DNA of 64,000 nucleotides, from contig VFZE01000006.1 in assembly GCA_016871315.1 (NCBI GenBank), positions 62,001-126,000 on the forward strand, written 5' to 3'. The notes under the pieces were generated by a model. It saw only the letters and a program-made list of their open reading frames with translations. It did not search any database and was not told where the DNA came from. How positions within the stretch are numbered: position 1 is the first letter of the stretch; every line of letters starts with the position of its first letter. Positions 1 through 64,000 of this stretch are shown here, piece by piece. This DNA comes from Acidimicrobiia bacterium (GTDB lineage Bacteria > Acidobacteriota > Terriglobia > Bryobacterales > Bryobacteraceae). The translations under genes were made by a program, and so were the position numbers.

Positions 1-1
1 C

Positions 2-811
2 GCCAGCTACCGGCGGGTGCTGGGACATCAGCTGACGGCCTGGAAAGTGGCCTGGCACGCGGTAGCGGGAATCGACCGCGCGCTGGAACTGATCGGCAAG
101 CAGCAGGCGGACGGACAACGCTACGACGTGGTGCTGTTCAGCCGGGAGCCGGAGCTGGATGGCGACGTTTCCACCCTTGTGCGGAGACTCCGGCAGCAGC
201 AGGCGCTGAGCGGATCGCGGCTGATCCTGATGGCGACGATAGCCGATCTGCTGAAATCCACCGAACTGCGCCGCCACGGGCTGGCCGGATGCCTGTTGAA
301 ACCGGTGAAAAAGCGTCAGCTGTACCGCATGCTGGCCGATGACCGGTTGGACGGGGGGAAGGCAAGCGGCGCCGATAGTGTTTTTGCGGGGAGACCGGAA
401 ACTGCGCCGGTGCTTGTCGCCGAAGACAACCCGATCAATCAAACGGTGGTGACGCGGTTGCTGGATAAGCTCGGCTACCGGGCAGAAATCGCCGCCAACG
501 GCCGGGAAGCGGTGGAATCGGCCCGCAGCGGCCGCTACAAGCTAGTGCTGATGGATTGCCAGATGCCGGTGATGGATGGCTTTGAAGCAGCCCGCCGGAT
601 CCGGGAGAGCTGTCATCAGCCGCCGCGCATCATCGCGCTAACGGCGAACGCGATGCGGGGAGACCGGGACCGGTGTCTGGCGGCGGGCATGGACGATTAT
701 CTCTCCAAGCCGGTCTCGCTCGAGGATCTGCGCAAGGCGCTGGAGAGAAACCTGCAAGACTGGGCTGAGGACAGCCAAAGCGCCCAAGTCGTGCAGCCTT
801 CCGCTGTTTGA
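2..811 (+). CDS. Hybrid sensor histidine kinase, C-terminal tandem receiver domains (5' partial)
   Basis: The reading frame is open to the left edge, so this is the end of a longer protein, probably a hybrid histidine kinase of the BarA type. About 110 residues look like a degenerate receiver. The segment VVLFSREPELDG aligns with the usual phospho-acceptor loop but has Ser where the Asp should be, while the Lys in LLKPVKK is kept. A second, canonical receiver follows: acidic pair in VLVAEDNPIN, phospho-acceptor Asp in LMDCQMPVMDG, Thr in ALTANAM and Lys in LSKPVS. It ends 10 bp before a PAS histidine kinase, which suggests a shared signalling pathway. Transcription must start outside the window. 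Confidence 0.85.
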   Translation, partial: ASYRRVLGHQLTAWKVAWHAVAGIDRALELIGKQQADGQRYDVVLFSREPELDGDVSTLVRRLRQQQALSGSRLILMATIADLLKSTELRRHGLAGCLLKPVKKRQLYRMLADDRLDGGKASGADSVFAGRPETAPVLVAEDNPINQTVVTRLLDKLGYRAEIAANGREAVESARSGRYKLVLMDCQMPVMDGFEAARRIRESCHQPPRIIALTANAMRGDRDRCLAAGMDDYLSKPVSLEDLRKALERNLQDWAEDSQSAQVVQPSAV

Positions 812-821
812 GAGACCGATT

Positions 822-2561
822 ATGATGGAGACGTTTCCTCCTTGCGACGATGTACAGAATCCAGAAGAGATCGCCCGCCAGCTGCAAGTTCTGCGAGCGG
901 CGCTGGCGCAAGAAACCTTGCTAAGACAGCGCTTTGAGCAGGAAGCGGCGGAAAGCAAAATCTCTTTTGAAACGCTGGCGGAGAACCTGCCGGTCAGTTT
1001 GTACCGCCAGGATCTGGCGGGCTGTTTTGTATACGGGAACCAGAGGTTTTGCCGCCTGCTGGGCAGGAGCCTGGGTCAAATTGTGGGGCGCACCGATTTC
1101 GATTTTCATCCGCCGGAACGGGCTCGCAAGTACCGCGCCGACGATGAATGGGTGATGCGCAACCGCCGGGTATTTGAGTGCGTGGAGGAGCATCTGGAGG
1201 AGGCCGGTGGGAACCGCAGCTTCGTCCTAATTCTGAAGGCTCCGGTGTTCAACCGGCTAGGCGGATTGACCGGCACGCAAGGCATGCTCTGGGATGTCAC
1301 GGCGCACAAGCAGACCGAGCAAGCGCTGCGGGAACAGGAAGAACTGATACGGAACGTGATCGACACCGTGCCGCACATGATCTTTTTGAAGGATCGCGAA
1401 GGGCGCTATGTGCTGGTGAACAAGGCGATGGCGGATAGTTTCGGCCGGAGCGTGGAGGAAATGACCGGTGCGCTGGAGTCCGAGCTGAATCCGCATGCCG
1501 AGCAGGTGGAGGCATGTCAGCGCGACGACCGGGAAGTGCTGGAGACGCTGCGCGAGAAGTTCATCCCGGAGGAGTCCGGCACCGACAGTCACGGCCGCAA
1601 CTTCTGGCTGGAGACGATCAAAAGGCCGCTGTTCCTGGGGCGTGACAGGAGGCAGCGCCACTTGCTGGGTGTGGCCACAGACATTACGGCCCGTAAGGAG
1701 GCGCAACAGCAGCGCGACGAGCTCCACCAACAGCTCCTGTTGGCATCCCGTCAGGCGGGCATGGCCGAAGTCGCCACCGGCGTGCTGCACAACGTGGGCA
1801 ACGCGCTAAACAGCATCAACGTCGCCACCGAGATGATTGCCAGCCGGATCCGCGGCAGCCGCGCAGGACTGCTGAGCAAGGCCTCTGCGTTGCTGGAGGC
1901 TCACGCCGACGATCTACCTGGCTTTCTCAGCGGTGATCCGCAAGGCAGGAATATGCCGTCCTTTCTTGGAGCGCTGGCGACTCAACTATTGAAGGAGCAG
2001 ACCGAGATGGGGGTCGATGTCCAGGCTTTGAAGAGCCACATCGAACACATCAAGGAAGTGGTGGCGATGCAGCAGGTGTACGCGCGTGTCGGCGGATTCC
2101 GCGAAAAAGTCCCGGTGAGCCGGCTCGTGGAGGACTCCCTGCAGTTGAATCATCAGGCGTTGCTGCGTCACCGGGTAAAGCTGGAAAGAGACTACCGGAT
2201 CGATCCGGAGCTGGAGATCGAACGGCACAAGGTGCTGCAAATCCTGGTAAACCTGATCAACAACGCGAAAGCGTCATGCAAGGAGTCCGAACAGCAGGAC
2301 AGCCGGATCTGCTTGCGCATCCGTGGCGGCGAGGCCAACTACGTAGTGGTGGAGGTGGAGGACAACGGCGTAGGCATTCCCGGGGAGAACCTGACCAACA
2401 TCTTTTCACACGGATTTTCCACGCGCAAGGACGGACACGGGTTCGGGTTGCACCACGCGGCGAATACGGCGAAAGAACTGGGCGGCTCGATCCGTGTGCA
2501 TAGCGGCGGGCCGGGCAAGGGAGCGACATTCTCACTCTGGCTGCCGCTGGTGACCGAATAA
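822..2561 (+). CDS. PAS-domain sensor histidine kinase
   Basis: A 579-residue cytosolic-looking kinase with no membrane segment. Order: a short coiled coil (about 15-45), a PAS domain (about 48-165), a second PAS with its C-terminal cap (about 172-293, ending in a DITARKEAQ linker), a dimerisation/phospho-acceptor helix and a HATPase domain. The likely phospho-acceptor is His323 in VLHNVGNALNS, a variant H-box in which Asn replaces the usual Glu after His. The ATPase core shows the N box (LVNLINNAK), the G1 box (EDNGVGIP) and the G2 box (GHGFGLHH). It follows the receiver-carrying gene by 10 bp, so it is probably co-transcribed with it and may signal to it. Its signal is not deducible. Confidence 0.9.
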   Translation: MMETFPPCDDVQNPEEIARQLQVLRAALAQETLLRQRFEQEAAESKISFETLAENLPVSLYRQDLAGCFVYGNQRFCRLLGRSLGQIVGRTDFDFHPPERARKYRADDEWVMRNRRVFECVEEHLEEAGGNRSFVLILKAPVFNRLGGLTGTQGMLWDVTAHKQTEQALREQEELIRNVIDTVPHMIFLKDREGRYVLVNKAMADSFGRSVEEMTGALESELNPHAEQVEACQRDDREVLETLREKFIPEESGTDSHGRNFWLETIKRPLFLGRDRRQRHLLGVATDITARKEAQQQRDELHQQLLLASRQAGMAEVATGVLHNVGNALNSINVATEMIASRIRGSRAGLLSKASALLEAHADDLPGFLSGDPQGRNMPSFLGALATQLLKEQTEMGVDVQALKSHIEHIKEVVAMQQVYARVGGFREKVPVSRLVEDSLQLNHQALLRHRVKLERDYRIDPELEIERHKVLQILVNLINNAKASCKESEQQDSRICLRIRGGEANYVVVEVEDNGVGIPGENLTNIFSHGFSTRKDGHGFGLHHAANTAKELGGSIRVHSGGPGKGATFSLWLPLVTE

Positions 2562-2569
2562 GGGAGAGA

Positions 2570-2950
2570 TCAGGTGAGAAGCCGGATGGAGGGCTTCAAA
2601 CGCGCCAACAGAAGGCGGGCGGCCCCATCGGGCTTTTCGGTTTCGAACAAGCAAGTGCGAGAACCTGCCCTGCCTTCCACCCGGACCTTGCGGTCGTCGT
2701 GGCGCACCCTGTAGGCCATCTGAGCTCTGTGATGGGCCTGCAGGGAATCCAGGGGCCAGTCGCTGCCGCATACCATGTGAATGCCGCCTTCGGGGCCAAT
2801 CAGGATGCTCCAATCGGAGGCCTCGCCTCCGATCTTCATGACTGCTTCGGCCGCCTCCAGGATCTGCGAGGCGTGGGCATGAAACGTCTCTTTGCGCCGC
2901 GCTTCCAACAGACTCCTCTGGAGAGCTTCCATATTTCCGCTTATCGGCAT
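2570..2950 (-). CDS. Hypothetical protein, 126 aa
   Basis: A small soluble protein not assigned to a family. Residues 25-60 are helical and then strand-like (EAVMKIGGEASDWSILIGPEGG), followed by a DWPLDSLQAHHRAQMAYRV segment and a basic middle. It ends with a hydrophobic helix (ARLLLARLKPSIRLLT). It is convergent with the sensor kinase (8-bp gap) and divergent from the PBP4 gene (31-bp gap). Met1 or Met7 could start it. Codon use matches the neighbours and the opposite-strand frames look like shadows, so I think it is real. Its function is unknown. Confidence 0.6.
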   Translation of the reverse strand: MPISGNMEALQRSLLEARRKETFHAHASQILEAAEAVMKIGGEASDWSILIGPEGGIHMVCGSDWPLDSLQAHHRAQMAYRVRHDDRKVRVEGRAGSRTCLFETEKPDGAARLLLARLKPSIRLLT

Positions 2951-2981
2951 CGGTGACCGCAGTTTGAGAGAATGACCTCAC

Positions 2982-4430
2982 ATGCGCGTGTTGCTCCTGA
3001 CGCTGGCCGCTCTGGCAGCCACGGCCCAGACACTGGAGGAAAAGATTGAAGCGTTGGTCCGGCAAACGCCCGCCATTCAGCGCGCCTACTGGGGCGCGCA
3101 TGCGTTGAGTCTGGGGACCGGCAATGTCTTGGTGGCGCGGAATGCCGGCAGCTACTTCGTACCGGCCTCCAACACCAAGCTTTTTTCCACCGCGCTTGCC
3201 TTGGCCCGGCTTCCCGCCGATCACCACATGCGGACGCGGCTGGTGGCGGGCGCGCCGCTGGATGCCCACGGCGTCTTGCCGGGCGATCTCGTATTGACCG
3301 GGGGTGGTGATCCGACGCTCTCCGGCCGGCCGGTTCCTTATCAGAAGAGCGCTGCCAACGGGGATCCAGTGGCGGCTTTCGATCTCCTGGCCGCGCAAGC
3401 CTGGCAAGCGGGGTTGCGCTCCGTGGACGGCGACATCATTGGAGATGATTCGGCCTGGGTGCATGAACCGTATCCGGACGGTTGGGCTGTGCAGGATCTG
3501 CTGGCCGAATATGGAGCTCCGGTCAGCGCGCTATCCGTCCATGACAATGCAGTGCGTGTTCACGTGACGCCAGGGCCGGCCCCGGGCGATCCGGCGCGTG
3601 TCTGGCTCACCCCGGCGCTGGGCTTCTACAGCATCGACTCGCGCGTGAGCACCGCCGCCGACTCCCTTATCCGCGCCGATCAGTTGCCGGGCTCACGCAT
3701 GCTCCGGCTCTGGGGGACGGTGTCGCTCCAAGGCGGCACTTCGTTTCCGGTCGCCGTCACCGATCCGGCGCGTTATGCCGCCTACGTGATGCGGGAGGCG
3801 TTGATCCGCCGCGGCATCGCCGTTCATGGCGGCATCGGCGTCCGCCACTGTTACGCCTTGATCGGCGCCGGGCCTGCTCCCACCGGCCCCGAACTCGCCT
3901 CGCGCAACTCCCCGCCCGTTCCCGAACTGGTCAAGATCGTGAACAAGGTGAGTCAGAATTTGCACGCCGAAATGCTGCTACGCGAGGCGGCGCGTGCGCT
4001 GGGCAAGGCCCCTTCGCGCGGCGCGGCGCTGGAGTTGCTGCGCGGCTTCCTCGCCGAGGCCGGCATAGCTGCCTCCGACACACATCTTCAGGACGGCTCC
4101 GGATTGTCGCGCCTCACCCTTGCTACGCCGGTGGCATTCACCACGTTGCTGCGCTACATGCACTCTTCCCCTCAGGCAGAGGTGTGGCTCGACAGCCTGC
4201 CCATCGGCGGGGAAGACGGCACGCTCAGCACGCGCTTCCGCGGCATCGCCCCTTCCCGCGTGATCGCAAAGACGGGTTCGGTGGCCCATGTCGCGGCTCT
4301 GTCGGGATACTTGGATCGCGCCCGCGGAGAGCGGATCGCCTTCTCGGTGCTGGTGAATAACGCCAACGCGCCGGCTTCCGAGATCCGCCGTTTCATTGAT
4401 AGAATCGTATTGTTGCTGGCCGAGGAGTAA
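2982..4430 (+). CDS. dacB: D-alanyl-D-alanine carboxypeptidase/endopeptidase, PBP4 class
   Basis: A 482-residue periplasmic peptidoglycan hydrolase of the class C low-molecular-weight penicillin-binding proteins. A signal peptide (MRVLLLTLAALAATAQ) is followed by the S13 peptidase fold. The catalytic SxxK is Ser63-N-T-Lys66 in PASNTKLF, the SxN motif is SQN in NKVSQNLHAE, and the KTG motif lies in IAKTGSVAHVAALSGYL near the C-terminus. The long insert between SxxK and SxN is typical of PBP4 (about 480 residues). It trims or removes stem peptides in mature murein. The FmdB zinc-ribbon gene starts 6 bp after its stop, so the two are likely co-transcribed. Confidence 0.9.
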   Translation: MRVLLLTLAALAATAQTLEEKIEALVRQTPAIQRAYWGAHALSLGTGNVLVARNAGSYFVPASNTKLFSTALALARLPADHHMRTRLVAGAPLDAHGVLPGDLVLTGGGDPTLSGRPVPYQKSAANGDPVAAFDLLAAQAWQAGLRSVDGDIIGDDSAWVHEPYPDGWAVQDLLAEYGAPVSALSVHDNAVRVHVTPGPAPGDPARVWLTPALGFYSIDSRVSTAADSLIRADQLPGSRMLRLWGTVSLQGGTSFPVAVTDPARYAAYVMREALIRRGIAVHGGIGVRHCYALIGAGPAPTGPELASRNSPPVPELVKIVNKVSQNLHAEMLLREAARALGKAPSRGAALELLRGFLAEAGIAASDTHLQDGSGLSRLTLATPVAFTTLLRYMHSSPQAEVWLDSLPIGGEDGTLSTRFRGIAPSRVIAKTGSVAHVAALSGYLDRARGERIAFSVLVNNANAPASEIRRFIDRIVLLLAEE

Positions 4431-4436
4431 ACGATT

Positions 4437-4664
4437 ATGCCCATCTACGAATACCGCTGCCAGGATTGCGGTACAAGCTTTGAGAAACTGGTCCGCGCCT
4501 CCGACGCGGACGGACCGGCCTGCCCCTCCTGCGGCAAGGCGCATTTGCAGCAGGAGTTTTCCGTATTCGCCGCGCGCGGCGGCTCCAGCGCATCGCCGGC
4601 ACCTTCCCCGGGCGGCTGTCCGGCGGGCATGTGCCGGACTCCGAGCATTTGCGGCAGAAATTAA
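4437..4664 (+). CDS. FmdB-family zinc-ribbon protein
   Basis: A 75-residue protein of the FmdB/CxxC_CxxC_SSSS putative regulatory family. It opens with the family signature MPIYEYRCQDCGTSFEKLV and carries two CxxC pairs (CQDC and CPSC) that should bind one zinc ion. The tail is Gly/Ser/Pro/Cys-rich (CPAGMCRTPSIC) and probably disordered, as in relatives. The family has no firmly established biochemical role. It lies 6 bp downstream of the PBP4-type gene. Confidence 0.85.
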   Translation: MPIYEYRCQDCGTSFEKLVRASDADGPACPSCGKAHLQQEFSVFAARGGSSASPAPSPGGCPAGMCRTPSICGRN

Positions 4665-4723
4665 GTAGACACCACCCCTGATTGGGTCTTGTCTTTCCCG
4701 TCTGCATCCTTATAATTTTGTTC

Positions 4724-5971
4724 ATGTGCCGCCGCACGATGGTTGCGCTGGCGTTGTTGTTTGGCCATGCGTTCGGCGAGGACGCCCCCGAGGGTCTTCT
4801 GGATCGCATCCGCGCGCAGGTGCAGGATAATCTGCGCAAACTGCCTGACTACACGTGTTTGGAGACGGTGGAGCGCTTTGGCAGGTTCGGCGCGGAAAAG
4901 CCGTGGGAACGCGCTGACGTCTTGAAACTGGAGGTCGGGCTCAGCAAGAACAAGGAGATCTACTCCTGGCACGGCGCCGGGCAGTTCAGCGACGGTGAGC
5001 TGGCCGATATGGTGGGAAAGGGCACCATCGGCACCGGCCATTTCGGATTGCTGCTGAAGCACGTGTTTCAGCCCGGCGCCGCGCAGTTCACCTACAAGGG
5101 GCTGGCGGAGGTGGGCGAAACCGCCGCGCATCTGTTCGATTTCGACGTGGTGCGAGAGAAAAGCGGCTACCGTCTGCGTACGGCAACCGGGGAAGCGGTC
5201 ACCGGGTTTCAAGGTTCCTTCTGGGTGCATCGGGAAAACGGGCGGCTCTTGAAGCTGGAGGTGCAGGCTTATGACATCCCGGATGGTGTGGAACTGGCGC
5301 AGGCCGATCACCTGATCAGCTATGCGCCGGTGATGCTCGGCGAAGCCGAGTTCATGATGCCGGAATTGGCCGAGATGCACTTGGTGGCAACCGACGGTCA
5401 GGAGAATTTGAACCGGATTCGCATTTCCGGTTGCCGCGAGTTCCAGGCGCAGTCGAAACTTGCCTTCGCCGGTGAGGAACCGAAAACGGAAGCGGCGGCC
5501 GCGGTGGCTGCGGTCGCGCAATTGCCGGCGAACAGTCTGCTGGAAATCAGCCTCGCTGCCGCGATCGACCCTGCGACGGCCGCCGTCGGCGATGAAGTTC
5601 GCGCCGTGCTGGCGCGGCCACTGAAGGACGGCGAGCGCGTTCTGGTTCCGCAAGGCGCCGCGGTTCTGGGCCGTTTGGTGCGCATGGAAAAGCAATCGAT
5701 CCCGTTCGCGCTATACGAGGTAGGCCTCAGCTTTCACGCCATCGAACATGGTGAGGGCACGGTGGAATTTGCCGCCACAATGGAAGAAGCCGGACCGGCC
5801 AGCGGTCTCATCCGGCAGCAGAAGAGCATGGACCCGGTCTTCACCAAGAAGCGCTCGGCGCGGCTGGACGTGCTGGTGCGGGAGACGCAGAAGGGGCAGG
5901 GCGTGCTGCTGTGGCAGGCGCGGCGCGAAGTGATTCCGCGCGGCTTGAAGATGAAGTGGCGGGTGGAGTAG
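4724..5971 (+). CDS. Secreted hypothetical protein
   Basis: A 415-residue protein with an N-terminal signal peptide (MVALALLFGHAFGEDAPE). The ATG at 4724 (MCRRTMVAL) is preferred to the upstream TTG at 4682 because it places the hydrophobic segment at the N-terminus. Residues about 20-60 contain a short motif (NLRKLPDYTCLETVERF) that I have seen at the start of many acidobacterial secreted proteins. This is a pattern memory, not a domain assignment. The C-terminal third (VLVPQGAAVLGRLV) resembles the TrbI/VirB10-like beta region found in such proteins. Convergent with the VWFA gene, with a 6-bp gap. Function unknown. Confidence 0.75.
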   Translation: MCRRTMVALALLFGHAFGEDAPEGLLDRIRAQVQDNLRKLPDYTCLETVERFGRFGAEKPWERADVLKLEVGLSKNKEIYSWHGAGQFSDGELADMVGKGTIGTGHFGLLLKHVFQPGAAQFTYKGLAEVGETAAHLFDFDVVREKSGYRLRTATGEAVTGFQGSFWVHRENGRLLKLEVQAYDIPDGVELAQADHLISYAPVMLGEAEFMMPELAEMHLVATDGQENLNRIRISGCREFQAQSKLAFAGEEPKTEAAAAVAAVAQLPANSLLEISLAAAIDPATAAVGDEVRAVLARPLKDGERVLVPQGAAVLGRLVRMEKQSIPFALYEVGLSFHAIEHGEGTVEFAATMEEAGPASGLIRQQKSMDPVFTKKRSARLDVLVRETQKGQGVLLWQARREVIPRGLKMKWRVE

Positions 5972-5977
5972 CAAGGC

Positions 5978-6898
5978 TTACTGCTTGGAGGCGTAGTAGC
6001 CCTTGCGTGCCATCACGCGGTGGTCACGGTTATCGGTTTTGACCTCGATCTTGCGGAAGCTGCCATCCTTTTCCTGGTTGGAAGGCGAGTAGGCGATGGC
6101 GTATTGGCTGCGCATCTCCTCTTGAATCTCTTCGAAGATATTGTGGAGGGTGTGCTTGCGGTCGACGCGGAAGACACGGCCGCCAGTCTCCTCCGCCATC
6201 TTTTTCAAGTCAGAATCGCTGCCGCCCCAGTAGCGCGGATCCGAGTAATAGATGCTGTAGATGATGACGTCGGAGCGGTGCGCCTTCTCGATCGCCTCCT
6301 CCAGCTTGACGCGGCTGCCGGTGTCGACGCCGTCGGTGATCACAACCACCACCTTGCGCCCCACCTCGCCGCGCAGCTTTTCGGTAACGGCCAGGTAGAC
6401 CGCGTCGTATAGAATCGTGCCGCGCATTTTCGTCCCAGGCACAGGGCTGGGATGCAGGCCGCCCACAGGCACGCTGAGCCGCAAATCCTCCAGACCCTGC
6501 TTGAGCAGGCGCGGAGAGCCGGTGAAATCCTGTAGCAGCTCGGCCTCGGCGCCGAAGCTGATGAGAAACGCCATATCCTTTTCCCGCAGCATCTTCTCAA
6601 AGAACTGCGCCGCCGCGCGCTTTTCGACTTCGATGAGGTTTTCCTGGCTCTTGCTCACATCCACAAGCAGACCGATGGTCAGCGGCAGTTCCGTCTCCCG
6701 GGCGAAGTAGCGGATCTCCTGCTTTTTGCCGTCCTCATAAACGTGGAACTGCTCCTTGGTGAGATCCTTGATGAAGGCGCCCTTCTTATTACGCACCGAG
6801 CAGAGCAGGTTCACCATCTCGACATCCACGCGAATGAGGGGCTCCTGCGCCGCCACCAGCACAGCCACCACCAGCGCAACTCCCCAGCGTCGTCTCAT
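5978..6898 (-). CDS. VWFA-related secreted protein (Acidobacteria type)
   Basis: A 306-residue exported protein with an N-terminal hydrophobic signal (VALVVAVLVAAQEP). It begins with the family's characteristic beta segment (VDVEMVNLLCSVRNKKGAFIK, then DLTKEQFHVYEDG), followed by a von Willebrand A domain. The metal-ion-dependent adhesion motif DVSKS (80-84) and the downstream ITDGVDTGSR loop support metal binding. This matches the acidobacterial VWFA-related domain family. It probably acts as a periplasmic or outer-surface protein-binding domain with unknown ligand. The next gene is divergent with only 17 bp between start codons, so the promoters must overlap coding sequence. Confidence 0.85.
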   Translation of the reverse strand: MRRRWGVALVVAVLVAAQEPLIRVDVEMVNLLCSVRNKKGAFIKDLTKEQFHVYEDGKKQEIRYFARETELPLTIGLLVDVSKSQENLIEVEKRAAAQFFEKMLREKDMAFLISFGAEAELLQDFTGSPRLLKQGLEDLRLSVPVGGLHPSPVPGTKMRGTILYDAVYLAVTEKLRGEVGRKVVVVITDGVDTGSRVKLEEAIEKAHRSDVIIYSIYYSDPRYWGGSDSDLKKMAEETGGRVFRVDRKHTLHNIFEEIQEEMRSQYAIAYSPSNQEKDGSFRKIEVKTDNRDHRVMARKGYYASKQ

Positions 6899-6915
6899 AT
6901 TTCTACAATGACATA

Positions 6916-7533
6916 ATGATCGACGTCCGTCTCCGCAAAGTGGTTTCCCACCTCAAGGCATCCGACCCCAGATTGGGGGCGGTGATCGCGCGCGTTGGGG
7001 CCTACAAGCAACAGTTCTCCGAGCCTGGCTTCGCCTCACTGGCCCGGTGCATCGTCTACCAGCAGCTGAACGGCAACGCCGCGGCAACCATCCATCGGCG
7101 CCTGCATGATGCATGTAAGGGGCCGCTGACGCCCGATGCGATCTTGAAGCTCCGCCCGGCGCGGATGCGCGCGGCGGGACTGTCGGGGCAGAAGCTCAAC
7201 TACATCCGGGACCTGGCGCGGCAGACACGCTCCGGCGCACTGGACTTCCGCTCGATCCACGATCTGAGCGATGACGGCGTAATCGCCATGCTGACACAGG
7301 TGAAAGGCATTGGCGTCTGGACCGCGCACATGTTCCTCATGTTCAGCCTGCGCCGGCCGGACGTGCTGCCGGTGGGTGATTACGGTATCCGCGCGGCGAT
7401 AAAGAAGCTCTACGGCCTGGAAGAACTGCCCAAGCCCGCCGAAATGGAATCGATCGCCGAACCGTGGCGGCCCTACCGCAGCGTGGCGTCCTGGTATCTG
7501 TGGCGCAGCCTGGAAGTGGAAGTGACCCTCTGA
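6916..7533 (+). CDS. DNA-3-methyladenine glycosylase II, HhH-GPD family (AlkA-like)
   Basis: A 205-residue base-excision repair glycosylase. It has the helix-hairpin-helix (QVKGIGVWTAHMFLMF, about 128-143) and the GPD loop VLPVGDYGIRAA with the catalytic Asp at about 155. The QQLNGNAAATIHRRL segment is typical of the AlkA/MAG branch and lacks the Fe-S cluster cysteines of endonuclease III. It removes alkylated purines such as 3-methyladenine. The short length fits the core-domain bacterial and yeast Mag1-like enzymes, without the AlkA N-terminal domain. It starts 17 bp from the divergent VWFA gene. Confidence 0.88.
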   Translation: MIDVRLRKVVSHLKASDPRLGAVIARVGAYKQQFSEPGFASLARCIVYQQLNGNAAATIHRRLHDACKGPLTPDAILKLRPARMRAAGLSGQKLNYIRDLARQTRSGALDFRSIHDLSDDGVIAMLTQVKGIGVWTAHMFLMFSLRRPDVLPVGDYGIRAAIKKLYGLEELPKPAEMESIAEPWRPYRSVASWYLWRSLEVEVTL

Positions 7534-7574
7534 AACCGTGTATACTGCCCGGAAGCTCTGGGAGGGGCCTCCGG

Positions 7575-9392
7575 ATGCGGCGAATCCTTCTCGCGATTCT
7601 GGCCTGCATGGCCGTTCCTGCGCAGGAGCGTGATCCTTCCCATGAACGCGTGGTGGTGGACCGCGGCTCCGGCTCTACCATGAAGCCGCTGGTGCACGGG
7701 GCGCGCTACGCGGCGGCTTCGATGGCGCACCAGGCCACGCAGGCGGCCGACCGCATGCTTGCCGCCGGCGGCAACGCCTTTGATGCGATCGTCGCTGGGC
7801 AGGCTGTGCTCGGGCTGGTTGCGCCCGCATCCAACGGGATTGGCGGTGACGCGGTGCTGCTGGTTTACAGCGCGGCGGATAAGAAGGCGTGGTCGATCAA
7901 CGCCGAAGGAGCTGCGCCGAAGCTGGCAACGGTTGATTGGTACAAGCAGAACCACAACGGAAAATTGCCGGTGAACGACACGCTGCTCTCGGGCACCGTG
8001 CCCGGCGTCATCGACGCCTGGTACATTCTGTTGTCGCGCTGGGGCACCAAGAGTTTCGCCGAAGTGCTCGCGCCGGCCATCGATCTGGCCGAGAACGGGT
8101 ATCCGCTCAGCCGCCGCTACGCGCGCTCCTTCGCCGACCGCGGTCTGGTGAAATATCCATCCAGCGCCGAATTGTACCGGCCGGGCGGAAAGGACTGGGA
8201 GGAAGGGGAAGTATTTCAGAACCGGCAACTGGCGCAGACGCTGCGCCGGCTGGTAGAGGCGGAAAAGGCCACCGTGGGGCAGGGCAGGCAGGCCGCGCTG
8301 AAGGCGGCTCGCGACCGTTTCTACAAAGGCGACATCGCGCGAACGATGGGCGAATTCTCCGAAAAGAACGGCGGACTGTTCCGCTACGAGGATTTTGCCG
8401 CCTATAGCGCGGAGGCGGAAGAACCTGTCTCGGTTGACTATCGCGGCTACCAGGTCTACAAGAACCCATCCGCTTCGCAAGGTCCGGCCGAGTTGTTCGC
8501 GTTGAACATACTGGAAGGCTACGACCTGAAGGGCATGGGCCACAATTCGGCCGACTACATTCACGTCTCCGCCGAGGCGATGAAGCTGGCCATGGCCGAC
8601 CGCGAAAAATATCTCGGCGACAGGAAGTTCATCGAAATTCCCTACGCGGGTCTGTTGTCCAAAGAGTACGCCGCCGAGCGGAGAAAGCTGATCGACATGC
8701 GGCGCGCCTCGCGCGAGTTCCGCGCCGGCGAGCCGGAACGCTTCATGAACATCCCGCCGCTTCACCGCCCGGTGGAGGTGAACATCTCCGGCAACGCCGA
8801 TCATGAAGGCGGCACCAGCTACATCACCGTCGTCGACCAGCACCGCAATGCGATCACCTTCACGCCGAGCCTCCACAGCGGTTTCGGGACAAAGCTGGTG
8901 ATCGCCGATCTCGGCTTCAGCATCAACTGCCGCGGCGACTACTATTCGCTGAAGGAAGGCCACGCCAATCAACTGGGACCCGGCCGCAGGCCGCGCTCCA
9001 CGCTGCAAGGCACGCTGGTGATGAAGGACGGCAAGCCATTCCTGGTGACCGGCTCGCCCGGCGGCGACGACCAGTGCATGCGCACGATGCAGACGTTGCT
9101 CAACATGGTGGAGTTCGGCATGGATGTCCAGCAGGCGATTGAAGCGCCGCGCTGGTCGACGCGCAGCTTCCCGGCATCACCGTTCCCTCACACCATGTAC
9201 CCCGGCGATTTGCAGCTCGAAGGCCGCATTGCACCGGAGGTGCGGCACGCCTTGGTTGAGCGTGGCCACTCGGTATGGGTGCGTGGGCCGTGGTCGATGA
9301 ATCAAAGCGCGGGAATTCGGGTTGACCCGGCGCGTAATACGTTGTCAGCCGGCGCCGACCCGCGAACCGGGGCTCAGGCGACGGCCTGGTAG
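7575..9392 (+). CDS. ggt: Gamma-glutamyltransferase family protein
   Basis: A 605-residue Ntn-hydrolase precursor, probably periplasmic, that would transfer or hydrolyse gamma-glutamyl groups such as those of glutathione. The ATG at 7575 (MRRILLAILACMAVPAQE) gives a signal peptide. Upstream starts would overlap the glycosylase gene. The large-subunit region shows ASMAHQATQAADRMLAAGGN and the glycine-rich PASNGIGGDAV. The expected autoprocessing and catalytic Thr is Thr414 in EGGTSYITVVD. The oxyanion/substrate loop TGSPGGDDQ follows. The motif is EGGTSY, not the Escherichia-type HTTH, so substrate range may differ from classic enzymes. Convergent with the DinB gene. Confidence 0.87.
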   Translation: MRRILLAILACMAVPAQERDPSHERVVVDRGSGSTMKPLVHGARYAAASMAHQATQAADRMLAAGGNAFDAIVAGQAVLGLVAPASNGIGGDAVLLVYSAADKKAWSINAEGAAPKLATVDWYKQNHNGKLPVNDTLLSGTVPGVIDAWYILLSRWGTKSFAEVLAPAIDLAENGYPLSRRYARSFADRGLVKYPSSAELYRPGGKDWEEGEVFQNRQLAQTLRRLVEAEKATVGQGRQAALKAARDRFYKGDIARTMGEFSEKNGGLFRYEDFAAYSAEAEEPVSVDYRGYQVYKNPSASQGPAELFALNILEGYDLKGMGHNSADYIHVSAEAMKLAMADREKYLGDRKFIEIPYAGLLSKEYAAERRKLIDMRRASREFRAGEPERFMNIPPLHRPVEVNISGNADHEGGTSYITVVDQHRNAITFTPSLHSGFGTKLVIADLGFSINCRGDYYSLKEGHANQLGPGRRPRSTLQGTLVMKDGKPFLVTGSPGGDDQCMRTMQTLLNMVEFGMDVQQAIEAPRWSTRSFPASPFPHTMYPGDLQLEGRIAPEVRHALVERGHSVWVRGPWSMNQSAGIRVDPARNTLSAGADPRTGAQATAW

Positions 9393-9399
9393 AGCCCGA

Positions 9400-9912
9400 T
9401 CAGCGGGACCAGGGAGGAGCAACGCCCATGATGCGGGCGTAAGCAACACTCTGGCCCATGTGCTCATGGCTGTGGACCAGGATGCGAAGGAAGACGTTGC
9501 CGATAGTGGAGTCCTGGTTGAAGAAACGGAGTTTCTTTTCAAGGTCGGCGCTGGGATAGGCCTCCTTTACGGCGGCGATGGATTCCTTGAGCCAGGCAAT
9601 GACCTCCTTCTTCTCCGTGATTTTCTTTTCCAGCTCCCCGGAAACGGGCCCAGGGGCGGATTTGGGTTTGATGCCTGCGTGGCCGAGCAGAAAGTAATTC
9701 CCTAAAGCGACGTGCATGCAGACTTCGCTGAAAGAGCGCACACCGGGAGCGGGCCGCCAGGAATACTTGTCGGCGGGGACCGCCTCAGCCAGTGCGAGGA
9801 TCTGGTTGGCGGAATGGGTGAACTCGGGCAGCCAGCCTTGCCCGACTTCCGGAGGGATTTGGGCGGTGGCGGGACTCAGCAGGAGAGTGATCAGCAAAGT
9901 TGCATAGCGCAT
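9400..9912 (-). CDS. Secreted DinB-family protein
   Basis: A 170-residue protein with a signal peptide (MRYATLLITLLLSPATAQ). The second in-frame ATG at 9912 is preferred over the one at 9927. The mature part is a four-helix DinB/YfiT-like bundle with the metal-ligand His pattern: His in FTHSANQIL, His in EVCMHVALGNYFLLGHAG, and His in LVHSHEHMGQSVAYARIMGV. DinB proteins are often thiol-dependent or zinc-dependent transferases. The exported form is common in Acidobacteria and its substrate is unknown. It lies downstream of, and on the same strand as, the 388-residue membrane protein (44 bp between them). Confidence 0.8.
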   Translation of the reverse strand: MRYATLLITLLLSPATAQIPPEVGQGWLPEFTHSANQILALAEAVPADKYSWRPAPGVRSFSEVCMHVALGNYFLLGHAGIKPKSAPGPVSGELEKKITEKKEVIAWLKESIAAVKEAYPSADLEKKLRFFNQDSTIGNVFLRILVHSHEHMGQSVAYARIMGVAPPWSR

Positions 9913-9956
9913 GGGGGAAAGGTACATCGGCGCGTTGAGGTTGACACGCGGCAGGC

Positions 9957-11123
9957 TCAGACTCCACTGGGCACGAGCACGAACCGCCGAATCGCGATTT
10001 TCGCGCTGCGGTGGGCGCGCCCGGCGCTGAGTGTGTACTTCACCAGAGCTTCGTCGAACTGGTCGAGTACCGGGTTGGAGGGCATGTCGAAGGACAGCGT
10101 CTGCGGCCCGTCCTTGCCTGTAACGGCCTTGCCGAGGGAAAGCATCGGCTTGCCGCGCCGTGTGGTGTCGATCAGGATCAGTTCCACGGTGACGGAATTG
10201 AGGGAGAGATCAGCGTTGGCAAGCGCGAGTTCGATACGGCTGCAGCAGCCGGTGTCGATCAGGATGCCGAAGTTCTGGCGTGCTTCCATGCGCAGCGTGC
10301 GGTAATCGCTGGAGCGGAAGCTGAGTTTGTCGAGGCTGCCGCGCGTGATGAGCGAGCCGGGCGGCGGGCGCAGGTGAGGCGCTTTGAATATCCAGAAAAC
10401 TCCGGCGAAGGGGATCGACAGCGGCTGCACGGAGCCTTGGGAGAACAGCCCAGGGCCGGGCGCGGTGGGAGCAACCTTCTCTGCACCTCCGCGTTGCGGG
10501 AGGAAGGGGACGCGGAGGAGATAGGGCCAGAGTCCGATGGCAACCAGCACCGCCGCGAACGCCGTATTGGCCAGAGTGCGGGGACGCGGCTGCACGCGCG
10601 ACAGCAGCGGCCAGCCAAGGCGAAAGGCGCAGAGGAAAGTAAAGGCCGCGGCAAGTCTGTGATATTCGCCCATGGCCGCGAAGGCGGCGGCGTGCAGCAG
10701 AAGCGCGGTGAAGAGAGGAGGCAGATAGCGGCGGAGCCAGGGCTCGTAGGGTGGGAGATAGAAGATGGCGGGTTCGGCGGGAGGATTGGGTGCAGGCAGC
10801 GGAGGCTCGGGCCAGTAGCGGAAGGCGAGCCGGATCAGCGGGAGGGAGAGGAGCGCGGCGGCGATCGTGGTCCAGCGTGAGTTGAGCGCGAGGAAAATGG
10901 AGAGAGGGGCGAACCAGACAGCAGCAGCGGTGGCGAGATGATCCCGCCGTCTGAACACGCGCAGGCAGATCCAAGTGCAAATGGCGAGAAACAGGACGAA
11001 GTTGGCCGAGGATGCGAGCAGCCCGAAAAGAGAAAAGCGCTCTTGCGGCGGGACGGGACAGGCCCACCAAGCCACGACGGCGGCAACCAGGAGCGCGGCG
11101 GCCGTTGGATGCCAGGGGCGCAT
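9957..11123 (-). CDS. Hypothetical polytopic membrane protein
   Basis: A 388-residue protein with about seven to eight hydrophobic segments in its first 220 residues (for example AAALLVAAVVAWWACPV, NFVLFLAICTWICLRVF, TALLLHAAAFAAMGEYH, TLANTAFAAVLVAIGLWPYLL). A soluble C-terminal region of about 160 residues follows, rich in beta-type sequence (LDKLSFRSSDYRTLRMEARQ, SLNSVTVELILIDTTRRG). The tail may be an extracytoplasmic beta-sandwich. I do not recognise a family. The gene is divergent from the kinase-like gene at 11198 and lies upstream of the DinB-family gene. Confidence 0.7.
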   Translation of the reverse strand: MRPWHPTAAALLVAAVVAWWACPVPPQERFSLFGLLASSANFVLFLAICTWICLRVFRRRDHLATAAAVWFAPLSIFLALNSRWTTIAAALLSLPLIRLAFRYWPEPPLPAPNPPAEPAIFYLPPYEPWLRRYLPPLFTALLLHAAAFAAMGEYHRLAAAFTFLCAFRLGWPLLSRVQPRPRTLANTAFAAVLVAIGLWPYLLRVPFLPQRGGAEKVAPTAPGPGLFSQGSVQPLSIPFAGVFWIFKAPHLRPPPGSLITRGSLDKLSFRSSDYRTLRMEARQNFGILIDTGCCSRIELALANADLSLNSVTVELILIDTTRRGKPMLSLGKAVTGKDGPQTLSFDMPSNPVLDQFDEALVKYTLSAGRAHRSAKIAIRRFVLVPSGV

Positions 11124-11197
11124 GAGCGTTGCGAGGTTAGACGGTGTCCGGGGGGAAGAAGTTCCGGCAGGCGCGGAGTTAGAATAGGGGCGGGAAA

Positions 11198-12049
11198 ATG
11201 CGGCGGCTGGAAGCAGCGCCGGAGGAGTTGACCCGCGGGAAGTTGCGGCGGGTGGGTGAGGGTGTGGGGAAGGTGGTGTTCGCGAGCGAGCACTGGGTGG
11301 TCAAGCGCGAGCGTGGCGGGCGCGAGGTGGCGGCGCTGATCATCCTCTATAAAGCCCTGCGCCGGCTGGAGCCCTATTTCCCCTTTGTCGGCCACTGGCT
11401 GGAGCGCCCGTCGCGCCGCTTGCGGCTGATGCGCGTCATGATGCAGGGGGCGCTGCGCGTGACCCCGCAAGGGCTGTGGTTCACTGCGCCGGTGAAGGAT
11501 GCCTGGATGAAATACCACAAGCGCAGCCTGAGGGGAGAAAAGCTGGCCGAGGAGCATCTGGCGGGCACGCCGCTGGTTCCCGAGGAGATCGAGTTCCCCG
11601 AGACTACCGTGCGTGTGAGCGGCTGGCCGGGCCGGATGAAGGTGACAGCCGCCACCGAGCGTGTCGAGGCGACGCTGTTTCAAAAGCTGGCCGAACTGGC
11701 TGGAGCGGCCCGCTGGGATGAACTGGAGCAGTGGCTGGAACGGTTCCTTGAGCTGCGCCAGCGCGGCTGGAAGATGGGGCTGTTTTCGGTGGATCCGCAT
11801 CTCAAGAATTTCGGTGTCATCGGCGATCGCATTGTGCTGCTGGACTCCGGCGGCGTGACGGACCGCTGGGGCGAGATCGAGCGGCGGCTCGAATTTGAGC
11901 ACGTGGTGCAGCAGCCGCACGTGCAACTGGGGTTGGCTCCCGTTCTTGGTGCGCATCCGGAGATCGCGGCGCGATTTGACAAGAGGTGGAAGGCGATTGT
12001 GAATCGCGGGGTGGTGGAAAGGCACTGGCCGGCGGAGAGGACAAGGTGA
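11198..12049 (+). CDS. Protein-kinase-like (APH/WaaP-type fold) protein, predicted
   Basis: A 283-residue protein with weak but ordered kinase-fold hallmarks. A nucleotide-loop-like RVGEGVGKVVF (18-28) is followed by Val-Val-Lys36 as the candidate ATP lysine. A catalytic-loop-like VDPHLKNFGVI has Asp199 and Asn204. LLDSGG has Asp216 as a candidate metal ligand in place of DFG. The order and spacing match small-molecule, lipopolysaccharide-core or ABC1-like kinases more than eukaryotic Ser/Thr kinases. There is no signal peptide. It ends 4 bp before the amidohydrolase start, so the two are probably co-transcribed. Substrate unknown. The kinase call is inference from motifs. Confidence 0.65.
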   Translation: MRRLEAAPEELTRGKLRRVGEGVGKVVFASEHWVVKRERGGREVAALIILYKALRRLEPYFPFVGHWLERPSRRLRLMRVMMQGALRVTPQGLWFTAPVKDAWMKYHKRSLRGEKLAEEHLAGTPLVPEEIEFPETTVRVSGWPGRMKVTAATERVEATLFQKLAELAGAARWDELEQWLERFLELRQRGWKMGLFSVDPHLKNFGVIGDRIVLLDSGGVTDRWGEIERRLEFEHVVQQPHVQLGLAPVLGAHPEIAARFDKRWKAIVNRGVVERHWPAERTR

Positions 12050-12053
12050 AGCA

Positions 12054-13292
12054 ATGCAAAGAGAACTGACGAGGCGTTCAGTGATATTGTTCGCCGGGCT
12101 TTCCGTGACGCGGGCCCAAAATCGCGACGTGCGCTACGACCTGCTCGTCAAGGGCGGGCACGTGGTTGACCCGTCGCAGAACCTGTCGGCCGTGCGGGAC
12201 GTGGCGATCGTGAACGGGAAGGTCGCGCGAGTGGCGGAAGCGATTCAGGCCGGCGAAGCTCGCGAGGTTGTGGATGCGCGCAAAAAGATCGTCACGCCGG
12301 GGCTGATCGATATTCACGTGCATGTCTACGACGGCGTGGCGCCGCTGGCGATTCCGGCCGATCCTAATTGCATCGCCAAAGGCGTAACAACGGCGGTGGA
12401 TGCGGGCTCCGCCGGCGCGCATACGTTTCCCGGTTTCCGCCGGCACGTGATTCAGGTTGTGGATACGCGCGTCTACGCGCTGCTGAATATTTCCGTGGTC
12501 GGCCAGTCGACGCTGTCGCCGGATAATCCGTGGGGCGAGCTGCTGGATATCCGCTATGCCAATCCGAAACTGGCTGTGAAGACGATTGAGGCCAACCGGG
12601 ATGTGATCGTCGGCGTGAAGATTCGGCTGACGGAAAACATCGCCGGGCGGCATGATATGCAGGCGCTCGCGCTGGCGCGCGAGGCGGCCGACGCGGTGAA
12701 GCTGCCGCTGATGGTCCACATCGGCGGAAGTTTTTCCACGCTCCCCAAGATTCTCGAGCTGATGAAGCCGGGCGATGTGATCACGCACACCTACCGCGCC
12801 GGGGCGGGCGGGATTCTCGATGACCGCATGCGGGTGCTGAACGAAGTTCGGCGGGCGGTAGAGCGCGGCGTGAGGCTCGACGTCGGCCACGGCGCAGGCA
12901 GTTTCGGCTGGAAGGTGGCCGAGGCGGCGACCAAGCAAGATCTGTGGCCGGGCACGATCTCCTCCGATGTGCATCAGTACAACGTCAACGGTCCGGTCTT
13001 TGACCTGGCGACGACACTGGCGAAATTCCTGCACCTGGGGCTGAAGCTGGAGGAGGTCGTCGCGCGGGCGACGGTGAATCCGGCGGCCACGTTCGGGTTC
13101 GGCAAGGGGATCGGCACGCTGAAACCGGGTTCGGAAGGCGATGTGGCGATCTTCGCGCTGGAGGAGGGCGACTACGAGTTCCGCGATGCGCAGGGCGAGT
13201 CGCGCATCGGGCACCGGCGGCTGATTCCGGTGGCGACGGTGAAGGGCGGCCGGCTGTACGGTTCGTCAACGATTCCCGTGGTCAGGCTTTAA
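12054..13292 (+). CDS. Amidohydrolase/deacetylase-family metallohydrolase
   Basis: A 412-residue member of the amidohydrolase superfamily. It has an export-type N-terminus with an Arg pair (TRRSVILFAGLSVTRAQ). The binuclear metal site is readable: HxH in DIHVHVYDG (His88, His90), a probable carboxylated Lys189 in VGVKIRL, His222 in LMVHIGG, His245 in VITHTYRAG and Asp305 in ISSDVHQYN. The pattern matches the EF_0837/Atu3266-like amidohydrolase group, whose members deacylate N-acyl amino acids or related amides. An exported version is unusual in that group. It starts 4 bp after the kinase-like gene. Confidence 0.85.
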   Translation: MQRELTRRSVILFAGLSVTRAQNRDVRYDLLVKGGHVVDPSQNLSAVRDVAIVNGKVARVAEAIQAGEAREVVDARKKIVTPGLIDIHVHVYDGVAPLAIPADPNCIAKGVTTAVDAGSAGAHTFPGFRRHVIQVVDTRVYALLNISVVGQSTLSPDNPWGELLDIRYANPKLAVKTIEANRDVIVGVKIRLTENIAGRHDMQALALAREAADAVKLPLMVHIGGSFSTLPKILELMKPGDVITHTYRAGAGGILDDRMRVLNEVRRAVERGVRLDVGHGAGSFGWKVAEAATKQDLWPGTISSDVHQYNVNGPVFDLATTLAKFLHLGLKLEEVVARATVNPAATFGFGKGIGTLKPGSEGDVAIFALEEGDYEFRDAQGESRIGHRRLIPVATVKGGRLYGSSTIPVVRL

Positions 13293-13319
13293 ACAACGCC
13301 ATCGCGCCATAATCTATCT

Positions 13320-13802
13320 ATGAGACTCAACGCTTTTTGTTTGGCTGTTCTGCTGGCTTGCGCCGCCGGTTGCAGCCGCAAGGAGGCTCCGGCAGGGCAG
13401 TTGTTCGAGCTGGACATGGGCAAGCTGGAAGGTTCCTTTGGTTCGTTGACCTCGGCCGATCACAAGGCGGTTCAGGACGCCGTGGGGCTGATCAAGGACG
13501 GGCAGCATTCCCTCGCATTGGTGCGCCTGTTCGAGCTGAACGACCGCAACCCGGAGAATTCCTCGCTGCGGATTCTGGCTTCCTACGCGCTGCTCCAGGC
13601 GGGCAACCTGGCGGGCGCCTTTGACGAGGCGCAGAAGGCGCACGAGGTGAAGGACCAGAACGCCTACAAGTGCTGGTATCTGGGAAAGGTGGCGCTGCTG
13701 AACGGCAAGAAAGAGGTGTGCCAGCGCGAGATCGGCCACGTGCACGGTTCCGGTAATCAGGCGGGCGCCGATGAGCTGCGCAAGGAGATGAGCAGCAACT
13801 AA
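13320..13802 (+). CDS. TPR-like lipoprotein
   Basis: A 160-residue predicted lipoprotein. The N-terminal signal ends with a lipobox, LLACAAGC, so Cys18 should be acylated. Residues 60-140 look like two to three tetratricopeptide-type helical pairs (QHSLALVRLFELNDRNPENSSLRILASYALLQAGNLAGAF and so on). This would be a small envelope-anchored scaffolding protein. Convergent with the beta-sandwich protein at 13861. No family name can be given. Confidence 0.75.
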   Translation: MRLNAFCLAVLLACAAGCSRKEAPAGQLFELDMGKLEGSFGSLTSADHKAVQDAVGLIKDGQHSLALVRLFELNDRNPENSSLRILASYALLQAGNLAGAFDEAQKAHEVKDQNAYKCWYLGKVALLNGKKEVCQREIGHVHGSGNQAGADELRKEMSSN

Positions 13803-13804
13803 TG

Positions 13805-13864
13805 CTACGGGGCATCCGCGGCGATGGAGGGGAGCAGAAAGAGGAGGAGCGCGAGGAGCCTCAC
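13805..13864 (-). pseudogene. Orphan signal-peptide remnant
   Basis: A GTG overlaps the TGA of the preceding minus-strand gene (GTGA at 13861-13864). It opens a 19-codon frame VRLLALLLFLLPSIAADAP, which looks like a complete signal peptide with an Ala-x-Ala cleavage site, and then meets TAG. The next base downstream belongs to the convergent lipoprotein gene. I read it as the surviving 5' end of a deleted exported-protein gene. A coincidental frame cannot be excluded. Confidence 0.35.
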
Positions 13865-14514
13865 GGCGACACCCGCAGGTTTGCGAAGTAAGCGTCGGTG
13901 CCGGGGCCTATCCAGAGCGCGATGTGGCCGGAGGTTTCGCCGAGTTTGAGGTCGTTGACGATGAGCGTGGGCTGTTGGACGCCGTTGACGTAGAGGCGCG
14001 CCTTGAGGCCGCGCACTTCCAGCCGCAGTTTGGTCCATTCGCCGGGAACCAGGTCGGCATAGGTTTCATACTTGCTGGGCGTTTCCTTGCGGGTGCGCTG
14101 CCACGGGTAGTCGGGGAAAGAGGTGTACTGGACGGAGTGATTGCGGCGCTCCTGATCCTCGGCGCGGCCGTTGGTGGGGCGGAGGTAGAAGCATTCGAAC
14201 TTGGAGAGATCGGGCGCGACGCGGAAGGCGATTCCGACGAATCCACGGGCGGCCGCGGCGGCTCCTGCACCGGGCTTGCCGGCGAGGTCGAGTTCAATCA
14301 CCCCGTCACGGAATTGTGTTTTCGTGAGCACCACAAGCTTGTCCTCGCCGGCCGCCGGTTCCTTGGGTTCGGTGACGTGCAGCGCCGCGCGTCCGATGTA
14401 GGAGGTTGTTTGTGCGCTCACCTTGTTGAGCTTCAGCGCATCGAGCGAGTCAAGTGGAAACGTCTGCGCAAAGAGGGCGCAGCAGGAGAGCAGGGGTAGA
14501 GTGATGCTTTTCAT
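13861..14514 (-). CDS. Secreted DUF1080/LamG-like beta-sandwich protein
   Basis: A 217-residue exported protein (signal MKSITLPLLSCCALFAQ). The remaining 200 residues have the rhythm of a concanavalin-like jelly roll as in DUF1080 proteins: FRDGVIELDLAGKPG, ARGFVGIAFRV, FECFYLRPTNG, EWTKLRLEVRGLKARLYVNG, and the closing SGHIALWIGPGTDAYFANLRVSP. Such domains usually bind or hydrolyse carbohydrate at the cell surface. No catalytic residues can be assigned here. It is followed by the signal-peptide remnant at 13805-13864. Confidence 0.75.
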   Translation of the reverse strand: MKSITLPLLSCCALFAQTFPLDSLDALKLNKVSAQTTSYIGRAALHVTEPKEPAAGEDKLVVLTKTQFRDGVIELDLAGKPGAGAAAAARGFVGIAFRVAPDLSKFECFYLRPTNGRAEDQERRNHSVQYTSFPDYPWQRTRKETPSKYETYADLVPGEWTKLRLEVRGLKARLYVNGVQQPTLIVNDLKLGETSGHIALWIGPGTDAYFANLRVSP

Positions 14515-14547
14515 ACATCGAATCTACCCCAAAGTTGCAGACTGTGG

Positions 14548-17500
14548 TTAAAACCGCACGCGCATTCCCATCTGGACGTTGCGCGAGAAATTCAGCTGCG
14601 CCACAGGCAGAATGCCGAAATCGGCAGACGCCGGATTGCCCGAGGGGGCGTCGCCGCGGATAGGCGTGTTGAAGGCGTTGAACGCTTCCACACGGAATTC
14701 GAGTTGGTAACGCTCGCCGATGTTTGTCTTCTTGGACACCATCAGGTCGATCTGCGGGGCCGTGTGCGCCCGGATGCTGTGGAAGCGGTCCGGCAACTGA
14801 CGGTATTCGAATGGCCGCAACTGCCGCCAGCACTGGCCGAAGCGGGAGCGGTCGTTAAAGAACCAGCTCGACTCGGTGCGCTGGTTCTGTAGCGGATCGC
14901 CGCACAGGAACTCCCAACCGGTCCAGGCGCCCAGCGGCACGCCGGACTGGTAGATCAAGTTGACGTTGGCCGTCCATCCGCCAATCAGCTTGTTCACCGG
15001 TCCGCTGACGGAGTTCAGGAAGGCCCTGTTTTTGCCGAACGGCAGATCCCAGATCCCGGCGAAGGTCAGGTTATGCGAGCGGTCGACGCCGGTCACCTGC
15101 GTGATCGGATCGCGCCAGGCGTAGGAGAAGTTGTCACGCCAGCGCCGCTCCATCTGCTTTGACCACGTGTAGGCCATCACCCACGTCATGGCCCCGGTCC
15201 GGCTGCGCTCGCCCAGCATGCGCTTCTCGAATCGGGTTTGCAGGCCGTGGTACCACGTGCGGCCCCACGGAGACAGGTTGGCGGTCAGTCCGTCGAAGTG
15301 CGGGAACGGCTGCAACAGCGTCTGCCGCGACAGGTCCGGCGACACGCCGCGGCCGACCGTCGTCGGGAAGATTCCCAAAAAAGGATTCGGCACGCGCTGA
15401 TTGTAGAAGTTGGGATTCGACTGCGCCGCGTCCCAATCCGACTGTGGCATCGCGTTCCAGTTGAAGCCGACCGTCTCCTTGGTGGTCTGGCTGCCGACGT
15501 AGCTCACTTCCAGCACCATGCTCCCCGGCAACTCGCGCTCGATGGTGAACGACCACTGCATGGTGCGCGGAATCCGCCGTCGCGGCGAATCGTAGGAAAC
15601 GCCGGTGCCAATGTTGGTTTCGATGCCGCGCGAGGCGCCGGCGGGACGGATCACGCCGCCCGGCCAGGGATTCTCGAGCGAATAGTCGCCGGTCAGACCG
15701 CCGCTGGGGAACTGGCTCGCCGTCAGCGTGTTGATGTAGGGCGTGCCGATACTGAAGCCGGTGGTCAGGTTGTTCTGGGTCACGGTGCGGTGGAAAATGC
15801 CAATGCCGCTGCGGATGACGGTTTTCGGCGCGAAGTTCCAGGCCACGCCGATGCGCGGCTGTACGTTGGTCAGGTCGGGATTGTACACGCGGCGGGGCTG
15901 CCCGCCAACACCGGCGAATGTCATGCCGCCCACGAGCGCCTGGACCGGCGCAGGCATCGTCGGCGTGGCCGCGCGCAGTGTGTTCCAACGCGCGATCACC
16001 GCCGCGCTGGTCGGCTGCACGGAGCTGAAGTCCCAGTCCCGGTTCAGCCGGTTCTGAATCTCATACAGCCCGAACTGGATGTCGTAGCGCAAGCCGAGAT
16101 TCAACGTCAGCTTGTTCGAGATCCTCCAGTCGTCCTGCACGAAGATCGCCCAGTACGGCTCGCGCCGCAGAAACGTGTCGTTGTATTGCAGGTTGCCGCT
16201 CTGGATGTGGCCCAGCAGCAGGGACGCTACGCTGCTGCTGTCCCGGGCGCCCTGCGAGATGGCCTGGAATTGGCGCGTCCACGCATTGTCGAAGGTCAAG
16301 TCTCCGGAAGACCGCCCCGAGGAGAAGTTGTGCCGCAACAACTGCGCGACCTCAGTGCCGTACTTCAGACTGTGCCGCCCGCGCGTCTCGGCGATGTTGA
16401 TCTGGAAGTTCATCTGCTGGCGGGAACTCTGGTTGATGAACTGGTTGCCGAACAGGGCCGAAAAGCCGCCTACGTTGACGCGCGGCATCAGCTTGGTGGG
16501 GAACGAGGCTACCTGGGGAATGTTCCTGATTCCCACCTTGTCCCAAGTGAAGTCCGGATCCGAGACGTCCGGAAAATTCTGGACGAACCGGTTGTAGCTG
16601 GACTGAATGTGCAGCAGCCGCGTCGGGGAGATCGTGTAATCGTAGGAGAAAATGTAGTTGATGTCGCGCCGCACGGTGCCGGTCATGTTGCCGAAGCGCG
16701 CCGGCGGGTCGAAACCGTTCTGGTCGCGGTACTCGCTGCCATCCTGGAAGGTGAACAGGAAATGGAACCGGTTGTTCGCGTTCAAAACCTTGTCGTAGCG
16801 CGCCATCGGCTGCTCATAGCGGTATTTGCCCAGGTTGTCCGGCCGGGTGAAGTTGTTCGCCAGCGCCTGCGGCTGGAAGTTAGGCGCCGGATAGAAGCCG
16901 AGGATGGCTCGGCCGATCGGGCTGATCCGCGAGGCCGGTATCCTGTTGCCGGGAAACTGCGTGCGCCGGAACAGCCCGCCGGCGTTGCAGGTCACCCCGG
17001 GGGTGGTGCAGGGGATCGAGGTAAGCGGATCATAAATCGCGATGATGCCTGTCTGGCCTTGGGGCACAAACGTGCTGAAATCGCCCCCGCGGATTTCCAT
17101 CGGTGGCACGCTGACGTTCGATGGAAACGGCACGCGTTCGCGCCAGCCCTCGAAGGAGAAGAACAAGAAGTCGGTGTTCTGGCGGACCGCGAAGCCGACC
17201 GTCCCGCCGAACTGGTGCTGGTTGCGGAAACCACGCTTGACGCCCAGCGCATTGTTCTGCCGGGTATTGGCGTCCAGTATCCGGTTGCGCCAGAAGTCGA
17301 ACAGCGTTCCATGCACCGCATTAGTGCCCGACTTCAGCGTCGTGCTTACGTGGCCGCCCCCCGAGCGCCCATACTGCGAATCGTACGTATTCACCATCAC
17401 CTTCATCTCTTCCACCGCTTCCACGTTCGGGGCCAGGTTGAAGGCGCCGTCAGTGGAAATCGGCGCGCCGTTCAGCAGAAACTGGTTGCTGCCCGTCACG

Positions 17501-18063
17501 CCGCCGTTCATCGTGAAACTGCCGTTCACGTCCCAGGCGCGCGTGCCGGAAAAACCCGTATTCCCAAACGTCCGCTGCGTGAACATGACGCCCGGCGAGA
17601 GCCGCATCAGCATGTACGCCTGCCGGCCATTCATCGGAATCTCCTGCATCTTCACCGGGTCGAACACCAGGCCGCGCGAAGCTGTCGCTGTCTGGATCAA
17701 CTCCTGTGAGCCCACCACCGTGATCTCCTGCGTCACGGCCCCAACCTCCATCGTTATGGGCAGGCTCAGCTTCTGCGCCACCTGCAAGACGATGTCGGTG
17801 CGCCGGACGGTTTGAAACCCGCCGGCGGTAATCGTCACCGTGTAGCGCCCGGGGTTCAACCCGGGCAGCGTGTAGATGCCCTCATCGTTTGTGATCGTCT
17901 CATTGGTGACGTTGGTGTCTGTTTTTGTGGCCTTGATGGTGGCCTTGGGAATGGCCGCTCCTTGCGAGTCCAAAACCTGTCCCAAGAGGGTGGCACGGAA
18001 ATCCTGTGCGAAGACGGCGGCGGCTAAGAGAAGTGCGCAAAGCGCAAGACGGCTGGCTATCAT
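14548..18063 (-). CDS. TonB-dependent receptor with N-terminal carboxypeptidase-regulatory domain
   Basis: A 1171-residue outer-membrane protein. It has a signal peptide (ALCALLLAAAVFAQ) and a carboxypeptidase-regulatory-like beta domain (about 22-108: GQVLDSQGAAIPKATIKATK, then GIYTLPGLNPGRYTVTITAGGF). A plug domain (about 115-260) is followed by a long beta-barrel ending in aromatic Phe (VQMGMRVRF), as expected for BAM insertion. This architecture is the large paralogous TonB/Oar-like family abundant in Acidobacteria, which imports complex carbohydrates or peptides. No clear TonB box is visible. The ribosome site AAAGGGG precedes the ATG. It is divergent from the DUF1080 gene at 18230, whose product could act on the same substrate. 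Confidence 0.92.
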   Translation of the reverse strand: MIASRLALCALLLAAAVFAQDFRATLLGQVLDSQGAAIPKATIKATKTDTNVTNETITNDEGIYTLPGLNPGRYTVTITAGGFQTVRRTDIVLQVAQKLSLPITMEVGAVTQEITVVGSQELIQTATASRGLVFDPVKMQEIPMNGRQAYMLMRLSPGVMFTQRTFGNTGFSGTRAWDVNGSFTMNGGVTGSNQFLLNGAPISTDGAFNLAPNVEAVEEMKVMVNTYDSQYGRSGGGHVSTTLKSGTNAVHGTLFDFWRNRILDANTRQNNALGVKRGFRNQHQFGGTVGFAVRQNTDFLFFSFEGWRERVPFPSNVSVPPMEIRGGDFSTFVPQGQTGIIAIYDPLTSIPCTTPGVTCNAGGLFRRTQFPGNRIPASRISPIGRAILGFYPAPNFQPQALANNFTRPDNLGKYRYEQPMARYDKVLNANNRFHFLFTFQDGSEYRDQNGFDPPARFGNMTGTVRRDINYIFSYDYTISPTRLLHIQSSYNRFVQNFPDVSDPDFTWDKVGIRNIPQVASFPTKLMPRVNVGGFSALFGNQFINQSSRQQMNFQINIAETRGRHSLKYGTEVAQLLRHNFSSGRSSGDLTFDNAWTRQFQAISQGARDSSSVASLLLGHIQSGNLQYNDTFLRREPYWAIFVQDDWRISNKLTLNLGLRYDIQFGLYEIQNRLNRDWDFSSVQPTSAAVIARWNTLRAATPTMPAPVQALVGGMTFAGVGGQPRRVYNPDLTNVQPRIGVAWNFAPKTVIRSGIGIFHRTVTQNNLTTGFSIGTPYINTLTASQFPSGGLTGDYSLENPWPGGVIRPAGASRGIETNIGTGVSYDSPRRRIPRTMQWSFTIERELPGSMVLEVSYVGSQTTKETVGFNWNAMPQSDWDAAQSNPNFYNQRVPNPFLGIFPTTVGRGVSPDLSRQTLLQPFPHFDGLTANLSPWGRTWYHGLQTRFEKRMLGERSRTGAMTWVMAYTWSKQMERRWRDNFSYAWRDPITQVTGVDRSHNLTFAGIWDLPFGKNRAFLNSVSGPVNKLIGGWTANVNLIYQSGVPLGAWTGWEFLCGDPLQNQRTESSWFFNDRSRFGQCWRQLRPFEYRQLPDRFHSIRAHTAPQIDLMVSKKTNIGERYQLEFRVEAFNAFNTPIRGDAPSGNPASADFGILPVAQLNFSRNVQMGMRVRF

Positions 18064-18229
18064 AACGACCCCTTTCCTTAACGAAGACTAACGATCTGAT
18101 CGATTGTATTCCAAAGTAAAGAAGGCGGTTGCTAGTTAACAAAAATTAATTCAGTCGCGGTAATCATGTGGACGTTGCTGCCTCCGATTGTGAGAACCAT
18201 ATCTTTAGTTTAGATGATAGGCTCTGCGT
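18064..18229. promoter_or_regulatory. Divergent intergenic region between TonB receptor and DUF1080 gene
   Basis: This 166-bp AT-richer spacer holds both promoters. It contains a short palindrome CGATCTGATCG at 18092-18102 and an AT-rich stretch (TTAACAAAAATTAATT) around 18137. I could not place confident -35/-10 boxes. No small gene is evident. Confidence 0.4.
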
Positions 18230-19318
18230 ATGACTCCTTTGCTGACGATTTTGCTGGCCGCGCAGACGGCCTTGTTCGATGGCGCGGCGCTGGAAAGCTG
18301 GTCGGTGCGTGAAGGGCCGCAATCGGCCTTTTATGTGCAGAATGGCGAGATCGTCGGGAGCGCTAGCTCCGGCTTTCCCGCATGGCTTCGTTCGGATTCC
18401 CAGTATGAAAACTTCGATTTGGAGCTTGAGTTTTTCCTCAAGGGCTGGATGGACGGCGGCGTCTATTTCCACGCGCCCGAGCATGGCCACCGTTCACGCT
18501 CGGGCTTCAAGATCAGCCTGTTTCACCAGGTGGATGAAATCCCGCGGACTAACTCGATGGGCTCCGTTTTCCCGGTGGTGGCGCCGCGGCTGGTGAACGT
18601 CAACAATCAAGGGCACTGGAACAAGCTGCGGATCAGGATGGAATGGCCGCGGCTTCAAGTGTGGAGCAATGGGGAGGTGATTCACGATCTGGATGTGGAA
18701 TCCGTGCCGGAATTGCGCAACCGTTTACGGCGCGGCTACCTAGGCCTGGAGACGCTCTCCTACCCGCTGCGGTTCCGCAATATCCGCATCAGAGTGCTGC
18801 CGTCAAAGGAGCAGTGGGAGACGCTCTACGAGAAGCCTTCTGATCTCGAGAAGTGGACCGTCACCGAAAGCAACGAACGCGTTCCAGCGCGCTTTGAACC
18901 GCTAGGTCCGATCCTGCGCGCCGACGGCCTCGGCAACCTGACGACGAAAGAAAACTACCGCGACTTCGAATTGCAGATGTACGTCCGCGGCAGCCTGCAT
19001 CACAACGGCGGCGTCCTGTTCCGCGGCCAGGGCGGGCGCAAACGCTACGAGATCCAGCTGCACGATGTGGAGGAGGCGCACTACCCGACAGGTTCGCTCT
19101 ACTTTCACAAACGCGCACTCTATGCGCGCATCGAGGCCGAACAGTGGTTCCTGTTCCAGCTGATCGTGAAGGAGCGCCGTTGCCTGGTGCGCATCAACGG
19201 GGAAACCGTGCTGGATCACGATGGTCTCGAGATCGTGGACCCCGGCCCGATCGAACTCCAGGCCCATCAGGCCGGCCGCTGGATCGAATACAAGCAGATC
19301 CGCGTGAAGCGCCTCTAA
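18230..19318 (+). CDS. Two-domain DUF1080 (3-keto-disaccharide hydrolase-like) protein
   Basis: A 362-residue protein with a short hydrophobic N-terminus (LLTILLAAQTALFDG). It carries two consecutive DUF1080-type jelly-roll domains. The first (about 15-205) has the family-typical FDGAALESWSVREG, SQYENFDLELEFFLKGWMDGGVYF and GHWNKLRIRMEWPRLQVWSNGEVIHD. The second (about 215-362) has ENYRDFELQMYVRGSLHHNGGVLFRG and a closing IELQAHQAGRWIEYKQIRVKRL. Members include 3-keto-disaccharide hydrolases and many carbohydrate-associated proteins. It is divergent from the TonB receptor, and its stop overlaps the stop region of the convergent kinase-like gene by 4 bp. Confidence 0.85.
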   Translation: MTPLLTILLAAQTALFDGAALESWSVREGPQSAFYVQNGEIVGSASSGFPAWLRSDSQYENFDLELEFFLKGWMDGGVYFHAPEHGHRSRSGFKISLFHQVDEIPRTNSMGSVFPVVAPRLVNVNNQGHWNKLRIRMEWPRLQVWSNGEVIHDLDVESVPELRNRLRRGYLGLETLSYPLRFRNIRIRVLPSKEQWETLYEKPSDLEKWTVTESNERVPARFEPLGPILRADGLGNLTTKENYRDFELQMYVRGSLHHNGGVLFRGQGGRKRYEIQLHDVEEAHYPTGSLYFHKRALYARIEAEQWFLFQLIVKERRCLVRINGETVLDHDGLEIVDPGPIELQAHQAGRWIEYKQIRVKRL

Positions 19319-20136
19319 TGTCCGGGCAGGCCGCAGATCACCGCGGCCTCGCCTTTGCGGGCCAGTTCCTTTTGGAAGAACTCCACAATGCGGTCGCGCC
19401 GCGCCAGGACCCCGTCAATCTCCGGACCAATCAGAAACGGTTTCGTCCCGTCTGTCAACTTCTCTTTGCTGAGGCTGGTTAGTTTCAGCCAGACCCGGCG
19501 GTCCACCCGTCCCAGCCGTTTCGCATCACGCAGCGTGGTGTACCTACGGAAGGCCCGGCTGAAATCGATCATCCACAGCGTCCAGTCGTTTGTGATCAGC
19601 AGGTTCGTCATGTTCTGGTCGGTGTTGTAGATCAGCTCGGTGAACAGGTTCACCTGGTGCATTTGATCGTTCCACTTATCCAGGTCCGGAGCCTTGATCT
19701 TCTTCTTCAGCCGCTCGCTTTCCATCATCTGCACGTCGTCCACCCACCAGGTCATGGCACCCGTGCGGCCGCCGATTTTACGCTCCACCGAGACCGGCGC
19801 CATCCTCAAGTCCAGCATCCTGTCCAGCCGGTACCCCGCGATGTTGTACTTGTAGCTGTCGCGGAAGTTCATCTCGCTCCCTCGCGGCGATTCGAATTTC
19901 ATCTGCGACACATCGATGTTCTGGAAGTGCGCGTCATGCGTGCTCACCCCGTCCGAGAGTGTCAGCCGCTGCGTGCCCGTGACCCCGATCGACAGATCCT
20001 TCGTCTTGACAACCTTCGCCGTTTGCAGGAAACGTTCCTTTTCGCTGTCACTCCAGGAACTCAATGCGGTCTGCTCGGCGGCCACCACCAGCAGCGGAGC
20101 CAGTATGCCGGCAACAAGCTGGGTCCTTGTCTTCAT
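19315..20136 (-). CDS. Exported kinase-like (HipA/FAM20/PI-kinase-type) protein
   Basis: A 273-residue protein. The ATG at 20136 (MKTRTQLVAGILAPLLVVAAEQ) gives a signal peptide, and the longer ORF start lacks one. The core has a catalytic-loop-like YNTDQNMTNLLI (Asp173, Asn178) and, 13 residues later, WMIDFSRAFR (Asp191) as a metal-binding DFx equivalent. This arrangement occurs in HipA, FAM20 and PI3/4-kinase-like folds. Lys80 in SQMKFES is a candidate ATP lysine. A kinase-fold protein with a secretion signal is unusual in bacteria, where ATP is absent outside the membrane. It may be non-catalytic or use another donor. Convergent with the DUF1080 gene (4-bp overlap). Confidence 0.7.
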   Translation of the reverse strand: MKTRTQLVAGILAPLLVVAAEQTALSSWSDSEKERFLQTAKVVKTKDLSIGVTGTQRLTLSDGVSTHDAHFQNIDVSQMKFESPRGSEMNFRDSYKYNIAGYRLDRMLDLRMAPVSVERKIGGRTGAMTWWVDDVQMMESERLKKKIKAPDLDKWNDQMHQVNLFTELIYNTDQNMTNLLITNDWTLWMIDFSRAFRRYTTLRDAKRLGRVDRRVWLKLTSLSKEKLTDGTKPFLIGPEIDGVLARRDRIVEFFQKELARKGEAAVICGLPGH

Positions 20137-20232
20137 GATCCTTCCCTTGTCCCTCTCTCCAGGCAATCCTCTTGCCAAGCCGTGAGGCCTGTGTTTTGTC
20201 CTCGTTAGAGTATCACCGAATTGCCGGAGTCT

Positions 20233-20285
20233 ATCCAAAAAGTTGGATCGGCCCACGTTTCTCGTCTCCTGGATAGAGGTATAAT
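20233..20285 (+). promoter_or_regulatory. Promoter and palindromic operator of the serine hydrolase gene
   Basis: A perfect TATAAT lies at 20280-20285, 22 bp before the ATG at 20307. The -35 match is poor. Upstream is the inverted repeat ATCCAA-N4-TTGGAT (20233-20248), with a third half-like GGATAG at 20271-20276. This suggests a repressor or activator site. A GGGAAGGAG ribosome site follows. Confidence 0.45.
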
Positions 20286-20306
20286 CCGCGGGAAGGAGAC
20301 CATCCT

Positions 20307-21557
20307 ATGCGTGACAGGCTTTGGATCATTGGACTGGCGGCGATCCTGGCTCTTCGGCCTTTGCCGGCCGCCTCCCCTGGGAAGGAAGATCCCGCCGGCG
20401 CGGGCCTTTCCGCTCCTCGTCTGGCAAGGATCCCGGCGGGAATGAAGCGGTATATCGACTCCGGCCAGGTTGCCGGAACCGTCACGCTGGTGGCGCGCCG
20501 CGGCCGGCTCGTTCACCTGGATGCACAAGGCTTTCTCAACCTGGAATCGAAAAAGCCGATGGAGAGCTCGGCGCTGTTCCGCATCGCTTCCATGACCAAG
20601 CCCATCACCTCCGTCGCCGTCATGACCCTGCTCGAGCAAGGGTATTTCCAGCTCACCGATCCGGTCTCCAAGTTCATCCCTGACTTCAAAAACGCCAGGG
20701 TAACCGTGCCGACCGCGCCCGGCGAGGCGGCAACGCCGTCAAAGCTGGTTGCCGCCGAACGAGAGATTACGATTCAACATCTGCTCACCCATGCCGCTGG
20801 CCTCCCCAATACCTATTCCGGTCCGGGCCTGCCTCTGTTTCAAAAGTTGGTAGCCGAGCGCACGCCCTCCACCACGGTCGGAGAGTTTACTCGCAAGCTG
20901 GCCAAACTGCCCTTGAACTTCCAGCCGGGTACCGCCTGGGAATACGGCCCTGCCACCGACGTTCTCGGCCATTTGGTGGAGGTTGTTTCCGGCGAATCGT
21001 TTGACCGCTATCTGGCGCGGCACATCTTTGAGCCCTTGGGAATGAAGGACACCTTCTTCTGGGTTCCCGATGACCAGCTGCCCCGCCTCGCCACCCTCTA
21101 CGCGCCGGGAGAAGCCAATCGCGCCACGCCGGCTTCCGCACAGTCCCGGGGCTCGAAAACCTTCTTTTCCGGTGGAGGCGGGCTCATCTCCACAGCCTCG
21201 GACTACTACCTGTTCTGCCAGATGCTCCTCAACGGCGGCGAACTCAATGGAAAAAGGATCCTGAGCCGCAAAAGCATAGAATTGATGACGCGCAACCACA
21301 TCGGCGACGCCCGGATGTGGCCCACATTGAATGGGAACAGATTCGGCCTTGGCTTCCGCGTACTCACCGACCTCGGCCAAGCCGCCCATTTGGGTTCCGT
21401 AGGTAGCTATGGCTGGGGCGGCGCCTTTGCCACTTATTTTTGGATCGACCCCGCCGAGCAAATGATCGGCATCTTAATGACGCAGATCCGGCCATACACT
21501 CATCTGAACATTCGCGCCGACTTTCAAACTCTGGCCACCCAAGCCGTCGTAGACTGA
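20307..21557 (+). CDS. Serine hydrolase, class C beta-lactamase family
   Basis: A 416-residue exported enzyme (signal LWIIGLAAILALRPLPAAS) of the AmpC/EstB-like family. The nucleophile motif is Ser95-M-T-Lys98 (RIASMTKPITSVAVM). The second motif is Tyr213-G-P in WEYGPATDVLG, where classic beta-lactamases have Tyr-Ser/Ala-Asn, so esterase or D-aminopeptidase activity is more likely than beta-lactamase activity. The third-motif region is AHLGSVGSYGWGGAF. It ends 234 bp before mraZ and has its own promoter, so it is probably not part of the dcw operon. Confidence 0.87.
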   Translation: MRDRLWIIGLAAILALRPLPAASPGKEDPAGAGLSAPRLARIPAGMKRYIDSGQVAGTVTLVARRGRLVHLDAQGFLNLESKKPMESSALFRIASMTKPITSVAVMTLLEQGYFQLTDPVSKFIPDFKNARVTVPTAPGEAATPSKLVAAEREITIQHLLTHAAGLPNTYSGPGLPLFQKLVAERTPSTTVGEFTRKLAKLPLNFQPGTAWEYGPATDVLGHLVEVVSGESFDRYLARHIFEPLGMKDTFFWVPDDQLPRLATLYAPGEANRATPASAQSRGSKTFFSGGGGLISTASDYYLFCQMLLNGGELNGKRILSRKSIELMTRNHIGDARMWPTLNGNRFGLGFRVLTDLGQAAHLGSVGSYGWGGAFATYFWIDPAEQMIGILMTQIRPYTHLNIRADFQTLATQAVVD

Positions 21558-21697
21558 TTCCCCCGGTTAGCGCGTTACTAGCCCGCGTCAATAAGGGCAC
21601 TCCCAAACCCCTCGTAGAGCCTGCCCGCCCGGGGGAATATGCCTTCGCCTGCCAGGGCGAAGAGACGGCGTACTTCAACTTTTTGATAAAGAAGGTC
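21558..21697. other. Spacer upstream of the dcw promoter
   Basis: No gene or clear element seen between the serine hydrolase stop and the putative dcw promoter. Short frames across it look like chance. Confidence 0.4.
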
Positions 21698-21726
21698 TTG
21701 ACGGCTGCCAAAACCTGGGATAACCT
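21698..21726 (+). promoter_or_regulatory. Candidate dcw operon promoter
   Basis: TTGACG (21698-21703) is followed after 17 bp by TAACCT (21721-21726). The -35 matches the consensus in five of six positions and the -10 is poor. A start near 21733 would place the TGGT array in the 5' untranslated region, as described for the Escherichia coli mra promoter. Confidence 0.4.
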
Positions 21727-21733
21727 TCAAAAG

Positions 21734-21791
21734 TGGACCAGAATGGTGCTTAACTGGTTTCAGGCTGGTCTAAAAGTGGTTTTGACGTGGT
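21734..21791 (+). promoter_or_regulatory. Tandem TGG(T) array, predicted MraZ operator
   Basis: TGG occurs at 21734 and then TGGT at 21744, 21755, 21766, 21777 and 21788: five TGGT units with an exact 11-bp period directly abutting the mraZ ATG at 21792. MraZ proteins bind tandem TGGGN-type direct repeats with about 10-bp spacing upstream of their own gene. Here the core is TGGT and the period 11. The array fills the position where a ribosome site would be, and no Shine-Dalgarno sequence is visible for mraZ. Confidence 0.65.
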
Positions 21792-22271
21792 ATGGAAGAC
21801 CTTTTCAAGCCCGGTGTCGACCCTCCTCGGGGAACCGCACAGGCTCGCTGCGACGAAAAAGGCCGGTTGAAGATCCCCGTGGCATTCCAGCGTTTCCTGG
21901 AAGCCATTGAAGAAAAAGATGTGTTCTGTACCACCCTGGACAAGCGCACAGCTCGAATTTACCCAATTTCGGTCTGGAAACGCAATCAAAAAACGATGCA
22001 TGAGCTAAAGGCCAACACCCGCGCCGCTGCCGACGTGGCCCTCATTGCCAACCACTATGGCGCTGATTCGCAGCTCGACGGACAAGGGCGGATTCTGATG
22101 CCCCCACTGCTGCGCCGGGAACTCGGGCTGGAAAACGCCCCGGTCTGGATGGAGTACTTCCGTGGCGGATTCACCGTTTACAGCGAGTCCTTATACCAGG
22201 AAAAGCTGGTCACGGCCCAGGATGGCCTCGAGGGGAAAGTCGAAATCCTCGAGCAAGGCGGGCTGTTGTGA
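21792..22271 (+). CDS. mraZ: Transcriptional regulator / division protein MraZ
   Basis: A 159-residue protein with two SpoVT/AbrB-like half-barrels. The first is around CDEKGRLKIPVAFQRFLE (18-36) and the second around QLDGQGRILMPPLLRREL (98-115). Both carry the conserved D-x-x-G-R-(I/L) signature. MraZ forms a ring oligomer and represses its own dcw operon through tandem repeats. An in-frame TGA immediately upstream fixes the ATG at 21792 as the earliest start. It overlaps a TGGT repeat array and lacks a ribosome site, so translation may be leaderless or weak. The first gene of the cluster, as usual. Confidence 0.93.
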   Translation: MEDLFKPGVDPPRGTAQARCDEKGRLKIPVAFQRFLEAIEEKDVFCTTLDKRTARIYPISVWKRNQKTMHELKANTRAAADVALIANHYGADSQLDGQGRILMPPLLRRELGLENAPVWMEYFRGGFTVYSESLYQEKLVTAQDGLEGKVEILEQGGLL

Positions 22272-22283
22272 TGGAACTCACCA

Positions 22284-23195
22284 ATGGGGATGCAGTCCAT
22301 GCAAGAGCATTATCCGGTCATGGCCGGCGAGGTGATCGAATACCTTGCCGTGCGTCCGGAGGGAACCTACGCCGACTGCTCAACCGGTCTCGGCGGGCAT
22401 GCTCGCCGGATCGCCGGTCTGCTGACCACCGGCCGGCTGATCTGCTTGGATCGCGACGCGGAGTCGCTCGAAAAGGCCAGGCTGCAATTGGCGGAGTTTG
22501 GGGATCGGATTGCTTTCAGGCAATCGCTCTTCTCGCAATTGCGCCAGACGCTGGCCAGCCTGGGCGTGGAAAAGGTGGACGGTATGGTCGCTGATCTGGG
22601 AGTTTCCCGCTACCAGCTGACCGACCCGGACCGCGGGTTCAGCCTCATGGTTGACGGTCCGCTTGATATGAGGATGGGCCGAGGCGAAGGGCCGACGGCC
22701 GCCGACATTGTGAATTTCAGCTCGGAAAACCAAATCGCCGACATCATCTACACATACGGCGAGGAAAGGAGGGCACGGAAGCTAGCTAGAGCCATCGTCC
22801 GGACGCGGCCACACCGGACCACTCTTGCGTTGGCAAGAGTGATCGAGGAGGCCGCGCCACGGACGGGAAAACTCCATCCGGCCACCAGGACATTCATGGC
22901 GTTGCGAATGGCCGTCAACCGGGAGCTGGAGGAATTGGAAGCCTTGCTCGATCAGGCCTCCGAGGCGTTGGCCACCGGCGGCCGCATCGTCATGCTGACG
23001 TTTCACTCGCTGGAGGCGAGGATCGTCAAGACCAGATTTCAACAGTGGGCGCGCGACGGACGCGCCAGCTTGCTGACCAAGCACGTGGTCAGGCCTCAAC
23101 AAGAAGAAGTGCGCCGCAACCCGGCTTCGCGCTCGGCAATGCTCCGGGCGGCGCAAATCGAAGAACCGCAGTCAACAAGGGATGGGGAGAAGTAG
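22284..23195 (+). CDS. rsmH: 16S rRNA (cytosine(1402)-N(4))-methyltransferase RsmH
   Basis: A 303-residue SAM-dependent methyltransferase that N4-methylates C1402 of 16S rRNA. It begins with the family N-terminus EHYPVMAGEVIEYL. The SAM motif I is YADCSTGLGGHA, then ADLGVSRYQLTDPDRGFSL and DGPLDMRMGRGEGPTAADIVN. The C-terminal LTFHSLEARIVK and RNPASRSAMLRAAQ are diagnostic. The start could be the ATG at 22299 (MQEHYPVM), which has GGGGA about nine bases upstream; the longest frame from 22284 is given. It follows mraZ by 12 bp. Confidence 0.95.
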   Translation: MGMQSMQEHYPVMAGEVIEYLAVRPEGTYADCSTGLGGHARRIAGLLTTGRLICLDRDAESLEKARLQLAEFGDRIAFRQSLFSQLRQTLASLGVEKVDGMVADLGVSRYQLTDPDRGFSLMVDGPLDMRMGRGEGPTAADIVNFSSENQIADIIYTYGEERRARKLARAIVRTRPHRTTLALARVIEEAAPRTGKLHPATRTFMALRMAVNRELEELEALLDQASEALATGGRIVMLTFHSLEARIVKTRFQQWARDGRASLLTKHVVRPQQEEVRRNPASRSAMLRAAQIEEPQSTRDGEK

Positions 23196-23197
23196 TC

Positions 23198-23671
23198 ATG
23201 GCAGCACAAGCAGCATGGTTTGGCAGTGATGGTGGAGACGGTGGTGACAATGGATTCCGGCAGCGGGAGCGCGACCAGTTTCAGGTTCGCCCGCTGCCCA
23301 ATGAGGATGTCTTCTACTTCCGGACGGTGATAGATAACAGCCGCGTGGTGCGCGATGCAGACCCGGCGATTTGGACCGCCTGCTGGCGCTTTATCACGAT
23401 GGCCGCCGTGGCGGTTGTGGTAATCGTCGGGCTGCTTTTGCCGAACGCATACGGGATGCTGGCCGGCGCACGGCTCCATAGGCTGGAGCGGGAGAGCAAA
23501 CAGCTTCTCGCCGAGCGGCAGATGCTGGAGAACGAGCAGTCCCAGTTGCTGAGCCCGGAGCGTCTGGAGCAGTTCGCCGCCACCGAGCAGTTTCAACCGC
23601 CGGCCCCCGGCAGCGTTCATTACCTGCCGCCTTCGGATCACTCACTGGCCCTAGCCGGCGGCCAGCGCTAA
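23198..23671 (+). CDS. ftsL: FtsL-like cell division protein
   Basis: A 157-residue bitopic membrane protein. A cytoplasmic region of about 60 residues is followed by one membrane helix (FITMAAVAVVVIVGLLLPNAYGM, about 67-90) and a periplasmic coiled coil (LHRLERESKQLLAERQMLENEQSQLL). It ends in a proline-rich tail. Sequence identity among FtsL proteins is low. The call rests on topology, coiled coil, size and its place between rsmH and ftsI. The ATG at 23198 has a good GGGGAGAAG ribosome site. FtsL with FtsB/FtsQ activates FtsWI septal synthesis. Confidence 0.8.
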   Translation: MAAQAAWFGSDGGDGGDNGFRQRERDQFQVRPLPNEDVFYFRTVIDNSRVVRDADPAIWTACWRFITMAAVAVVVIVGLLLPNAYGMLAGARLHRLERESKQLLAERQMLENEQSQLLSPERLEQFAATEQFQPPAPGSVHYLPPSDHSLALAGGQR

Positions 23672-23698
23672 TGCTCCGCCGACAGGAGGCCGGCAGCC

Positions 23699-25726
23699 GT
23701 GGACCCCAAACTCAATCCCGAGGCGATTCGCGCCAGACGTCTGACGGGAATGGCCGTGTTCGGATTCCTGTGGGCGGCGGTGATCGTCGCGCGCCTTTTC
23801 TATCTGCAAGGCCCCAAGCATGAGGAACTGCTGAAGCACGCCGACAAGCGGCAACATCTTTCGCTCGAGATCAAGGCCCCGCGCGGGACGATCGTCGATC
23901 GCGCGGGGGAGAAGCTTGTCGTCAGCGTGCTGGCGGAGTCCCTGGCCATCAATCCGCGGCTGCTGAAGGATCCGGCGATTGCGGTGGAGATTCTGTCGAG
24001 CATCCTGAAGATCGACGCGCGCAAGCTGCTGGAGCGGATTCAGGTGGCGCAAGGGCTGGATCCGGAAGGGCGCAAGCCCCGGAATCCGAAAATGAATCTC
24101 GCTTTCCTGTGGGTGAAGCGCAAGATCACGCCGGAGGAGTCGGCGCGGCTGAAAGCTTACAAGTTTGACTGGATGGAGTTCCGCCAGGAGAGCCAACGCG
24201 TTTACCTGCATGGCCGGCTGGGCGCGAATCTACTGGGGTCGGTGGATCACGAGGAGAAGGGTAACGCGGGCGTCGAGGAAAGTCTGGATGAAGATTTGCA
24301 GGGCCGGCCCGGGCAGGTCAGGGTGTTGACCGATTCGCGCCGCCGCGGCATTGAATCGCGCATCGAAGTTCCGGCGCAGCCGGGCAAGACGGTGGCGCTC
24401 ACCATCGACATCCGGCTGCAATATTACTGCGACCAGATTCTGCGCGATGCGGCGCTGCGCGAGGGCGCCGTGCGGGGCTCGGCCGTAGTCATGGATCCTC
24501 GCAATGGGGAAGTGCTGTGTATGTCGAGCTACCCGAGTTTTGACTCCAACGAGTCCTCCGCCTCGGTGGACTTCGCCAACTGGAACAATCGCGCGGTGAC
24601 CGAGCCGTTTGAGCCCGGCTCGGTGATGAAGGTCTTTTCCATCGCCGCCGGGCTGGAGTCGAAGGCGGTAGTTCCCACCGATTCCATCTTCTGTCACAAC
24701 GGGCGGATGCCCTGGTTCGGGAGCCACCTGACCGAGCACCCCGCCTACGGCTGGCTACCGGTGGAAGGTGTACTGTGGCATTCCAGCAATCTGGGGACGG
24801 CGGAGATCGCGCGGCGCACGGGCAGCCGCAACCTGTACCGCGTCCTCCACAACTCCTTCGGATTCGGCGCTCCCACCGGCATCGGGCTGCCGGCCGAGTC
24901 AAAGGGCAGCCTTGCGCCGCCAGACAAATGGGGGCAGGGAGAATTCGCGTTTGTCAGCTATGGGTATCGTATGAGTGCGACTACGCTGCAGCTGGCCAGG
25001 GCGCTGTCTGTTATCGCCAACGGCGGACTGATGGTGCAGCCGCGGCTGGTGCTTTGGAAGCAATCCGATGATGGAAACAGGGAGACATTGCCCCACAAGG
25101 CCCCGCAGCGTGTGTTGCGCCCGGAGACGGCCATCCAGACGCAGCTGATGATGGAGGGCGTGATCCTGAAGGGCACGGGCAAGCTTGCCCGCCTGGTGAG
25201 TCACACCGCCGGAGGAAAAACCGGAACGGCCAAGATCTGGGACCCGAACGCGAAGGTCTACACCAGTTTTTATAACGGAAGCTTTGTCGGATTTGCGCCG
25301 TTATCGGATCCGCGCGTCGTCGTGGCGGTCAGCCTGAGTCAGGTGAAAAAGGCGGCAAGCCAGGTGGCGGCTCCCGCGTTCCGTGATATCGCTTCCGCGG
25401 CGCTTCGACTGAAGGGCATTCCTGGCGATCTGCCGGAGCAGCTGCCGCAGGAAACTCCGCCGTTGGTGGCCGCCGTGATTGATCCCGAGCCCGGGCAGCC
25501 CGCGCTGGAGGAGACCGCGGTGCAGGCGGCAACAGAAACGGAGCTTGTGGTTGCCCCTCGAGTGCCCGATTTTCGCGGCAAATCGATCCGCGAGGTGATG
25601 GTGAAGTCCGTGGAGACGGGCGTGGAAGTGGTTTTGGAAGGCAGCGGGGTGGCTCGCTGGCAGGATCCGCCTGCCGGCGGATTGCTGGCCGCCGGGCGCC
25701 GCGTGAAAGTGCACTTTGCGAGATAA
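23699..25726 (+). CDS. ftsI: Peptidoglycan D,D-transpeptidase FtsI (PBP3) with PASTA domain
   Basis: A 675-residue class B penicillin-binding protein starting at GTG. One membrane helix (about 18-36) is followed by the dimerisation domain (PRGTIVDRAGEKL) and the transpeptidase domain with SxxK at Ser308-V-M-Lys311, SSN at 362-364 and KTG at 507-509. A C-terminal PASTA domain (about 613-675: RVPDFRGKSIREVMVKS) resembles Spo-type and Gram-positive PBP2x enzymes more than proteobacterial FtsI. It cross-links septal peptidoglycan together with FtsW, encoded downstream. It starts 27 bp after ftsL and its stop abuts the murE ATG. Confidence 0.95.
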   Translation: MDPKLNPEAIRARRLTGMAVFGFLWAAVIVARLFYLQGPKHEELLKHADKRQHLSLEIKAPRGTIVDRAGEKLVVSVLAESLAINPRLLKDPAIAVEILSSILKIDARKLLERIQVAQGLDPEGRKPRNPKMNLAFLWVKRKITPEESARLKAYKFDWMEFRQESQRVYLHGRLGANLLGSVDHEEKGNAGVEESLDEDLQGRPGQVRVLTDSRRRGIESRIEVPAQPGKTVALTIDIRLQYYCDQILRDAALREGAVRGSAVVMDPRNGEVLCMSSYPSFDSNESSASVDFANWNNRAVTEPFEPGSVMKVFSIAAGLESKAVVPTDSIFCHNGRMPWFGSHLTEHPAYGWLPVEGVLWHSSNLGTAEIARRTGSRNLYRVLHNSFGFGAPTGIGLPAESKGSLAPPDKWGQGEFAFVSYGYRMSATTLQLARALSVIANGGLMVQPRLVLWKQSDDGNRETLPHKAPQRVLRPETAIQTQLMMEGVILKGTGKLARLVSHTAGGKTGTAKIWDPNAKVYTSFYNGSFVGFAPLSDPRVVVAVSLSQVKKAASQVAAPAFRDIASAALRLKGIPGDLPEQLPQETPPLVAAVIDPEPGQPALEETAVQAATETELVVAPRVPDFRGKSIREVMVKSVETGVEVVLEGSGVARWQDPPAGGLLAAGRRVKVHFAR

Positions 25727-27259
25727 ATGGCGGTCATGGTGATGGCTGAACAAACTCTGGAGCCGGTCCAGCTCGGGCAGCTGCTGGAAGCAGCCCAACT
25801 TGCCATCGATCTGCCGGCGGAGGAGAGTTTGCGCCTGTGGGTCCGCGGCCTGGACTACGATTCGCGGCGCATTGAGCCGGGCTGGCTGTTCTTCGCTTTC
25901 GCCGGCAGCAGGGCCGACGGGCGCCGGTTCGCAGCAGCCGCAATGGAAAAAGGAGCTGTTGGCGTGGTCAGCCAGGAGCAGCCACCGCCTGGGTTTTCCG
26001 GCTTGTGGATCCGGGTTCCTCATGCGCGCCAGGCGATGGCGCTGATGGCGCGCTGCCTGTATGCGGCGGCGGCGGAGCAGACTCGCGTGGCCGGCGTGAC
26101 AGGCACGAACGCCAAGACTACCGTGTGCACACTCACGGACCGGCTGCTGCGCGCTGCCGGGCGCAGGACGGCGCTCGTCGGCACGATCGAGTACCAGGTG
26201 GCGGGCCGCACCTATCCGGCGCCGAACACAACGCCGGAGGCGCTGGATTTGTACCGGCTGTTTGATGAATTGCGCGCGGCAGGGGGCCGGGATGCGACAA
26301 TGGAGGTTTCCTCGCACGCTCTCAGCTTGGGGCGTGTCCACGGAGTCAAGTTCCACACCGCTGTATTCACCAACCTCTCGCGCGACCACCTGGACTTTCA
26401 CCCGGACATGGAATCCTATTTCGCCGCCAAATGCGAGTTGTTCCGAGGCCAGCAGGCCTCGCCGCCGGAGCATGCCGTGGTGAACCGCGATGACGCCTGG
26501 GCGCACCGGATTCCGCTTTCTTCTTCGGCCAAGGTTGTATGGTACGGGCTTTCTCCGCAGGCCGAGCTTCACGCCGGCGGCATCGAGGCGGACATGCACG
26601 GTCTACGTTTCACGCTGCACTGGCAAGGGCGCGCCTACTCGGTCCAAAGTCCGCTCGCCGGCCGCATCAACGTCTATAACCTGCTGGCGGCTTTCGGCGC
26701 CGGCCTCGCCTTCGGCCTGGAGCCGGAGGCGATGGTGGAGACGATGAGGCGGCTGGGGCCCGTCGCCGGCCGCTTTGAGCGTGTCGATCTCGGGCAGCCG
26801 TTCCTGGCCGTGGTGGATTACGCTCACACCGACGATGCATTGCGCAACGCTATCTCCGTGGCACGCCAAGTCTCGACCGGCCGCGTGATCACGCTGTTCG
26901 GTTGCGGCGGCGACCGCGACCGGGAGAAGCGTCCGCTGATGGGGCAGGCCGCCGGCGAACTCAGCGATTTTGTCGTGCTGACATCGGACAACCCGCGCAG
27001 CGAGGATCCGCTGGTCATCATTAACGACGCCCTCGTCGGGCTGCGCCGCACCGACGTCAGCCACCGCATTGAACCGGACCGGCGGCGGGCGATTCGCCTG
27101 GCCCTGGAAGAAGCGCGTCCTGGCGACGTCGTGCTGATCGCCGGCAAGGGACACGAGCCGTATCAGGAGCTGGCCTCCGGCAAGATCCACTTCGACGATC
27201 GGGAAACAACAAGAGAGATTTTGAAGGAATTCGGTTACGGCCGGGAGGAGGCTCGATGA
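25727..27259 (+). CDS. murE: UDP-N-acetylmuramoyl-tripeptide synthetase MurE (meso-diaminopimelate-adding)
   Basis: A 510-residue cytoplasmic Mur ligase that adds the third stem-peptide residue. N-terminal uridine-binding domain, ATP loop GTNAKTT (126-132), central HALSLGRVHGVKFHTAVFTNLSRDHLDFH and the C-terminal VVDYAHTDDALRNAI. The specificity motif is DNPR (421-424), which marks meso-diaminopimelate enzymes, so the murein should be A1-gamma type. The ATG follows the ftsI stop without a gap. The stop overlaps an ATG (ATGA at 27256) preceded by GGAGGAGG, a coupled start at the position where murF is expected. Confidence 0.95.
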   Translation: MAVMVMAEQTLEPVQLGQLLEAAQLAIDLPAEESLRLWVRGLDYDSRRIEPGWLFFAFAGSRADGRRFAAAAMEKGAVGVVSQEQPPPGFSGLWIRVPHARQAMALMARCLYAAAAEQTRVAGVTGTNAKTTVCTLTDRLLRAAGRRTALVGTIEYQVAGRTYPAPNTTPEALDLYRLFDELRAAGGRDATMEVSSHALSLGRVHGVKFHTAVFTNLSRDHLDFHPDMESYFAAKCELFRGQQASPPEHAVVNRDDAWAHRIPLSSSAKVVWYGLSPQAELHAGGIEADMHGLRFTLHWQGRAYSVQSPLAGRINVYNLLAAFGAGLAFGLEPEAMVETMRRLGPVAGRFERVDLGQPFLAVVDYAHTDDALRNAISVARQVSTGRVITLFGCGGDRDREKRPLMGQAAGELSDFVVLTSDNPRSEDPLVIINDALVGLRRTDVSHRIEPDRRRAIRLALEEARPGDVVLIAGKGHEPYQELASGKIHFDDRETTREILKEFGYGREEAR

Positions 27260-27463
27260 GCCCCGCGGCCGCCCGATACGATCTCGGCCGTTTGGCCGGG
27301 CCTCCGGCAGGCGTGGCAGGACCATGTCACGCTCGCGCCGGAGAATTTGTGCTCATTGGGAGACGCGGCGGCGCAAGCCGGCCATTGGGACGCGAACTTT
27401 TTGCCGGCCCATGCCGCCGCGCACTTTTTTGAGCGGGGAAGATGATCCTTCTCAGGCAGGACG
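27260..27463 (+). other. murE-mraY gap where murF is normally found
   Basis: Only 204 bp separate murE from mraY. A coupled start (ATG at 27256 with GGAGGAGG upstream) opens a 58-codon frame to 27432 that does not resemble MurF: no GTNGKT loop, mostly Gly/Arg/Ala. The murE frame itself, read past its stop, stays open to 27445 and has more protein-like composition. I see neither a full gene nor recognisable MurF pieces. This may be the scar of a murF deletion or relocation. Confidence 0.5.
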
Positions 27464-28597
27464 ATGCTTTACTGGCTCTTATTCGAACGATTGCACACCA
27501 GTTTCGGGCCGTTGCGGCTCTTCGGCTATGTCACTTTCCGCGCGGCCTTCGCCTCGCTGACGGCGCTGCTGCTGTGCATTGTGCTCGGCCCGTGGCTCAT
27601 CGGCCGGCTACGGCGGTTTCAGATTCAGCAGTACATCGGCGAACATGCGCCGGCTTCTCATAAGCGCAAGGCCGGCACGCCTACCATGGGCGGCGTGCTG
27701 ATTATCATCTCCATCGTCATCCCGACGCTGCTTTATACCAATCTGCGCAGCCCTTACCCTTGGGTGGCCATTTTCGGGCTCGTCTCCTTCGGCGCCATCG
27801 GCTTTCTGGATGATTACATCAAGGTAACCAGGCGGCGCAATCTCGGCCTCACCGCCAAAATGAAGTTTTCCTTGCAGGTGCTGGCGGCGTTTCTGGTGGG
27901 CGTGCAGTTGGTGGTGCTGCATGCCGCCGGCCAGTATTCCACGGCGATGAATGTGCCGTTCTTCAAGCAGATCAAGCCGGACCTTTTGATCGACAGTCTG
28001 CTCGATTCTCCCTACACCTATCCGCTCGCTTTTATCTTCTTTTTCGGTTTTCTGGTGGTCGTGCTGGTGGGTTCGGCCAACGCCGTCAACCTCACCGACG
28101 GCTTGGACGGTCTTGCCACTGGACTCATGATCATCGCCGCCGGGGCCATCACTGTCCTGACTTATATGGGCGGCCACCGCGACTTCGCCCTCTATCTGGA
28201 TCTGTTGCGCGTGCCCGGCGGCGCCGAACTCACCATCTTTTGCAGCGCCATGACCGGCGCCTGTCTCGGCTTTCTCTGGTGGAACGCGCACCCGGCCGAC
28301 ATTTTCATGGGCGACGTCGGCGCCCTCGCATTGGGTGCGGGGCTGGCCACGGTGGCCGTGCTCATCAAGCAGGAGATTCTGCTGCTGTTCATCGGCGGCG
28401 TTTACGTGATCGAGTGCCTGTCGGTGATCATTCAGGTGGGTGGCAACCGGCTGTTCGGCAAACGGCTGTTTCTTCGCTCCCCGCTCCATCATCATTTCGA
28501 GGAATTGGGTTGGGAGGAGTCGAAGATCATCACACGGTTTTGGATTCTCGGCCTGGTTGTGGCGCTGTTCGCGCTGACCACGCTCAAGCTGAGGTAA
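27464..28597 (+). CDS. mraY: Phospho-N-acetylmuramoyl-pentapeptide-transferase MraY
   Basis: A 377-residue polytopic enzyme that moves phospho-MurNAc-pentapeptide from UDP to undecaprenyl phosphate, forming lipid I. Signature segments: HKRKAGTPTMGGVLII, FLDDYIKV with the catalytic Asp pair, NAVNLTDGLDGLATG, and MGDVGALALGAGL. The C-terminal LFLRSPLHHHFEELGWEE has the conserved HHH. About ten membrane helices. Ribosome site AGGCAGGA precedes the ATG. It lies directly after the murF gap and 7 bp before murD. Confidence 0.96.
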   Translation: MLYWLLFERLHTSFGPLRLFGYVTFRAAFASLTALLLCIVLGPWLIGRLRRFQIQQYIGEHAPASHKRKAGTPTMGGVLIIISIVIPTLLYTNLRSPYPWVAIFGLVSFGAIGFLDDYIKVTRRRNLGLTAKMKFSLQVLAAFLVGVQLVVLHAAGQYSTAMNVPFFKQIKPDLLIDSLLDSPYTYPLAFIFFFGFLVVVLVGSANAVNLTDGLDGLATGLMIIAAGAITVLTYMGGHRDFALYLDLLRVPGGAELTIFCSAMTGACLGFLWWNAHPADIFMGDVGALALGAGLATVAVLIKQEILLLFIGGVYVIECLSVIIQVGGNRLFGKRLFLRSPLHHHFEELGWEESKIITRFWILGLVVALFALTTLKLR

Positions 28598-28604
28598 GCG
28601 AACG

Positions 28605-29978
28605 ATGCAAGTGGCGCGAGTGGAATTGATCGGTGCCGGCGTGCTGGTCATCGGAATGGCCCGTTCGGGCCTGGCCGCCGTACGCCTGCTTGCCGCGCAA
28701 GGTGCGCGCGTCACCGCCTGCGACCAGAAGCGGCCGGAGGAAATCCCCGATGCCGCTGCCGATCTTGCCCAGCTGGGGGTGGCGCTGATTCCGCAAACTC
28801 CCGATGTGGGACTGAACCGCGATCTTGTGGTCGTCTCGCCTGGCGTACCCGCCGATGCCGAGCCGCTGGCCAACGCGCGCCGCGCCGGTGTGCCGGTGAT
28901 CGGCGAGCTGGAACTGGCCAGCTACTTCCTGAAGGGGCGCACCATCGCTATTACCGGATCGAATGGAAAAACAACCACAACGGCTCTCGTTGGCCACATT
29001 CTGCGCGCATGCGGGATTCCGGCGCAGGTGGGCGGCAACATCGGCACCGCGCCGGCATCGATGGTGGACTCCTCGCGGCCCGGCCAGTGGAACGTACTGG
29101 AGGTTTCCAGCTTTCAACTGGAAACGATTTCTCATTTCCGCGCTGACATCGGCGTCGCGCTCAACCTCAGTCCGGACCACCTGGACCGCCACGGGAGCAT
29201 GGAAACCTACGCGGCGGCCAAATCGCGCCTGTTTCGCACGCAGCGCCAGCAGGACTGGGCGGTCCTCAACGCCGATGATCCGATCTGCCTCTCCTATGCG
29301 TCGATCTCGCGCGGGCGGCCGGTCTGGTTCAGCCTGCAGCGCGTAGTCACTCCGGGAGTCTGGCTGAACCGGGGCACGATTCTCTTTGACGATCAAACGG
29401 TGATGCAGGCCTCCGAGATCCCCCTGCGCGGCCTGCACAACGTGGAGAATGTGCTTGCCGCTACTGCCGCGGCAAGGCTGGCCGGCGCCGACCTAAAGGC
29501 CCTCGCCGGGGCGGTGAAGAGCTTCCCGGGCGTGGAGCACCGTCTGGAATTCGTGCGTTCGCTCGCTGGCGTGGATTATTTCAACGACTCCAAGGCGACC
29601 AATGTCGATGCGGCTCTCAAGGCGATCCAAGCCTTTCCCGGCAGCCTCTGGGTGATCCTGGGCGGCAAGGACAAGGACAGCGACTTCACGCCGCTGCGCG
29701 ATGCGCTGGCCGGAAAGGTCCGCGCCGCTCTGCTGATCGGCGCCGCCGCCTCCAAAATCGCCGCCCAGCTTGCCGGCGCGGTGGAACTGGCGCACTGCGG
29801 CGCCATTGAGAATGCTCTTGATTACGCCTGGCGCCACGCCAAGCCCGGCGACACCGTGCTGCTGGCGCCGGCCTGCGCCAGCTTCGATCAATTCGAGAAT
29901 TTCGAGTACCGCGGCCGCTGGTTCAAGCAATGCGTCAACCGGCTAGCCGAGGGCAGCTCCGAGGAGGTTCGATCATGA
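28605..29978 (+). CDS. murD: UDP-N-acetylmuramoyl-L-alanine--D-glutamate ligase MurD
   Basis: A 457-residue cytoplasmic Mur ligase. It has an N-terminal Rossmann-like domain (VLVIGMARSGLAAVRLL), ATP loop GSNGKTTTTALVG, the EVSSFQLETI motif, LSPDHLDRHGSMETYAAAK, and C-terminal YFNDSKATNVDAALKAI and ILGGKDKDSDF. It attaches D-glutamate to UDP-MurNAc-L-Ala. The stop overlaps the ftsW ATG by 4 bp, indicating translational coupling. Length and motifs are normal for the family. Confidence 0.96.
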   Translation: MQVARVELIGAGVLVIGMARSGLAAVRLLAAQGARVTACDQKRPEEIPDAAADLAQLGVALIPQTPDVGLNRDLVVVSPGVPADAEPLANARRAGVPVIGELELASYFLKGRTIAITGSNGKTTTTALVGHILRACGIPAQVGGNIGTAPASMVDSSRPGQWNVLEVSSFQLETISHFRADIGVALNLSPDHLDRHGSMETYAAAKSRLFRTQRQQDWAVLNADDPICLSYASISRGRPVWFSLQRVVTPGVWLNRGTILFDDQTVMQASEIPLRGLHNVENVLAATAAARLAGADLKALAGAVKSFPGVEHRLEFVRSLAGVDYFNDSKATNVDAALKAIQAFPGSLWVILGGKDKDSDFTPLRDALAGKVRAALLIGAAASKIAAQLAGAVELAHCGAIENALDYAWRHAKPGDTVLLAPACASFDQFENFEYRGRWFKQCVNRLAEGSSEEVRS

Positions 29979-31132
29979 AGAAACAAGGACAGGTGCGCGG
30001 CCAGATGGACTGGCTGTTGTTTTTCACCGCCCTGATTCTCATCTCCTTCGGGCTGGTCATGGTCTACAGCTCCTCTTCGCTGATTGCCGAGTTCCGCTTT
30101 AACAGGGACCACTACTATTTCGTGTTGCGGCAGGCCAGCGCGGCGGCGCTGGCTTTCCTGTTGCTGATGCTGATGAGCCGGCACGACTATCGCAGGCTCC
30201 GTTCTCCGCAGTGGGCCTTTGCCGGGCTGGGCGTGATCATCTTCCTGCTGATCGCGGTCTTCGTCGTCGATTCCGAGCACCACCGCTGGTTCCGCCTCCC
30301 GCTGTTCAGCGTGCAGCCGTCGGAGTTTGCCAAGCCGGCGCTGATCGTGTTTCTTGCCTGGTTCGTCACCAGGCGGCGGGAGGCGATTAATTCGCCCCAC
30401 ACGGTCTGGCCCGCGGCGATCGCCCTGGTCGGACTGGCCGGCGCCGTCGTCATCGCCGATCTCGGCACGGCGATCGTCCTGGTTGCCACCACCGCGGCGA
30501 TCTTCTACCTCGCCGGGTTGAACCGCCGCTACACGCTCATCGCCTTCGGAGCCTGTCTGCTGTTCCTCAGCGTGGCCGTCGTCTGGAAGCCGTACCGGCT
30601 GAAGCGGCTCATCGATTTCATCGATCCCGACTACAAAGTTCTGATCTACATCAACCCCAGCAAGTCCTGGCTCGCACATGCCAACACGGCTACGGTGCAG
30701 GATACCGGCCACCATGCCGAGATGTCCAAGATCGCCATCGGCGCCGGCGGCATGCTCGGCCTCGGCCTGATGCAGGGCAAGCAGAAGCTGCTCTACCTGC
30801 CGGAGGCGCATACCGATTTTATCTACGCCATCGTCGCCGAAGAGCTCGGATTTCTCGGGGCCGTGCTGCTGCTGGCCGGTTTTCTGATCATTCTTTACCG
30901 CGGCTACCAGCTATATTTCAAGGCGTCGGATGAATTCGGCAGATACCTGGCGGTTGGCGTCACCACCTCCATCGTTTTTCAAGCGCTGCTCAATATGAGC
31001 ATCGTTCTGGATCTCGGGCCAACCAAGGGAATCCCTCTGCCGCTGATCAGCTACGGCGGCAGCTCCCTGGTCAGCTCGGCCATTTCGCTCGGCTTGCTGC
31101 TGAGCGTGAGTGAGAGGGTCAATGAGTCGTGA
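29975..31132 (+). CDS. ftsW: SEDS peptidoglycan polymerase FtsW
   Basis: A 385-residue, ten-helix SEDS protein. The start is the ATG at 29975, overlapping the murD stop. The longer frame from 29930 is unlikely. Family segments: MDWLLFFTALILISFGLVMVYSSS, FSVQPSEFAKPALIVFLAWF (conserved PSE), a large extracytoplasmic loop with FIDPDYKVLIYINPSKSWLA, HTDFIYAIVAEELGFLGA and the closing GIPLPLISYGGSSLVSSA. FtsW polymerises septal glycan strands from lipid II with the FtsI transpeptidase. The stop overlaps the murG start by 11 bp. Confidence 0.95.
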   Translation: MKKQGQVRGQMDWLLFFTALILISFGLVMVYSSSSLIAEFRFNRDHYYFVLRQASAAALAFLLLMLMSRHDYRRLRSPQWAFAGLGVIIFLLIAVFVVDSEHHRWFRLPLFSVQPSEFAKPALIVFLAWFVTRRREAINSPHTVWPAAIALVGLAGAVVIADLGTAIVLVATTAAIFYLAGLNRRYTLIAFGACLLFLSVAVVWKPYRLKRLIDFIDPDYKVLIYINPSKSWLAHANTATVQDTGHHAEMSKIAIGAGGMLGLGLMQGKQKLLYLPEAHTDFIYAIVAEELGFLGAVLLLAGFLIILYRGYQLYFKASDEFGRYLAVGVTTSIVFQALLNMSIVLDLGPTKGIPLPLISYGGSSLVSSAISLGLLLSVSERVNES

Positions 31133-32246
31133 GCCTCTCCTGTTCGTCATGGCGGCCGGAGGTACGGGAGGCCACATCATCCCCGCGCTGGCCGTCGCCA
31201 ATCTGCTGCGCACCCGCGGACACCGCGTGCTTTTTGTCGGTACCAGGGAAGGCATGGAGGCAAGGCTGGCCCAGGGAGCCGGATATGAAATGGAATGGGT
31301 GGAGATCGGAGGCCTGCAGCGAGTCGGCTTCCGGCGCGCCGTGCGGACGTTTCGCCAGCTCCCCGTTGCCGTCGTGCGGCTGTGGCGGCGCCTGCGGCAG
31401 CTGCGCCCCGGGGCCGTCTTCAGTACGGGAGGCTTTGTGGCTGGCCCTGTGATCGCCGCTGCCTGGCTGGCCGGAATTCCCGTTGTGGCCATGGAACCGA
31501 ACGCCATGCCCGGTCTCACTCACCGCATGGCGGGCCGCATGTGCCGCCGGGTGTTGCTCGGCTCGGCCGCCGCCGCGAGGTTTTTTCCCGCAGGGCGCAG
31601 CGAGGTCACCGGCATCCCCGTTCGCGAGGAGTTCTTCGCCGCGCCACCCGCATCCACCGGCCCCCAACTGCGCGTGCTGATCACCGGCGGCAGCCAGGGT
31701 TCGCGCACTCTCAACCAGGCGTTTCAGCAGAGTTGGCCGCAGTTCCGGCAACCCGGCTCGCCCGTTCAGTTTCTCCATCAGAGCGGCAAGACCGCCGCCG
31801 AGGATCTCGGCCGGGAGTTCGCTCTCACCGGCCTCTCTGGCCAGGTGACTCCGTTCATTGACGACATGGCCGCCGCCTTCGCCGCCGCCGACCTGGTGGT
31901 GTGCCGCGCCGGAGCCAGCACCGTCGCCGAGCTGGCCGCTTCCGGCAGGCCGTCCATACTCGTGCCTTTTCCGTTCGCCACCGACGATCATCAGCGGCAC
32001 AATGCCGAAGCCATGGAACGCGCCGGCGCGGCGCGCGTGGTGGCGGACCGCGACCTTGACGGCAGGCGGCTGCACCAGGAGATCACCGCCCTGGCCGCCG
32101 ATCCGGTACGACGGCTGCGCATGGCGGAAGCGGCCCGGGCGCTGGGGAGGCCCGAGGCGGCGCGGCGTGCCGCCGGGATTCTGGAAGAACAGGCCGGCAA
32201 AACAGTGGTTGACTTGGCGGCGGAAAGCCGAAACAATACAAGATAA
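31122..32246 (+). CDS. murG: Lipid II synthase MurG (UDP-GlcNAc:lipid I transferase)
   Basis: A 374-residue GT28-family peripheral membrane enzyme that adds GlcNAc to lipid I. The ATG at 31122 is favoured ([22 protein letters not shown]), placing the diphosphate loop GGTGGH near the N-terminus. Other signatures: [80 protein letters not shown]. Overlaps the end of ftsW by 11 bp and precedes murC by 2 bp. Confidence 0.95.
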
Positions 32247-32248
32247 AA

Positions 32249-33628
32249 ATGTTTTTTAAGCCCCAGCACCTCCACTTCACCGGTATCGGCGGTATCGGCA
32301 TGAGTGGTATTGCGGAAGTGCTTCTCAACTTGGGCTACACCATCTCCGGTTCCGATCTCAAGCTCGGGCCGATTACCGAGCGGCTTGCCTCGCTCGGCGC
32401 CACCATCTACAAAGGCCACGCGCCGGAAAACGTCGCCGGCGCGCGCGCGCTGGTCGTGAGCTCCGCCGTGACGGAGGAGAATCCGGAAGTGCGCGAAGCG
32501 CGCCGCCGCCAGATCCCGGTGATCCCGCGCGGGGAACTGCTGGCGGAGCTGATGCGGCTGAAGTACGGCGTGGCCGTCGGCGGAAGTCACGGCAAGACGA
32601 CGACCACTTCCATGGTGGCCGCCATTCTGAGCCACGCCGGCCTGGACCCCACCGTGGTAGTCGGCGGGCGGTTGCGCTCCATCGGCGGAACCAATGCGCG
32701 CGTCGGCAAGAGCGATTTTCTGGTGGTCGAGTCCGACGAAAGCGACGGCTCCTTTTTGAAGCTGGCTCCGATCCTGGCCGTGGTCACCAACATCGACCGG
32801 GAGCACCTGGACCACTACGGCAGCTTCGACGCGGTGATGGCCGCGTTCGCCGAGTTTGTGAACAAGGTGCCCTTCTACGGCGCCGCGATTCTGTGCCTGG
32901 ACGATGAGCACGTCCAGAGGCTGCTGCCGGAAGTACGCCGCCGCACCGTTACCTATGGCGCCAGCGCACAAGCCGACCTGCGGCTGGCCGACGCCAACTA
33001 TGACGCCACCGCCAGCAAGTTCCGGCTGCGGCTGCGCGAGCGCGAGCTGGGCTGCTTTGAGCTGAATGTCGCCGGCGCGCACAACGTGCTGAACGCCACC
33101 GCCGCGGTGGCCGTGGCGCTGGAACTGGAGGTGGAGCCGAACAAGATCCGCGCCGGCTTGGCCAGCTACTCCGGTGTGGACCGGCGCATGCAGGTGAAGG
33201 GCCAGGAGGCCGGGGTCACGGTGATTGACGACTACGGCCACCATCCCACTGAAATCCGCGCCACGCTCGATGCGGCGCGCCTGGGCCGCTACCATCGCGT
33301 GCACGTGCTGTTTGAGCCGCATCGCTATTCGCGCACGCAACTGCTGATGGAGGAGTTCGCGCGCAGTTTCCATGCCGCCGACAACCTGCTGTTGATGGAC
33401 ATCTATGCCGCCTCGGAGCCGCCCATCGAGGGTGTGACGGCGGAGGCGCTCGCCGGAAAGATCCGCGAATACGGCCACCGTTCAGTCCACTACGTCGGCA
33501 CGATGGAGCGCGGCATCGAGGAGTTGGTCCGTGAGGCCGCGCGCGGCGACCTGATTCTTACGCTGGGCGCCGGTTCGGTCACCCTGGCCGGCGACATGAT
33601 TCTCTCTCGATTATCGGAAAGGAAGTGA
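32249..33628 (+). CDS. murC: UDP-N-acetylmuramate--L-alanine ligase MurC
   Basis: A 459-residue Mur ligase catalysing addition of L-Ala to UDP-MurNAc. N-terminal [35 protein letters not shown] loop [44 protein letters not shown], and C-terminal [16 protein letters not shown] and FEPHRYSRT. All key motifs are intact. It is followed without a gap by ftsQ. The murB and ddl genes often found next to murC are absent here. Confidence 0.96.
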
Positions 33629-34447
33629 ATGGGGAAGAAGACAACGGAACCTCCGCGCAAGCACTGGAGGCATTATGTGCTTCCCGCGCTGGCCTGCTGC
33701 CTGGTATTGCTGGCTGTCCTGGTGACGTTTCAGGAGATGGAGCGGTTCCTCATTCATGACGTCCGCTTCGGCCTGCGCCGGGCCGATCTGCCCGGGCAGG
33801 CTTCGCCCGATCTGCGCATCACCGGCTTAAACCGCACCTCTGCCGCGCAAGTGCGCAAGCTTTTCACCGAAGATGCCGGGCGCAGCGTTTATCTGCTCCC
33901 GCTGGCCGAGCGCCGGGAAAGCATCCGCGCCATCGGCTGGGTGAAAGACGCCTCTGTCAGCCGTGCCTGGCCGAACCGCGTGGAGGTGCGCATTCAGGAA
34001 CGGAAGCCGCAAGCCTTTGTACGGCTGGCCGGCGGTGGCCGCGCCGCACGCCCGATGCTGATCGATGAAGACGGCGTGATTCTTCCCGTTCCCCACGATC
34101 CCGTAAGGTTGGAACTGCCGGTTCTGGCCGGCATCGGCGAGCATCATACGCAGCAGGAACGCGCGGTGCGCGTACGCCTGCTGCAGGAAGTGGAAGGCCA
34201 GCTCGGTTCGCTGAAGGAATCGATTTCCGAATACGACCTTCACGACCTTTCCTGCGTGCGGCTCGCCATGCAGGTGGAAGGCGAGCCGGTGGTGGTGCTG
34301 GTGGGAACGGAACATTATGCGCGGCGCGTGGAGTTGTTTCTGCGCTACTTCAAGGAGATCCGGCGGAAGGCGCCCGGCGCCGGCACATTCGATCTTCGTT
34401 TAGAGGGCCGCATCACGGTGGTGGAACAGGAGCCGGATGGCACATAA
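33629..34447 (+). CDS. ftsQ: Cell division protein FtsQ/DivIB
   Basis: A 272-residue bitopic protein. A short basic cytoplasmic tail is followed by a membrane helix (HYVLPALACCLVLLAVLVTF, about 15-35), a POTRA domain (about 65-135: ITGLNRTSAAQVRKLF, then SVSRAWPNRVEVRIQERKPQAFVRL) and the FtsQ/DivIB beta domain. FtsQ recruits FtsB/FtsL to the divisome. The ATG sits immediately after the murC stop, and the gene overlaps ftsA by 11 bp. Sequence conservation in this family is low, but POTRA motifs and position agree. Confidence 0.9.
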   Translation: MGKKTTEPPRKHWRHYVLPALACCLVLLAVLVTFQEMERFLIHDVRFGLRRADLPGQASPDLRITGLNRTSAAQVRKLFTEDAGRSVYLLPLAERRESIRAIGWVKDASVSRAWPNRVEVRIQERKPQAFVRLAGGGRAARPMLIDEDGVILPVPHDPVRLELPVLAGIGEHHTQQERAVRVRLLQEVEGQLGSLKESISEYDLHDLSCVRLAMQVEGEPVVVLVGTEHYARRVELFLRYFKEIRRKAPGAGTFDLRLEGRITVVEQEPDGT

Positions 34448-35657
34448 ACCCGAATACGCGGTCGGCGTCGACGCTGGATCCACGCGCACGCGCTGCGTGA
34501 TTTGCGTGGTGGAAGACGGCGAACTTCGTTTCCTCGGCGCCGGTTCGGCGCCATCGCAGGGATGGCAGCGCGGGCGCGCGGCAGATACCGCGAAGATCTC
34601 CGAGAGCATCAAGGCGGCCGTCAAAGAGGCCGAGTCGCGCGCCCGCGTTCTGGTGCGCAACGCCGTGCTCGGCATTGGCGGGCCGGAAGTGGAAGCCATG
34701 CAGGGCCGCGGAGTTTATGAGTTTAGCGTCCCCAAGGAGGTCACCGCGGAGGACCTCTCCTTTGCCGTCGGACTTGCCGCGCGCGTCCGCATGGAAGAAG
34801 AGCGCCGCCTCATCCATGTGCTTCCCCAGGATTTCACTGTCGACGGACGCGCCGGATTCCGCTACCCCGTGGGCGCCGTCTGCAGCCGCATCGAGGCCAA
34901 TGTCCTGCTGGTCACCGCCCTGGAAGTGGAACATGATAGCGTCGTCAGCGCCGCGCAGCAGGCCCATCTTCACGTCGAGGACACTGTTTTCGAACCCGTC
35001 GCTTCCGCCTACGCTTGTGTCTTCCCCAGTGAGCGCAGCCGCGGCGTCGCCGTGGTTGACCTCGGCGTCGATTCCACCAGCTTGGTCATCTACGACGGCG
35101 ACGCGGCGCTCACCGCCGTCAGCCTGCCCATCACCTCCGACCACCTCACGCGCGATCTTGCCGCCGGGCTCCGCTACACCAGCGGCATCACCGTGACGCT
35201 GGAGGACGCCGAGACGCTGAAGCGAGAATATGGCTGCGCCATGCGCGGCCTCACCAACGACAGCACCCTCATCGAGGTGCCGCTGGCCGACGGCCGCGGC
35301 TGGGTGGAAATCTCGCGCATGCAGATCAACGAGATTCTCGAGGCGCGGGCAGAAGAGATTTTCCTCTATGTACGCGAGGAGGCGGCCCGCGTCGGCATGG
35401 ATCAATCGTTGCTGGAAGGAGTCGTGCTGACCGGCGGCGGCGCCCGCTTGAGCGGACTGTGCGACATGGCCGAAAAGGTGTTGAGCTCGCCGGCCAAGTT
35501 TGGACTGGCGGCCGGGATTCGCAATTGGCCGCAGAATTTTCAAGACCCCGCCTGGTCGGTGGCGGCCGGGCTTGCGATGTATTCCGCGCGGCTCAGCCTG
35601 CGTAAAAACAACCGCCGGCGTCCGCCGGGGTTCTTCGGACTATTCGGATGGCAATAA
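34437..35657 (+). CDS. ftsA: Cell division actin-like protein FtsA
   Basis: A 406-residue actin-fold ATPase that tethers FtsZ to the membrane. It shows the phosphate-1 loop (VGVDAGSTRTRCVI), the SHS2/1C domain (GIGGPEVEAMQGRGVYEF), the phosphate-2 loop (VAVVDLGVDSTSLVIYDG) and the adenosine motif (VVLTGGGARLSGL). The C-terminal amphipathic membrane helix is RRPPGFFGLFGW, a compact form of the usual KLxxxFxxxFG targeting sequence. It starts within ftsQ and precedes ftsZ by 20 bp. Confidence 0.94.
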   Translation: MAHKPEYAVGVDAGSTRTRCVICVVEDGELRFLGAGSAPSQGWQRGRAADTAKISESIKAAVKEAESRARVLVRNAVLGIGGPEVEAMQGRGVYEFSVPKEVTAEDLSFAVGLAARVRMEEERRLIHVLPQDFTVDGRAGFRYPVGAVCSRIEANVLLVTALEVEHDSVVSAAQQAHLHVEDTVFEPVASAYACVFPSERSRGVAVVDLGVDSTSLVIYDGDAALTAVSLPITSDHLTRDLAAGLRYTSGITVTLEDAETLKREYGCAMRGLTNDSTLIEVPLADGRGWVEISRMQINEILEARAEEIFLYVREEAARVGMDQSLLEGVVLTGGGARLSGLCDMAEKVLSSPAKFGLAAGIRNWPQNFQDPAWSVAAGLAMYSARLSLRKNNRRRPPGFFGLFGWQ

Positions 35658-35677
35658 CGGGAAGGAGCAAACCAACG

Positions 35678-36946
35678 ATGCTGGGTAACTTCGACAACAG
35701 GAAGTTCGAAATGGCGGAAGACTTGATACTAGGCACCAAGATCAAGGTGCTCGGTGTCGGAGGCGCCGGCGGCAACGCCGTCGCGCGCATGCTGGAAGTC
35801 GGATTGGCAGGCGTGGAATTCTATGTGCTCAACACCGACAAGCAGGCCTTGCAAGCCTCTCCGGTGGCCAACAAACTGGCCATCGGCTCCAAGGTCACCA
35901 GCGGACTCGGCGCCGGAGCCAATCCCGAAATCGGCCGCCAGGCTGCGCTGGAAGACACCGAGCGCATCATTGAGATTCTCGAAGGGGCCGACATGGTGTT
36001 TGTCACCGCCGGTCTCGGCGGCGGCACCGGCACCGGCGCCGCTCCCGTCGTCGCCTCGCTGGCCAAGGAGCTGAACGCGCTTACCGTGGCGGTGGTCACC
36101 AAGCCGTTCCTGTTTGAAGGGCCGCGCCGCATGAAGCTGGCCGAACGCGGACTCGCCGAACTCGCCGGAACAGTGGACACGGTGATCACCATCCCGAACC
36201 GCCGGCTGATGGAGATCGCCCCGCGCGGCACCACGTTCCAGCAGGCGCTGCAAATGGCCGACGACGTGCTTCGCCAAGCGGTGCAGGGCATCAGCGACAT
36301 CATCACCACGCCCGGGCTGATCAATCGCGACTTCTCCGACATCAAGACCATCATGCTCGGCATGGGCTACGCGATGATGGGCACCTCTCTTGCCAGCGGC
36401 GAGAGCGCCGCCGCCGAAGCCGCGCGCAAGGCCATCAGCTCCCCGCTGCTGGAAGACGTCGGCGTGCTCGGCGCGCGCGGCATCCTCATCAACATCACCA
36501 GCTCCAGCCAGATCATGCTGCATGACGTGGATGATGCGTGTACGCTGATCCGCGAAGCCACCTCCAATGAAGAGGTGCAGATCAACTTCGGCGTGGTCAC
36601 CGATGAAACGATGGGTGATGAGGTGAAGGTCACCGTCATCGCCACCGGCTTTCAGAAGGAAGAAATGCCGTCTTTCGATTTCGATGCGCCGCGTGCGCGT
36701 GCCGCCGCCCTTGCCGCTCCCGTGCCGGACGATCCGCCGATTAGGGAAATTCCAGAGCCGGTGGCGGCTATGCCGGAACCCGAGCCGGAGCCCGAGCCGG
36801 AACCGCAGGCGATGGAATTCTCCGAGCCGGAGCCGCCAGTGGAGTTCACGCCGCCGCAGCCCGGTCCTCCGCCGCTGCCCGAGCCTCCGCCGAACGATCT
36901 CGATACGCCCGCCTTCATGCGGCGCGAGCGCCGGCTTTTCCACTAA
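35678..36946 (+). CDS. ftsZ: Cell division GTPase FtsZ
   Basis: A 422-residue tubulin-like GTPase that forms the Z ring. The ATG at 35678 is chosen because GGGAAGGAG lies about 10 bases upstream. GTP-binding motif GGGTGTG at 114-120, N-terminal KVLGVGGAGGNAV, and the catalytic T7 loop NRDFSDIKTIM. The linker is Pro/Glu-rich with a run of alternating Glu-Pro residues (about 370-378). The protein ends with DLDTPAFMRRERRLFH, a standard C-terminal conserved peptide for FtsA binding plus a basic end. Its stop overlaps the convergent sugar kinase by 4 bp. Confidence 0.97.
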   Translation: MLGNFDNRKFEMAEDLILGTKIKVLGVGGAGGNAVARMLEVGLAGVEFYVLNTDKQALQASPVANKLAIGSKVTSGLGAGANPEIGRQAALEDTERIIEILEGADMVFVTAGLGGGTGTGAAPVVASLAKELNALTVAVVTKPFLFEGPRRMKLAERGLAELAGTVDTVITIPNRRLMEIAPRGTTFQQALQMADDVLRQAVQGISDIITTPGLINRDFSDIKTIMLGMGYAMMGTSLASGESAAAEAARKAISSPLLEDVGVLGARGILINITSSSQIMLHDVDDACTLIREATSNEEVQINFGVVTDETMGDEVKVTVIATGFQKEEMPSFDFDAPRARAAALAAPVPDDPPIREIPEPVAAMPEPEPEPEPEPQAMEFSEPEPPVEFTPPQPGPPPLPEPPPNDLDTPAFMRRERRLFH

Positions 36947-38424
36947 GCGCCGGCCGCTTCCGTCAACTGGCCGAACCGCTTGTACGCCGATTCCCAGCGG
37001 GGGTCCGCGTGCGGCGCATATGTATCAACCGCAAAGGAGCGGCGCACGATTTCCCGCGCCTCCCGCAAGCCCTGCACTTGCCCCGCGCCCATCGCCTGCA
37101 CCAGCACGTTGCCCGCCGCTGTCGCCTCCACCGGGCCGGCCACTACGCTCCGCCCCGTGCAGTCGGCCACAAGCTGGTTCAATAAACGGTTCTGCGAGCC
37201 GCCGCCGACGATGTGGATCACCCGGATCGCCTCTTCCGTCAGCGTCTCGAGATTCTCCAGCACTTGGCGGTAGCGCAGCGCCAGGCTTTCCAGGATCACG
37301 CGCGTCATCGCCCCTGCTCCGGCAGGCGCCCGCTGGCCGCTGCGCTCGCAGTATGCCGCGATTCTTTCCGGCATGTGGCCGGGTTCCAGAAACGCGTCCG
37401 GCTGGATGAAGGCGGTGAAAGGCTCCGCGTCAGCGGCCAGCGCGATCAGTTGCTCGTAGCTGTAGTCATCGCCTGCCTGCTGCCAGGCGCGTTTGCACTC
37501 CTGCAGCGGCCACATCCCGGTGATGTTCTTGAGCAGGCGCACGCGGCCCTCGACGCCGATTTCGTTCGTGAAATTCATCTCGAGCGACCGTTCGTCAATC
37601 ACCGGCTCTTCGAGCTCGACGCCCATCAGCGACCATGTGCCGGAGCTGATATAGCACCAGCCCTCGCCGGTCTCGGCCGGCACTGCCGCCACCGCGCACG
37701 CCGTGTCATGGCCGGCCGTGGCATAGACCGGCGTTGTCCCGGGCAAACCGGTCGCATCGGCCACATATTCCAGCACCATACCCAGCCTTGTTCCCGGGCT
37801 CACGATCTCCGGGAGAATCGATGCATCCAGGCCGAGCCCGGTGACCAATTCCCGCGCCCACCCGCGGCGCCGTGGATCGTAGAACTGCGACGTGCTGGCG
37901 ATGGTCCGCTCCGCCTTCGCCTCGCCGGTGAGGAAGTAGTTGAAGATGTCGGGAATGAAAAGCAACTGCTTCGCGGCCTGCAGCGCCGGCGACGCGGCCA
38001 GCTTCATCGCGTACCACTGGTACAGCGAATTGATCTGCATGAACTGCACACCGGTGGCCGAGAAGATTCTCTCCTTTCCCACGGCGGCGAAGGCCGCCTC
38101 CGGCATGCCGTTGTTGCGTGAGTCGCGGTAATGACGCGGATTGTCGGCCAGCGCGCCGTCGGCTCCCAGGAAAGCGATATCGACGCCCCAGGTATCCACG
38201 CCGATTCCTTCGATGGCGGGACCCGGCTCGCGCGCCGCCACGGCCAGCCCTTCCAGAATCTCGTGCCACAGGCGCAGCGTGTCCCAATACAACCCGGTGG
38301 GAAGCCTTACGGGCGTGTTAACGAACCGGTGCAACGGCTTCAGACTCAGCCGGCCGCCTTCCAGCGTGCCGAGAATCACACGGCCGCTGTCGGCGCCCAG
38401 GTCCACGGCAATGTAGCGGCTCAT
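36943..38424 (-). CDS. FGGY-family carbohydrate kinase, rhamnulokinase-like
   Basis: A 493-residue sugar kinase. N-terminal IAVDLGADSGRVILGTL and the substrate-side GIGVDTWGVDIAFLG match rhamnulokinase (RhaB)-like FGGY enzymes. Further motifs are YATAGHDTACAVAAVPAE (FGGY signature region with catalytic Asp), WCYISSGTWSLMGVE and IHIVGGGSQNRLLNQLVADCTGRSVVAGPVEATAAGNVLVQAMG. It probably phosphorylates a keto-deoxysugar such as L-rhamnulose, though no rhamnose isomerase or aldolase gene is adjacent. Its start overlaps the stop of the zinc dehydrogenase (ATGA), so the two form an operon. Confidence 0.88.
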   Translation of the reverse strand: MSRYIAVDLGADSGRVILGTLEGGRLSLKPLHRFVNTPVRLPTGLYWDTLRLWHEILEGLAVAAREPGPAIEGIGVDTWGVDIAFLGADGALADNPRHYRDSRNNGMPEAAFAAVGKERIFSATGVQFMQINSLYQWYAMKLAASPALQAAKQLLFIPDIFNYFLTGEAKAERTIASTSQFYDPRRRGWARELVTGLGLDASILPEIVSPGTRLGMVLEYVADATGLPGTTPVYATAGHDTACAVAAVPAETGEGWCYISSGTWSLMGVELEEPVIDERSLEMNFTNEIGVEGRVRLLKNITGMWPLQECKRAWQQAGDDYSYEQLIALAADAEPFTAFIQPDAFLEPGHMPERIAAYCERSGQRAPAGAGAMTRVILESLALRYRQVLENLETLTEEAIRVIHIVGGGSQNRLLNQLVADCTGRSVVAGPVEATAAGNVLVQAMGAGQVQGLREAREIVRRSFAVDTYAPHADPRWESAYKRFGQLTEAAGA

Positions 38425-39452
38425 GGCATCTCAATCACGATCTTGCCCACCCCGTCGCGGTAGTGTTCCAGCAGCTCGAACGCCTCCGGTGTATTGTCGA
38501 TGGGCATGCGGTGCGTGATGATCGATTCGGGAATGCGCCCGTCGGCGAGCAGCCGGATCGCTTCCGCGCCGCGGTGATTGCTGCGCTTGATCGTCTGGAT
38601 GCGCAGCTCCTTCGCCATCGCGGTGTGCAGATCCACCGGAAAATTCTTCTGCGAAGGAATCCCCAGCAGCACAAACTGGCCTGCCGCGGCGGCCAGCGCC
38701 AGCCCCGCCTGAATCGTCTCCGGGGCGCCCGCTGCGTCGATCACCACTTCCGCGCCGCGCCCCTTGGTGACATCCATCACCGCGTCGACAATGCTCTCTT
38801 TACTCATGTCCAAAGCAACGTCGACGCCGGTCTGCCGCGCCAATCGTACGCGGTGCGCCACGCGGTCCGCCGTGATCACGCGGCCGGCGCCCGCCTGCCG
38901 CGCCAGCGCCGCCGCCAGCAGCCCGATGGGCCCGGTTCCCAGCACGACAACGGTGTCACCCACGCGGATGTTGACCAGCTCCAGCATATGCACGATCACT
39001 GCCACGGGTTCAATCAGCGCCGCCTGCAACGGCGTCAGATCCTCGGGCACGCGGTCCACGTTCCTTGCCGGCACCACCGCGTACTCGCGGAAGAAGCCTT
39101 CCGCATGCGGCCCGCCCATGAAGATGCCGTGTATGCAGTTATTGTGCCTGCCTGCCAGACAGTGCGTGCAGTGCCCGCAGCTGACGGTAGGCTCAATGGA
39201 AACCAGTTCACCGGGAGAATGTCCCGTGCCTGCGCCCGCCGCCGCTACTTCGCCGACAGGCTCATGCCCAAGCACCATCGGATAGACGGCGGGATTGTGT
39301 CCCACGCAGCCTTCCATGTACCAGTGCATGTCGCTGCCGCAGAGCCCCACCGAGCGCAGGCGCACCAGCAACTGTCCCGGGCCTGGCTCCGGCGGCGCCG
39401 CCGTTTCCCGCATCTCCAATTGCTTGGGCGCCACCAGCGCGACCGATTTCAT
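38421..39452 (-). CDS. Zinc-dependent alcohol/polyol dehydrogenase
   Basis: A 343-residue medium-chain dehydrogenase of the sorbitol/threonine dehydrogenase group. Catalytic zinc ligands: Cys38 (GLCGSDMHWY) and His63-Glu64 (LGHEPVGEV). Structural zinc: Cys92, 95, 98 and 106 in CGHCTHCLAGRHNNC. NAD-binding Rossmann fold VVLGTGPIGLLAAALARQAGA. It oxidises a sugar alcohol or secondary alcohol to a ketone. With the downstream sugar kinase (4-bp overlap) it may convert a polyol to a ketose phosphate. This is inference. Confidence 0.9.
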   Translation of the reverse strand: MKSVALVAPKQLEMRETAAPPEPGPGQLLVRLRSVGLCGSDMHWYMEGCVGHNPAVYPMVLGHEPVGEVAAAGAGTGHSPGELVSIEPTVSCGHCTHCLAGRHNNCIHGIFMGGPHAEGFFREYAVVPARNVDRVPEDLTPLQAALIEPVAVIVHMLELVNIRVGDTVVVLGTGPIGLLAAALARQAGAGRVITADRVAHRVRLARQTGVDVALDMSKESIVDAVMDVTKGRGAEVVIDAAGAPETIQAGLALAAAAGQFVLLGIPSQKNFPVDLHTAMAKELRIQTIKRSNHRGAEAIRLLADGRIPESIITHRMPIDNTPEAFELLEHYRDGVGKIVIEMP

Positions 39453-39528
39453 AACAAACAGCGTAGTATACCGCGTGCGCCGCGCGATTTAGTGTTAGTC
39501 TCTCTAGTTTGCGCCCAGCGGGCGCAGG

Positions 39529-41019
39529 ATGCGCGCAGTGCGAAACAAGGATGGCCTGATCCTCTTGTTGATTGTGATTCTAGGGGCGGCGCTTCGCTTG
39601 TTCCGCCTGGACGCGCAAGGCCTCTGGTACGACGAGTTATTCTCCGTCGCCCACTCGGTCCGCCCGCTTCCGGAGCTGATCCGCATTCTCGCCGAGGATG
39701 TCGCCCACCCGCCGCTTCACAACTTCGTCCTTCGCGCCTGGTTTCTTGTAGCCGGCTATGGATCGATGCAGGCGAGGTTGGTGTCGGTCATCTTCGGAAC
39801 GCTTTCCATTCCACTGCTGTTCTTACTCGCGCGCCGGTTCGCTGGTCCCGCGGCCGGCCTTTGCGCCGCCTTCCTGTTGGCCGTCTCGCAGATGGGCGTC
39901 TACTTTTCCCAGGAAGCGCGCGGTTATGCCCTACTTCAGTTTCTCTCCTTGATGGCGGCGCTGGTCTTCCTTTCCTTTCTCCAGAAGCCTGACCTGCTCC
40001 GGTCCTTTCTATTCGCCCTGCTCGGCCTGGCGATGCTCTACACGCACTACTACGGCGCAAGCACGCTGCTTGCGCTGGGCCTCTACTGGCTGATCTTTCG
40101 CAAGGAATGTTCGCCCCTGGTCTTCCCGCGGCTGACAGCCATTGCCGTGGCGTTGGGGATCGCCTGCATTCCCTGGATCTTTATCATCGCCCGCGCCGGC
40201 AAAGCGACCAAGGCGTATCTGTTCACGCCCAAGCCGACCTGGAGCCCCACTCTCTACTCGCCCATCGGTGCCTTCAACCACTTTCATGGCATGAAACTGG
40301 AATCCATCGAAGGCCTGACCTCTCACGCCGAAGTGCTGCTGGGCCTTGCCGTCTTTGCCTCCCTCATTGCCGCCGCGCTCTGGCTCGTACGCGGCGAAGC
40401 CCTACGCGGAGTTCTCCTCGGCTGCCTGCTATCGGCCACCCCCGTCGTCGTCGCGCTCCTTGTCGGCGTCACTGGTGCGATCTTCAACTACCGGCATTAC
40501 TCCTTCGCCATCCCAGGCTATTTTCTCGCCATCGCCATCGGCTGGAGACTCGTGCTCCGGAACTCCACGATCCGCTTCCTGTGGCTGGCCATTGCTTCCC
40601 TCCTCTGCGTCCTCGCCCTGCGGCCGGTCTATTTCAAGCCAACCAAGCCGGACTATCGTCAGGGCTTTCTCCCACTTGCCGAACACCATCGTCCGGGCGA
40701 CTGTGTCGCCGGACAGCCCCGTGTGTGGAGAAACCGGATTCACTACGCCTGGGAGGTCTATTACGGCGATCGAGCGGCGCTCCGCCTGGTGCCTTTCCAC
40801 CAACTCCCCGATGTGCCCTCGTCGTGCCGCCGGCTATGGTTGATCTGGGACCGCACTTGGTGGATGAACGCCAACCCACAGACCACCGCCGAGGCTGCTG
40901 AGATGGAAGCACGGCTGCGGGCACAGTTTGAGGTGGAGCGGGTCGACGAGCATGAGGCAATACGGCTGGTATTGTTGCGGCGTGTGCACAGCCGTTCCGG
41001 AACTCTGGAGACTCCCTGA
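39529..41019 (+). CDS. GT39-like membrane glycosyltransferase
   Basis: A 496-residue polytopic GT-C enzyme. The first periplasmic loop holds the acidic motif FRLDAQGLWYDELFSVAHS, resembling the catalytic D/E loop of the ArnT/PMT family. It is followed by DVAHPPLHNFVLRAWFLVAG and QARLVSVIFGTLSIPLLFLLARRFAG. About ten to eleven helices and a soluble C-terminal region with WEVYYGDRAALRLVP. It would transfer a sugar from a polyprenyl-phosphate donor to lipid or protein on the outer face of the inner membrane. Acceptor and donor unknown. It is divergent from the dehydrogenase gene. Confidence 0.82.
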   Translation: MRAVRNKDGLILLLIVILGAALRLFRLDAQGLWYDELFSVAHSVRPLPELIRILAEDVAHPPLHNFVLRAWFLVAGYGSMQARLVSVIFGTLSIPLLFLLARRFAGPAAGLCAAFLLAVSQMGVYFSQEARGYALLQFLSLMAALVFLSFLQKPDLLRSFLFALLGLAMLYTHYYGASTLLALGLYWLIFRKECSPLVFPRLTAIAVALGIACIPWIFIIARAGKATKAYLFTPKPTWSPTLYSPIGAFNHFHGMKLESIEGLTSHAEVLLGLAVFASLIAAALWLVRGEALRGVLLGCLLSATPVVVALLVGVTGAIFNYRHYSFAIPGYFLAIAIGWRLVLRNSTIRFLWLAIASLLCVLALRPVYFKPTKPDYRQGFLPLAEHHRPGDCVAGQPRVWRNRIHYAWEVYYGDRAALRLVPFHQLPDVPSSCRRLWLIWDRTWWMNANPQTTAEAAEMEARLRAQFEVERVDEHEAIRLVLLRRVHSRSGTLETP

Positions 41020-41160
41020 ATAGGCTTACTCCGGTTGGTGGCGCTTCAGAGCACTTCCAGAGGATTTCCCGAGCCAGTAGCTATTTTCGCAGCCGTGCAG
41101 AGGCTTGCTTTTCACGCAGACGCATTAGCAGCCGGGCTGTGCGGCGGCCCTTTTGGCCCC

Positions 41161-41691
41161 TCACCGGTTGAGCCGCAGCGTCTTGATGAAATTATCGAAC
41201 CGCACGTTGGCCACCGAAACCGCATCCATCATCGTGTCGTCGATTTCATCAGGCGCCTTCTGGTCCTGCGCTGGCGATCCATAGCCCAGCTGTGAAGTCG
41301 TGGCGCGCAAACGGTCGGCCAGGAATACCGCGATTGCGAGGTAGAAACGGCTGGCGAAGGCGGCATCGGCGGCGAGCTTTGCCTTGAGCCGCTCGCGATC
41401 GACAGCCAGCACGTGCGATGCCTCCATTGTTTGGACGGTGGCCGACGGCGGGCGCGCGTCGACGAAGGAGATCTCGCCCACGATCTCCCCGCTGAGCAGC
41501 GTCGCCACGCGCGCGCCGTTCGACCGCTTCACCTCCAGGCCCCCCTCCAGCACGAGAAACAACGACCCGACCGGCTCTCCTTCGCGGATCAAGACCGTGC
41601 CCGGCTCCAGGTACTGCTTCTCGCCGTTGCGCGCCAGCCAGTCGATATCGGTCTCCTCCAGCACGCCGAACAGGTACAGAACTTTTCTCAT
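41161..41691 (-). CDS. Cyclic nucleotide-binding-domain protein, possibly degenerate
   Basis: A 176-residue protein (ATG at 41691 with AAGGAAG upstream). It has a cNMP/CRP-type beta-roll: YLEPGTVLIREGEPVGSLFLVLEGGLEVKR, then SGEIVGEISFVDARPPSATVQ. The phosphate-binding cassette has the Gly-Glu pair, but Pro-Pro-Ser replaces the usual P-R, so the Arg that holds the cyclic phosphate is missing and ligand binding is doubtful. No helix-turn-helix follows; the C-terminal 50 residues are helical. It ends the peptide-export gene set and may be a structural or regulatory partner of the ABC proteins. Confidence 0.8.
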   Translation of the reverse strand: MRKVLYLFGVLEETDIDWLARNGEKQYLEPGTVLIREGEPVGSLFLVLEGGLEVKRSNGARVATLLSGEIVGEISFVDARPPSATVQTMEASHVLAVDRERLKAKLAADAAFASRFYLAIAVFLADRLRATTSQLGYGSPAQDQKAPDEIDDTMMDAVSVANVRFDNFIKTLRLNR

Positions 41692-41713
41692 CGGTGCACT
41701 TCCTTTTTCCTCA

Positions 41714-44293
41714 TCAGGCAATCTGCCGCCGGGCCAGCGCGGCGAATGCTCCACCGGCCGCCATCAGTTCCGAGTAGGTGCCGGACTCGGCAATCCGGCC
41801 TCCTTCCAGCACAAAGATCCGGTCCGCGTTGAGGATGGTGCTCAACCGGTGCGCGATCACGATCCGCGTCGCTTGCAGGCTTTCCAGGCTGCGGCTCACG
41901 ATCTCCTGCGTACGGTTGTCCAGCGCGCTGGTGGCTTCGTCGAAGATCAGAATCCGCGGCCGGTGCACGATCGCGCGCGCGATCAGCAGCCGCTGCCGCT
42001 GCCCGCCGGACAGGCCCGCGGTTTCCGCGATCACCGTGTGCATCCCCATCGGCATGGTTTTCAGATCCTCGTCCAGCCCCGCCATCCGCGCCGCTTCCCA
42101 AGCGTCCTCGATGGTCAGGTTCGACGAGCCGACAATGTTTGAGAAAATGTCGCCGGTGATCAGCCGGCTGTTCTGAAGCACGACGCCCATCTGCCGGCGC
42201 ACGGCCTGCAAGTCCAGCCCGGCCAGGTTGTGCCGGTCGAAGTAGATGGCGCCGCTTTCCGGCTTCTCAAAGCCCAGCAGCAGCCGCATCAGCGTCGATT
42301 TGCCGCAGCCGCTCTCACCCACGAACGCGACAAACTCACCCGGCTCGATCCGCAACGAAATATCGTGCAGCACCAGCGGCGCCGGTGGCGCGTAGCGGAA
42401 CGCCACATGCTGCACCTCGACTGCGCCGCTAAGCACGCCCGGGTCGCCGGCGCCGCCCGGCACCTCGGGCAGCGTCTCCAGAATCGGCTTGGCGCGCTCA
42501 TAGGTGGGCACGATGTTCACCACTTGCAGCACCGTCCCGCTTAAAGCCAGCGCGGCGCCCAGGAACTGCCCGAACGCGGCGTTGAAGGCAAGGAACTGGC
42601 CGGTTGTCATCGCATCGGCCCCCGGCTGGGCCATCGCCCGCGCCGCGAAATAGAAGATCGCCGCCGTGGTCGCGGTCGGGAAAATCGTATCGAACACGGC
42701 GAAGCGGTTGGTGATCGCGCCCGCCTGAAAGGCCAGCCGCTTGTAGTGTGAGTAATCCTTCGACCAGGCGGCAAAGGCGCGGCTCTCGGCTCCCGACAGG
42801 CGGAACTTCGCCACGCCGCTGATCAGCTCAAACACTACCCCCGACAGCTTGCCGTCCACCTCCGCCAGCTCCCGCACGACGCGCATGCGCAGGCGCGAGG
42901 CGGCAACTGTTGTCGCGATCGCAATCACGACGGCCACAATCGCCACCGGCACAAGTTGCGGCCCGTAGTAGAACAGGAGCCCGAAGCTGAAGACCGAAAA
43001 CACGCCCGAGACCAGCGACGACAGCGCCGATCCGGTCAGCGTGCGCCGGATCTCGCTCACGGCCATGCTGCGCGATGCCAGGTCGCCGGAGGAATAATCG
43101 CGGAAGAACGGAACGGGCAGCGCCAGCAGACGGTCCCACACCGCCGCTTGCACGCGCGCGTCCATCTTACCTTCCATGCGCAGGAAGGCGAGATTGCGAG
43201 TGACGGTGAACAGCGCCGTCGAAAGGGCCACCAGCAAGAGAAAGCCGCCGATCGGCAGCAGCAGCCCGCGCTCGGCGCCGGGGATCACCGAATCAAACAG
43301 CTCTCCGGTGGCGATCGGCGTCGCCATCGCGATCATGCCGCTGAGCATCCCGGCGATCAGAATCGCCGCCAGATCGCCGCGCGCGGCTTCCAGCCCGAAC
43401 CGGAACACATCCATCGCCGACAGGCTCTTTTGCGGAAACGGCCGGTAGAAGCAATAGGCCACACCGCTCAGCGTCGGGGCCAGCTTTGCGTCCACCGGCT
43501 CCGCGCTGCCGCTCGACGGATCCAGCGCCTGATAGCGGTTGCCCGATTGCGGAACCAGCGCCAGCGGCCGGTTGCCGGCCTCGGCAAAGGCCAGCAGCGG
43601 TCCGTTATCCTGTTTCCACCACGCGCCGCGCAGCACCGTCCTGCGGTAGCGGATGCCCGATGCGCGGGCGATGGCCGCCACCGGATCCAACGCCTGCCCC
43701 GAGGGGCGCTTCAGCGTGATTCCCTGCGCCTCCGCCACGCGTTGCATCGCGGCGTACAGTGCGTCGGAAAGCGCGGCGGCAACGGTCTGGCCCGCTTCCT
43801 TGTGCAGCGGAGAAGCGAGGCTGCGCAGTGACTGGTCAAACGATCTCCGCTCCATCTCCGCCTTCGCGCGCAGCCGCCGCTCCCGTTCGACCTCCTCCTG
43901 CCCGGCAGAGTCCACGGCCAGCCGCAGCGCCTCTGATTGCCACAGCCGGAAGTCGCCGGGCTCTCCGTCGCGCGCGGCAAGCTCAGGCAGCCGCGCCGCC
44001 ATCATTCTTTTCCACGCGTCTACTTCCGGAACTCCAGCCGCTGCCTCAATCCGCGTCAGACGTGTCTGCTCTCCGGCCACTGCCACGACGCGCCGGCCCC
44101 CGCCCGCCTCAGGCGGAAAGGCGAATACCGTCCGGCCCGCCTCCACGCGCAGCAGATGAACACGCGCGCCCACAGGTTCCTCTCCTTCCATCTCCACCAG
44201 GAAAAGGTCCAGCGCGCCTTCCTCAATCTTCCACGCGCAATCCTCCCCATGAAGCGGGAACGGGCGGCCGGGCTGGAGGATTTCCGGCTTCAT
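41714..44293 (-). CDS. NHLM-type peptide export ABC transporter, second permease/ATPase subunit
   Basis: An 859-residue protein. A long N-terminal cytosolic region (about 300 residues, no C39 motif) is followed by a six-helix ABC exporter domain and an ATPase domain with Walker [11 protein letters not shown], signature [15 protein letters not shown] and Walker [12 protein letters not shown]. The architecture matches the NHLM bacteriocin system ABC transporter permease/ATP-binding protein (TIGR03797-like), which pairs with a peptidase-containing ABC protein. Its start overlaps the stop of that gene (44290-44293). It likely forms part of a heteromeric exporter of Gly-Gly leader peptides. Confidence 0.88.
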
Positions 44294-46437
44294 ACGCTTT
44301 GAATGAGCCGCGAGTAAGGCCCATCCACCTGGTTCATCTCCTCATGCGTGCCGCGCTGAACCACAACGCCCTTCTCCAGCACGATGATCTCGTCGCAATC
44401 GCGGATCGTCGAAAGCCGGTGCGCGACGATCAGGCAGGTGCAGCCGCGCCGCCGCAGGTTCTCCATGAAGCGCTCCTCGGTGCGCGCGTCCAGCGCGCTG
44501 GTCGCTTCATCGAGAATCAGAATGCGCGGCTCAATGGCCAGCGCGCGCGCGATCTCCAGCCGCTGCCGCTGACCGCCGGAGAGATTGCGCCCGCCCTCCT
44601 GCAGCGTGTAGCCGTAGTCGCTGTTCATCTTGGTGATGTCGTCGTGGATCACCGCGTCGCGCGCCGCCTCAATCACGCGGTCTTCACCGATCGTCTCATC
44701 CCACAGCACGATGTTCTCCCGCACCGTGCCGCCGAACAGGAACACGTCCTGATCCACCATTGATAGCGAGTTGGTGATCGTCTCGCGCGGCAGCTCCCGC
44801 CGGCGCTTGCCGTCAAACAGGATCTCGCCCGACCACGGTTCATACAGCCCCGCCACCAGCTTCGCCACCGTCGATTTGCCGCTGCCCGACCCGCCCACCA
44901 GCGCAACCCGCTGCCCGGGCTTCACCACCAGGCTGAAATTCGAAATCAGCGGCGCCTCCAGACGGCTGTAGCCGAACGTCAGCTCACGCACCTCCAGATG
45001 CCCTTGCAGCCGCACAAAGGCGTCAGGCGCAGTGACGCGTTCGGCCACCATCTCATCGGTCTTGTAATTCAGAACATCGTCCAGCCGGTTCAGGTCCCCT
45101 TCAATCTGCTGCACGCGGGAACCCATCTCCACCAGCCGGTTCACCGGCTCAATGAAACGGTCAGCCAGGCTCTGAAAAGCGATCAGCATGCCCATCGTCA
45201 GCAATCCGTCCATCACGCGAAGCCCGCCCAGCGTCAGCACCGCCGCGCTGTTGAAGGCGGTGAGAAACGCGGGCAACACACTGACCCACATCGAGCCGGC
45301 GACAAGATCCTGCTGCGCGTTGAGCACCTTTGCCTGATGGCCGGCCCATCGGCTGAAGAAGTCCGATTCCGAGCCGGTCGATTTCAGCGTCTCGATGATC
45401 TGCAAGCCGTTCATCGAAACGCCCATCAGCTTGCCGGCCTCCAGTAGCAGCCGCTGATTGTCCTCCTTCCTGCGCCGGGATATGAAACGCAACACCGCGA
45501 AATTGCACAACGCCACGCCGATGCTGAGCATGGTCAGCGTCGCGTCATAGCAAAACATCAGCGCCGCGAAAAAGCCGATCAGCCCGATGTTGACCAGGTT
45601 GCGCGCCAGCTCGCCCGATAGCAGTTCCGCGACACGATCATTGGCCTCCACCCTGGAGCCGATCTCGCCCGCGTAGCGCTGCCCGAAAAACTCCATCGGC
45701 AGCCGCAGCACGTGCCAGAAGAAGCGCGACGCCGCGCTGATGCTCAGCCTTGACTCCAGCCGCTGCAGGCCGTTCGATTGCAGCGACACCAGCGCCGCTT
45801 CCAGAATCGCCGTTACCGCCATCGCCACCAGCAGCGGGCGCAGCCAGCTCTCCATGCCGCCGATGAGAGAATTATCGACGAAGATTTTCGAAAAGATCGG
45901 GATCACCAGCCCCGGCACGGCCAGCGCCAGCGTCGCCAGCACCACGTAGCTCAGCGCCAGCCGGCTTCCCGGCAGCCGCCTGGCCAGCAATCCCAGAAAG
46001 CTACGCTTCTCGCCGCCTTTTTGAAACTCCGCCGTCGGCTCGAAAGTCAGCACCACGCCGGTGAAGGATTGGTCGAACTCCTCCACGGTCACCGTCCGCC
46101 GCCCGGGGCCGGGGTCGTTGAGAAACACCTTACCCTTGCCGAACCCCTCCACCACCACGAAATGGTTGAAGTTCCAGAAGACGATGCAGGGCATGCGCAT
46201 CGTCCGCAAATCGGCGGGCTCCTTCTTGAAGCCCTTGCAGGCCAGCCCGTAGAGCCGCGCCGCCTTCATGACGTTGCTGGCTTTGGAACCGTCGCGGCTG
46301 ACCCCGCAATCCACCCGCAGTTTTTCCAAGGGCACGATGCGCCCGTAGTAGGCAAGGATCATCGCCAGCGATGCGGCGCCGCATTCCACCGCCTCCATCT
46401 GGCGCACGGTGGGAGTCCTTACGCGCGCGTTCCTCAT
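44290..46437 (-). CDS. NHLM-type C39 peptidase/permease/ATPase exporter
   Basis: A 715-residue bacteriocin-type exporter. The N-terminal C39 peptidase has Gln13 and Cys19 ([21 protein letters not shown]), His92 ([12 protein letters not shown]) and Asp108 (FLNDPG), so it should be active in cutting after Gly-Gly leaders. A transmembrane domain (about 160-430) follows, then an ATPase domain with [25 protein letters not shown] and [12 protein letters not shown]. It matches the NHLM peptidase/permease/ATPase family (TIGR03796-like). The adjacent NHLP leader peptide and the Gly-Gly peptide at 51920 are the obvious substrates. It overlaps the next ABC gene by 4 bp and follows the HlyD adaptor by 1 bp. 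Confidence 0.93.
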
Positions 46438-46438
46438 C

Positions 46439-47692
46439 TCAACTCAGACCCAGGGAGCCTTTCACCGAAGGGAACAGCAGCGTGATGGGAGCCTGCTCGC
46501 GCGTCACCACCGTGCCCACGCACAGCGTGCCGCTCGACAGCGTCACCGGCGGCCCGGCCGGCGATGACCAGCGGAACCCGCTCACGCTGGCGGGGTCCGT
46601 TTCAATCTCCACGCGCACTTCGTTCACCGGCCCGAGCCGCGTAAGCTGATCCACCAAGCTTTCGTTTTCGAAATTGCGCATCAGGGCGGCGCGTGTGGCC
46701 GGATAGTCCGCCACAAACACGATCCGCCCTTTCAGGTAGCCGTACTCCTCGCGCTTCACGGTGGAGGGCGAAATCTGGACCTCCATGCCAGCCGCGGCAT
46801 CCTTGGCCTTGTCCGCGGGCAAGTACATCAGCACTTCCAGCTTGTCGGAGGTGGACTGTATGCTCAGAAGCGGCGTTCCGATCGCCAGCATCGTCCCCGG
46901 ATGCACCTGCACTTCCAGCACCTCGCCTTCATATGGGCTGATGACTTCGGAGGCCAGCGCCAGCTCCTTGCGCAGCGCCGCCGCGCTGCGTTCCAGCGAT
47001 GCAATGCGCGCGTCCAACTCCGCCGCCAACTCGCCCGGCTGCGTCTCGGTGGCGAACAGCTGCGCGGCAAGCTGCTTCAACAGCGCCTGCTTGTCCTGTA
47101 TCTGCGCGTTCAGCGCGACGATCTTCTGCTGCGTGGCGATCACCTGCTGCCTGGTGATCAGCCCCTTGGCCAGCAACTGCTCCTCCACCGGCACCTGTTC
47201 GGAGGCCAGCCGCACCTGCTCGCGCAGCTCCTTGATCTCGCGCTCGGCGTTGGCCTGCTGGCGCCGGATCGACTCGATCTGAAGTTGGGAGGCATCGGAA
47301 CGCACGCCAACGGCCCGCTTTTTCTCCAGCCGCGCCTCGGCCAGCGTCTGATGCGCCATGCGGATTCTCTCAAGCAGCGAAGGCTGGGCGATGGTCGCCA
47401 CTACTTGTCCGCGCTCGATCCGGTCGCCCACCTTCACCTTCAGGCTCGACACCACGCCGGTTCCCGGAGCCACGATATTCAGCACCCCGCCTGTCCGCAC
47501 GATGATCCCCTCGCCGGCCACGGTCGTGCGCACCGTGCCGCGGACCGACCACCAGCCCGCGGCGCCGAGCATCAGCAGGATCGCAAGCAGCGCCAGCCAG
47601 TGCCGCGGCCGCGTCACGCGCAGCAGTTGGTCCAGCTGTTCCGGAGAAGAAAGCCGCTCCAGCGCTACCGCACGGAATATCTTCTTATTCAT
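46439..47692 (-). CDS. NHLM secretion adaptor, HlyD family
   Basis: A 417-residue membrane-fusion protein. The ATG at 47692 ([14 protein letters not shown]) is preferred because the longer frame runs antisense-like through the leader-peptide gene. One membrane helix ([18 protein letters not shown], 31-48) is followed by a lipoyl/barrel half ([40 protein letters not shown]), a long helical hairpin (about 110-260) and the returning lipoyl half ([19 protein letters not shown]). The [12 protein letters not shown] motif before the helix is typical of NHLM HlyD proteins. It bridges the ABC exporter to an outer-membrane channel, probably the TolC homologue at 49041. Confidence 0.9.
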
Positions 47693-47708
47693 GCAACCCG
47701 CGCGGGCT

Positions 47709-48065
47709 CTATTTGCCGCGCTCCAGCCATGCCAGCCACGCCGCTTGGCCCGCGTCGGCGTTTGGGTCCCATTCGATCCGCGGCTGCATGGGATCGCCGC
47801 CGGTCCCCCCGGCCACTTGCGCCAGGTCGGCTTCGGACAGTTCGCTCTCCGGCAGCGCGGGTTCCGGAAGGACAATCGTCATGTTGTAGCCTTCGCTTTC
47901 TATAAACCGTGCGCGGAACCCATCAGGAACCGGCAAATCCGATACCTGGGCGATCGCCTTGCGCGCATTCACCAGGCACAGCTTGCGGAACTCCGGATCC
48001 ACGCTGCTGCGGCGTATGATTTCATTCAAGGTCTTGCGTAGGGTATCTTGAGTCCATTTGGGCAT
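47709..48065 (-). CDS. NHLP-type precursor peptide (nitrile-hydratase-like leader, Gly-Gly site)
   Basis: A 118-residue peptide precursor. Residues 1-87 form the long leader related to nitrile hydratase alpha subunits: TLNEIIRRSSVDPEFRKLCLVNARKAI, then VPDGFRARFIES and a LPEPALPESELSEADLAQVAGG ending. Cleavage by the C39 exporter should follow Gly86-Gly87. The predicted 31-residue core (88-118) is rich in Trp, Asp and Ala (WDPNADAGQAAWLAWLERGK at its end). It has one Thr and no Cys or Ser, which excludes thioether or azole chemistry on Cys. A second Gly-Gly (89-90) could be an alternative site. First gene of the export cassette, 16 bp before hlyD. Confidence 0.88.
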   Translation of the reverse strand: MPKWTQDTLRKTLNEIIRRSSVDPEFRKLCLVNARKAIAQVSDLPVPDGFRARFIESEGYNMTIVLPEPALPESELSEADLAQVAGGTGGDPMQPRIEWDPNADAGQAAWLAWLERGK

Positions 48066-48083
48066 TGTCTGTTGCGTACATCC

Positions 48084-48113
48084 GTTTTACGCGTTTTCCT
48101 CAACGAATGTCAA
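48084..48113 (-). promoter_or_regulatory. Promoter of the NHLP peptide/export operon
   Basis: On the minus strand a perfect TTGACA (48113-48108) is followed by an 18-bp spacer and TAAAAC (48089-48084, four of six consensus bases). It would start transcription about 10 bases before the ATG at 48065, leaving almost no leader. No strong ribosome site is visible. Confidence 0.5.
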
Positions 48114-48153
48114 TCAAATCCAGGCTGTTGGCTGCGGCCGAAGGCGGCTCAAA

Positions 48154-48171
48154 GGGGGCTAATGCACGTGC
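48154..48171 (+). repeat. ATGCACG repeat, copy A
   Basis: GGGGGCTAATGCACG with flanks, at the 3' end of the RepA-like gene. It shares GGGnnCTAATGCACG with copies near 50703 (minus strand) and 52481. Confidence 0.35.
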
Positions 48172-48173
48172 GC

Positions 48174-48953
48174 CTATATTCCCCAGTTCCGCGGTGGCTG
48201 CAGATGGCAAACCACCAGCGCATCCTCCTTTTCCTGGATCACGGCGGGCAGGCTCATCCAGCATTGGCGCAACTGCCCCACCCAGCTCCGCACGCGTTTG
48301 CGGAAATCGCGCGGGTCGCGCCAGCCGGTTACGCCGAGCCGTTCACCCAGTCCGCCCCGGCCGAAATATTCCACGCGAACGTAACGGTCGGGCCGGACGC
48401 GATAGGCGCGCTCGGTGAGCCAGACGTAGAAATCCAGCGTCGAAGGAGAATCGGTGAGAGCCTGCACGACGCCGAGTTCCAGCGGCAGATAGTTGGCGCT
48501 GACGTAATCCCAAAACGGGCCGGAAAGCTTGATCCGGTTCAGCTCGTCCGTCTCGCGGTCGAACCAAAGCTCGGCGTCTTCGCACAGCCTGCCGGTGATC
48601 GCCAGCGGCCCCATCACGAACGAGAACCTCGTGTGCAGGACGCGGTTCAGCCGGTCCCGCCACCGCGCATAGTTTCTGCCCGACGGCGGAAGCCCGAACA
48701 GCCGCAGCATCTGATAGGCGGCCGGCAGCGTGACATGAGGCGTCCGCTGCCGCACCGCCGCCGTCGCCAGAAGAATGAGAACCAGCCTGTCCTGCCCGTA
48801 CGGCAGTCCGTGCCGCGGATGCGGTTGCAACCGGAACTCGGCATCGCCCCAGTGGCGCACCCAGTCCTGGCCGGGATTCTCCGGGGGACGCACGGGCAGC
48901 CACGCCGCCGGATGGGGGCGCAGGCCGAAGAGGAACTGTCCCTGTCGATTCAT
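48174..48953 (-). CDS. Plasmid RepA-type replication initiator homologue
   Basis: A 259-residue protein resembling the Plasmid encoded RepA family (PF04796). Family-like segments in order: HPRHGLPYGQDRLVLILLATAAV, QMLRLFGLPPSGRNYARWRDRLNRVL, ELWFDRETDELNRIKLSGPFWDYV, LPLELGVVQALTDSPSTLDFYVWLTERAY and WRDPRDFRKRVRSWVGQLRQCW, consistent with tandem winged helices. Three ATG codons are stacked at 48959-48951. The third (48953) is best spaced from GGGGAGA. It sits upstream of the NHLP operon on the same strand and 87 bp from the divergent tolC. Iterons, a partitioning system and an integrase were not seen, so it may be a domesticated gene, for example a DNA-binding regulator. Confidence 0.75.
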   Translation of the reverse strand: MNRQGQFLFGLRPHPAAWLPVRPPENPGQDWVRHWGDAEFRLQPHPRHGLPYGQDRLVLILLATAAVRQRTPHVTLPAAYQMLRLFGLPPSGRNYARWRDRLNRVLHTRFSFVMGPLAITGRLCEDAELWFDRETDELNRIKLSGPFWDYVSANYLPLELGVVQALTDSPSTLDFYVWLTERAYRVRPDRYVRVEYFGRGGLGERLGVTGWRDPRDFRKRVRSWVGQLRQCWMSLPAVIQEKEDALVVCHLQPPRNWGI

Positions 48954-49040
48954 CATCATTCTCCCCGCGAATTCATCATGTTATCGGAGTTTCCCCCTTA
49001 CAATGGAATGCGGAATCGTAACATCCATCGGGAGGCACGT

Positions 49041-50561
49041 GTGCACAGATTGCGGATTCTGGTTCTGATGTGTGCGGGGGCGGCAACCGCGGCGGCGCAG
49101 ACAGCCGGCGGACTCACGCTCGCAAAGGCGATCGACTCCACCCTGTCGCTCCATCCGCTGCTCGGCGTCAGCCGCCAGCAGGTGGCGCTGCGGCAAGGCA
49201 TCCGCAGGGAGGTCTCCGGCGCCTTTGACCGTCTCTATCAAAGCGGAGGCCGGCAGAGTTACTCGCACGCGCCGGCGCTCGATAGCTCCCTCCGTTTTCG
49301 CAACGACGGGGTCAACTCCACTTCCGTCGACGGCGCCGCCATGAAGCTCTACCGCAACGGCGTCACCGCTGGCCCCACCGCCGTCGTGTCGCGGACACGC
49401 AGCCCTTTGCTCACGCCCGACGGGCTCAACCTGTCGCGGATGGCCTTCGAGGTGAGTGTTCCGCTGCGGCGCAACGCCGCCACGCAGGTCATCGCACGCG
49501 AAAACTCCGCAACGCAGGAAGTGGACGCGGCGCGCTTTGACCTCAATCAGACCGCCGCCAACTTGCTGGCGGAAACCGCCGTGCGCTATTGGGAGCTGCG
49601 CGGCGCACTGCTGCTGCTGGACGTCTTCCTCGGCTCGGAGCGCCGCGGCGAGACGTTCCTCGAAATGACGCAAACTCTCATCCAGGCCGAGCGCATCCCG
49701 CGCAACGACATCAACCTGGTCCGCGCCAACCTTGCCGGCCGCACCGCCACGCGCATCGAGTCCGAACAGGCCGTCATCGCCGCGCGCCAAGCCCTCGCCT
49801 ACGCCATGGGCTTGGTTCCCGAAGAAATGCAGCGGCTCGCCGATCCGGCAGCCGATCTGCCCGAATCCGCCTCCATCCCCGGTGAGGACGCCATCCGCGC
49901 CTACGTCAGCAGGGCGCTCGCCCGCCGCACCGACTATCAGGCCGCGCAGCGCCGCGTCGCCGCCGCTCGCGCGCTGGTGCCCGGCGCCGAAAATCAGACA
50001 AGGCCCAGTATCGACGTTGTCCTCTCGTCCGGCTACAGCGGTCTCCGCGCCGGCGCCGCTCCCACCAGCACGCTCGCCTCGCTGTTCCGCGGCGTCGGCG
50101 GAGCCGATGCCATCGCCAGCCTCCGCTACGAATTCGCTCCCGCCAACAACACCGCCCTCGGTCGCCTCGCGCAGGTGACGGCCACCGTCCGCCAGGCCGA
50201 ATTGCAGGCCTCCGATCTGGCCCGTTCGATTACCGCGGACGTGAATGTGGCCGGTCAGGCGGTCCGCAACGCCGCCCTGCGCACCGAGCGCGCCCGCGAA
50301 TCGGTCGCCGCCTTTCAGGATGCCCTCGCCGCCGAGCGCGACAAATACACCCTCGGCTTCGGCTCGCTCGTCGACATTCTCACCACGGAAGACCGCCTCA
50401 CGCAGGCGCTGGTCTTGCAGGTCCGGGCGCAAATCGACTATGCTCAGGCGCTTGCTGATCTCCGTCAAGCCACCGGCACTATCCTGGAGCCGGATGCGGA
50501 CTTGACCACCCTGGTTGGCGCCAATCTGGAACGCGATTTCCGCTCGGCGCCGAAGCCGTAG
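49041..50561 (+). CDS. TolC-family outer-membrane efflux protein
   Basis: A 506-residue outer-membrane channel. The GTG at 49041 is chosen because GGGAGG lies five bases upstream and a signal peptide follows (HRLRILVLMCAGAATAAAQT). The much longer upstream frame is antisense to RepA. The OEP pattern is repeated: LTLAKAIDSTLSLHPLLGVSRQQVALRQG at the start, then helical repeats with TAVRYWELRGALLLLDVF, QALAYAMGLVPEE, RTDYQAAQRRVAAARAL and DKYTLGFGSLVDILTTEDRLTQA. It should complete a type I-like secretion route with the HlyD and NHLM ABC proteins on the opposite strand. Confidence 0.88.
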   Translation: MHRLRILVLMCAGAATAAAQTAGGLTLAKAIDSTLSLHPLLGVSRQQVALRQGIRREVSGAFDRLYQSGGRQSYSHAPALDSSLRFRNDGVNSTSVDGAAMKLYRNGVTAGPTAVVSRTRSPLLTPDGLNLSRMAFEVSVPLRRNAATQVIARENSATQEVDAARFDLNQTAANLLAETAVRYWELRGALLLLDVFLGSERRGETFLEMTQTLIQAERIPRNDINLVRANLAGRTATRIESEQAVIAARQALAYAMGLVPEEMQRLADPAADLPESASIPGEDAIRAYVSRALARRTDYQAAQRRVAAARALVPGAENQTRPSIDVVLSSGYSGLRAGAAPTSTLASLFRGVGGADAIASLRYEFAPANNTALGRLAQVTATVRQAELQASDLARSITADVNVAGQAVRNAALRTERARESVAAFQDALAAERDKYTLGFGSLVDILTTEDRLTQALVLQVRAQIDYAQALADLRQATGTILEPDADLTTLVGANLERDFRSAPKP

Positions 50562-50563
50562 GC

Positions 50564-50709
50564 TGGAGCACGTGCATCGTGTCCTCGGCACAAGAAGAAT
50601 AGCTCGGGTTTCTTGGCACGTGCATGAAATCCCGCCCTATCGACAGAATTTCCCGACCATCGGAACCACCCCAGAATCCCCATCCGATCATGGCGTCGTG
50701 CATTAGCTC
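50564..50709 (-). repeat. ATGCACG repeats, left cluster (three copies)
   Basis: Three minus-strand copies centred on ATGCACG at 50577-50571, 50625-50619 and 50703-50697, spaced 48 and 78 bp. They lie in the 220-bp gap between tolC and the YkgJ-type gene, which otherwise shows no convincing gene. The innermost copy reads GGGAGCTAATGCACG. Confidence 0.35.
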
Positions 50710-50781
50710 CCTCTTCGGCGCTGAAACGGCGTTTCCTGCCTCTTATTTCATTGACAACACGACCAAAAACAAAGTAAAACG

Positions 50782-51852
50782 GTGCTACGAGAAATGATGC
50801 GCCACGGCGCCAATTCGGATTGGATACGCCAGATGCTGGGCCAAGCTCCGCCGGTCGAGATCACCTCCGACTGCACCAACTGCGTGATGGTCAAGCCGGA
50901 GGGCGAATCCATCGGAGCACAGTTCTATTTTGACCCTGACGTTCGTTGCTGCACCTATGAGCCGGCGCTGCCTAACTACATCGCCGGTCGCATTCTCCGC
51001 GACAGTGACCCGGAACGCGCCGCCGGCCGCGCATCGCTTGAGGCCCGCATGGCCCGCCGCGTCGACACTCTTCCCTGGGGAATCCGCCGGTCCAAGCGCT
51101 TCGACACTCTGTACGGCAGTAACGCCGCCCTGTTCGGCCGCGCCGCCGATTTGGGTTGCCCGCACCTAACGGAGGGCAGTCTGGGTTGCGGTATTTGGCC
51201 GTACAGGCCCGGAGTCTGCTCCACTTGGTATTGCAAACACGACCGCGGACAGACCGGCCATGCTTTCTGGAACAACCTCGCCCTGCTGCTGCGCGAAGTC
51301 GAGCTGATGATGGGCGCCTGGTGCGTGGCCGAGTTGCACGGCGGCCGCGCGGCGATGAGGCAGGCTTTGAATCCGGAAGCCGGAATCCCGGTCAGTTCCG
51401 ATCTCGGCGGAGAGATGGATGAGAAGGAATACGGCAAGCTTTGGGGCAACTGGGCCGGCAAGGAGGCGGAGTTTTTCCAAGCCTGCGCGGCGAAGATGGA
51501 TGACATCCGATGGGAGGACGTCGAGCGTATTGGAGGTGTCCGGATGCGGACCATGGCTGACCTCACACGCACCGCCTTTGAAAAGCTCCTCGACATGGAC
51601 GTGCCACAACGCCTTCAAGCTGGCCCGTTCCGCATCCTTGCCTCCTCGCGCGGCAAGCGGACCGTGGAAACCTACAGCGGCTTTAACCCGATTAAGATGC
51701 CCGAGGCGCTGTTCCGAGCATTGCCTTACTTCGACGGGCGGCCCACCGCAGAATCCATTGCGGAAATCCGCACCAAGGAAAAGCTCAGGCTGCAACCGGC
51801 TCTTGTCCGTCGCCTGGCCGATTTCGGAATTCTGGAAGAGATAGACACTTAG
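50782..51852 (+). CDS. YkgJ-type cysteine-cluster protein with C-terminal winged-helix/PqqD-like segment
   Basis: A 356-residue soluble protein. Its N-terminal half has the eight-cysteine YkgJ-like pattern: Cys31 and Cys34 (SDCTNC), Cys56-Cys57 (RCCTYE), Cys126, Cys136, Cys146 and Cys151 (LGCGIWPYRPGVCSTWYC), which should bind zinc or an Fe-S cluster. The C-terminal about 55 residues (PEALFRALPYFDGRPTAESI, then LRLQPALVRRLADFGILEEI) have the rhythm of PqqD/RRE-like winged helices that bind leader peptides. It lies 67 bp upstream of a Gly-Gly leader peptide, so it may recognise or modify that peptide. The YkgJ assignment is motif-based; the RRE reading is inference. Confidence 0.75.
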   Translation: MLREMMRHGANSDWIRQMLGQAPPVEITSDCTNCVMVKPEGESIGAQFYFDPDVRCCTYEPALPNYIAGRILRDSDPERAAGRASLEARMARRVDTLPWGIRRSKRFDTLYGSNAALFGRAADLGCPHLTEGSLGCGIWPYRPGVCSTWYCKHDRGQTGHAFWNNLALLLREVELMMGAWCVAELHGGRAAMRQALNPEAGIPVSSDLGGEMDEKEYGKLWGNWAGKEAEFFQACAAKMDDIRWEDVERIGGVRMRTMADLTRTAFEKLLDMDVPQRLQAGPFRILASSRGKRTVETYSGFNPIKMPEALFRALPYFDGRPTAESIAEIRTKEKLRLQPALVRRLADFGILEEIDT

Positions 51853-51866
51853 GCACGGACTTCAGC

Positions 51867-51887
51867 ATGAATGAAGAGAAACCCTAG
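51867..51887 (+). other. Six-codon mini-ORF copying the leader start
   Basis: ATG-AAT-GAA-GAG-AAA-CCC-TAG encodes MNEEKP and stops. The true peptide 53 bp downstream begins MSEEKPKEQ. The resemblance suggests a partial duplication of the peptide's start in which the seventh codon became a stop, or a small upstream ORF affecting translation. Context before each ATG is also alike (CAGC versus CAAC). Confidence 0.4.
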
Positions 51888-51919
51888 CAGGACACCAACA
51901 ACAGAGAAAGGAAATCAAC

Positions 51920-52129
51920 ATGAGCGAAGAAAAACCCAAGGAACAGGAAGAACAGGAATTAGGCCAGGAAGATCTGGAGAACGTCTCCGGAGGAATCCTG
52001 ATCGGGCTGAACCAGGCTGCCCAGAAGGTGCGCCTGGACCCGGCTGCTCCCTCTCCTAAACAACCTGATACATCCAGCAAGCTTGGTTTTGACATCATCA
52101 AAACTACCTATCAACCCCCCCCCTTTTGA
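51920..52129 (+). CDS. Double-glycine leader peptide, putative secreted peptide precursor
   Basis: A 69-residue peptide with a GAAAGGAAA ribosome site. The acidic leader (MSEEKPKEQEEQELGQEDLE) ends in ENVSGG, the typical ELxxVxGG pattern cut by C39 peptidases after Gly24-Gly25. The predicted 44-residue core starts ILIGLNQAAQKVRLDP and ends KTTYQPPPF. It has no Cys, but several Thr, Ser, Lys and Pro. The likely exporter is the C39/NHLM system at 41-48 kb. The gene ends in a C9 tract followed by T4 (52112-52125), so single-base slippage would change the C-terminus. It sits right behind the YkgJ-type gene. Activity is unknown. Confidence 0.75.
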   Translation: MSEEKPKEQEEQELGQEDLENVSGGILIGLNQAAQKVRLDPAAPSPKQPDTSSKLGFDIIKTTYQPPPF

Positions 52130-52136
52130 GATCGCT

Positions 52137-52213
52137 TAGGAGAGGAGCCCGCTCAGCATGGAGGAGTTCCGGCTGCTGCAGGAAGCGGGTTTTAACCGCG
52201 GACTCCTCTCCTA
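52137..52213 (+). repeat. Large inverted repeat / RNA hairpin
   Basis: TAGGAGAGGAG (52137-52147) is perfectly complementary to CTCCTCTCCTA (52203-52213). Directly inside, CCCGCT (52148-52153) pairs with AGCGGG (52184-52189). An alternative short hairpin GCGG...CCGC overlaps the right arm. The left arm contains the only ribosome-site-like sequence for the small frame starting at 52158, so the fold could hide it. Confidence 0.5.
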
Positions 52214-52322
52214 CTTAACCTCCCTCCCGTCACTGCCCGCCCAGATAGGTTCCCCACTTCCAGCCATTCACTTCCCTTTTACTCTCCATGTCCACTATGT
52301 CAATGAAAAATATGCATGTTAA
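52158..52322 (+). CDS. Possible small protein, 54 aa
   Basis: Starts ATG after GGAGAGGAG (10-base spacing). It begins MEEFRLLQEAGFNRGLLSYL and ends HYVNEKYAC. No family is recognised. The first 20 residues look helical and the remainder is Pro/His-rich. It has no Gly-Gly leader. It lies inside a large inverted repeat, so it may be chance. Confidence 0.25.
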   Translation: MEEFRLLQEAGFNRGLLSYLTSLPSLPAQIGSPLPAIHFPFTLHVHYVNEKYAC

Positions 52323-52339
52323 CATAAGCAAACGGCTTC

Positions 52340-52500
52340 CATGAGATCTTATGCACGATAGCCAGTCCCGTCTCCCACATGGCTCATCTGCCTCTCCGGC
52401 CCATACCTTTCCCGCACTGCAACGGGATCTCATGCCCGATAGTTGAAACCTGAAAAGAATTCCCGCCATCGCCTGCCAGTGGGAACTAATGCACGAGGCT
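52340..52500 (+). repeat. ATGCACG repeats, right cluster (three copies)
   Basis: Plus-strand copies centred at 52351 (ATCTTATGCACGATAG), 52432 (ATCTCATGCCCGATAG) and 52489 (GGGAACTAATGCACG). The first two match in 14 of 16 bases. Spacings are 81 and 57 bp, resembling the 78 and 48 bp of the inverted left cluster. The last copy overlaps the stop codon of the membrane-protein gene. Confidence 0.35.
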
Positions 52501-54180
52501 GCGATACGGCTTCAACTCGATCCGGTGGTGATTGGCCTCCAGCAGCCACACCCGCCGCCCCTCGAAATAATCGATCAATTCTCGAGTCCGCTTCTCATCC
52601 ATCTCCCGCGCCCACACGATCCCCTCTTCGTCAATATCGGCCCCGTTGTAAACCCATTCTTCCGGCGGCGCGATCCTCGGCAGATACCGCACCAGAACAA
52701 GGTCCTTCCCCGGCGTCGCCTCCAGCTGCTCCCGCAATCGCGGCCGATGCAGTTCCCATTCAATCGACCACCACGACGCATACGACTGCTGGAACTCCAT
52801 CCCAGACAGTTTCGCCGCAGGCGGAACCACCAGCATCGCCACGCACGCAATCACAATCGCCCGTCCAAAAACGATCCCGTAGGGAATTCCGCAACAGCTC
52901 CAGGCATGCAATCTCCGCATCGACTCCAGTACGAACAACAACACCAGCCCGCTCACCGGCGCCAAGCTCTGCGGATACAGCGCCGTCTCCATCGACAGTC
53001 CGAGCAGGCTCACCGCCGCCATGAACACCAGCGGCCGGTTCTTCCGACGCCACAACGCCGGAGGCAGCCCAACCAGCGCCACCGTCAGCCCCGTGCCAAA
53101 CAGAAACCGCCAGATCGCCGCCAGGTTCACAACCGTTCCCATCGCCGGCTGCCGCCGCCGCATCATCTGCTGTTCCAGTTCCCATTTGTGGAACTCGCCC
53201 AGCATCTCGTGCCGGTAACTCTGCTCCGGCCGCGGTTCCTGGAACACGAATTGCCTCGCCATCCGATACGTCTCCGCATACAACTCCTGCACCGGCTTCC
53301 ACGCATCGCCCGTTACCCGCCACTGCTGATAAACGATCCCCACCGTGACGGGAGCCATCACCGCCGCCATCCACAGCGTCACCGGCAGGCTCCGCGCCTT
53401 GAACCTCGCCACCACCACCGCCAGCACCGCGCCGATTACCAGCGCCCCTGCGTACGGCCGCGTCAGCGCCAGGATTGCCGCGCCCGCCGCCATCGCCAGC
53501 GCCTGATTCCTCCCAACCGCGCCCCTCCTCACCATGTACCCGCAGGCACCGATCGCCAGCGACCCGCCAATCACCTCCAGCGCCGGACTCCAGTAGGAAT
53601 TAATCCAGTACGTGTACAGGATCCAGCGCATCGCCGCCAGGCATGCCCCCAACAGTGCCCAGCGCGGCGGCGCCCACGCCGTCAGCATCCAGAATAAGAC
53701 TCCCGGCACCGCCGCTGCCGCCACCACCACGGCTACCCACGGATGCCCGGCCATTTTGCCCAGCAGTAGCAACAGCCCCTGTCCCGGCGCGCTCACCGCC
53801 GCGTATGCCGGTTGGTGCACCACATGCGGGCTCTCAAAATGCTCCCAATGAGCATGCGACGGATTCGCCGCCCGGCCTTTCGCAAATGTGTCCGCGGCCA
53901 GTAAGTGCGCGAACTCCGCCGGTAAGTGCGGCTCCGGCACGGGAAACAGCGGCAGCAGCGCCAGCCGCAAACCCAAAACTGCTGCGCCCAGCATCAGCGC
54001 CGCCCGCAGCGGCTTGCCCGCCAAATCCACCGCCCGCCTCTCGATCCGCTCGATCCAGTGCCAGCCCCAACCGGGCCGCAAGATCCACACGGCCGCCAGT
54101 ACCGCCAGCACCAGCTGCTCTGCTTGCAGATAGCGCGGCTCGGTCAGCCATCGCCACAGCTGTTCGCGAACCGGGTCCAT
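52486..54180 (-). CDS. Polytopic membrane protein, GT-C-like, unknown
   Basis: A 564-residue protein with about eleven hydrophobic segments (for example LVLAVLAAVWIL, ALMLGAAVLGLRLALLPL, VAVVVAAAAVPGVLFWMLTAW, AGALVIGAVLAVVVARF). The large first extracytoplasmic loop holds EFAHLLAADTFAKGRAANPSHAHWEHFESPHVVHQPAYAA, with acidic and His residues, where GT-C glycosyltransferases keep catalytic groups. The soluble C-terminal 100 residues include KDLVLVRYLPRIAPPEEWVYNGADIDEEGIVWAREM. Family not recognised with certainty. Last gene of a five-gene operon (4-bp gap after yhhQ). Confidence 0.7.
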   Translation of the reverse strand: MDPVREQLWRWLTEPRYLQAEQLVLAVLAAVWILRPGWGWHWIERIERRAVDLAGKPLRAALMLGAAVLGLRLALLPLFPVPEPHLPAEFAHLLAADTFAKGRAANPSHAHWEHFESPHVVHQPAYAAVSAPGQGLLLLLGKMAGHPWVAVVVAAAAVPGVLFWMLTAWAPPRWALLGACLAAMRWILYTYWINSYWSPALEVIGGSLAIGACGYMVRRGAVGRNQALAMAAGAAILALTRPYAGALVIGAVLAVVVARFKARSLPVTLWMAAVMAPVTVGIVYQQWRVTGDAWKPVQELYAETYRMARQFVFQEPRPEQSYRHEMLGEFHKWELEQQMMRRRQPAMGTVVNLAAIWRFLFGTGLTVALVGLPPALWRRKNRPLVFMAAVSLLGLSMETALYPQSLAPVSGLVLLFVLESMRRLHAWSCCGIPYGIVFGRAIVIACVAMLVVPPAAKLSGMEFQQSYASWWSIEWELHRPRLREQLEATPGKDLVLVRYLPRIAPPEEWVYNGADIDEEGIVWAREMDEKRTRELIDYFEGRRVWLLEANHHRIELKPYRSLVH

Positions 54181-54184
54181 GCCC

Positions 54185-54895
54185 TTACCCGGTCTGCTCC
54201 CGCGCCTTCACCGGCGCCGCGATCCCCGAGGCGAAAGGACTGAAGTTCGTCCCATGGTCGAACACGTCCACCCCCTCCAGCCGCTTCAGCCCATCCACCA
54301 CCAGGTAAGTGAATGGCGTCGCCAGTGCTTCATACAGAACCTTGCCGAGATAGCCCGAGTAAATCAGTGTAATGATCATTCCCCAGCTCTGGCTGCCCCC
54401 GAACGCGATCAGAATCACCAGCGCCGTATCCACCAACTGGCCTACCACTGTCGAACCAATCGTCCTTGTCCACAGATACTTCCCGCCCGTCAGGATCTTC
54501 ATCCGCGCCATCACGAACGAGTTGGCAAACTCGCCCGCCCAAAACGCGACCAGGCTCGCCACCACCATCCGCGGTACAAAGTTGAACACCGTGGCAAACG
54601 CCTCCTGGTCATGCCAGTCCGGCGCCGGCGGTAGCGCCACCACGATCATTCCCAGCCCCGCCATCACCGCCGAGGCCAAAAAACCAGTCCAGATCGCCCG
54701 CCGCGATGCGCCATACCCGTACACCTCCGTGAAGATGTCTCCAAAGATGTAGGTGATCGGAAACAACAGTTGCGCCCCGGAGATCCGGAACGGTCCAATC
54801 GCCGTAATCTTGGCCGCCACAAGGTTCGAAATCAACAGAATCACGACAAACGCATTGATCAGCAGGTCCAGATACCGGAAGCGTTGATGGTTCAC
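54185..54895 (-). CDS. Queuosine precursor transporter, YhhQ family
   Basis: A 236-residue, six-helix transporter of the YhhQ (QPTR/COG1738) family, which imports 7-cyano- or 7-aminomethyl-7-deazaguanine for queuosine biosynthesis. Diagnostic segments: LLISNLVAAKITAIG, LFPITYIFGDIFTEVYGY and ANSFVMARMKILTGGKYLWTRTIGSTVVGQLVDTALVILIAF. The GTG at 54895 overlaps the upstream TGA (GTGA), which makes it a better start than the TTG at 54907. Its place inside a sugar operon is probably only organisational. Confidence 0.88.
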   Translation of the reverse strand: MNHQRFRYLDLLINAFVVILLISNLVAAKITAIGPFRISGAQLLFPITYIFGDIFTEVYGYGASRRAIWTGFLASAVMAGLGMIVVALPPAPDWHDQEAFATVFNFVPRMVVASLVAFWAGEFANSFVMARMKILTGGKYLWTRTIGSTVVGQLVDTALVILIAFGGSQSWGMIITLIYSGYLGKVLYEALATPFTYLVVDGLKRLEGVDVFDHGTNFSPFASGIAAPVKAREQTG

Positions 54896-55710
54896 GGAAA
54901 CTTCCAATTGTACTGCACCCGTTTCTCGCTAGCCTCTTTGTGCCAGTGGTGGATCAGTTCCGGCTCGCGGAACCGGAACCCGAACCGCGCCAGCGTATTC
55001 ATCATCGGTGTGTTGGCTGCGGAAAACTTCACCACAACCTCCCGTGCTCCCTCTTTCGCCAGCAGGTGGAAGGAGCCGTGGAACAGCCGGTAGCCCAGCT
55101 TCAATTCCCGCGCCCGCTCCTCCACCGCCACCAGCCTCAGGTCCGCTGTCTCCCCTTTCAGCGTACCGTGAAAGAATCCCTCCACCCGGCCGCTCTCCTC
55201 CACCACATACACCCGATCCGCGCCGCTGCCCCCATCCCGCAATCGCTCCATCCAGATCCGGTAACGCCGGTTGGCCAGTTCCCGCGGAAACCGCGGATCG
55301 GCATGGTAACGTCCGGCCTGAAATGCGGTGCCGGCTATCTCCACAACCCGCCCCCACTCCTCTTCCCGCGCCTCGCGCACGCCCTCCGCCCCCTTCTCAC
55401 GCACCTTTGCCGGAATCTCCCGCAGCCTTCCCGACAGCGCCTGGTCCACGAACTTCCACCCCGCCTCTTGCAGCCACATGGAAGCGTCGCGCCGCGAAGG
55501 TGTAATCGTGCACACCGCCACCTCCACGCCACGCTCCCGGCACCACTGCTTCCAAGCCTCCAGCCCTTGCGCGCCAGCCTTCTCCCAGTTATCCGATAGC
55601 CGCAACTCCGCCACGGGGAATCCGAAGATCTCGCAATCCCACTCCAGTAGCGCCGCTACCCCCAACTGCTCGTCCTGCCGCCCCACCCGCTCCCACAGCA
55701 GCTCCTTCAT
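54892..55710 (-). CDS. GNAT acetyltransferase, WecD/FdtC-like
   Basis: A 272-residue protein resembling dTDP-4-amino-4,6-dideoxygalactose N-acetyltransferase (WecD). N-terminal LLEWDCEIFGFPVAELRL is the WecD-like half. The central GRYHADPRFPRELANRRYRIWMERL is a strong family match. The acetyl-CoA region is VEGFFHGTLKGETADLRLVAV, and the end carries AANTPMMNTLARFGFRFRE. The preceding gene encodes a matching sugar aminotransferase, so the pair would make an acetamido-dideoxyhexose. Other genes of that nucleotide-sugar pathway are not in the window. Gap to the aminotransferase: 9 bp. Confidence 0.82.
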   Translation of the reverse strand: MKELLWERVGRQDEQLGVAALLEWDCEIFGFPVAELRLSDNWEKAGAQGLEAWKQWCRERGVEVAVCTITPSRRDASMWLQEAGWKFVDQALSGRLREIPAKVREKGAEGVREAREEEWGRVVEIAGTAFQAGRYHADPRFPRELANRRYRIWMERLRDGGSGADRVYVVEESGRVEGFFHGTLKGETADLRLVAVEERARELKLGYRLFHGSFHLLAKEGAREVVVKFSAANTPMMNTLARFGFRFREPELIHHWHKEASEKRVQYNWKFP

Positions 55711-55719
55711 CGCCCTCTC

Positions 55720-56868
55720 CTACCCGCACCGGAACGCACGCACTGCCTCCACCACCCGCTCCATATCCGCTTCCGTCAGTCCGCGATAGAACGGCAGCCG
55801 CACCAACCGCCCGCTCACCGATTCCGTCACGGGACAATCCCCAGCCTTTCCTCCGTACCTCCTCCCCATCTCCGACAAGTGCAACGGCTGGTAATGAAAT
55901 ACCACCAGGATGTTCCGCTGCTTCATATGCGCCAGAAACCTTGCCTGATCCTGCCCGCTCGGAAGCACCAGGTAGAACAAATGCGCCGGATGCCGGCAAT
56001 GCGCCGGCGCCTCCGGCAGCGCGACGCCGTTCTCTCCGGCCCAGTTGGACAGTTCCCTCCGGTATGCATCCCAGATCTTTCTCCGCTCCCGCTCGATCAA
56101 ATCCCGTTGCTCCAGCTGCGCATAGAGGATCGCCGCAAGAATATCCGACGGCAGATAGCTCGACCCCACATCCACCCACGTATACTTGTCCACTTCGCCC
56201 CGGAAAAAACGCTTCCGGTTTGTCCCCTTCTCCCGCACAATCTCCGCCCGTTCCACGTAGCCGGCATCGTTGATCACCAGAGCCCCGCCTTCTCCGCACG
56301 AGAAATTCTTCGTCTCGTGAAAACTCTGCGCCGAAAGCGCGCCGAAACTCCCCAGTTGTTTCGCCTTGTATGTCCCGAACAGCCCGTGCGCATTATCCTC
56401 GATCACCGCGATCCCGTTCCGCCCCGAAATCGCCATCACCGCCTCCATCTCGCAACCCACTCCGGCGTAATGCACCGGCACGATCGCCTTTGTCCGCGGT
56501 GTCACCAACTCTTCCAGACGGCTCTCGTCCAGGTTCAGCGTGTCCGGCCGGATGTCGGCGAACACCGGCCGCGCTCCGTGAAGCACAAACGCGTTGGCCG
56601 TCGACACAAACGTGAACGACGGCAGGACCACCTCGTCACCCTCTTTCAGATCAAGCAGCAGCGCTGCCATCTCCAGCGCATGCGTGCACGATGTGGTCAG
56701 CAGCACCTTCGCCGCGCCCAACTCCTGCTCCAGCAGTTCCTGGCACCGCGCCGTGAATGGACCGTCGCCGGATACGTGCAGCGATTCCATCGCCTCCCGG
56801 ATGTACTCAATCTCTGCTCCGGCCTGCCGGAACCGGTTGAAGGGAATAAACGCCGGCCTAGCCTGCAT
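55720..56868 (-). CDS. rffA: dTDP-4-amino-4,6-dideoxygalactose transaminase-like (DegT/DnrJ/EryC1 family)
   Basis: A 382-residue PLP enzyme. The ATG at 56868 (MQARPAFIPFNRF) is preferred over the longer frame, which reads through the previous gene. Family signatures: LLTTSCTHALEMAALLLDLKEGDEVVLPSFTFVSTANAFVLHGA, VPVHYAGVGCEM, IEDNAHGLFGTYK, and the PLP lysine Lys187 in SFHETKNFSCGEGGAL. These are closest to RffA/WecE, which converts dTDP-4-keto-6-deoxyglucose to the 4-amino sugar. It overlaps the GT2 gene end by 11 bp and is followed by the WecD-like gene. Confidence 0.88.
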   Translation of the reverse strand: MQARPAFIPFNRFRQAGAEIEYIREAMESLHVSGDGPFTARCQELLEQELGAAKVLLTTSCTHALEMAALLLDLKEGDEVVLPSFTFVSTANAFVLHGARPVFADIRPDTLNLDESRLEELVTPRTKAIVPVHYAGVGCEMEAVMAISGRNGIAVIEDNAHGLFGTYKAKQLGSFGALSAQSFHETKNFSCGEGGALVINDAGYVERAEIVREKGTNRKRFFRGEVDKYTWVDVGSSYLPSDILAAILYAQLEQRDLIERERRKIWDAYRRELSNWAGENGVALPEAPAHCRHPAHLFYLVLPSGQDQARFLAHMKQRNILVVFHYQPLHLSEMGRRYGGKAGDCPVTESVSGRLVRLPFYRGLTEADMERVVEAVRAFRCG

Positions 56869-57814
56869 GCCCGGCCTTCTCGACGCGCGATTCCAACCGC
56901 CTCGCCACCACATACGGTGGACGGTCCATCATCCGCGTATGCATCCGCGCCAGGTATTCGCCGATTATCCCCAGCGCGAACAGTTGCACGCCGGAAAAAA
57001 TCGCGATCACCGATGCCAGAAACGGGAACCCCGGTAAGCTGCCCCCCTCCATCCAGTAGCGCCCCATCACAAACGCCAGCACCAGCAGGCCGAATGCCGC
57101 CGCCGTAAACCCCAGTATGCTCGCCATCCTCAGCGGCAGCGTGCTGAATCCCGCCACCATGTTCACCCCGTGTGTTACGAGCTTGCCCAGCGTGTACTGC
57201 GACGCTCCCGCCTGCCGCGCGTCGTGGCGCACCGTCACCGCTTCAAACCGCGCCGCACCCCAACTCAGCAGCGCGTCAATCGACACGTACGGGCTCTGAT
57301 AACCCGCGAAAGCCTCCCGCACCGAGGCGGGAAACGCGCGGAACGGACTCACCTTCCGCGCCGCCTCCACCCCCATCACCTGGCTCAGCGCCAGCGTCAC
57401 CACACCGGAGCTGATGTTCCGCCACAACCCGTGCCGCCGCCTCTCCGGAACCCCGTACACCACTCCTCCCGTTTCCTCCAACCTCTCCAACAGCCTTACG
57501 ATCTCCTCCGGCGGATTCTGCAGATCGTCGTCCATCGTCACGATCCGCTCCCCGGCTGCCGCCCGGATTCCGCAGAGCAGCGCCGCATGCTGCCCGTAAT
57601 TCCTCGGTAATTGGATGGCGCTGATCCAGCTGCGTCCCCTGCGCAACTCCTCTATTGCCCGCCAGCTCCCGTCCCGGCTTCCGTCATCCACCAGCACCAC
57701 CTCGTAGCCCACACCCAGTCCCCTTAACACGCGCTCCACCCTCTCCATCAGCAAGCCGAGCGTGGCCGAGGAGTTGTATACGGGAATCACCACCGAGACG
57801 GATCCGGTCTCCAT
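56858..57814 (-). CDS. GT2 glycosyltransferase, GtrB/DPM1-like
   Basis: A 318-residue membrane-bound transferase. The GT2 domain (1-220) has SVVIPVYNSSATLGLLMERV, VVLVDDGSRDGSW, QLPRNYGQHAALLCGIRAAAGERIVTMDDDLQNPPEEI with the DDD metal motif, and ARQAGASQYTLGKLV. Two C-terminal helices follow (SILGFTAAAFGLLVLAFVMGRY and VIAIFSGVQLFALGIIGEYLARM). Such proteins load a sugar onto undecaprenyl phosphate. It heads the operon and may supply a carrier-linked sugar for the GT-C-like protein at its end. Confidence 0.9.
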   Translation of the reverse strand: METGSVSVVIPVYNSSATLGLLMERVERVLRGLGVGYEVVLVDDGSRDGSWRAIEELRRGRSWISAIQLPRNYGQHAALLCGIRAAAGERIVTMDDDLQNPPEEIVRLLERLEETGGVVYGVPERRRHGLWRNISSGVVTLALSQVMGVEAARKVSPFRAFPASVREAFAGYQSPYVSIDALLSWGAARFEAVTVRHDARQAGASQYTLGKLVTHGVNMVAGFSTLPLRMASILGFTAAAFGLLVLAFVMGRYWMEGGSLPGFPFLASVIAIFSGVQLFALGIIGEYLARMHTRMMDRPPYVVARRLESRVEKAGHAG

Positions 57815-57916
57815 GCTTCGCAGATCCTATCAATATAGCAGCCGGTTGTCTTCTTCCGATAACACTGACACCGGCGAAAATGCGGCGAAAGGGTTTCCTA
57901 AAACCGATCCAGACAG

Positions 57917-58025
57917 TATAATGGGGACAATTCAGCGGCGGGAATTTGTCAAATTCCCACCACTGCAAGGCCCGGGGCTTCATCAAGTCCGGGCTGAATC
58001 GAAGGCCCTTCCGCCTGAAAAGCGG
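57917..58025 (+). promoter_or_regulatory. Promoter and structured leader of the SnoaL-like gene
   Basis: A perfect TATAAT at 57917-57922 (weak -35) predicts a start near 57929 and a leader of about 120 bases. The leader contains a 19-base palindrome GGGAATTTGTCAAATTCCC (57940-57958), a GCCCGG...CCGGGC hairpin (57970-57994) and CCGC...GCGG (58011-58025). A strong AAGGAGG ribosome site precedes the ATG at 58051. It may be an operator plus an RNA structure. I could not match it to a known riboswitch. Confidence 0.45.
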
Positions 58026-58050
58026 TAACAACTAAGGACAAGGAGGGCAT

Positions 58051-58485
58051 ATGTCCACAGCCAATATTTCCACGGCTCGCCGTCTGTTCGAACAAGGATG
58101 GGGCGGCCGCAATCTCAGAGTCTTTGACGAAACCTGCCACAGGACCATGGTCAACCACGATCCCGTGTCGCCGGACCTCAAACCCGGCCTCGATGCCGTC
58201 AAGGAAAACGCCAGCGGTTATTTCACCGCTTTCCCCGATCTCACCTTCACCATCGAAGACATCATCGATGCCGGCGACAAGGTGATCGTTCGCTACACCG
58301 GCAGTGGTACGCACAAAGGTCCGCTCGCCGGCGTTGCTCCGACAAACAAGCGCGTTTCCGCCGGCGGAATCACCATCCTCAGGTTCCAGGGCGACAAGGT
58401 CGCCGAATCCTGGGCCTATTGGGATGCGCTCGGCCTCATGCGTCAACTCGGCGCCGTGCCTCTCGCCGCAAAAGCGGGAAGATAG
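58051..58485 (+). CDS. SnoaL-like / ester cyclase family protein
   Basis: A 144-residue NTF2-fold protein. Pattern NISTARRLFEQGWGGRNLRVFDETCHRTMVNHDP, AVKENASGYFTAFPDLTFTIEDIIDAGDKVIVRYTGSGTHKGPLAGVAPTNKRV and ILRFQGDKVAESWAYWDALGLMRQLGAVP is typical of the SnoaL-like polyketide cyclase/ester cyclase group in bacteria. Many members have unknown substrates. The His and Asp expected in the pocket are present (MVNHDP, SWAYWD). It has its own promoter and a long structured leader. Confidence 0.85.
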   Translation: MSTANISTARRLFEQGWGGRNLRVFDETCHRTMVNHDPVSPDLKPGLDAVKENASGYFTAFPDLTFTIEDIIDAGDKVIVRYTGSGTHKGPLAGVAPTNKRVSAGGITILRFQGDKVAESWAYWDALGLMRQLGAVPLAAKAGR

Positions 58486-58552
58486 CGGCATCCAATCACC
58501 GCCATCCCGCGCCCATCGCGCGCGCGGCGCGATTTGCCATAATTGAATTGGC

Positions 58553-60034
58553 GTGGCAGAGCGGGATCTACATTCGCATCTCATCGGCGGCGCGCGCAGG
58601 CGCGCCATCTTGAACCTCGTGTGGGAGCAGGGCGCCATCGGCCTCACTTGCGCGATGGGCGGGGCCGTCGTCCTGCTCCTGCTCGGCACTCAGATCCTGG
58701 AATGGTACTGGCTCGCCGTACTCTTCGCCGCCGGCGCCGCCTGCGGCCTCTGGCGAACTCTCTCCCGGCTGCCTGACTCCTACACCGTCGCCCAGCAGGT
58801 CGACCGCCGCCTCGGTCTGCACGACGCTCTCTCCACCGCCTGGCATTTTCAATCCTCCGATGCCGCCATCGCCGCCGTGCAGCGCGAGGCCGCTTCCCGC
58901 ATGGCTGCCTCCGCCGTACCCGCCGCCGCCATTCCCTTCCGTATCCCGCGTCACCTCTACATCACCTGCGCCGTCACCTTCGTCGCCGCCTCGCTTTTCC
59001 TCGTCCGCTACGGCATCCGCGGTTCGCTCGACCTCCGCGCTCCTCTTGTCGAAGCCGTCGCAGACTTCTTCCGCCCCGGCCGCGACGTCGTCGCCCGCGC
59101 CAAGAAGAGTCCCAAGCTCCCGCAAGAGTCTCCCTACGCCCTCACTCTCGACGACGGTCAGAAGGCTGCCCAGGATCTCGACGCCGCCTCCGAAAACGCT
59201 CTCCAGGAAACTCTCACTCCCGATGTCGACAACCTCGACACTCGATCCGCGGAACGCACCCAGAAAGCCAACGTCAAAGCCCAGGGCGAGGAAGGAGGCG
59301 AGGAGGAGGAATCCGGCGAGGAGGGCGAACCTGGCGAAGGAGCCGATTCCAAGCAGGGCGCACAAGGCAACGGAGAACCCAAGGACGGCGCGCAGCAGGC
59401 CGCGCCCAAGAACCAGGAAAGCTCCAGCCTCCTCGACAAAATGCGCGACGCCATGGCCAACCTCATGTCGAAGCTCAAAATCCCGCCACAGGCTGGCCAA
59501 ACCTCATCCGCAAAGAACGCCAAGGGCCAAAGCGCGGGCAAGCGCGAACAAGCCTCCCAAAAAGGCAAGCAGGGTGACGGCCAGCCCCAAGGCGAAGGCG
59601 CCCCGAGCGACGACGCCGAAACCAGCGCACAGGCCCAGGGCGAACAGCAGGCCCAGGCAGGGCAGGGAAACAGCGCCGACAAGGGCGCTGACCAAAGCGC
59701 ATCCAACGAATCCAAAAGCGGAATGGGCAAGCAGGACGGCGACAAGGCTCTCAAGGACGCCGAGCAACTTGCCGCCATGGGCAAACTCAGCGAGATTTTC
59801 GGTAAGCGCGCCGCCAACGTCACCGGTGAAGTGATGGTCGAGGTCACCTCCAGCAAGCAGCAGCAGCTCCGGACCGCCTACTCCAAGAGCGGCGCAACAC
59901 ACAAAGAGTCCGGCGGCGAAATCCGCCGCGACGAAGTCCCCCTTGAACTCCAGCAGTACGTCCTTCAGTACTTTGAAAAAGTCCGCCAGGCCGAACAGCC
60001 CGCCCGCGCTCCCGCTCAAAACCGCGACCGCTGA
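58553..60034 (+). CDS. Membrane protein with long low-complexity charged tail
   Basis: A 493-residue protein starting at GTG. Three hydrophobic segments occupy the first 165 residues (AIGLTCAMGGAVVLLLLGTQIL, YWLAVLFAAGAACGLW, LYITCAVTFVAASLFLVRYGI). VAQQVDRRLGLHDALSTAWHF lies between the second and third, as in DUF4175-like proteins. Residues about 225-405 are low complexity: Glu/Gly-rich, then Gln/Ala/Gly/Lys-rich. A conserved-looking tail ends the protein (AEQLAAMGKLSEIFGKRAANVTGEVMVEV, then EVPLELQQYVLQYFEKVRQAEQP). Function unknown; possibly the partner of an upstream MoxR/VWA-type set not seen here. Confidence 0.72.
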   Translation: MAERDLHSHLIGGARRRAILNLVWEQGAIGLTCAMGGAVVLLLLGTQILEWYWLAVLFAAGAACGLWRTLSRLPDSYTVAQQVDRRLGLHDALSTAWHFQSSDAAIAAVQREAASRMAASAVPAAAIPFRIPRHLYITCAVTFVAASLFLVRYGIRGSLDLRAPLVEAVADFFRPGRDVVARAKKSPKLPQESPYALTLDDGQKAAQDLDAASENALQETLTPDVDNLDTRSAERTQKANVKAQGEEGGEEEESGEEGEPGEGADSKQGAQGNGEPKDGAQQAAPKNQESSSLLDKMRDAMANLMSKLKIPPQAGQTSSAKNAKGQSAGKREQASQKGKQGDGQPQGEGAPSDDAETSAQAQGEQQAQAGQGNSADKGADQSASNESKSGMGKQDGDKALKDAEQLAAMGKLSEIFGKRAANVTGEVMVEVTSSKQQQLRTAYSKSGATHKESGGEIRRDEVPLELQQYVLQYFEKVRQAEQPARAPAQNRDR

Positions 60035-60072
60035 AGCCCCCCATCGCCCGTCCATCTGTTATCCTACGCGCC

Positions 60073-61248
60073 ATGAGATGGCTTGTCCTCCTGTGCGCAG
60101 CCGCGGCCTTCGCCGACGGCCCCGTCGAATTCCGCCCTCACCTCATGGAAGGCAACATCGGCGGCGGCTACGCCGTCATGGTCGCCGACCTCAACAAAGA
60201 CGGTAAGCCCGACGTCGTCGGCCTCACCCAGCGCATCCGTGAGCTCGCCTGGTATGAGAATCCCGGCTGGCAGCGTCACGTCCTCATCAACGATATGCCC
60301 GGCCTCGTCAACATGGCCGCCGCCGACATCGACGGCGACGGCATTCCGGAAATCTCCCTTCAAAACGAATTCAGCATGGTTGCCGCCAAGAGCCGCGGCC
60401 TGCAATGGCTGCTCCGCCACAAAAACGACCCCCGCCGGCTTTGGGAAAAACTCGCCGTTGATGAACTCACTACTTCCCACCACACGGTCTGGGCCGACAT
60501 CGATGGCGACGGCCGTAAGGAACTCATCAACGCCCCCTTGATCGGCGCCAACGCCCTCGCCCCCAAGTACGAAGATCATGTATCGCTCGTCTACTATCAC
60601 GTCCCCAAGGACTGGTCCGGCCCGTGGAAGCGAATGCTCATCGATGATTCTCTCTACGGCGTCCTTCACCGCGTCCGCGTGGTCCGCTGGGACGATGACA
60701 AGCGCGACGACCTTCTCACCACCAGCTTCTCAGGCATCACACTTCATCGCCTCGCCGGAAAAAAGTGGCAAAACACCCGCCTCTCCAAAGGCCATGAAGA
60801 GGAAGCCCCGCGCGCAGGCGCCAGCGACGTTGTCATGGCTCAGCTCGCCAAACGCCGCATCCTCGCCTCCGTCGAACCCTGGCACGGCAATGAAGTCGTC
60901 GTCTACACCGATGCCGGGGCGGGGAAGTGGCAGCGCCGCGTCATTTTCGACAACCTCGTCGAAGGTCACGAAATCTGTTCCGCCGATTTCAACGGCGACG
61001 GCCTCGATGACCTCGTCGCCGGCGACCGCGCCCGCGGCGGCAAAGGCAGTGCCCATGTTTTCTTCGCGCGCGATGGCACCGGAGCATCCTGGCATCACCT
61101 AGTCCTCGACCACGAGCAAATGTCCGGCTCAGGATGCGCCATCGCCGACATCAACGGCGACGGCCGCAAGGATTTCGTCATGATCGGCTCCGCCACTGGA
61201 AATCTCAAATGGTACGAGAATCTCGGCCCATCCGATAAGAAACCTTAA
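60073..61248 (+). CDS. Secreted VCBS/FG-GAP repeat protein
   Basis: A 391-residue exported protein (signal MRWLVLLCAAAAFADG) with about six FG-GAP/VCBS-type beta-propeller blades. Calcium-loop motifs recur: DLNKDGKPDVVGL, DIDGDGIPEISL, DIDGDGRKELIN, DFNGDGLDDLVAGD and DINGDGRKDFVMIG. It is likely a seven-bladed propeller that binds ligand at the cell surface. It lies directly upstream of the peroxidase fragment, with no recognisable promoter between. Confidence 0.85.
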   Translation: MRWLVLLCAAAAFADGPVEFRPHLMEGNIGGGYAVMVADLNKDGKPDVVGLTQRIRELAWYENPGWQRHVLINDMPGLVNMAAADIDGDGIPEISLQNEFSMVAAKSRGLQWLLRHKNDPRRLWEKLAVDELTTSHHTVWADIDGDGRKELINAPLIGANALAPKYEDHVSLVYYHVPKDWSGPWKRMLIDDSLYGVLHRVRVVRWDDDKRDDLLTTSFSGITLHRLAGKKWQNTRLSKGHEEEAPRAGASDVVMAQLAKRRILASVEPWHGNEVVVYTDAGAGKWQRRVIFDNLVEGHEICSADFNGDGLDDLVAGDRARGGKGSAHVFFARDGTGASWHHLVLDHEQMSGSGCAIADINGDGRKDFVMIGSATGNLKWYENLGPSDKKP

Positions 61249-61257
61249 CCTGCGTAA

Positions 61258-61935
61258 CCTTCTGAACCCCTCCGGGGTCTCAAAACAGAGGAAGGGAGGG
61301 ACGCGTGGCTCGCCACCGCCTTCTTTTCCAGCCTCGCCTCCCAGGCCGTCGCCCCGCCGCTTTCCACCGTCGAGATGAGCTTTGCCGGACGCACCTTCCC
61401 CGATATCGGAGCCAAGCTTCTCGCCCTCCGCCCTCTCGCCAAACAGATGGTTCATCCCGACGGCAGCCTTCTCGGACCTCACGCCCGCAGCCGCCTCACT
61501 ACTGCCGAACCCGGCCTCAACTTTGAAACCTACCGTGACCTGATCCAACAATCCTTCCGCCCCGAGTTCTGGAACTCCTCCCAAACCATCGAATCCGGTT
61601 CCCGCCGCTATGAACTCATGGCCTACAACTTCGCCCTCTTCTTCGGCATCGCCGTCCAGATGTACGAGGCCACGCTCACCGACGACCGCGTCAGGTTTGA
61701 ACGCGCTCCCTTCGACCATCCGCAGCTATGCGTGCCCGATGGCCATCCCGGCGATTCCTCGCAGGTCTCCGCGGGTGCCGCCGGCCAAGCTGCCGGCATC
61801 CTTCTCGCAATCCCCGCCGTGGGAGCCGCCGGAAACCTCTTCCCTCTGCGCACCTTCGCGGAACGCCTCCAGGGCATCAACGAGAATCGCGCCCACGCCA
61901 ATCTTCAACCCTGCTCGATCCCGTCCTTGCGCTAG
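61258..61935 (+). pseudogene. Cytochrome c peroxidase-family fragment
   Basis: The frame from 61258 is open after a TAA and contains an internal stretch typical of acidobacterial di-haem cytochrome c peroxidase-like proteins: AWLATAFFSSLASQAVAPPL, EMSFAGRTFPDIGAKLLALRPLAKQMVHPDGSLLG and YELMAYNFALFFGIAVQMYEATL. Both haem-binding CxxCH motifs, the signal peptide and the C-terminal half are missing. After about residue 145 the sequence turns Pro/Arg-rich and loses similarity, suggesting a frameshift or deletion junction. I read it as a decayed gene. The first ATG is at 61375. It abuts the convergent CocE-like gene (4-bp overlap). Confidence 0.65.
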
Positions 61936-63707
61936 CGCCGCGGCAGCACCGGCAGCTCCACGTACGACGCCCGCCCCGGCTCGTGATAAACCGTCTGCTC
62001 GGCCACCTTCACCTTCGTCCCCATCCCGAACTTCTCCCCCGTATTCGGGTTCCGGTCAAACTGCGGAAAGTGGCTGCTCGTAATGTCCACCCGGATCCGG
62101 TGCCCCACTCCGAACTCATTGCTCGTCCCCACCAGGTCGATCACAAACTCGTACACCTTGCCCGGCTCCACCAGCTTCGGTTTATCGGTCCCCTCACGGT
62201 ACCGTGCGCGAACGATCCCCTCCGCCACGCTGATCGCCCGCCCATCCGGATAAACATCCACCAGCTTCGCCACAAAATCCGTGTCCACCGCATCCGTGGA
62301 CGCCTGCAGCCCCACCTGCACCGGCCCGGTAATCTCCACCGGCGCCTTCAAAATCTCCGACGTATACACCAGCACGTCCCCGCGCGTCTCTATCGGCCGC
62401 TGATCCCGCGGCCCCGCGGGCGTCGGCGTCCCGCAACAATTATTCCCGCCCAGACTCGGCACCGGATTATCCGGATCATACCGGTACCGGTCCGGCTTCC
62501 CGCCAGCCTTCGGCGCATCCCAGCTCAGCCGCCCGTCGCCATGCAGCGAGTTCGCGCTGCCCCCGCTTGAAAGGTACATCTTGCGGTACTGCATTCTCGC
62601 CGGCGGATACTCCGCATGCTGCCGCCATTCGTTCCGACCCATGATGAACTCCGTCACCGGCGGCTTTCCATCCAACCCGTTCTTCACTCCCTTCAGCCAG
62701 TAATCGAAAAACTCCAGCTCCAGCGCATGCTGATCCACATGCGCGTGCGCCCCGAAATCCAGATCCCCGAACTTCTGCGAAGACCCGTGCCCCCACGGCC
62801 CGATCACCATCCGGCTCCCCTTCCGCGCCTGCTCCGTCGCCCCCTTCTTCGACATCCCCACATACCCGCGCAGCGTCCCCTGCGAAAAAATATCGAACCA
62901 TCCGCCGAACGTATGCACCGGAATCCCGATCCCGCCAAACACCTCCTCCGCATTCAGCTTCTTCCAGTATTCGTCGTAGTCCGGATGCGCGATCCAGTCC
63001 CGGTAGAACTGCGCGTTCCGCCCCGCCAGCTTCTGCATATCGGCCAGCGGCAGATGCCACAGCATCCGGTCATAGCGGATCGCGTCCGGCCCGCCCGCCA
63101 TCGTATGCGGACCCGTGTTCTGCATGATCCGCGACTCCTGCCGCACCGGTCCCCATCCGAAATTGAACGACAGCCGCCACCCGCCGTTCAGCGTGATCCA
63201 GTCGTGATAAAGGCTCGTCGCCGCCACCGCCGGGAACATCGCCACCAGGTGCGGCGGCTTCGCCATCGCCGCCCGCCACTGCACATGCCCTAGATACGAC
63301 CCGCCCTGCATCCCCACCTTCCCGTTTGACCAGCTTTGCCGCGCCGCCCATTCCACCGTGTCGTAGCCGTCCTCGATGTCGTCGCGGAACGGCTCCCATT
63401 TCCCCTCGCTCTCATGACGCCCGCGCACGTCCTGAAACACGTACACGTAGCCACGCTGCGCGAAGAACACCGCCGCGTCATACGCGCTCGGATACCGCTC
63501 CGTGCTGTACGGCGTGCGCGACACAATCACCGGATGCTTGCCTTCGCCCGCCGGCCGGTAAACGTCGGCGTACAGCTTCACCCCGTCACGCATCGGAACC
63601 GCAACCAGGTTCTCGATCACCACATCGTTCGACGGCGGATACGCAACCGGAAACTTCACCTGCGCCGCAAGAACCGGCGCCATCAACAGACAGGCTTTCC
63701 ATCGCAT
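61932..63707 (-). CDS. CocE/NonD-family hydrolase (X-Pro dipeptidyl-peptidase S15 fold)
   Basis: A 591-residue exported alpha/beta hydrolase (signal MRWKACLLMAPVLAAQ). It has VPMRDGVKLYADVYRPAGEGKHPVIVSRTPY at the front, the nucleophile elbow GMQGGSYLGHVQW (Ser137), the acid-region IPVHTFGGWFDIFSQGTLRGY, the His region WGHGSSQKF, and a C-terminal jelly-roll (GPVQVGLQASTDAVDTDFVAKLVDVYPDGRAI, then GHRIRVDITSSHFPQFDRNPNTG). Family members hydrolyse cocaine-type esters, glutaryl-7-ACA or X-Pro peptides. The natural substrate is not predictable. The gene starts 9 bp after the YfhO-like gene end, on the same strand. Confidence 0.92.
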   Translation of the reverse strand: MRWKACLLMAPVLAAQVKFPVAYPPSNDVVIENLVAVPMRDGVKLYADVYRPAGEGKHPVIVSRTPYSTERYPSAYDAAVFFAQRGYVYVFQDVRGRHESEGKWEPFRDDIEDGYDTVEWAARQSWSNGKVGMQGGSYLGHVQWRAAMAKPPHLVAMFPAVAATSLYHDWITLNGGWRLSFNFGWGPVRQESRIMQNTGPHTMAGGPDAIRYDRMLWHLPLADMQKLAGRNAQFYRDWIAHPDYDEYWKKLNAEEVFGGIGIPVHTFGGWFDIFSQGTLRGYVGMSKKGATEQARKGSRMVIGPWGHGSSQKFGDLDFGAHAHVDQHALELEFFDYWLKGVKNGLDGKPPVTEFIMGRNEWRQHAEYPPARMQYRKMYLSSGGSANSLHGDGRLSWDAPKAGGKPDRYRYDPDNPVPSLGGNNCCGTPTPAGPRDQRPIETRGDVLVYTSEILKAPVEITGPVQVGLQASTDAVDTDFVAKLVDVYPDGRAISVAEGIVRARYREGTDKPKLVEPGKVYEFVIDLVGTSNEFGVGHRIRVDITSSHFPQFDRNPNTGEKFGMGTKVKVAEQTVYHEPGRASYVELPVLPRR

Positions 63708-63716
63708 GCGCGTATC

Positions 63717-64000
63717 TTATCCTGATTTGGAAAGCCGCCACCACAGCAGGCCCCACACCGCCCAGCCCGCCAGGCTCACCAGCCAGCACCAGCTCAGCAG
63801 CTCCGGCTGGAACCTCCATAAAATATGATGCCGCCCCGCCGGCACTGTCATCCCGCGAAACGCCACGTTCGTGTATTCCAGCGGACGCTCCACGCCGTCC
63901 ACCCACGCCCGCCATCCCGGATAATGCGTCTCGGAGGAAACCAGGTACGTTGGCTCCGCTGCCTCCGTCACCAGCTCCACTTCACGCAGCCCGTAGCGCA
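63717..64000 (-). CDS. YfhO-like membrane protein, C-terminal end (partial)
   Basis: Only the last about 94 codons are in the window and the frame stays open to the right edge. The segment REVELVTEAAEPTYLVSSET, then HYPGWRAWVDGVERPLEYTNVAFRGMTVPAGRHHILWRF, is the characteristic C-terminal beta domain of YfhO-family GT-C proteins. One closing membrane helix follows (LVSLAGWAVWGLLWW). YfhO relatives act in lipid-linked glycosylation of cell-wall polymers. It is upstream of, and on the same strand as, the CocE-like gene. Confidence 0.8.
   Translation of the reverse strand, partial: RYGLREVELVTEAAEPTYLVSSETHYPGWRAWVDGVERPLEYTNVAFRGMTVPAGRHHILWRFQPELLSWCWLVSLAGWAVWGLLWWRLSKSG

Follow-up and report, generated by a model that had tools for sequence, protein, structure and literature searches.

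The closest described counterparts of the protein reported here are RiPP enzymes in which an RRE is fused to a larger domain (TigE, TbtB, McbB, MccB, LynD/TruD and ThcOx), together with the stand-alone RREs TbiB1 and PqqD. According to structure prediction, the eight-Cys protein described below would share the fused architecture of the former and its residues 272-356 are predicted to fold like the latter, but its partner domain is none of those found in the known RRE enzymes. A second group for comparison is formed by the NHLM/NHLP systems (TIGR03793-03797), of which the window, i.e. the whole 64-kb stretch of DNA analysed, has the ABC1, ABC2, HlyD and cNMP proteins as well as an NHLP-type precursor, whereas the window proteins scanned include no YcaO, LanM, radical SAM or nitrile-hydratase-type enzyme, a place that the eight-Cys protein may fill. 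YkgJ-like proteins (PF03692) resemble it in the second half of the Cys motif (CPxL...CgIW..R..C), but in place of their CxxCxxCC the first half of the eight-Cys motif reads CxxC ... CC with about 20 residues between, and the eight-Cys protein is much longer and ends in an RRE-type domain. Finally, the flagellin lysine methylase FliB (PMC8598068) is an oxygen-sensitive, SAM-dependent enzyme that acts on a secreted protein, needs a [4Fe-4S] cluster on a Cys motif which its authors compared with PF03692, and has eight conserved Cys, as many as the window family. In the literature searched, with a coverage that mostly excludes subscription journals, YkgJ was not found together with leader peptides or lasso peptides, the papers containing YkgJ were, judging by their titles, not about RiPPs, and RiPPs and FliB were co-mentioned only in a paper that is unrelated by its title; neither YkgJ nor PF03692 occurs in the main text of RRE-Finder (PMC7470986) or of a structure-based RRE paper (PMC12710340).

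The locus in the window

An earlier note on this DNA had described an eight-Cys YkgJ-like protein 67 bp upstream of a 69-residue precursor with a leader ending in VSGG, and the coordinates (Table 1) proved right: both genes are on the plus strand with the peptide ORF downstream, separated by 67 bp. The C39/NHLM exporter, HlyD and TolC that it had placed nearby were confirmed by matches to TIGR03796, TIGR03797, TIGR03794 and PF02321, and as ABC1, ABC2 and HlyD passed the curated cut-offs, the locus qualifies as an NHLM export system. The C39 ABC1 gene lies about 4.3 kb upstream of the eight-Cys gene on the minus strand, with TolC between them on the plus strand. A known RiPP enzyme class, absent from the window according to the same note, was indeed not detected, neither by Pfam scans of 20 further window proteins, which cover YcaO, LanM and radical SAM, nor by tblastn of the 64-kb window with one LanB, one LanC and three LasC queries. 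What had been overlooked is the NHLP-type precursor, which adjoins the HlyD gene on the minus strand and has a leader ending in LSEADLAQVAGG; therefore, the 69-aa peptide is not the sole possible substrate. Between this precursor and TolC we also observed a gene for a RepA_C-like plasmid replication initiator (48174-48959, minus strand; PF04796, 31.7 bits), which may be a trace of a former mobile element.

Table 1. Positions of the eight-Cys gene, the candidate precursors and the export genes in the window.
Feature	Position	Strand	Basis or remark
Eight-Cys YkgJ-like protein gene	50782..51852	+	356 aa, GTG start, C-terminal RRE-type domain (predicted)
Cys-rich N-terminal domain of the eight-Cys protein	50782..51591	+	residues 1-270; conserved-Cys alignment
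RRE/PqqD-type C-terminal domain of the eight-Cys protein	51595..51849	+	residues 272-356; predicted fold
69-aa double-glycine precursor gene	51920..52129	+	ORF with double-glycine leader
Leader of the 69-aa precursor	51920-51994	+	25 residues, ends in VSGG (LGQEDLENVSGG)
Core of the 69-aa precursor	51995-52126	+	contains Lys, no Cys
NHLP-type precursor, second candidate substrate	47709..48065	-	TIGR03793, 41.4 bits, E 9.6e-11; below the curated cut-off of 50.9
NHLM HlyD adaptor	46439..47692	-	TIGR03794, 324 bits
NHLM C39 peptidase/permease/ATPase ABC1	44290..46437	-	TIGR03796, 1100 bits
NHLM permease/ATPase ABC2	41714..44293	-	TIGR03797, 926 bits
Bacteriocin-transport-associated cyclic-nucleotide-binding protein (cNMP)	41161..41694	-	TIGR03896, 159.2 bits; cut-off 161.05
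TolC-type outer-membrane channel	49014..50561 (start approximate)	+	PF02321

The eight-Cys protein and its predicted C-terminal fold

The window protein has 10 Cys in total, eight of which (C31, C34, C56, C57, C126, C136, C146 and C151) were conserved without exception in an alignment of 30 sequences. While this part of the earlier description stood, the YkgJ label turned out to be weak: PF03692 reached 13 bits (E 0.17) with the window protein, short of the Pfam gathering score of 23, and matched 3 of 30 family sequences at E<=0.1, the best with 4.3e-5. Alignment of the Cys domain with PF03692 proteins by hhalign gave a probability of 46% and an E of 2e-4 over 42 columns, confined to the second half of the domain, a likeness that is only suggestive of kinship. 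A model of the family is absent from Pfam and NCBIfam, the latter giving two single chance-like matches, and PDB sequence searches with the eight-Cys protein returned one chance-like match each. In an alignment of 39 rows, six of the eight Cys were found in 39/39 rows and C31 and C34 in 38/39, the one exception (L042) being a row whose start was placed too far downstream, with both Cys present upstream; E26, R142, W163 and W221 were also kept in 39/39 rows. Conservation of C146, T148, C151 and K152 is partly by construction, as the pattern that fetched 34 of the relatives includes them, and relatives found without that pattern also retain C146 and C151. The AlphaFold2 model of the full-length protein had a pLDDT of 85.5; averaged over blocks, the values were 92-98 in residues 271-350 and lower, 57-77, in residues 121-150, within or bordering which lie four of the conserved Cys, and in the VIA comparison of the whole model with known structures no row covered the N-terminal domain convincingly.

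The C-terminal domain modelled alone gave a pLDDT of 90.9 and a pTM of 0.78. Its first ten Foldseek rows were McbBCD, heterocyclase (LynD, TruD), TbiB1 and TigE chains with probabilities of 0.90-1.00 and a best E of 7e-3; at E<=0.001 there was no match, either with the whole model or with the domain alone. In VIA, RiPP proteins made up 22 of the 26 listed rows with Z>=5 for the domain alone, about 11 of them distinct, including TigE (Z 7.7), TbtB (7.5), MccB (7.2), the PbtF RRE (6.5), McbB (6.4) and TbiB1 (6.1), and the other four rows were the Rickettsia lysine methyltransferases PKMT1/PKMT2; PqqD reached 4.8. As all Z values are below 8 (maximum 7.7), which is middling by the scale of the tool and may reflect a common arrangement, the weight of the VIA and Foldseek result rests on the top rows being so alike in kind. 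When the whole model was used, Z 2 was reached by 36 of 858 aligned chains, and the top three were TigE, TbtB and McbB, matched at residues 271-356, followed by ThcOx (153-356); it was thus VIA and the separately modelled domain that gave the RRE signal, whole-model Foldseek having given none at E<=0.001. We take the RiPP rows to match at their RRE and the chains named here LynD and McbB to be these proteins; by their titles, the structure 8t19 names an RRE, and the TbiB1 and 6jx3 entries name the leader. The PqqD family PF05402 matched 0 of 30 family sequences at E<=0.1, and many RREs likewise have no PF05402 sequence match. The last 85 residues or so are therefore predicted to adopt an RRE/PqqD-type fold, in which a small sheet precedes three helices, as the earlier note had proposed. 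Two Bdellovibrionota relatives (L054 and L055) are devoid of this domain, with no RiPP marker near either.

Distribution and genomic context of the family

Eight-Cys proteins are rare but widespread. Including the window's own genome, they were found in 5/150 genomes of the taxonomic family, 5/200 of the order and 5/396 of the phylum, the last count being the same with a single-sequence and with a profile search, and further searches gave 4/68 (phylum of the L040 genome), 4/147 (class of the L031 genome) and 3/247 (class of the L030 genome). With each species represented by a single genome, a scan that used one pattern around C146-K152, and could reach only relatives matching it, yielded 34 relatives with record titles naming Bryobacterales, Chloroflexi, Planctomycetota, Bacteroidetes, Chloracidobacterium, Hydrogenedentota, Gemmatimonas, Nannocystis, an archaeon and others. 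Four stretches of viral contigs matched a search pattern, none of them a relative, and plasmids gave no match. The window, these 34 relatives, L012, L021, L022, L023, L095-L097 and L105-L109 make up 47 distinct loci, among them six closely similar Nannocystis copies.

A RiPP context was found at 15 of the 47 loci, namely double-glycine peptides at 11, lasso genes at three and a C39 exporter with LanC/LanB at one. At the other 32, no marker included in the search was found (double-glycine pattern, C39 ABC, LasC, LanB, LanC); some of these lie on short contigs, and most carry the C-terminal domain. The double-glycine pattern matched 29 times in the 259,170 bases of the 3-kb flanks (28 times when overlapping ORFs are omitted), the NHLP precursor and a spurious L038 match included, compared to 6 matches in 978,128 control bases, and 26 of the 29 were on the strand of the eight-Cys gene. 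Counted by locus, a double-glycine ORF was present within 3 kb at 12/47 loci and in 5/95 control windows, each 7 kb long and taken from a set of 60 stretches of the genomes of the window and its relatives (Fisher p 9e-4, which is post hoc because the pattern was altered several times after seeing examples, its final form being applied alike to test and control). Inspection by eye removed L038 (leaving 11 loci) and found none of the six control matches leader-like. A C39 ABC gene was detected at 7/47 loci, the L109 copy being cut by the contig end, and in 0/60 control stretches, which also lacked LanB and LanC and yielded a single LasC-like match; a C39 peptidase anywhere in the genome is common (21 of 34 relatives' genomes) and of little evidential value. 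The co-occurrence with Gly-Gly peptides and C39 exporters anticipated by the earlier note thus holds in several phyla, for the exporters in part. Relatives without Gly-Gly peptide neighbours, which the same note had named as counter-evidence, were nevertheless seen in part: 36 of the 47 loci lack a genuine double-glycine peptide in their 3-kb flanks, although four of these have lasso or lanthipeptide genes instead.

Linkage to the peptides is tight, with gaps of 35-133 bp in the window, L024, L025, L027 and L031 and a same-strand peptide within about 135 bp or overlapping at six loci (these five and L109). Chance adjacency was rejected, since such linkage recurs in several lineages. L024 has four double-glycine peptides and the window's exporter set, with an ABC1 that is 64% identical, and L025 has three such peptides with HlyD and TolC on the same contig and ABC1, ABC2 and cNMP on another; C39 ABC transporters are also present in L031, L040, L096, L105 and L109. 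At the lasso loci, L108 carries B2, a precursor-like ORF, LasC, B1, the eight-Cys gene and NTP_transf_5 in one run, the eight-Cys ORF overlapping B1 by 17 bp when its longest start is used, L107 has the order LasC, eight-Cys gene, B1, B2, and in L041 LasC is accompanied by B2 and B1 and, on the same strand as the eight-Cys gene, stops 1.85 kb before it. The order in L105 is C39 ABC, eight-Cys gene, LanC, LanB. Three Chloroflexota eight-Cys genes are solitary and flanked by opposite-strand genes. A protein of about 480 aa, which starts with a zinc-ribbon-like motif, is a common opposite-strand neighbour in Chloroflexota relatives (L026 11062-12498, L028 9533-11005, L029 11053-12513), and no precursor was seen there; the stretches examined around the NHLM exporters of the Chloroflexota genomes L070 and L072 and of the short-contig L071 contained no pattern-matching peptide.

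Further observations concern individual loci. In Hydrogenedentota, a second peptide type (KKRVIxLDDLD...VVGGS), which the double-glycine pattern does not match, is encoded upstream of the eight-Cys gene in L037 (889-1221) and L040 (2045-2329), and a sigma-54 activator gene, identified by Pfam for L040 (3660-4721) and by sequence resemblance for L096 (8959-10014) and L037 (2418-3584), lies beside it. An apparent tandem duplication in L106 (8628-9366) comprises the gene of a small Lys/Arg-rich protein, which may be a local partner, and the start of the eight-Cys gene, a short copy of which (8930-9034) directly precedes the intact gene.

In the tree, which omits L012, L036, L047, L049, L056, L057 and L109 (frameshifted, broken, masked or cut) and the intact L022, the window groups with L024, L027 and L025 (support 99/95), all having double-glycine peptides, and the lasso pair L107 and L108 clusters with a support of 100/98. 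The double-glycine association needs 3 changes, a number as low in 156/500 shuffles, and as the deep forks are weak, a single origin and several origins of the association are indistinguishable.

Peptide cores and the proposed role of the eight-Cys protein

A slightly wider double-glycine pattern gave 32 cores within 6 kb of eight-Cys genes. They contain two Cys in total, which speaks against lanthionine or a Cys-derived thiazole as common product. Since the cores almost lack Cys and share a hydrophobic-Lys-hydrophobic motif, Lys is the lead for the modified residue, an assignment that is speculative. A resemblance to the N-terminus of Hcp (FLKLDDIKGES-like) was seen in cores of L037 (4608-4781), L040 (5513-5743, where it is repeated three to four times), L096 (7805-7993) and L024 (12132-12320). 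The cores LLLPAVQAAREAAR (L040 4983-5153) and LLLPAVQKVREA (L096 7544-7723) resemble LLLPAVQxxREA, which we take to be the start of DUF1559 pilin-like proteins, and the window core ILIGLNQAAQKVR is faintly similar to them. Pfam scans of the cores gave Hcp only with an E of 0.3 over 11 residues and no DUF1559, and a PDB search with the cores gave chance-like matches only.

Starting from what was found by computation, namely an RRE-type fold, eight conserved Cys, a place next to precursor genes in several phyla and an exporter in the window, we consider it likely that the eight-Cys protein is a RiPP tailoring factor whose RRE holds the leader while the eight-Cys domain modifies the core for export by the NHLM system. 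The C-terminal RRE would grip a leader encoded close by, in the simplest case that of the 69-aa peptide and possibly that of the NHLP-type precursor, and thereby hold the core against the N-terminal domain, which is probably loaded with metal (Fe-S or Zn) and would carry out the modification; the C39 peptidase of the NHLM system would then cut after Gly-Gly, and HlyD/TolC would carry the product out. This supports the earlier reading of the protein as a candidate for recognising or modifying the peptide and widens it, as the protein looks like being used in more than one RiPP class. A bolder proposal, which we hold tentatively and at somewhat less than even chances, is a class-independent maturase family combining an RRE with an eight-Cys metal domain and a chemistry new to RiPPs, perhaps an Fe-S-dependent modification of Lys in the hydrophobic-Lys-hydrophobic motif; alongside double-glycine peptides and C39 exporters its members would be the only maturase, whereas in lasso and lanthipeptide clusters they would supplement the other enzymes with a further tailoring step.

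Alternatively, the protein might bind the leader via its RRE without being an enzyme, as an escort, chaperone or immunity/regulatory partner that hands the peptide on to the exporter or another enzyme. Stand-alone RREs have such an escort function, the eight Cys could be structural, and L105, L107 and L108 have other RiPP enzymes able to do the chemistry. Pfam scans, however, found no other RiPP enzyme near the gene in the window (the 20 proteins mentioned above) or among the eight neighbours scanned in L024 (5 proteins) and L025 (3 proteins), therefore an escort would serve the exporter only at these loci, and the strict conservation of the Cys and of E26, R142, W163 and W221 resembles that of an active site more than that of a simple scaffold; we regard this alternative as unlikely.

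A specific form of the tailoring reading, for which the chances appear rather slim, is a FliB-like [4Fe-4S], SAM-dependent lysine N-methyltransferase acting on core Lys. The cluster, the PF03692-like Cys motif and the eight conserved Cys of FliB (PMC8598068) would fit, as would the cores: Lys is present in 30/32, hydrophobic-Lys-[LIV] occurs 19 times (4.2 in shuffles) and [YF]xK[LIV] 10 times (0.8 in shuffles), with 0/1000 shuffles as high in either case, although within-locus paralogues inflate these counts, which are not independent, and the Lys fraction is not higher in cores than in leaders (0.108 vs 0.146). Membership in the FliB family was rejected, as profile comparison with 10 FliB-like proteins found no relationship (probability 0.7%, E 0.087), and NF038110 (FliB) had no match in 30 family sequences at E<=0.1. 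The same FliB-like set clearly matched the PF03692 proteins (98%, 2e-13; helped by L187, which is FliB-like by eye), unlike the Cys domain with its likeness limited to the second half. We know of no RRE reported for FliB, which may serve as a chemical model and a lead.

A general role in protein modification or metal handling, in which the C-terminal domain would bind other proteins and the precursor adjacency would be incidental in some lineages, is improbable. The 32 loci without markers would agree with it, and Nannocystis, Chloroflexota and others keep the gene without a visible precursor; precursors can, however, be encoded elsewhere, and the lasso operons, the position between C39 and LanC/LanB and the tight same-strand double-glycine linkage in several phyla are hard to obtain by chance. 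That the NHLP-type precursor is the substrate matured and the 69-aa peptide is exported unmodified seems very improbable, for although the two leaders end alike (LSEADLAQVAGG and LGQEDLENVSGG) and the NHLP gene adjoins HlyD, L024 and L025 have double-glycine peptides, HlyD and TolC but no NHLP match by tblastn at E<=1e-4, and the double-glycine peptides are therefore the shared partner.

RiPP clusters are usually recognised by a known catalytic family, whereas the tell-tale here is a leader-binding-type domain on a Cys-rich protein; as Pfam and NCBIfam do not recognise the family, enzyme-based mining tools could miss such clusters. The arrangement of only two genes, for the eight-Cys protein and the 69-aa peptide, makes testing simple. 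If the eight-Cys protein is an enzyme, it would bring a further catalytic domain to RiPPs and give an uncharacterised branch of YkgJ-like proteins its first testable role.
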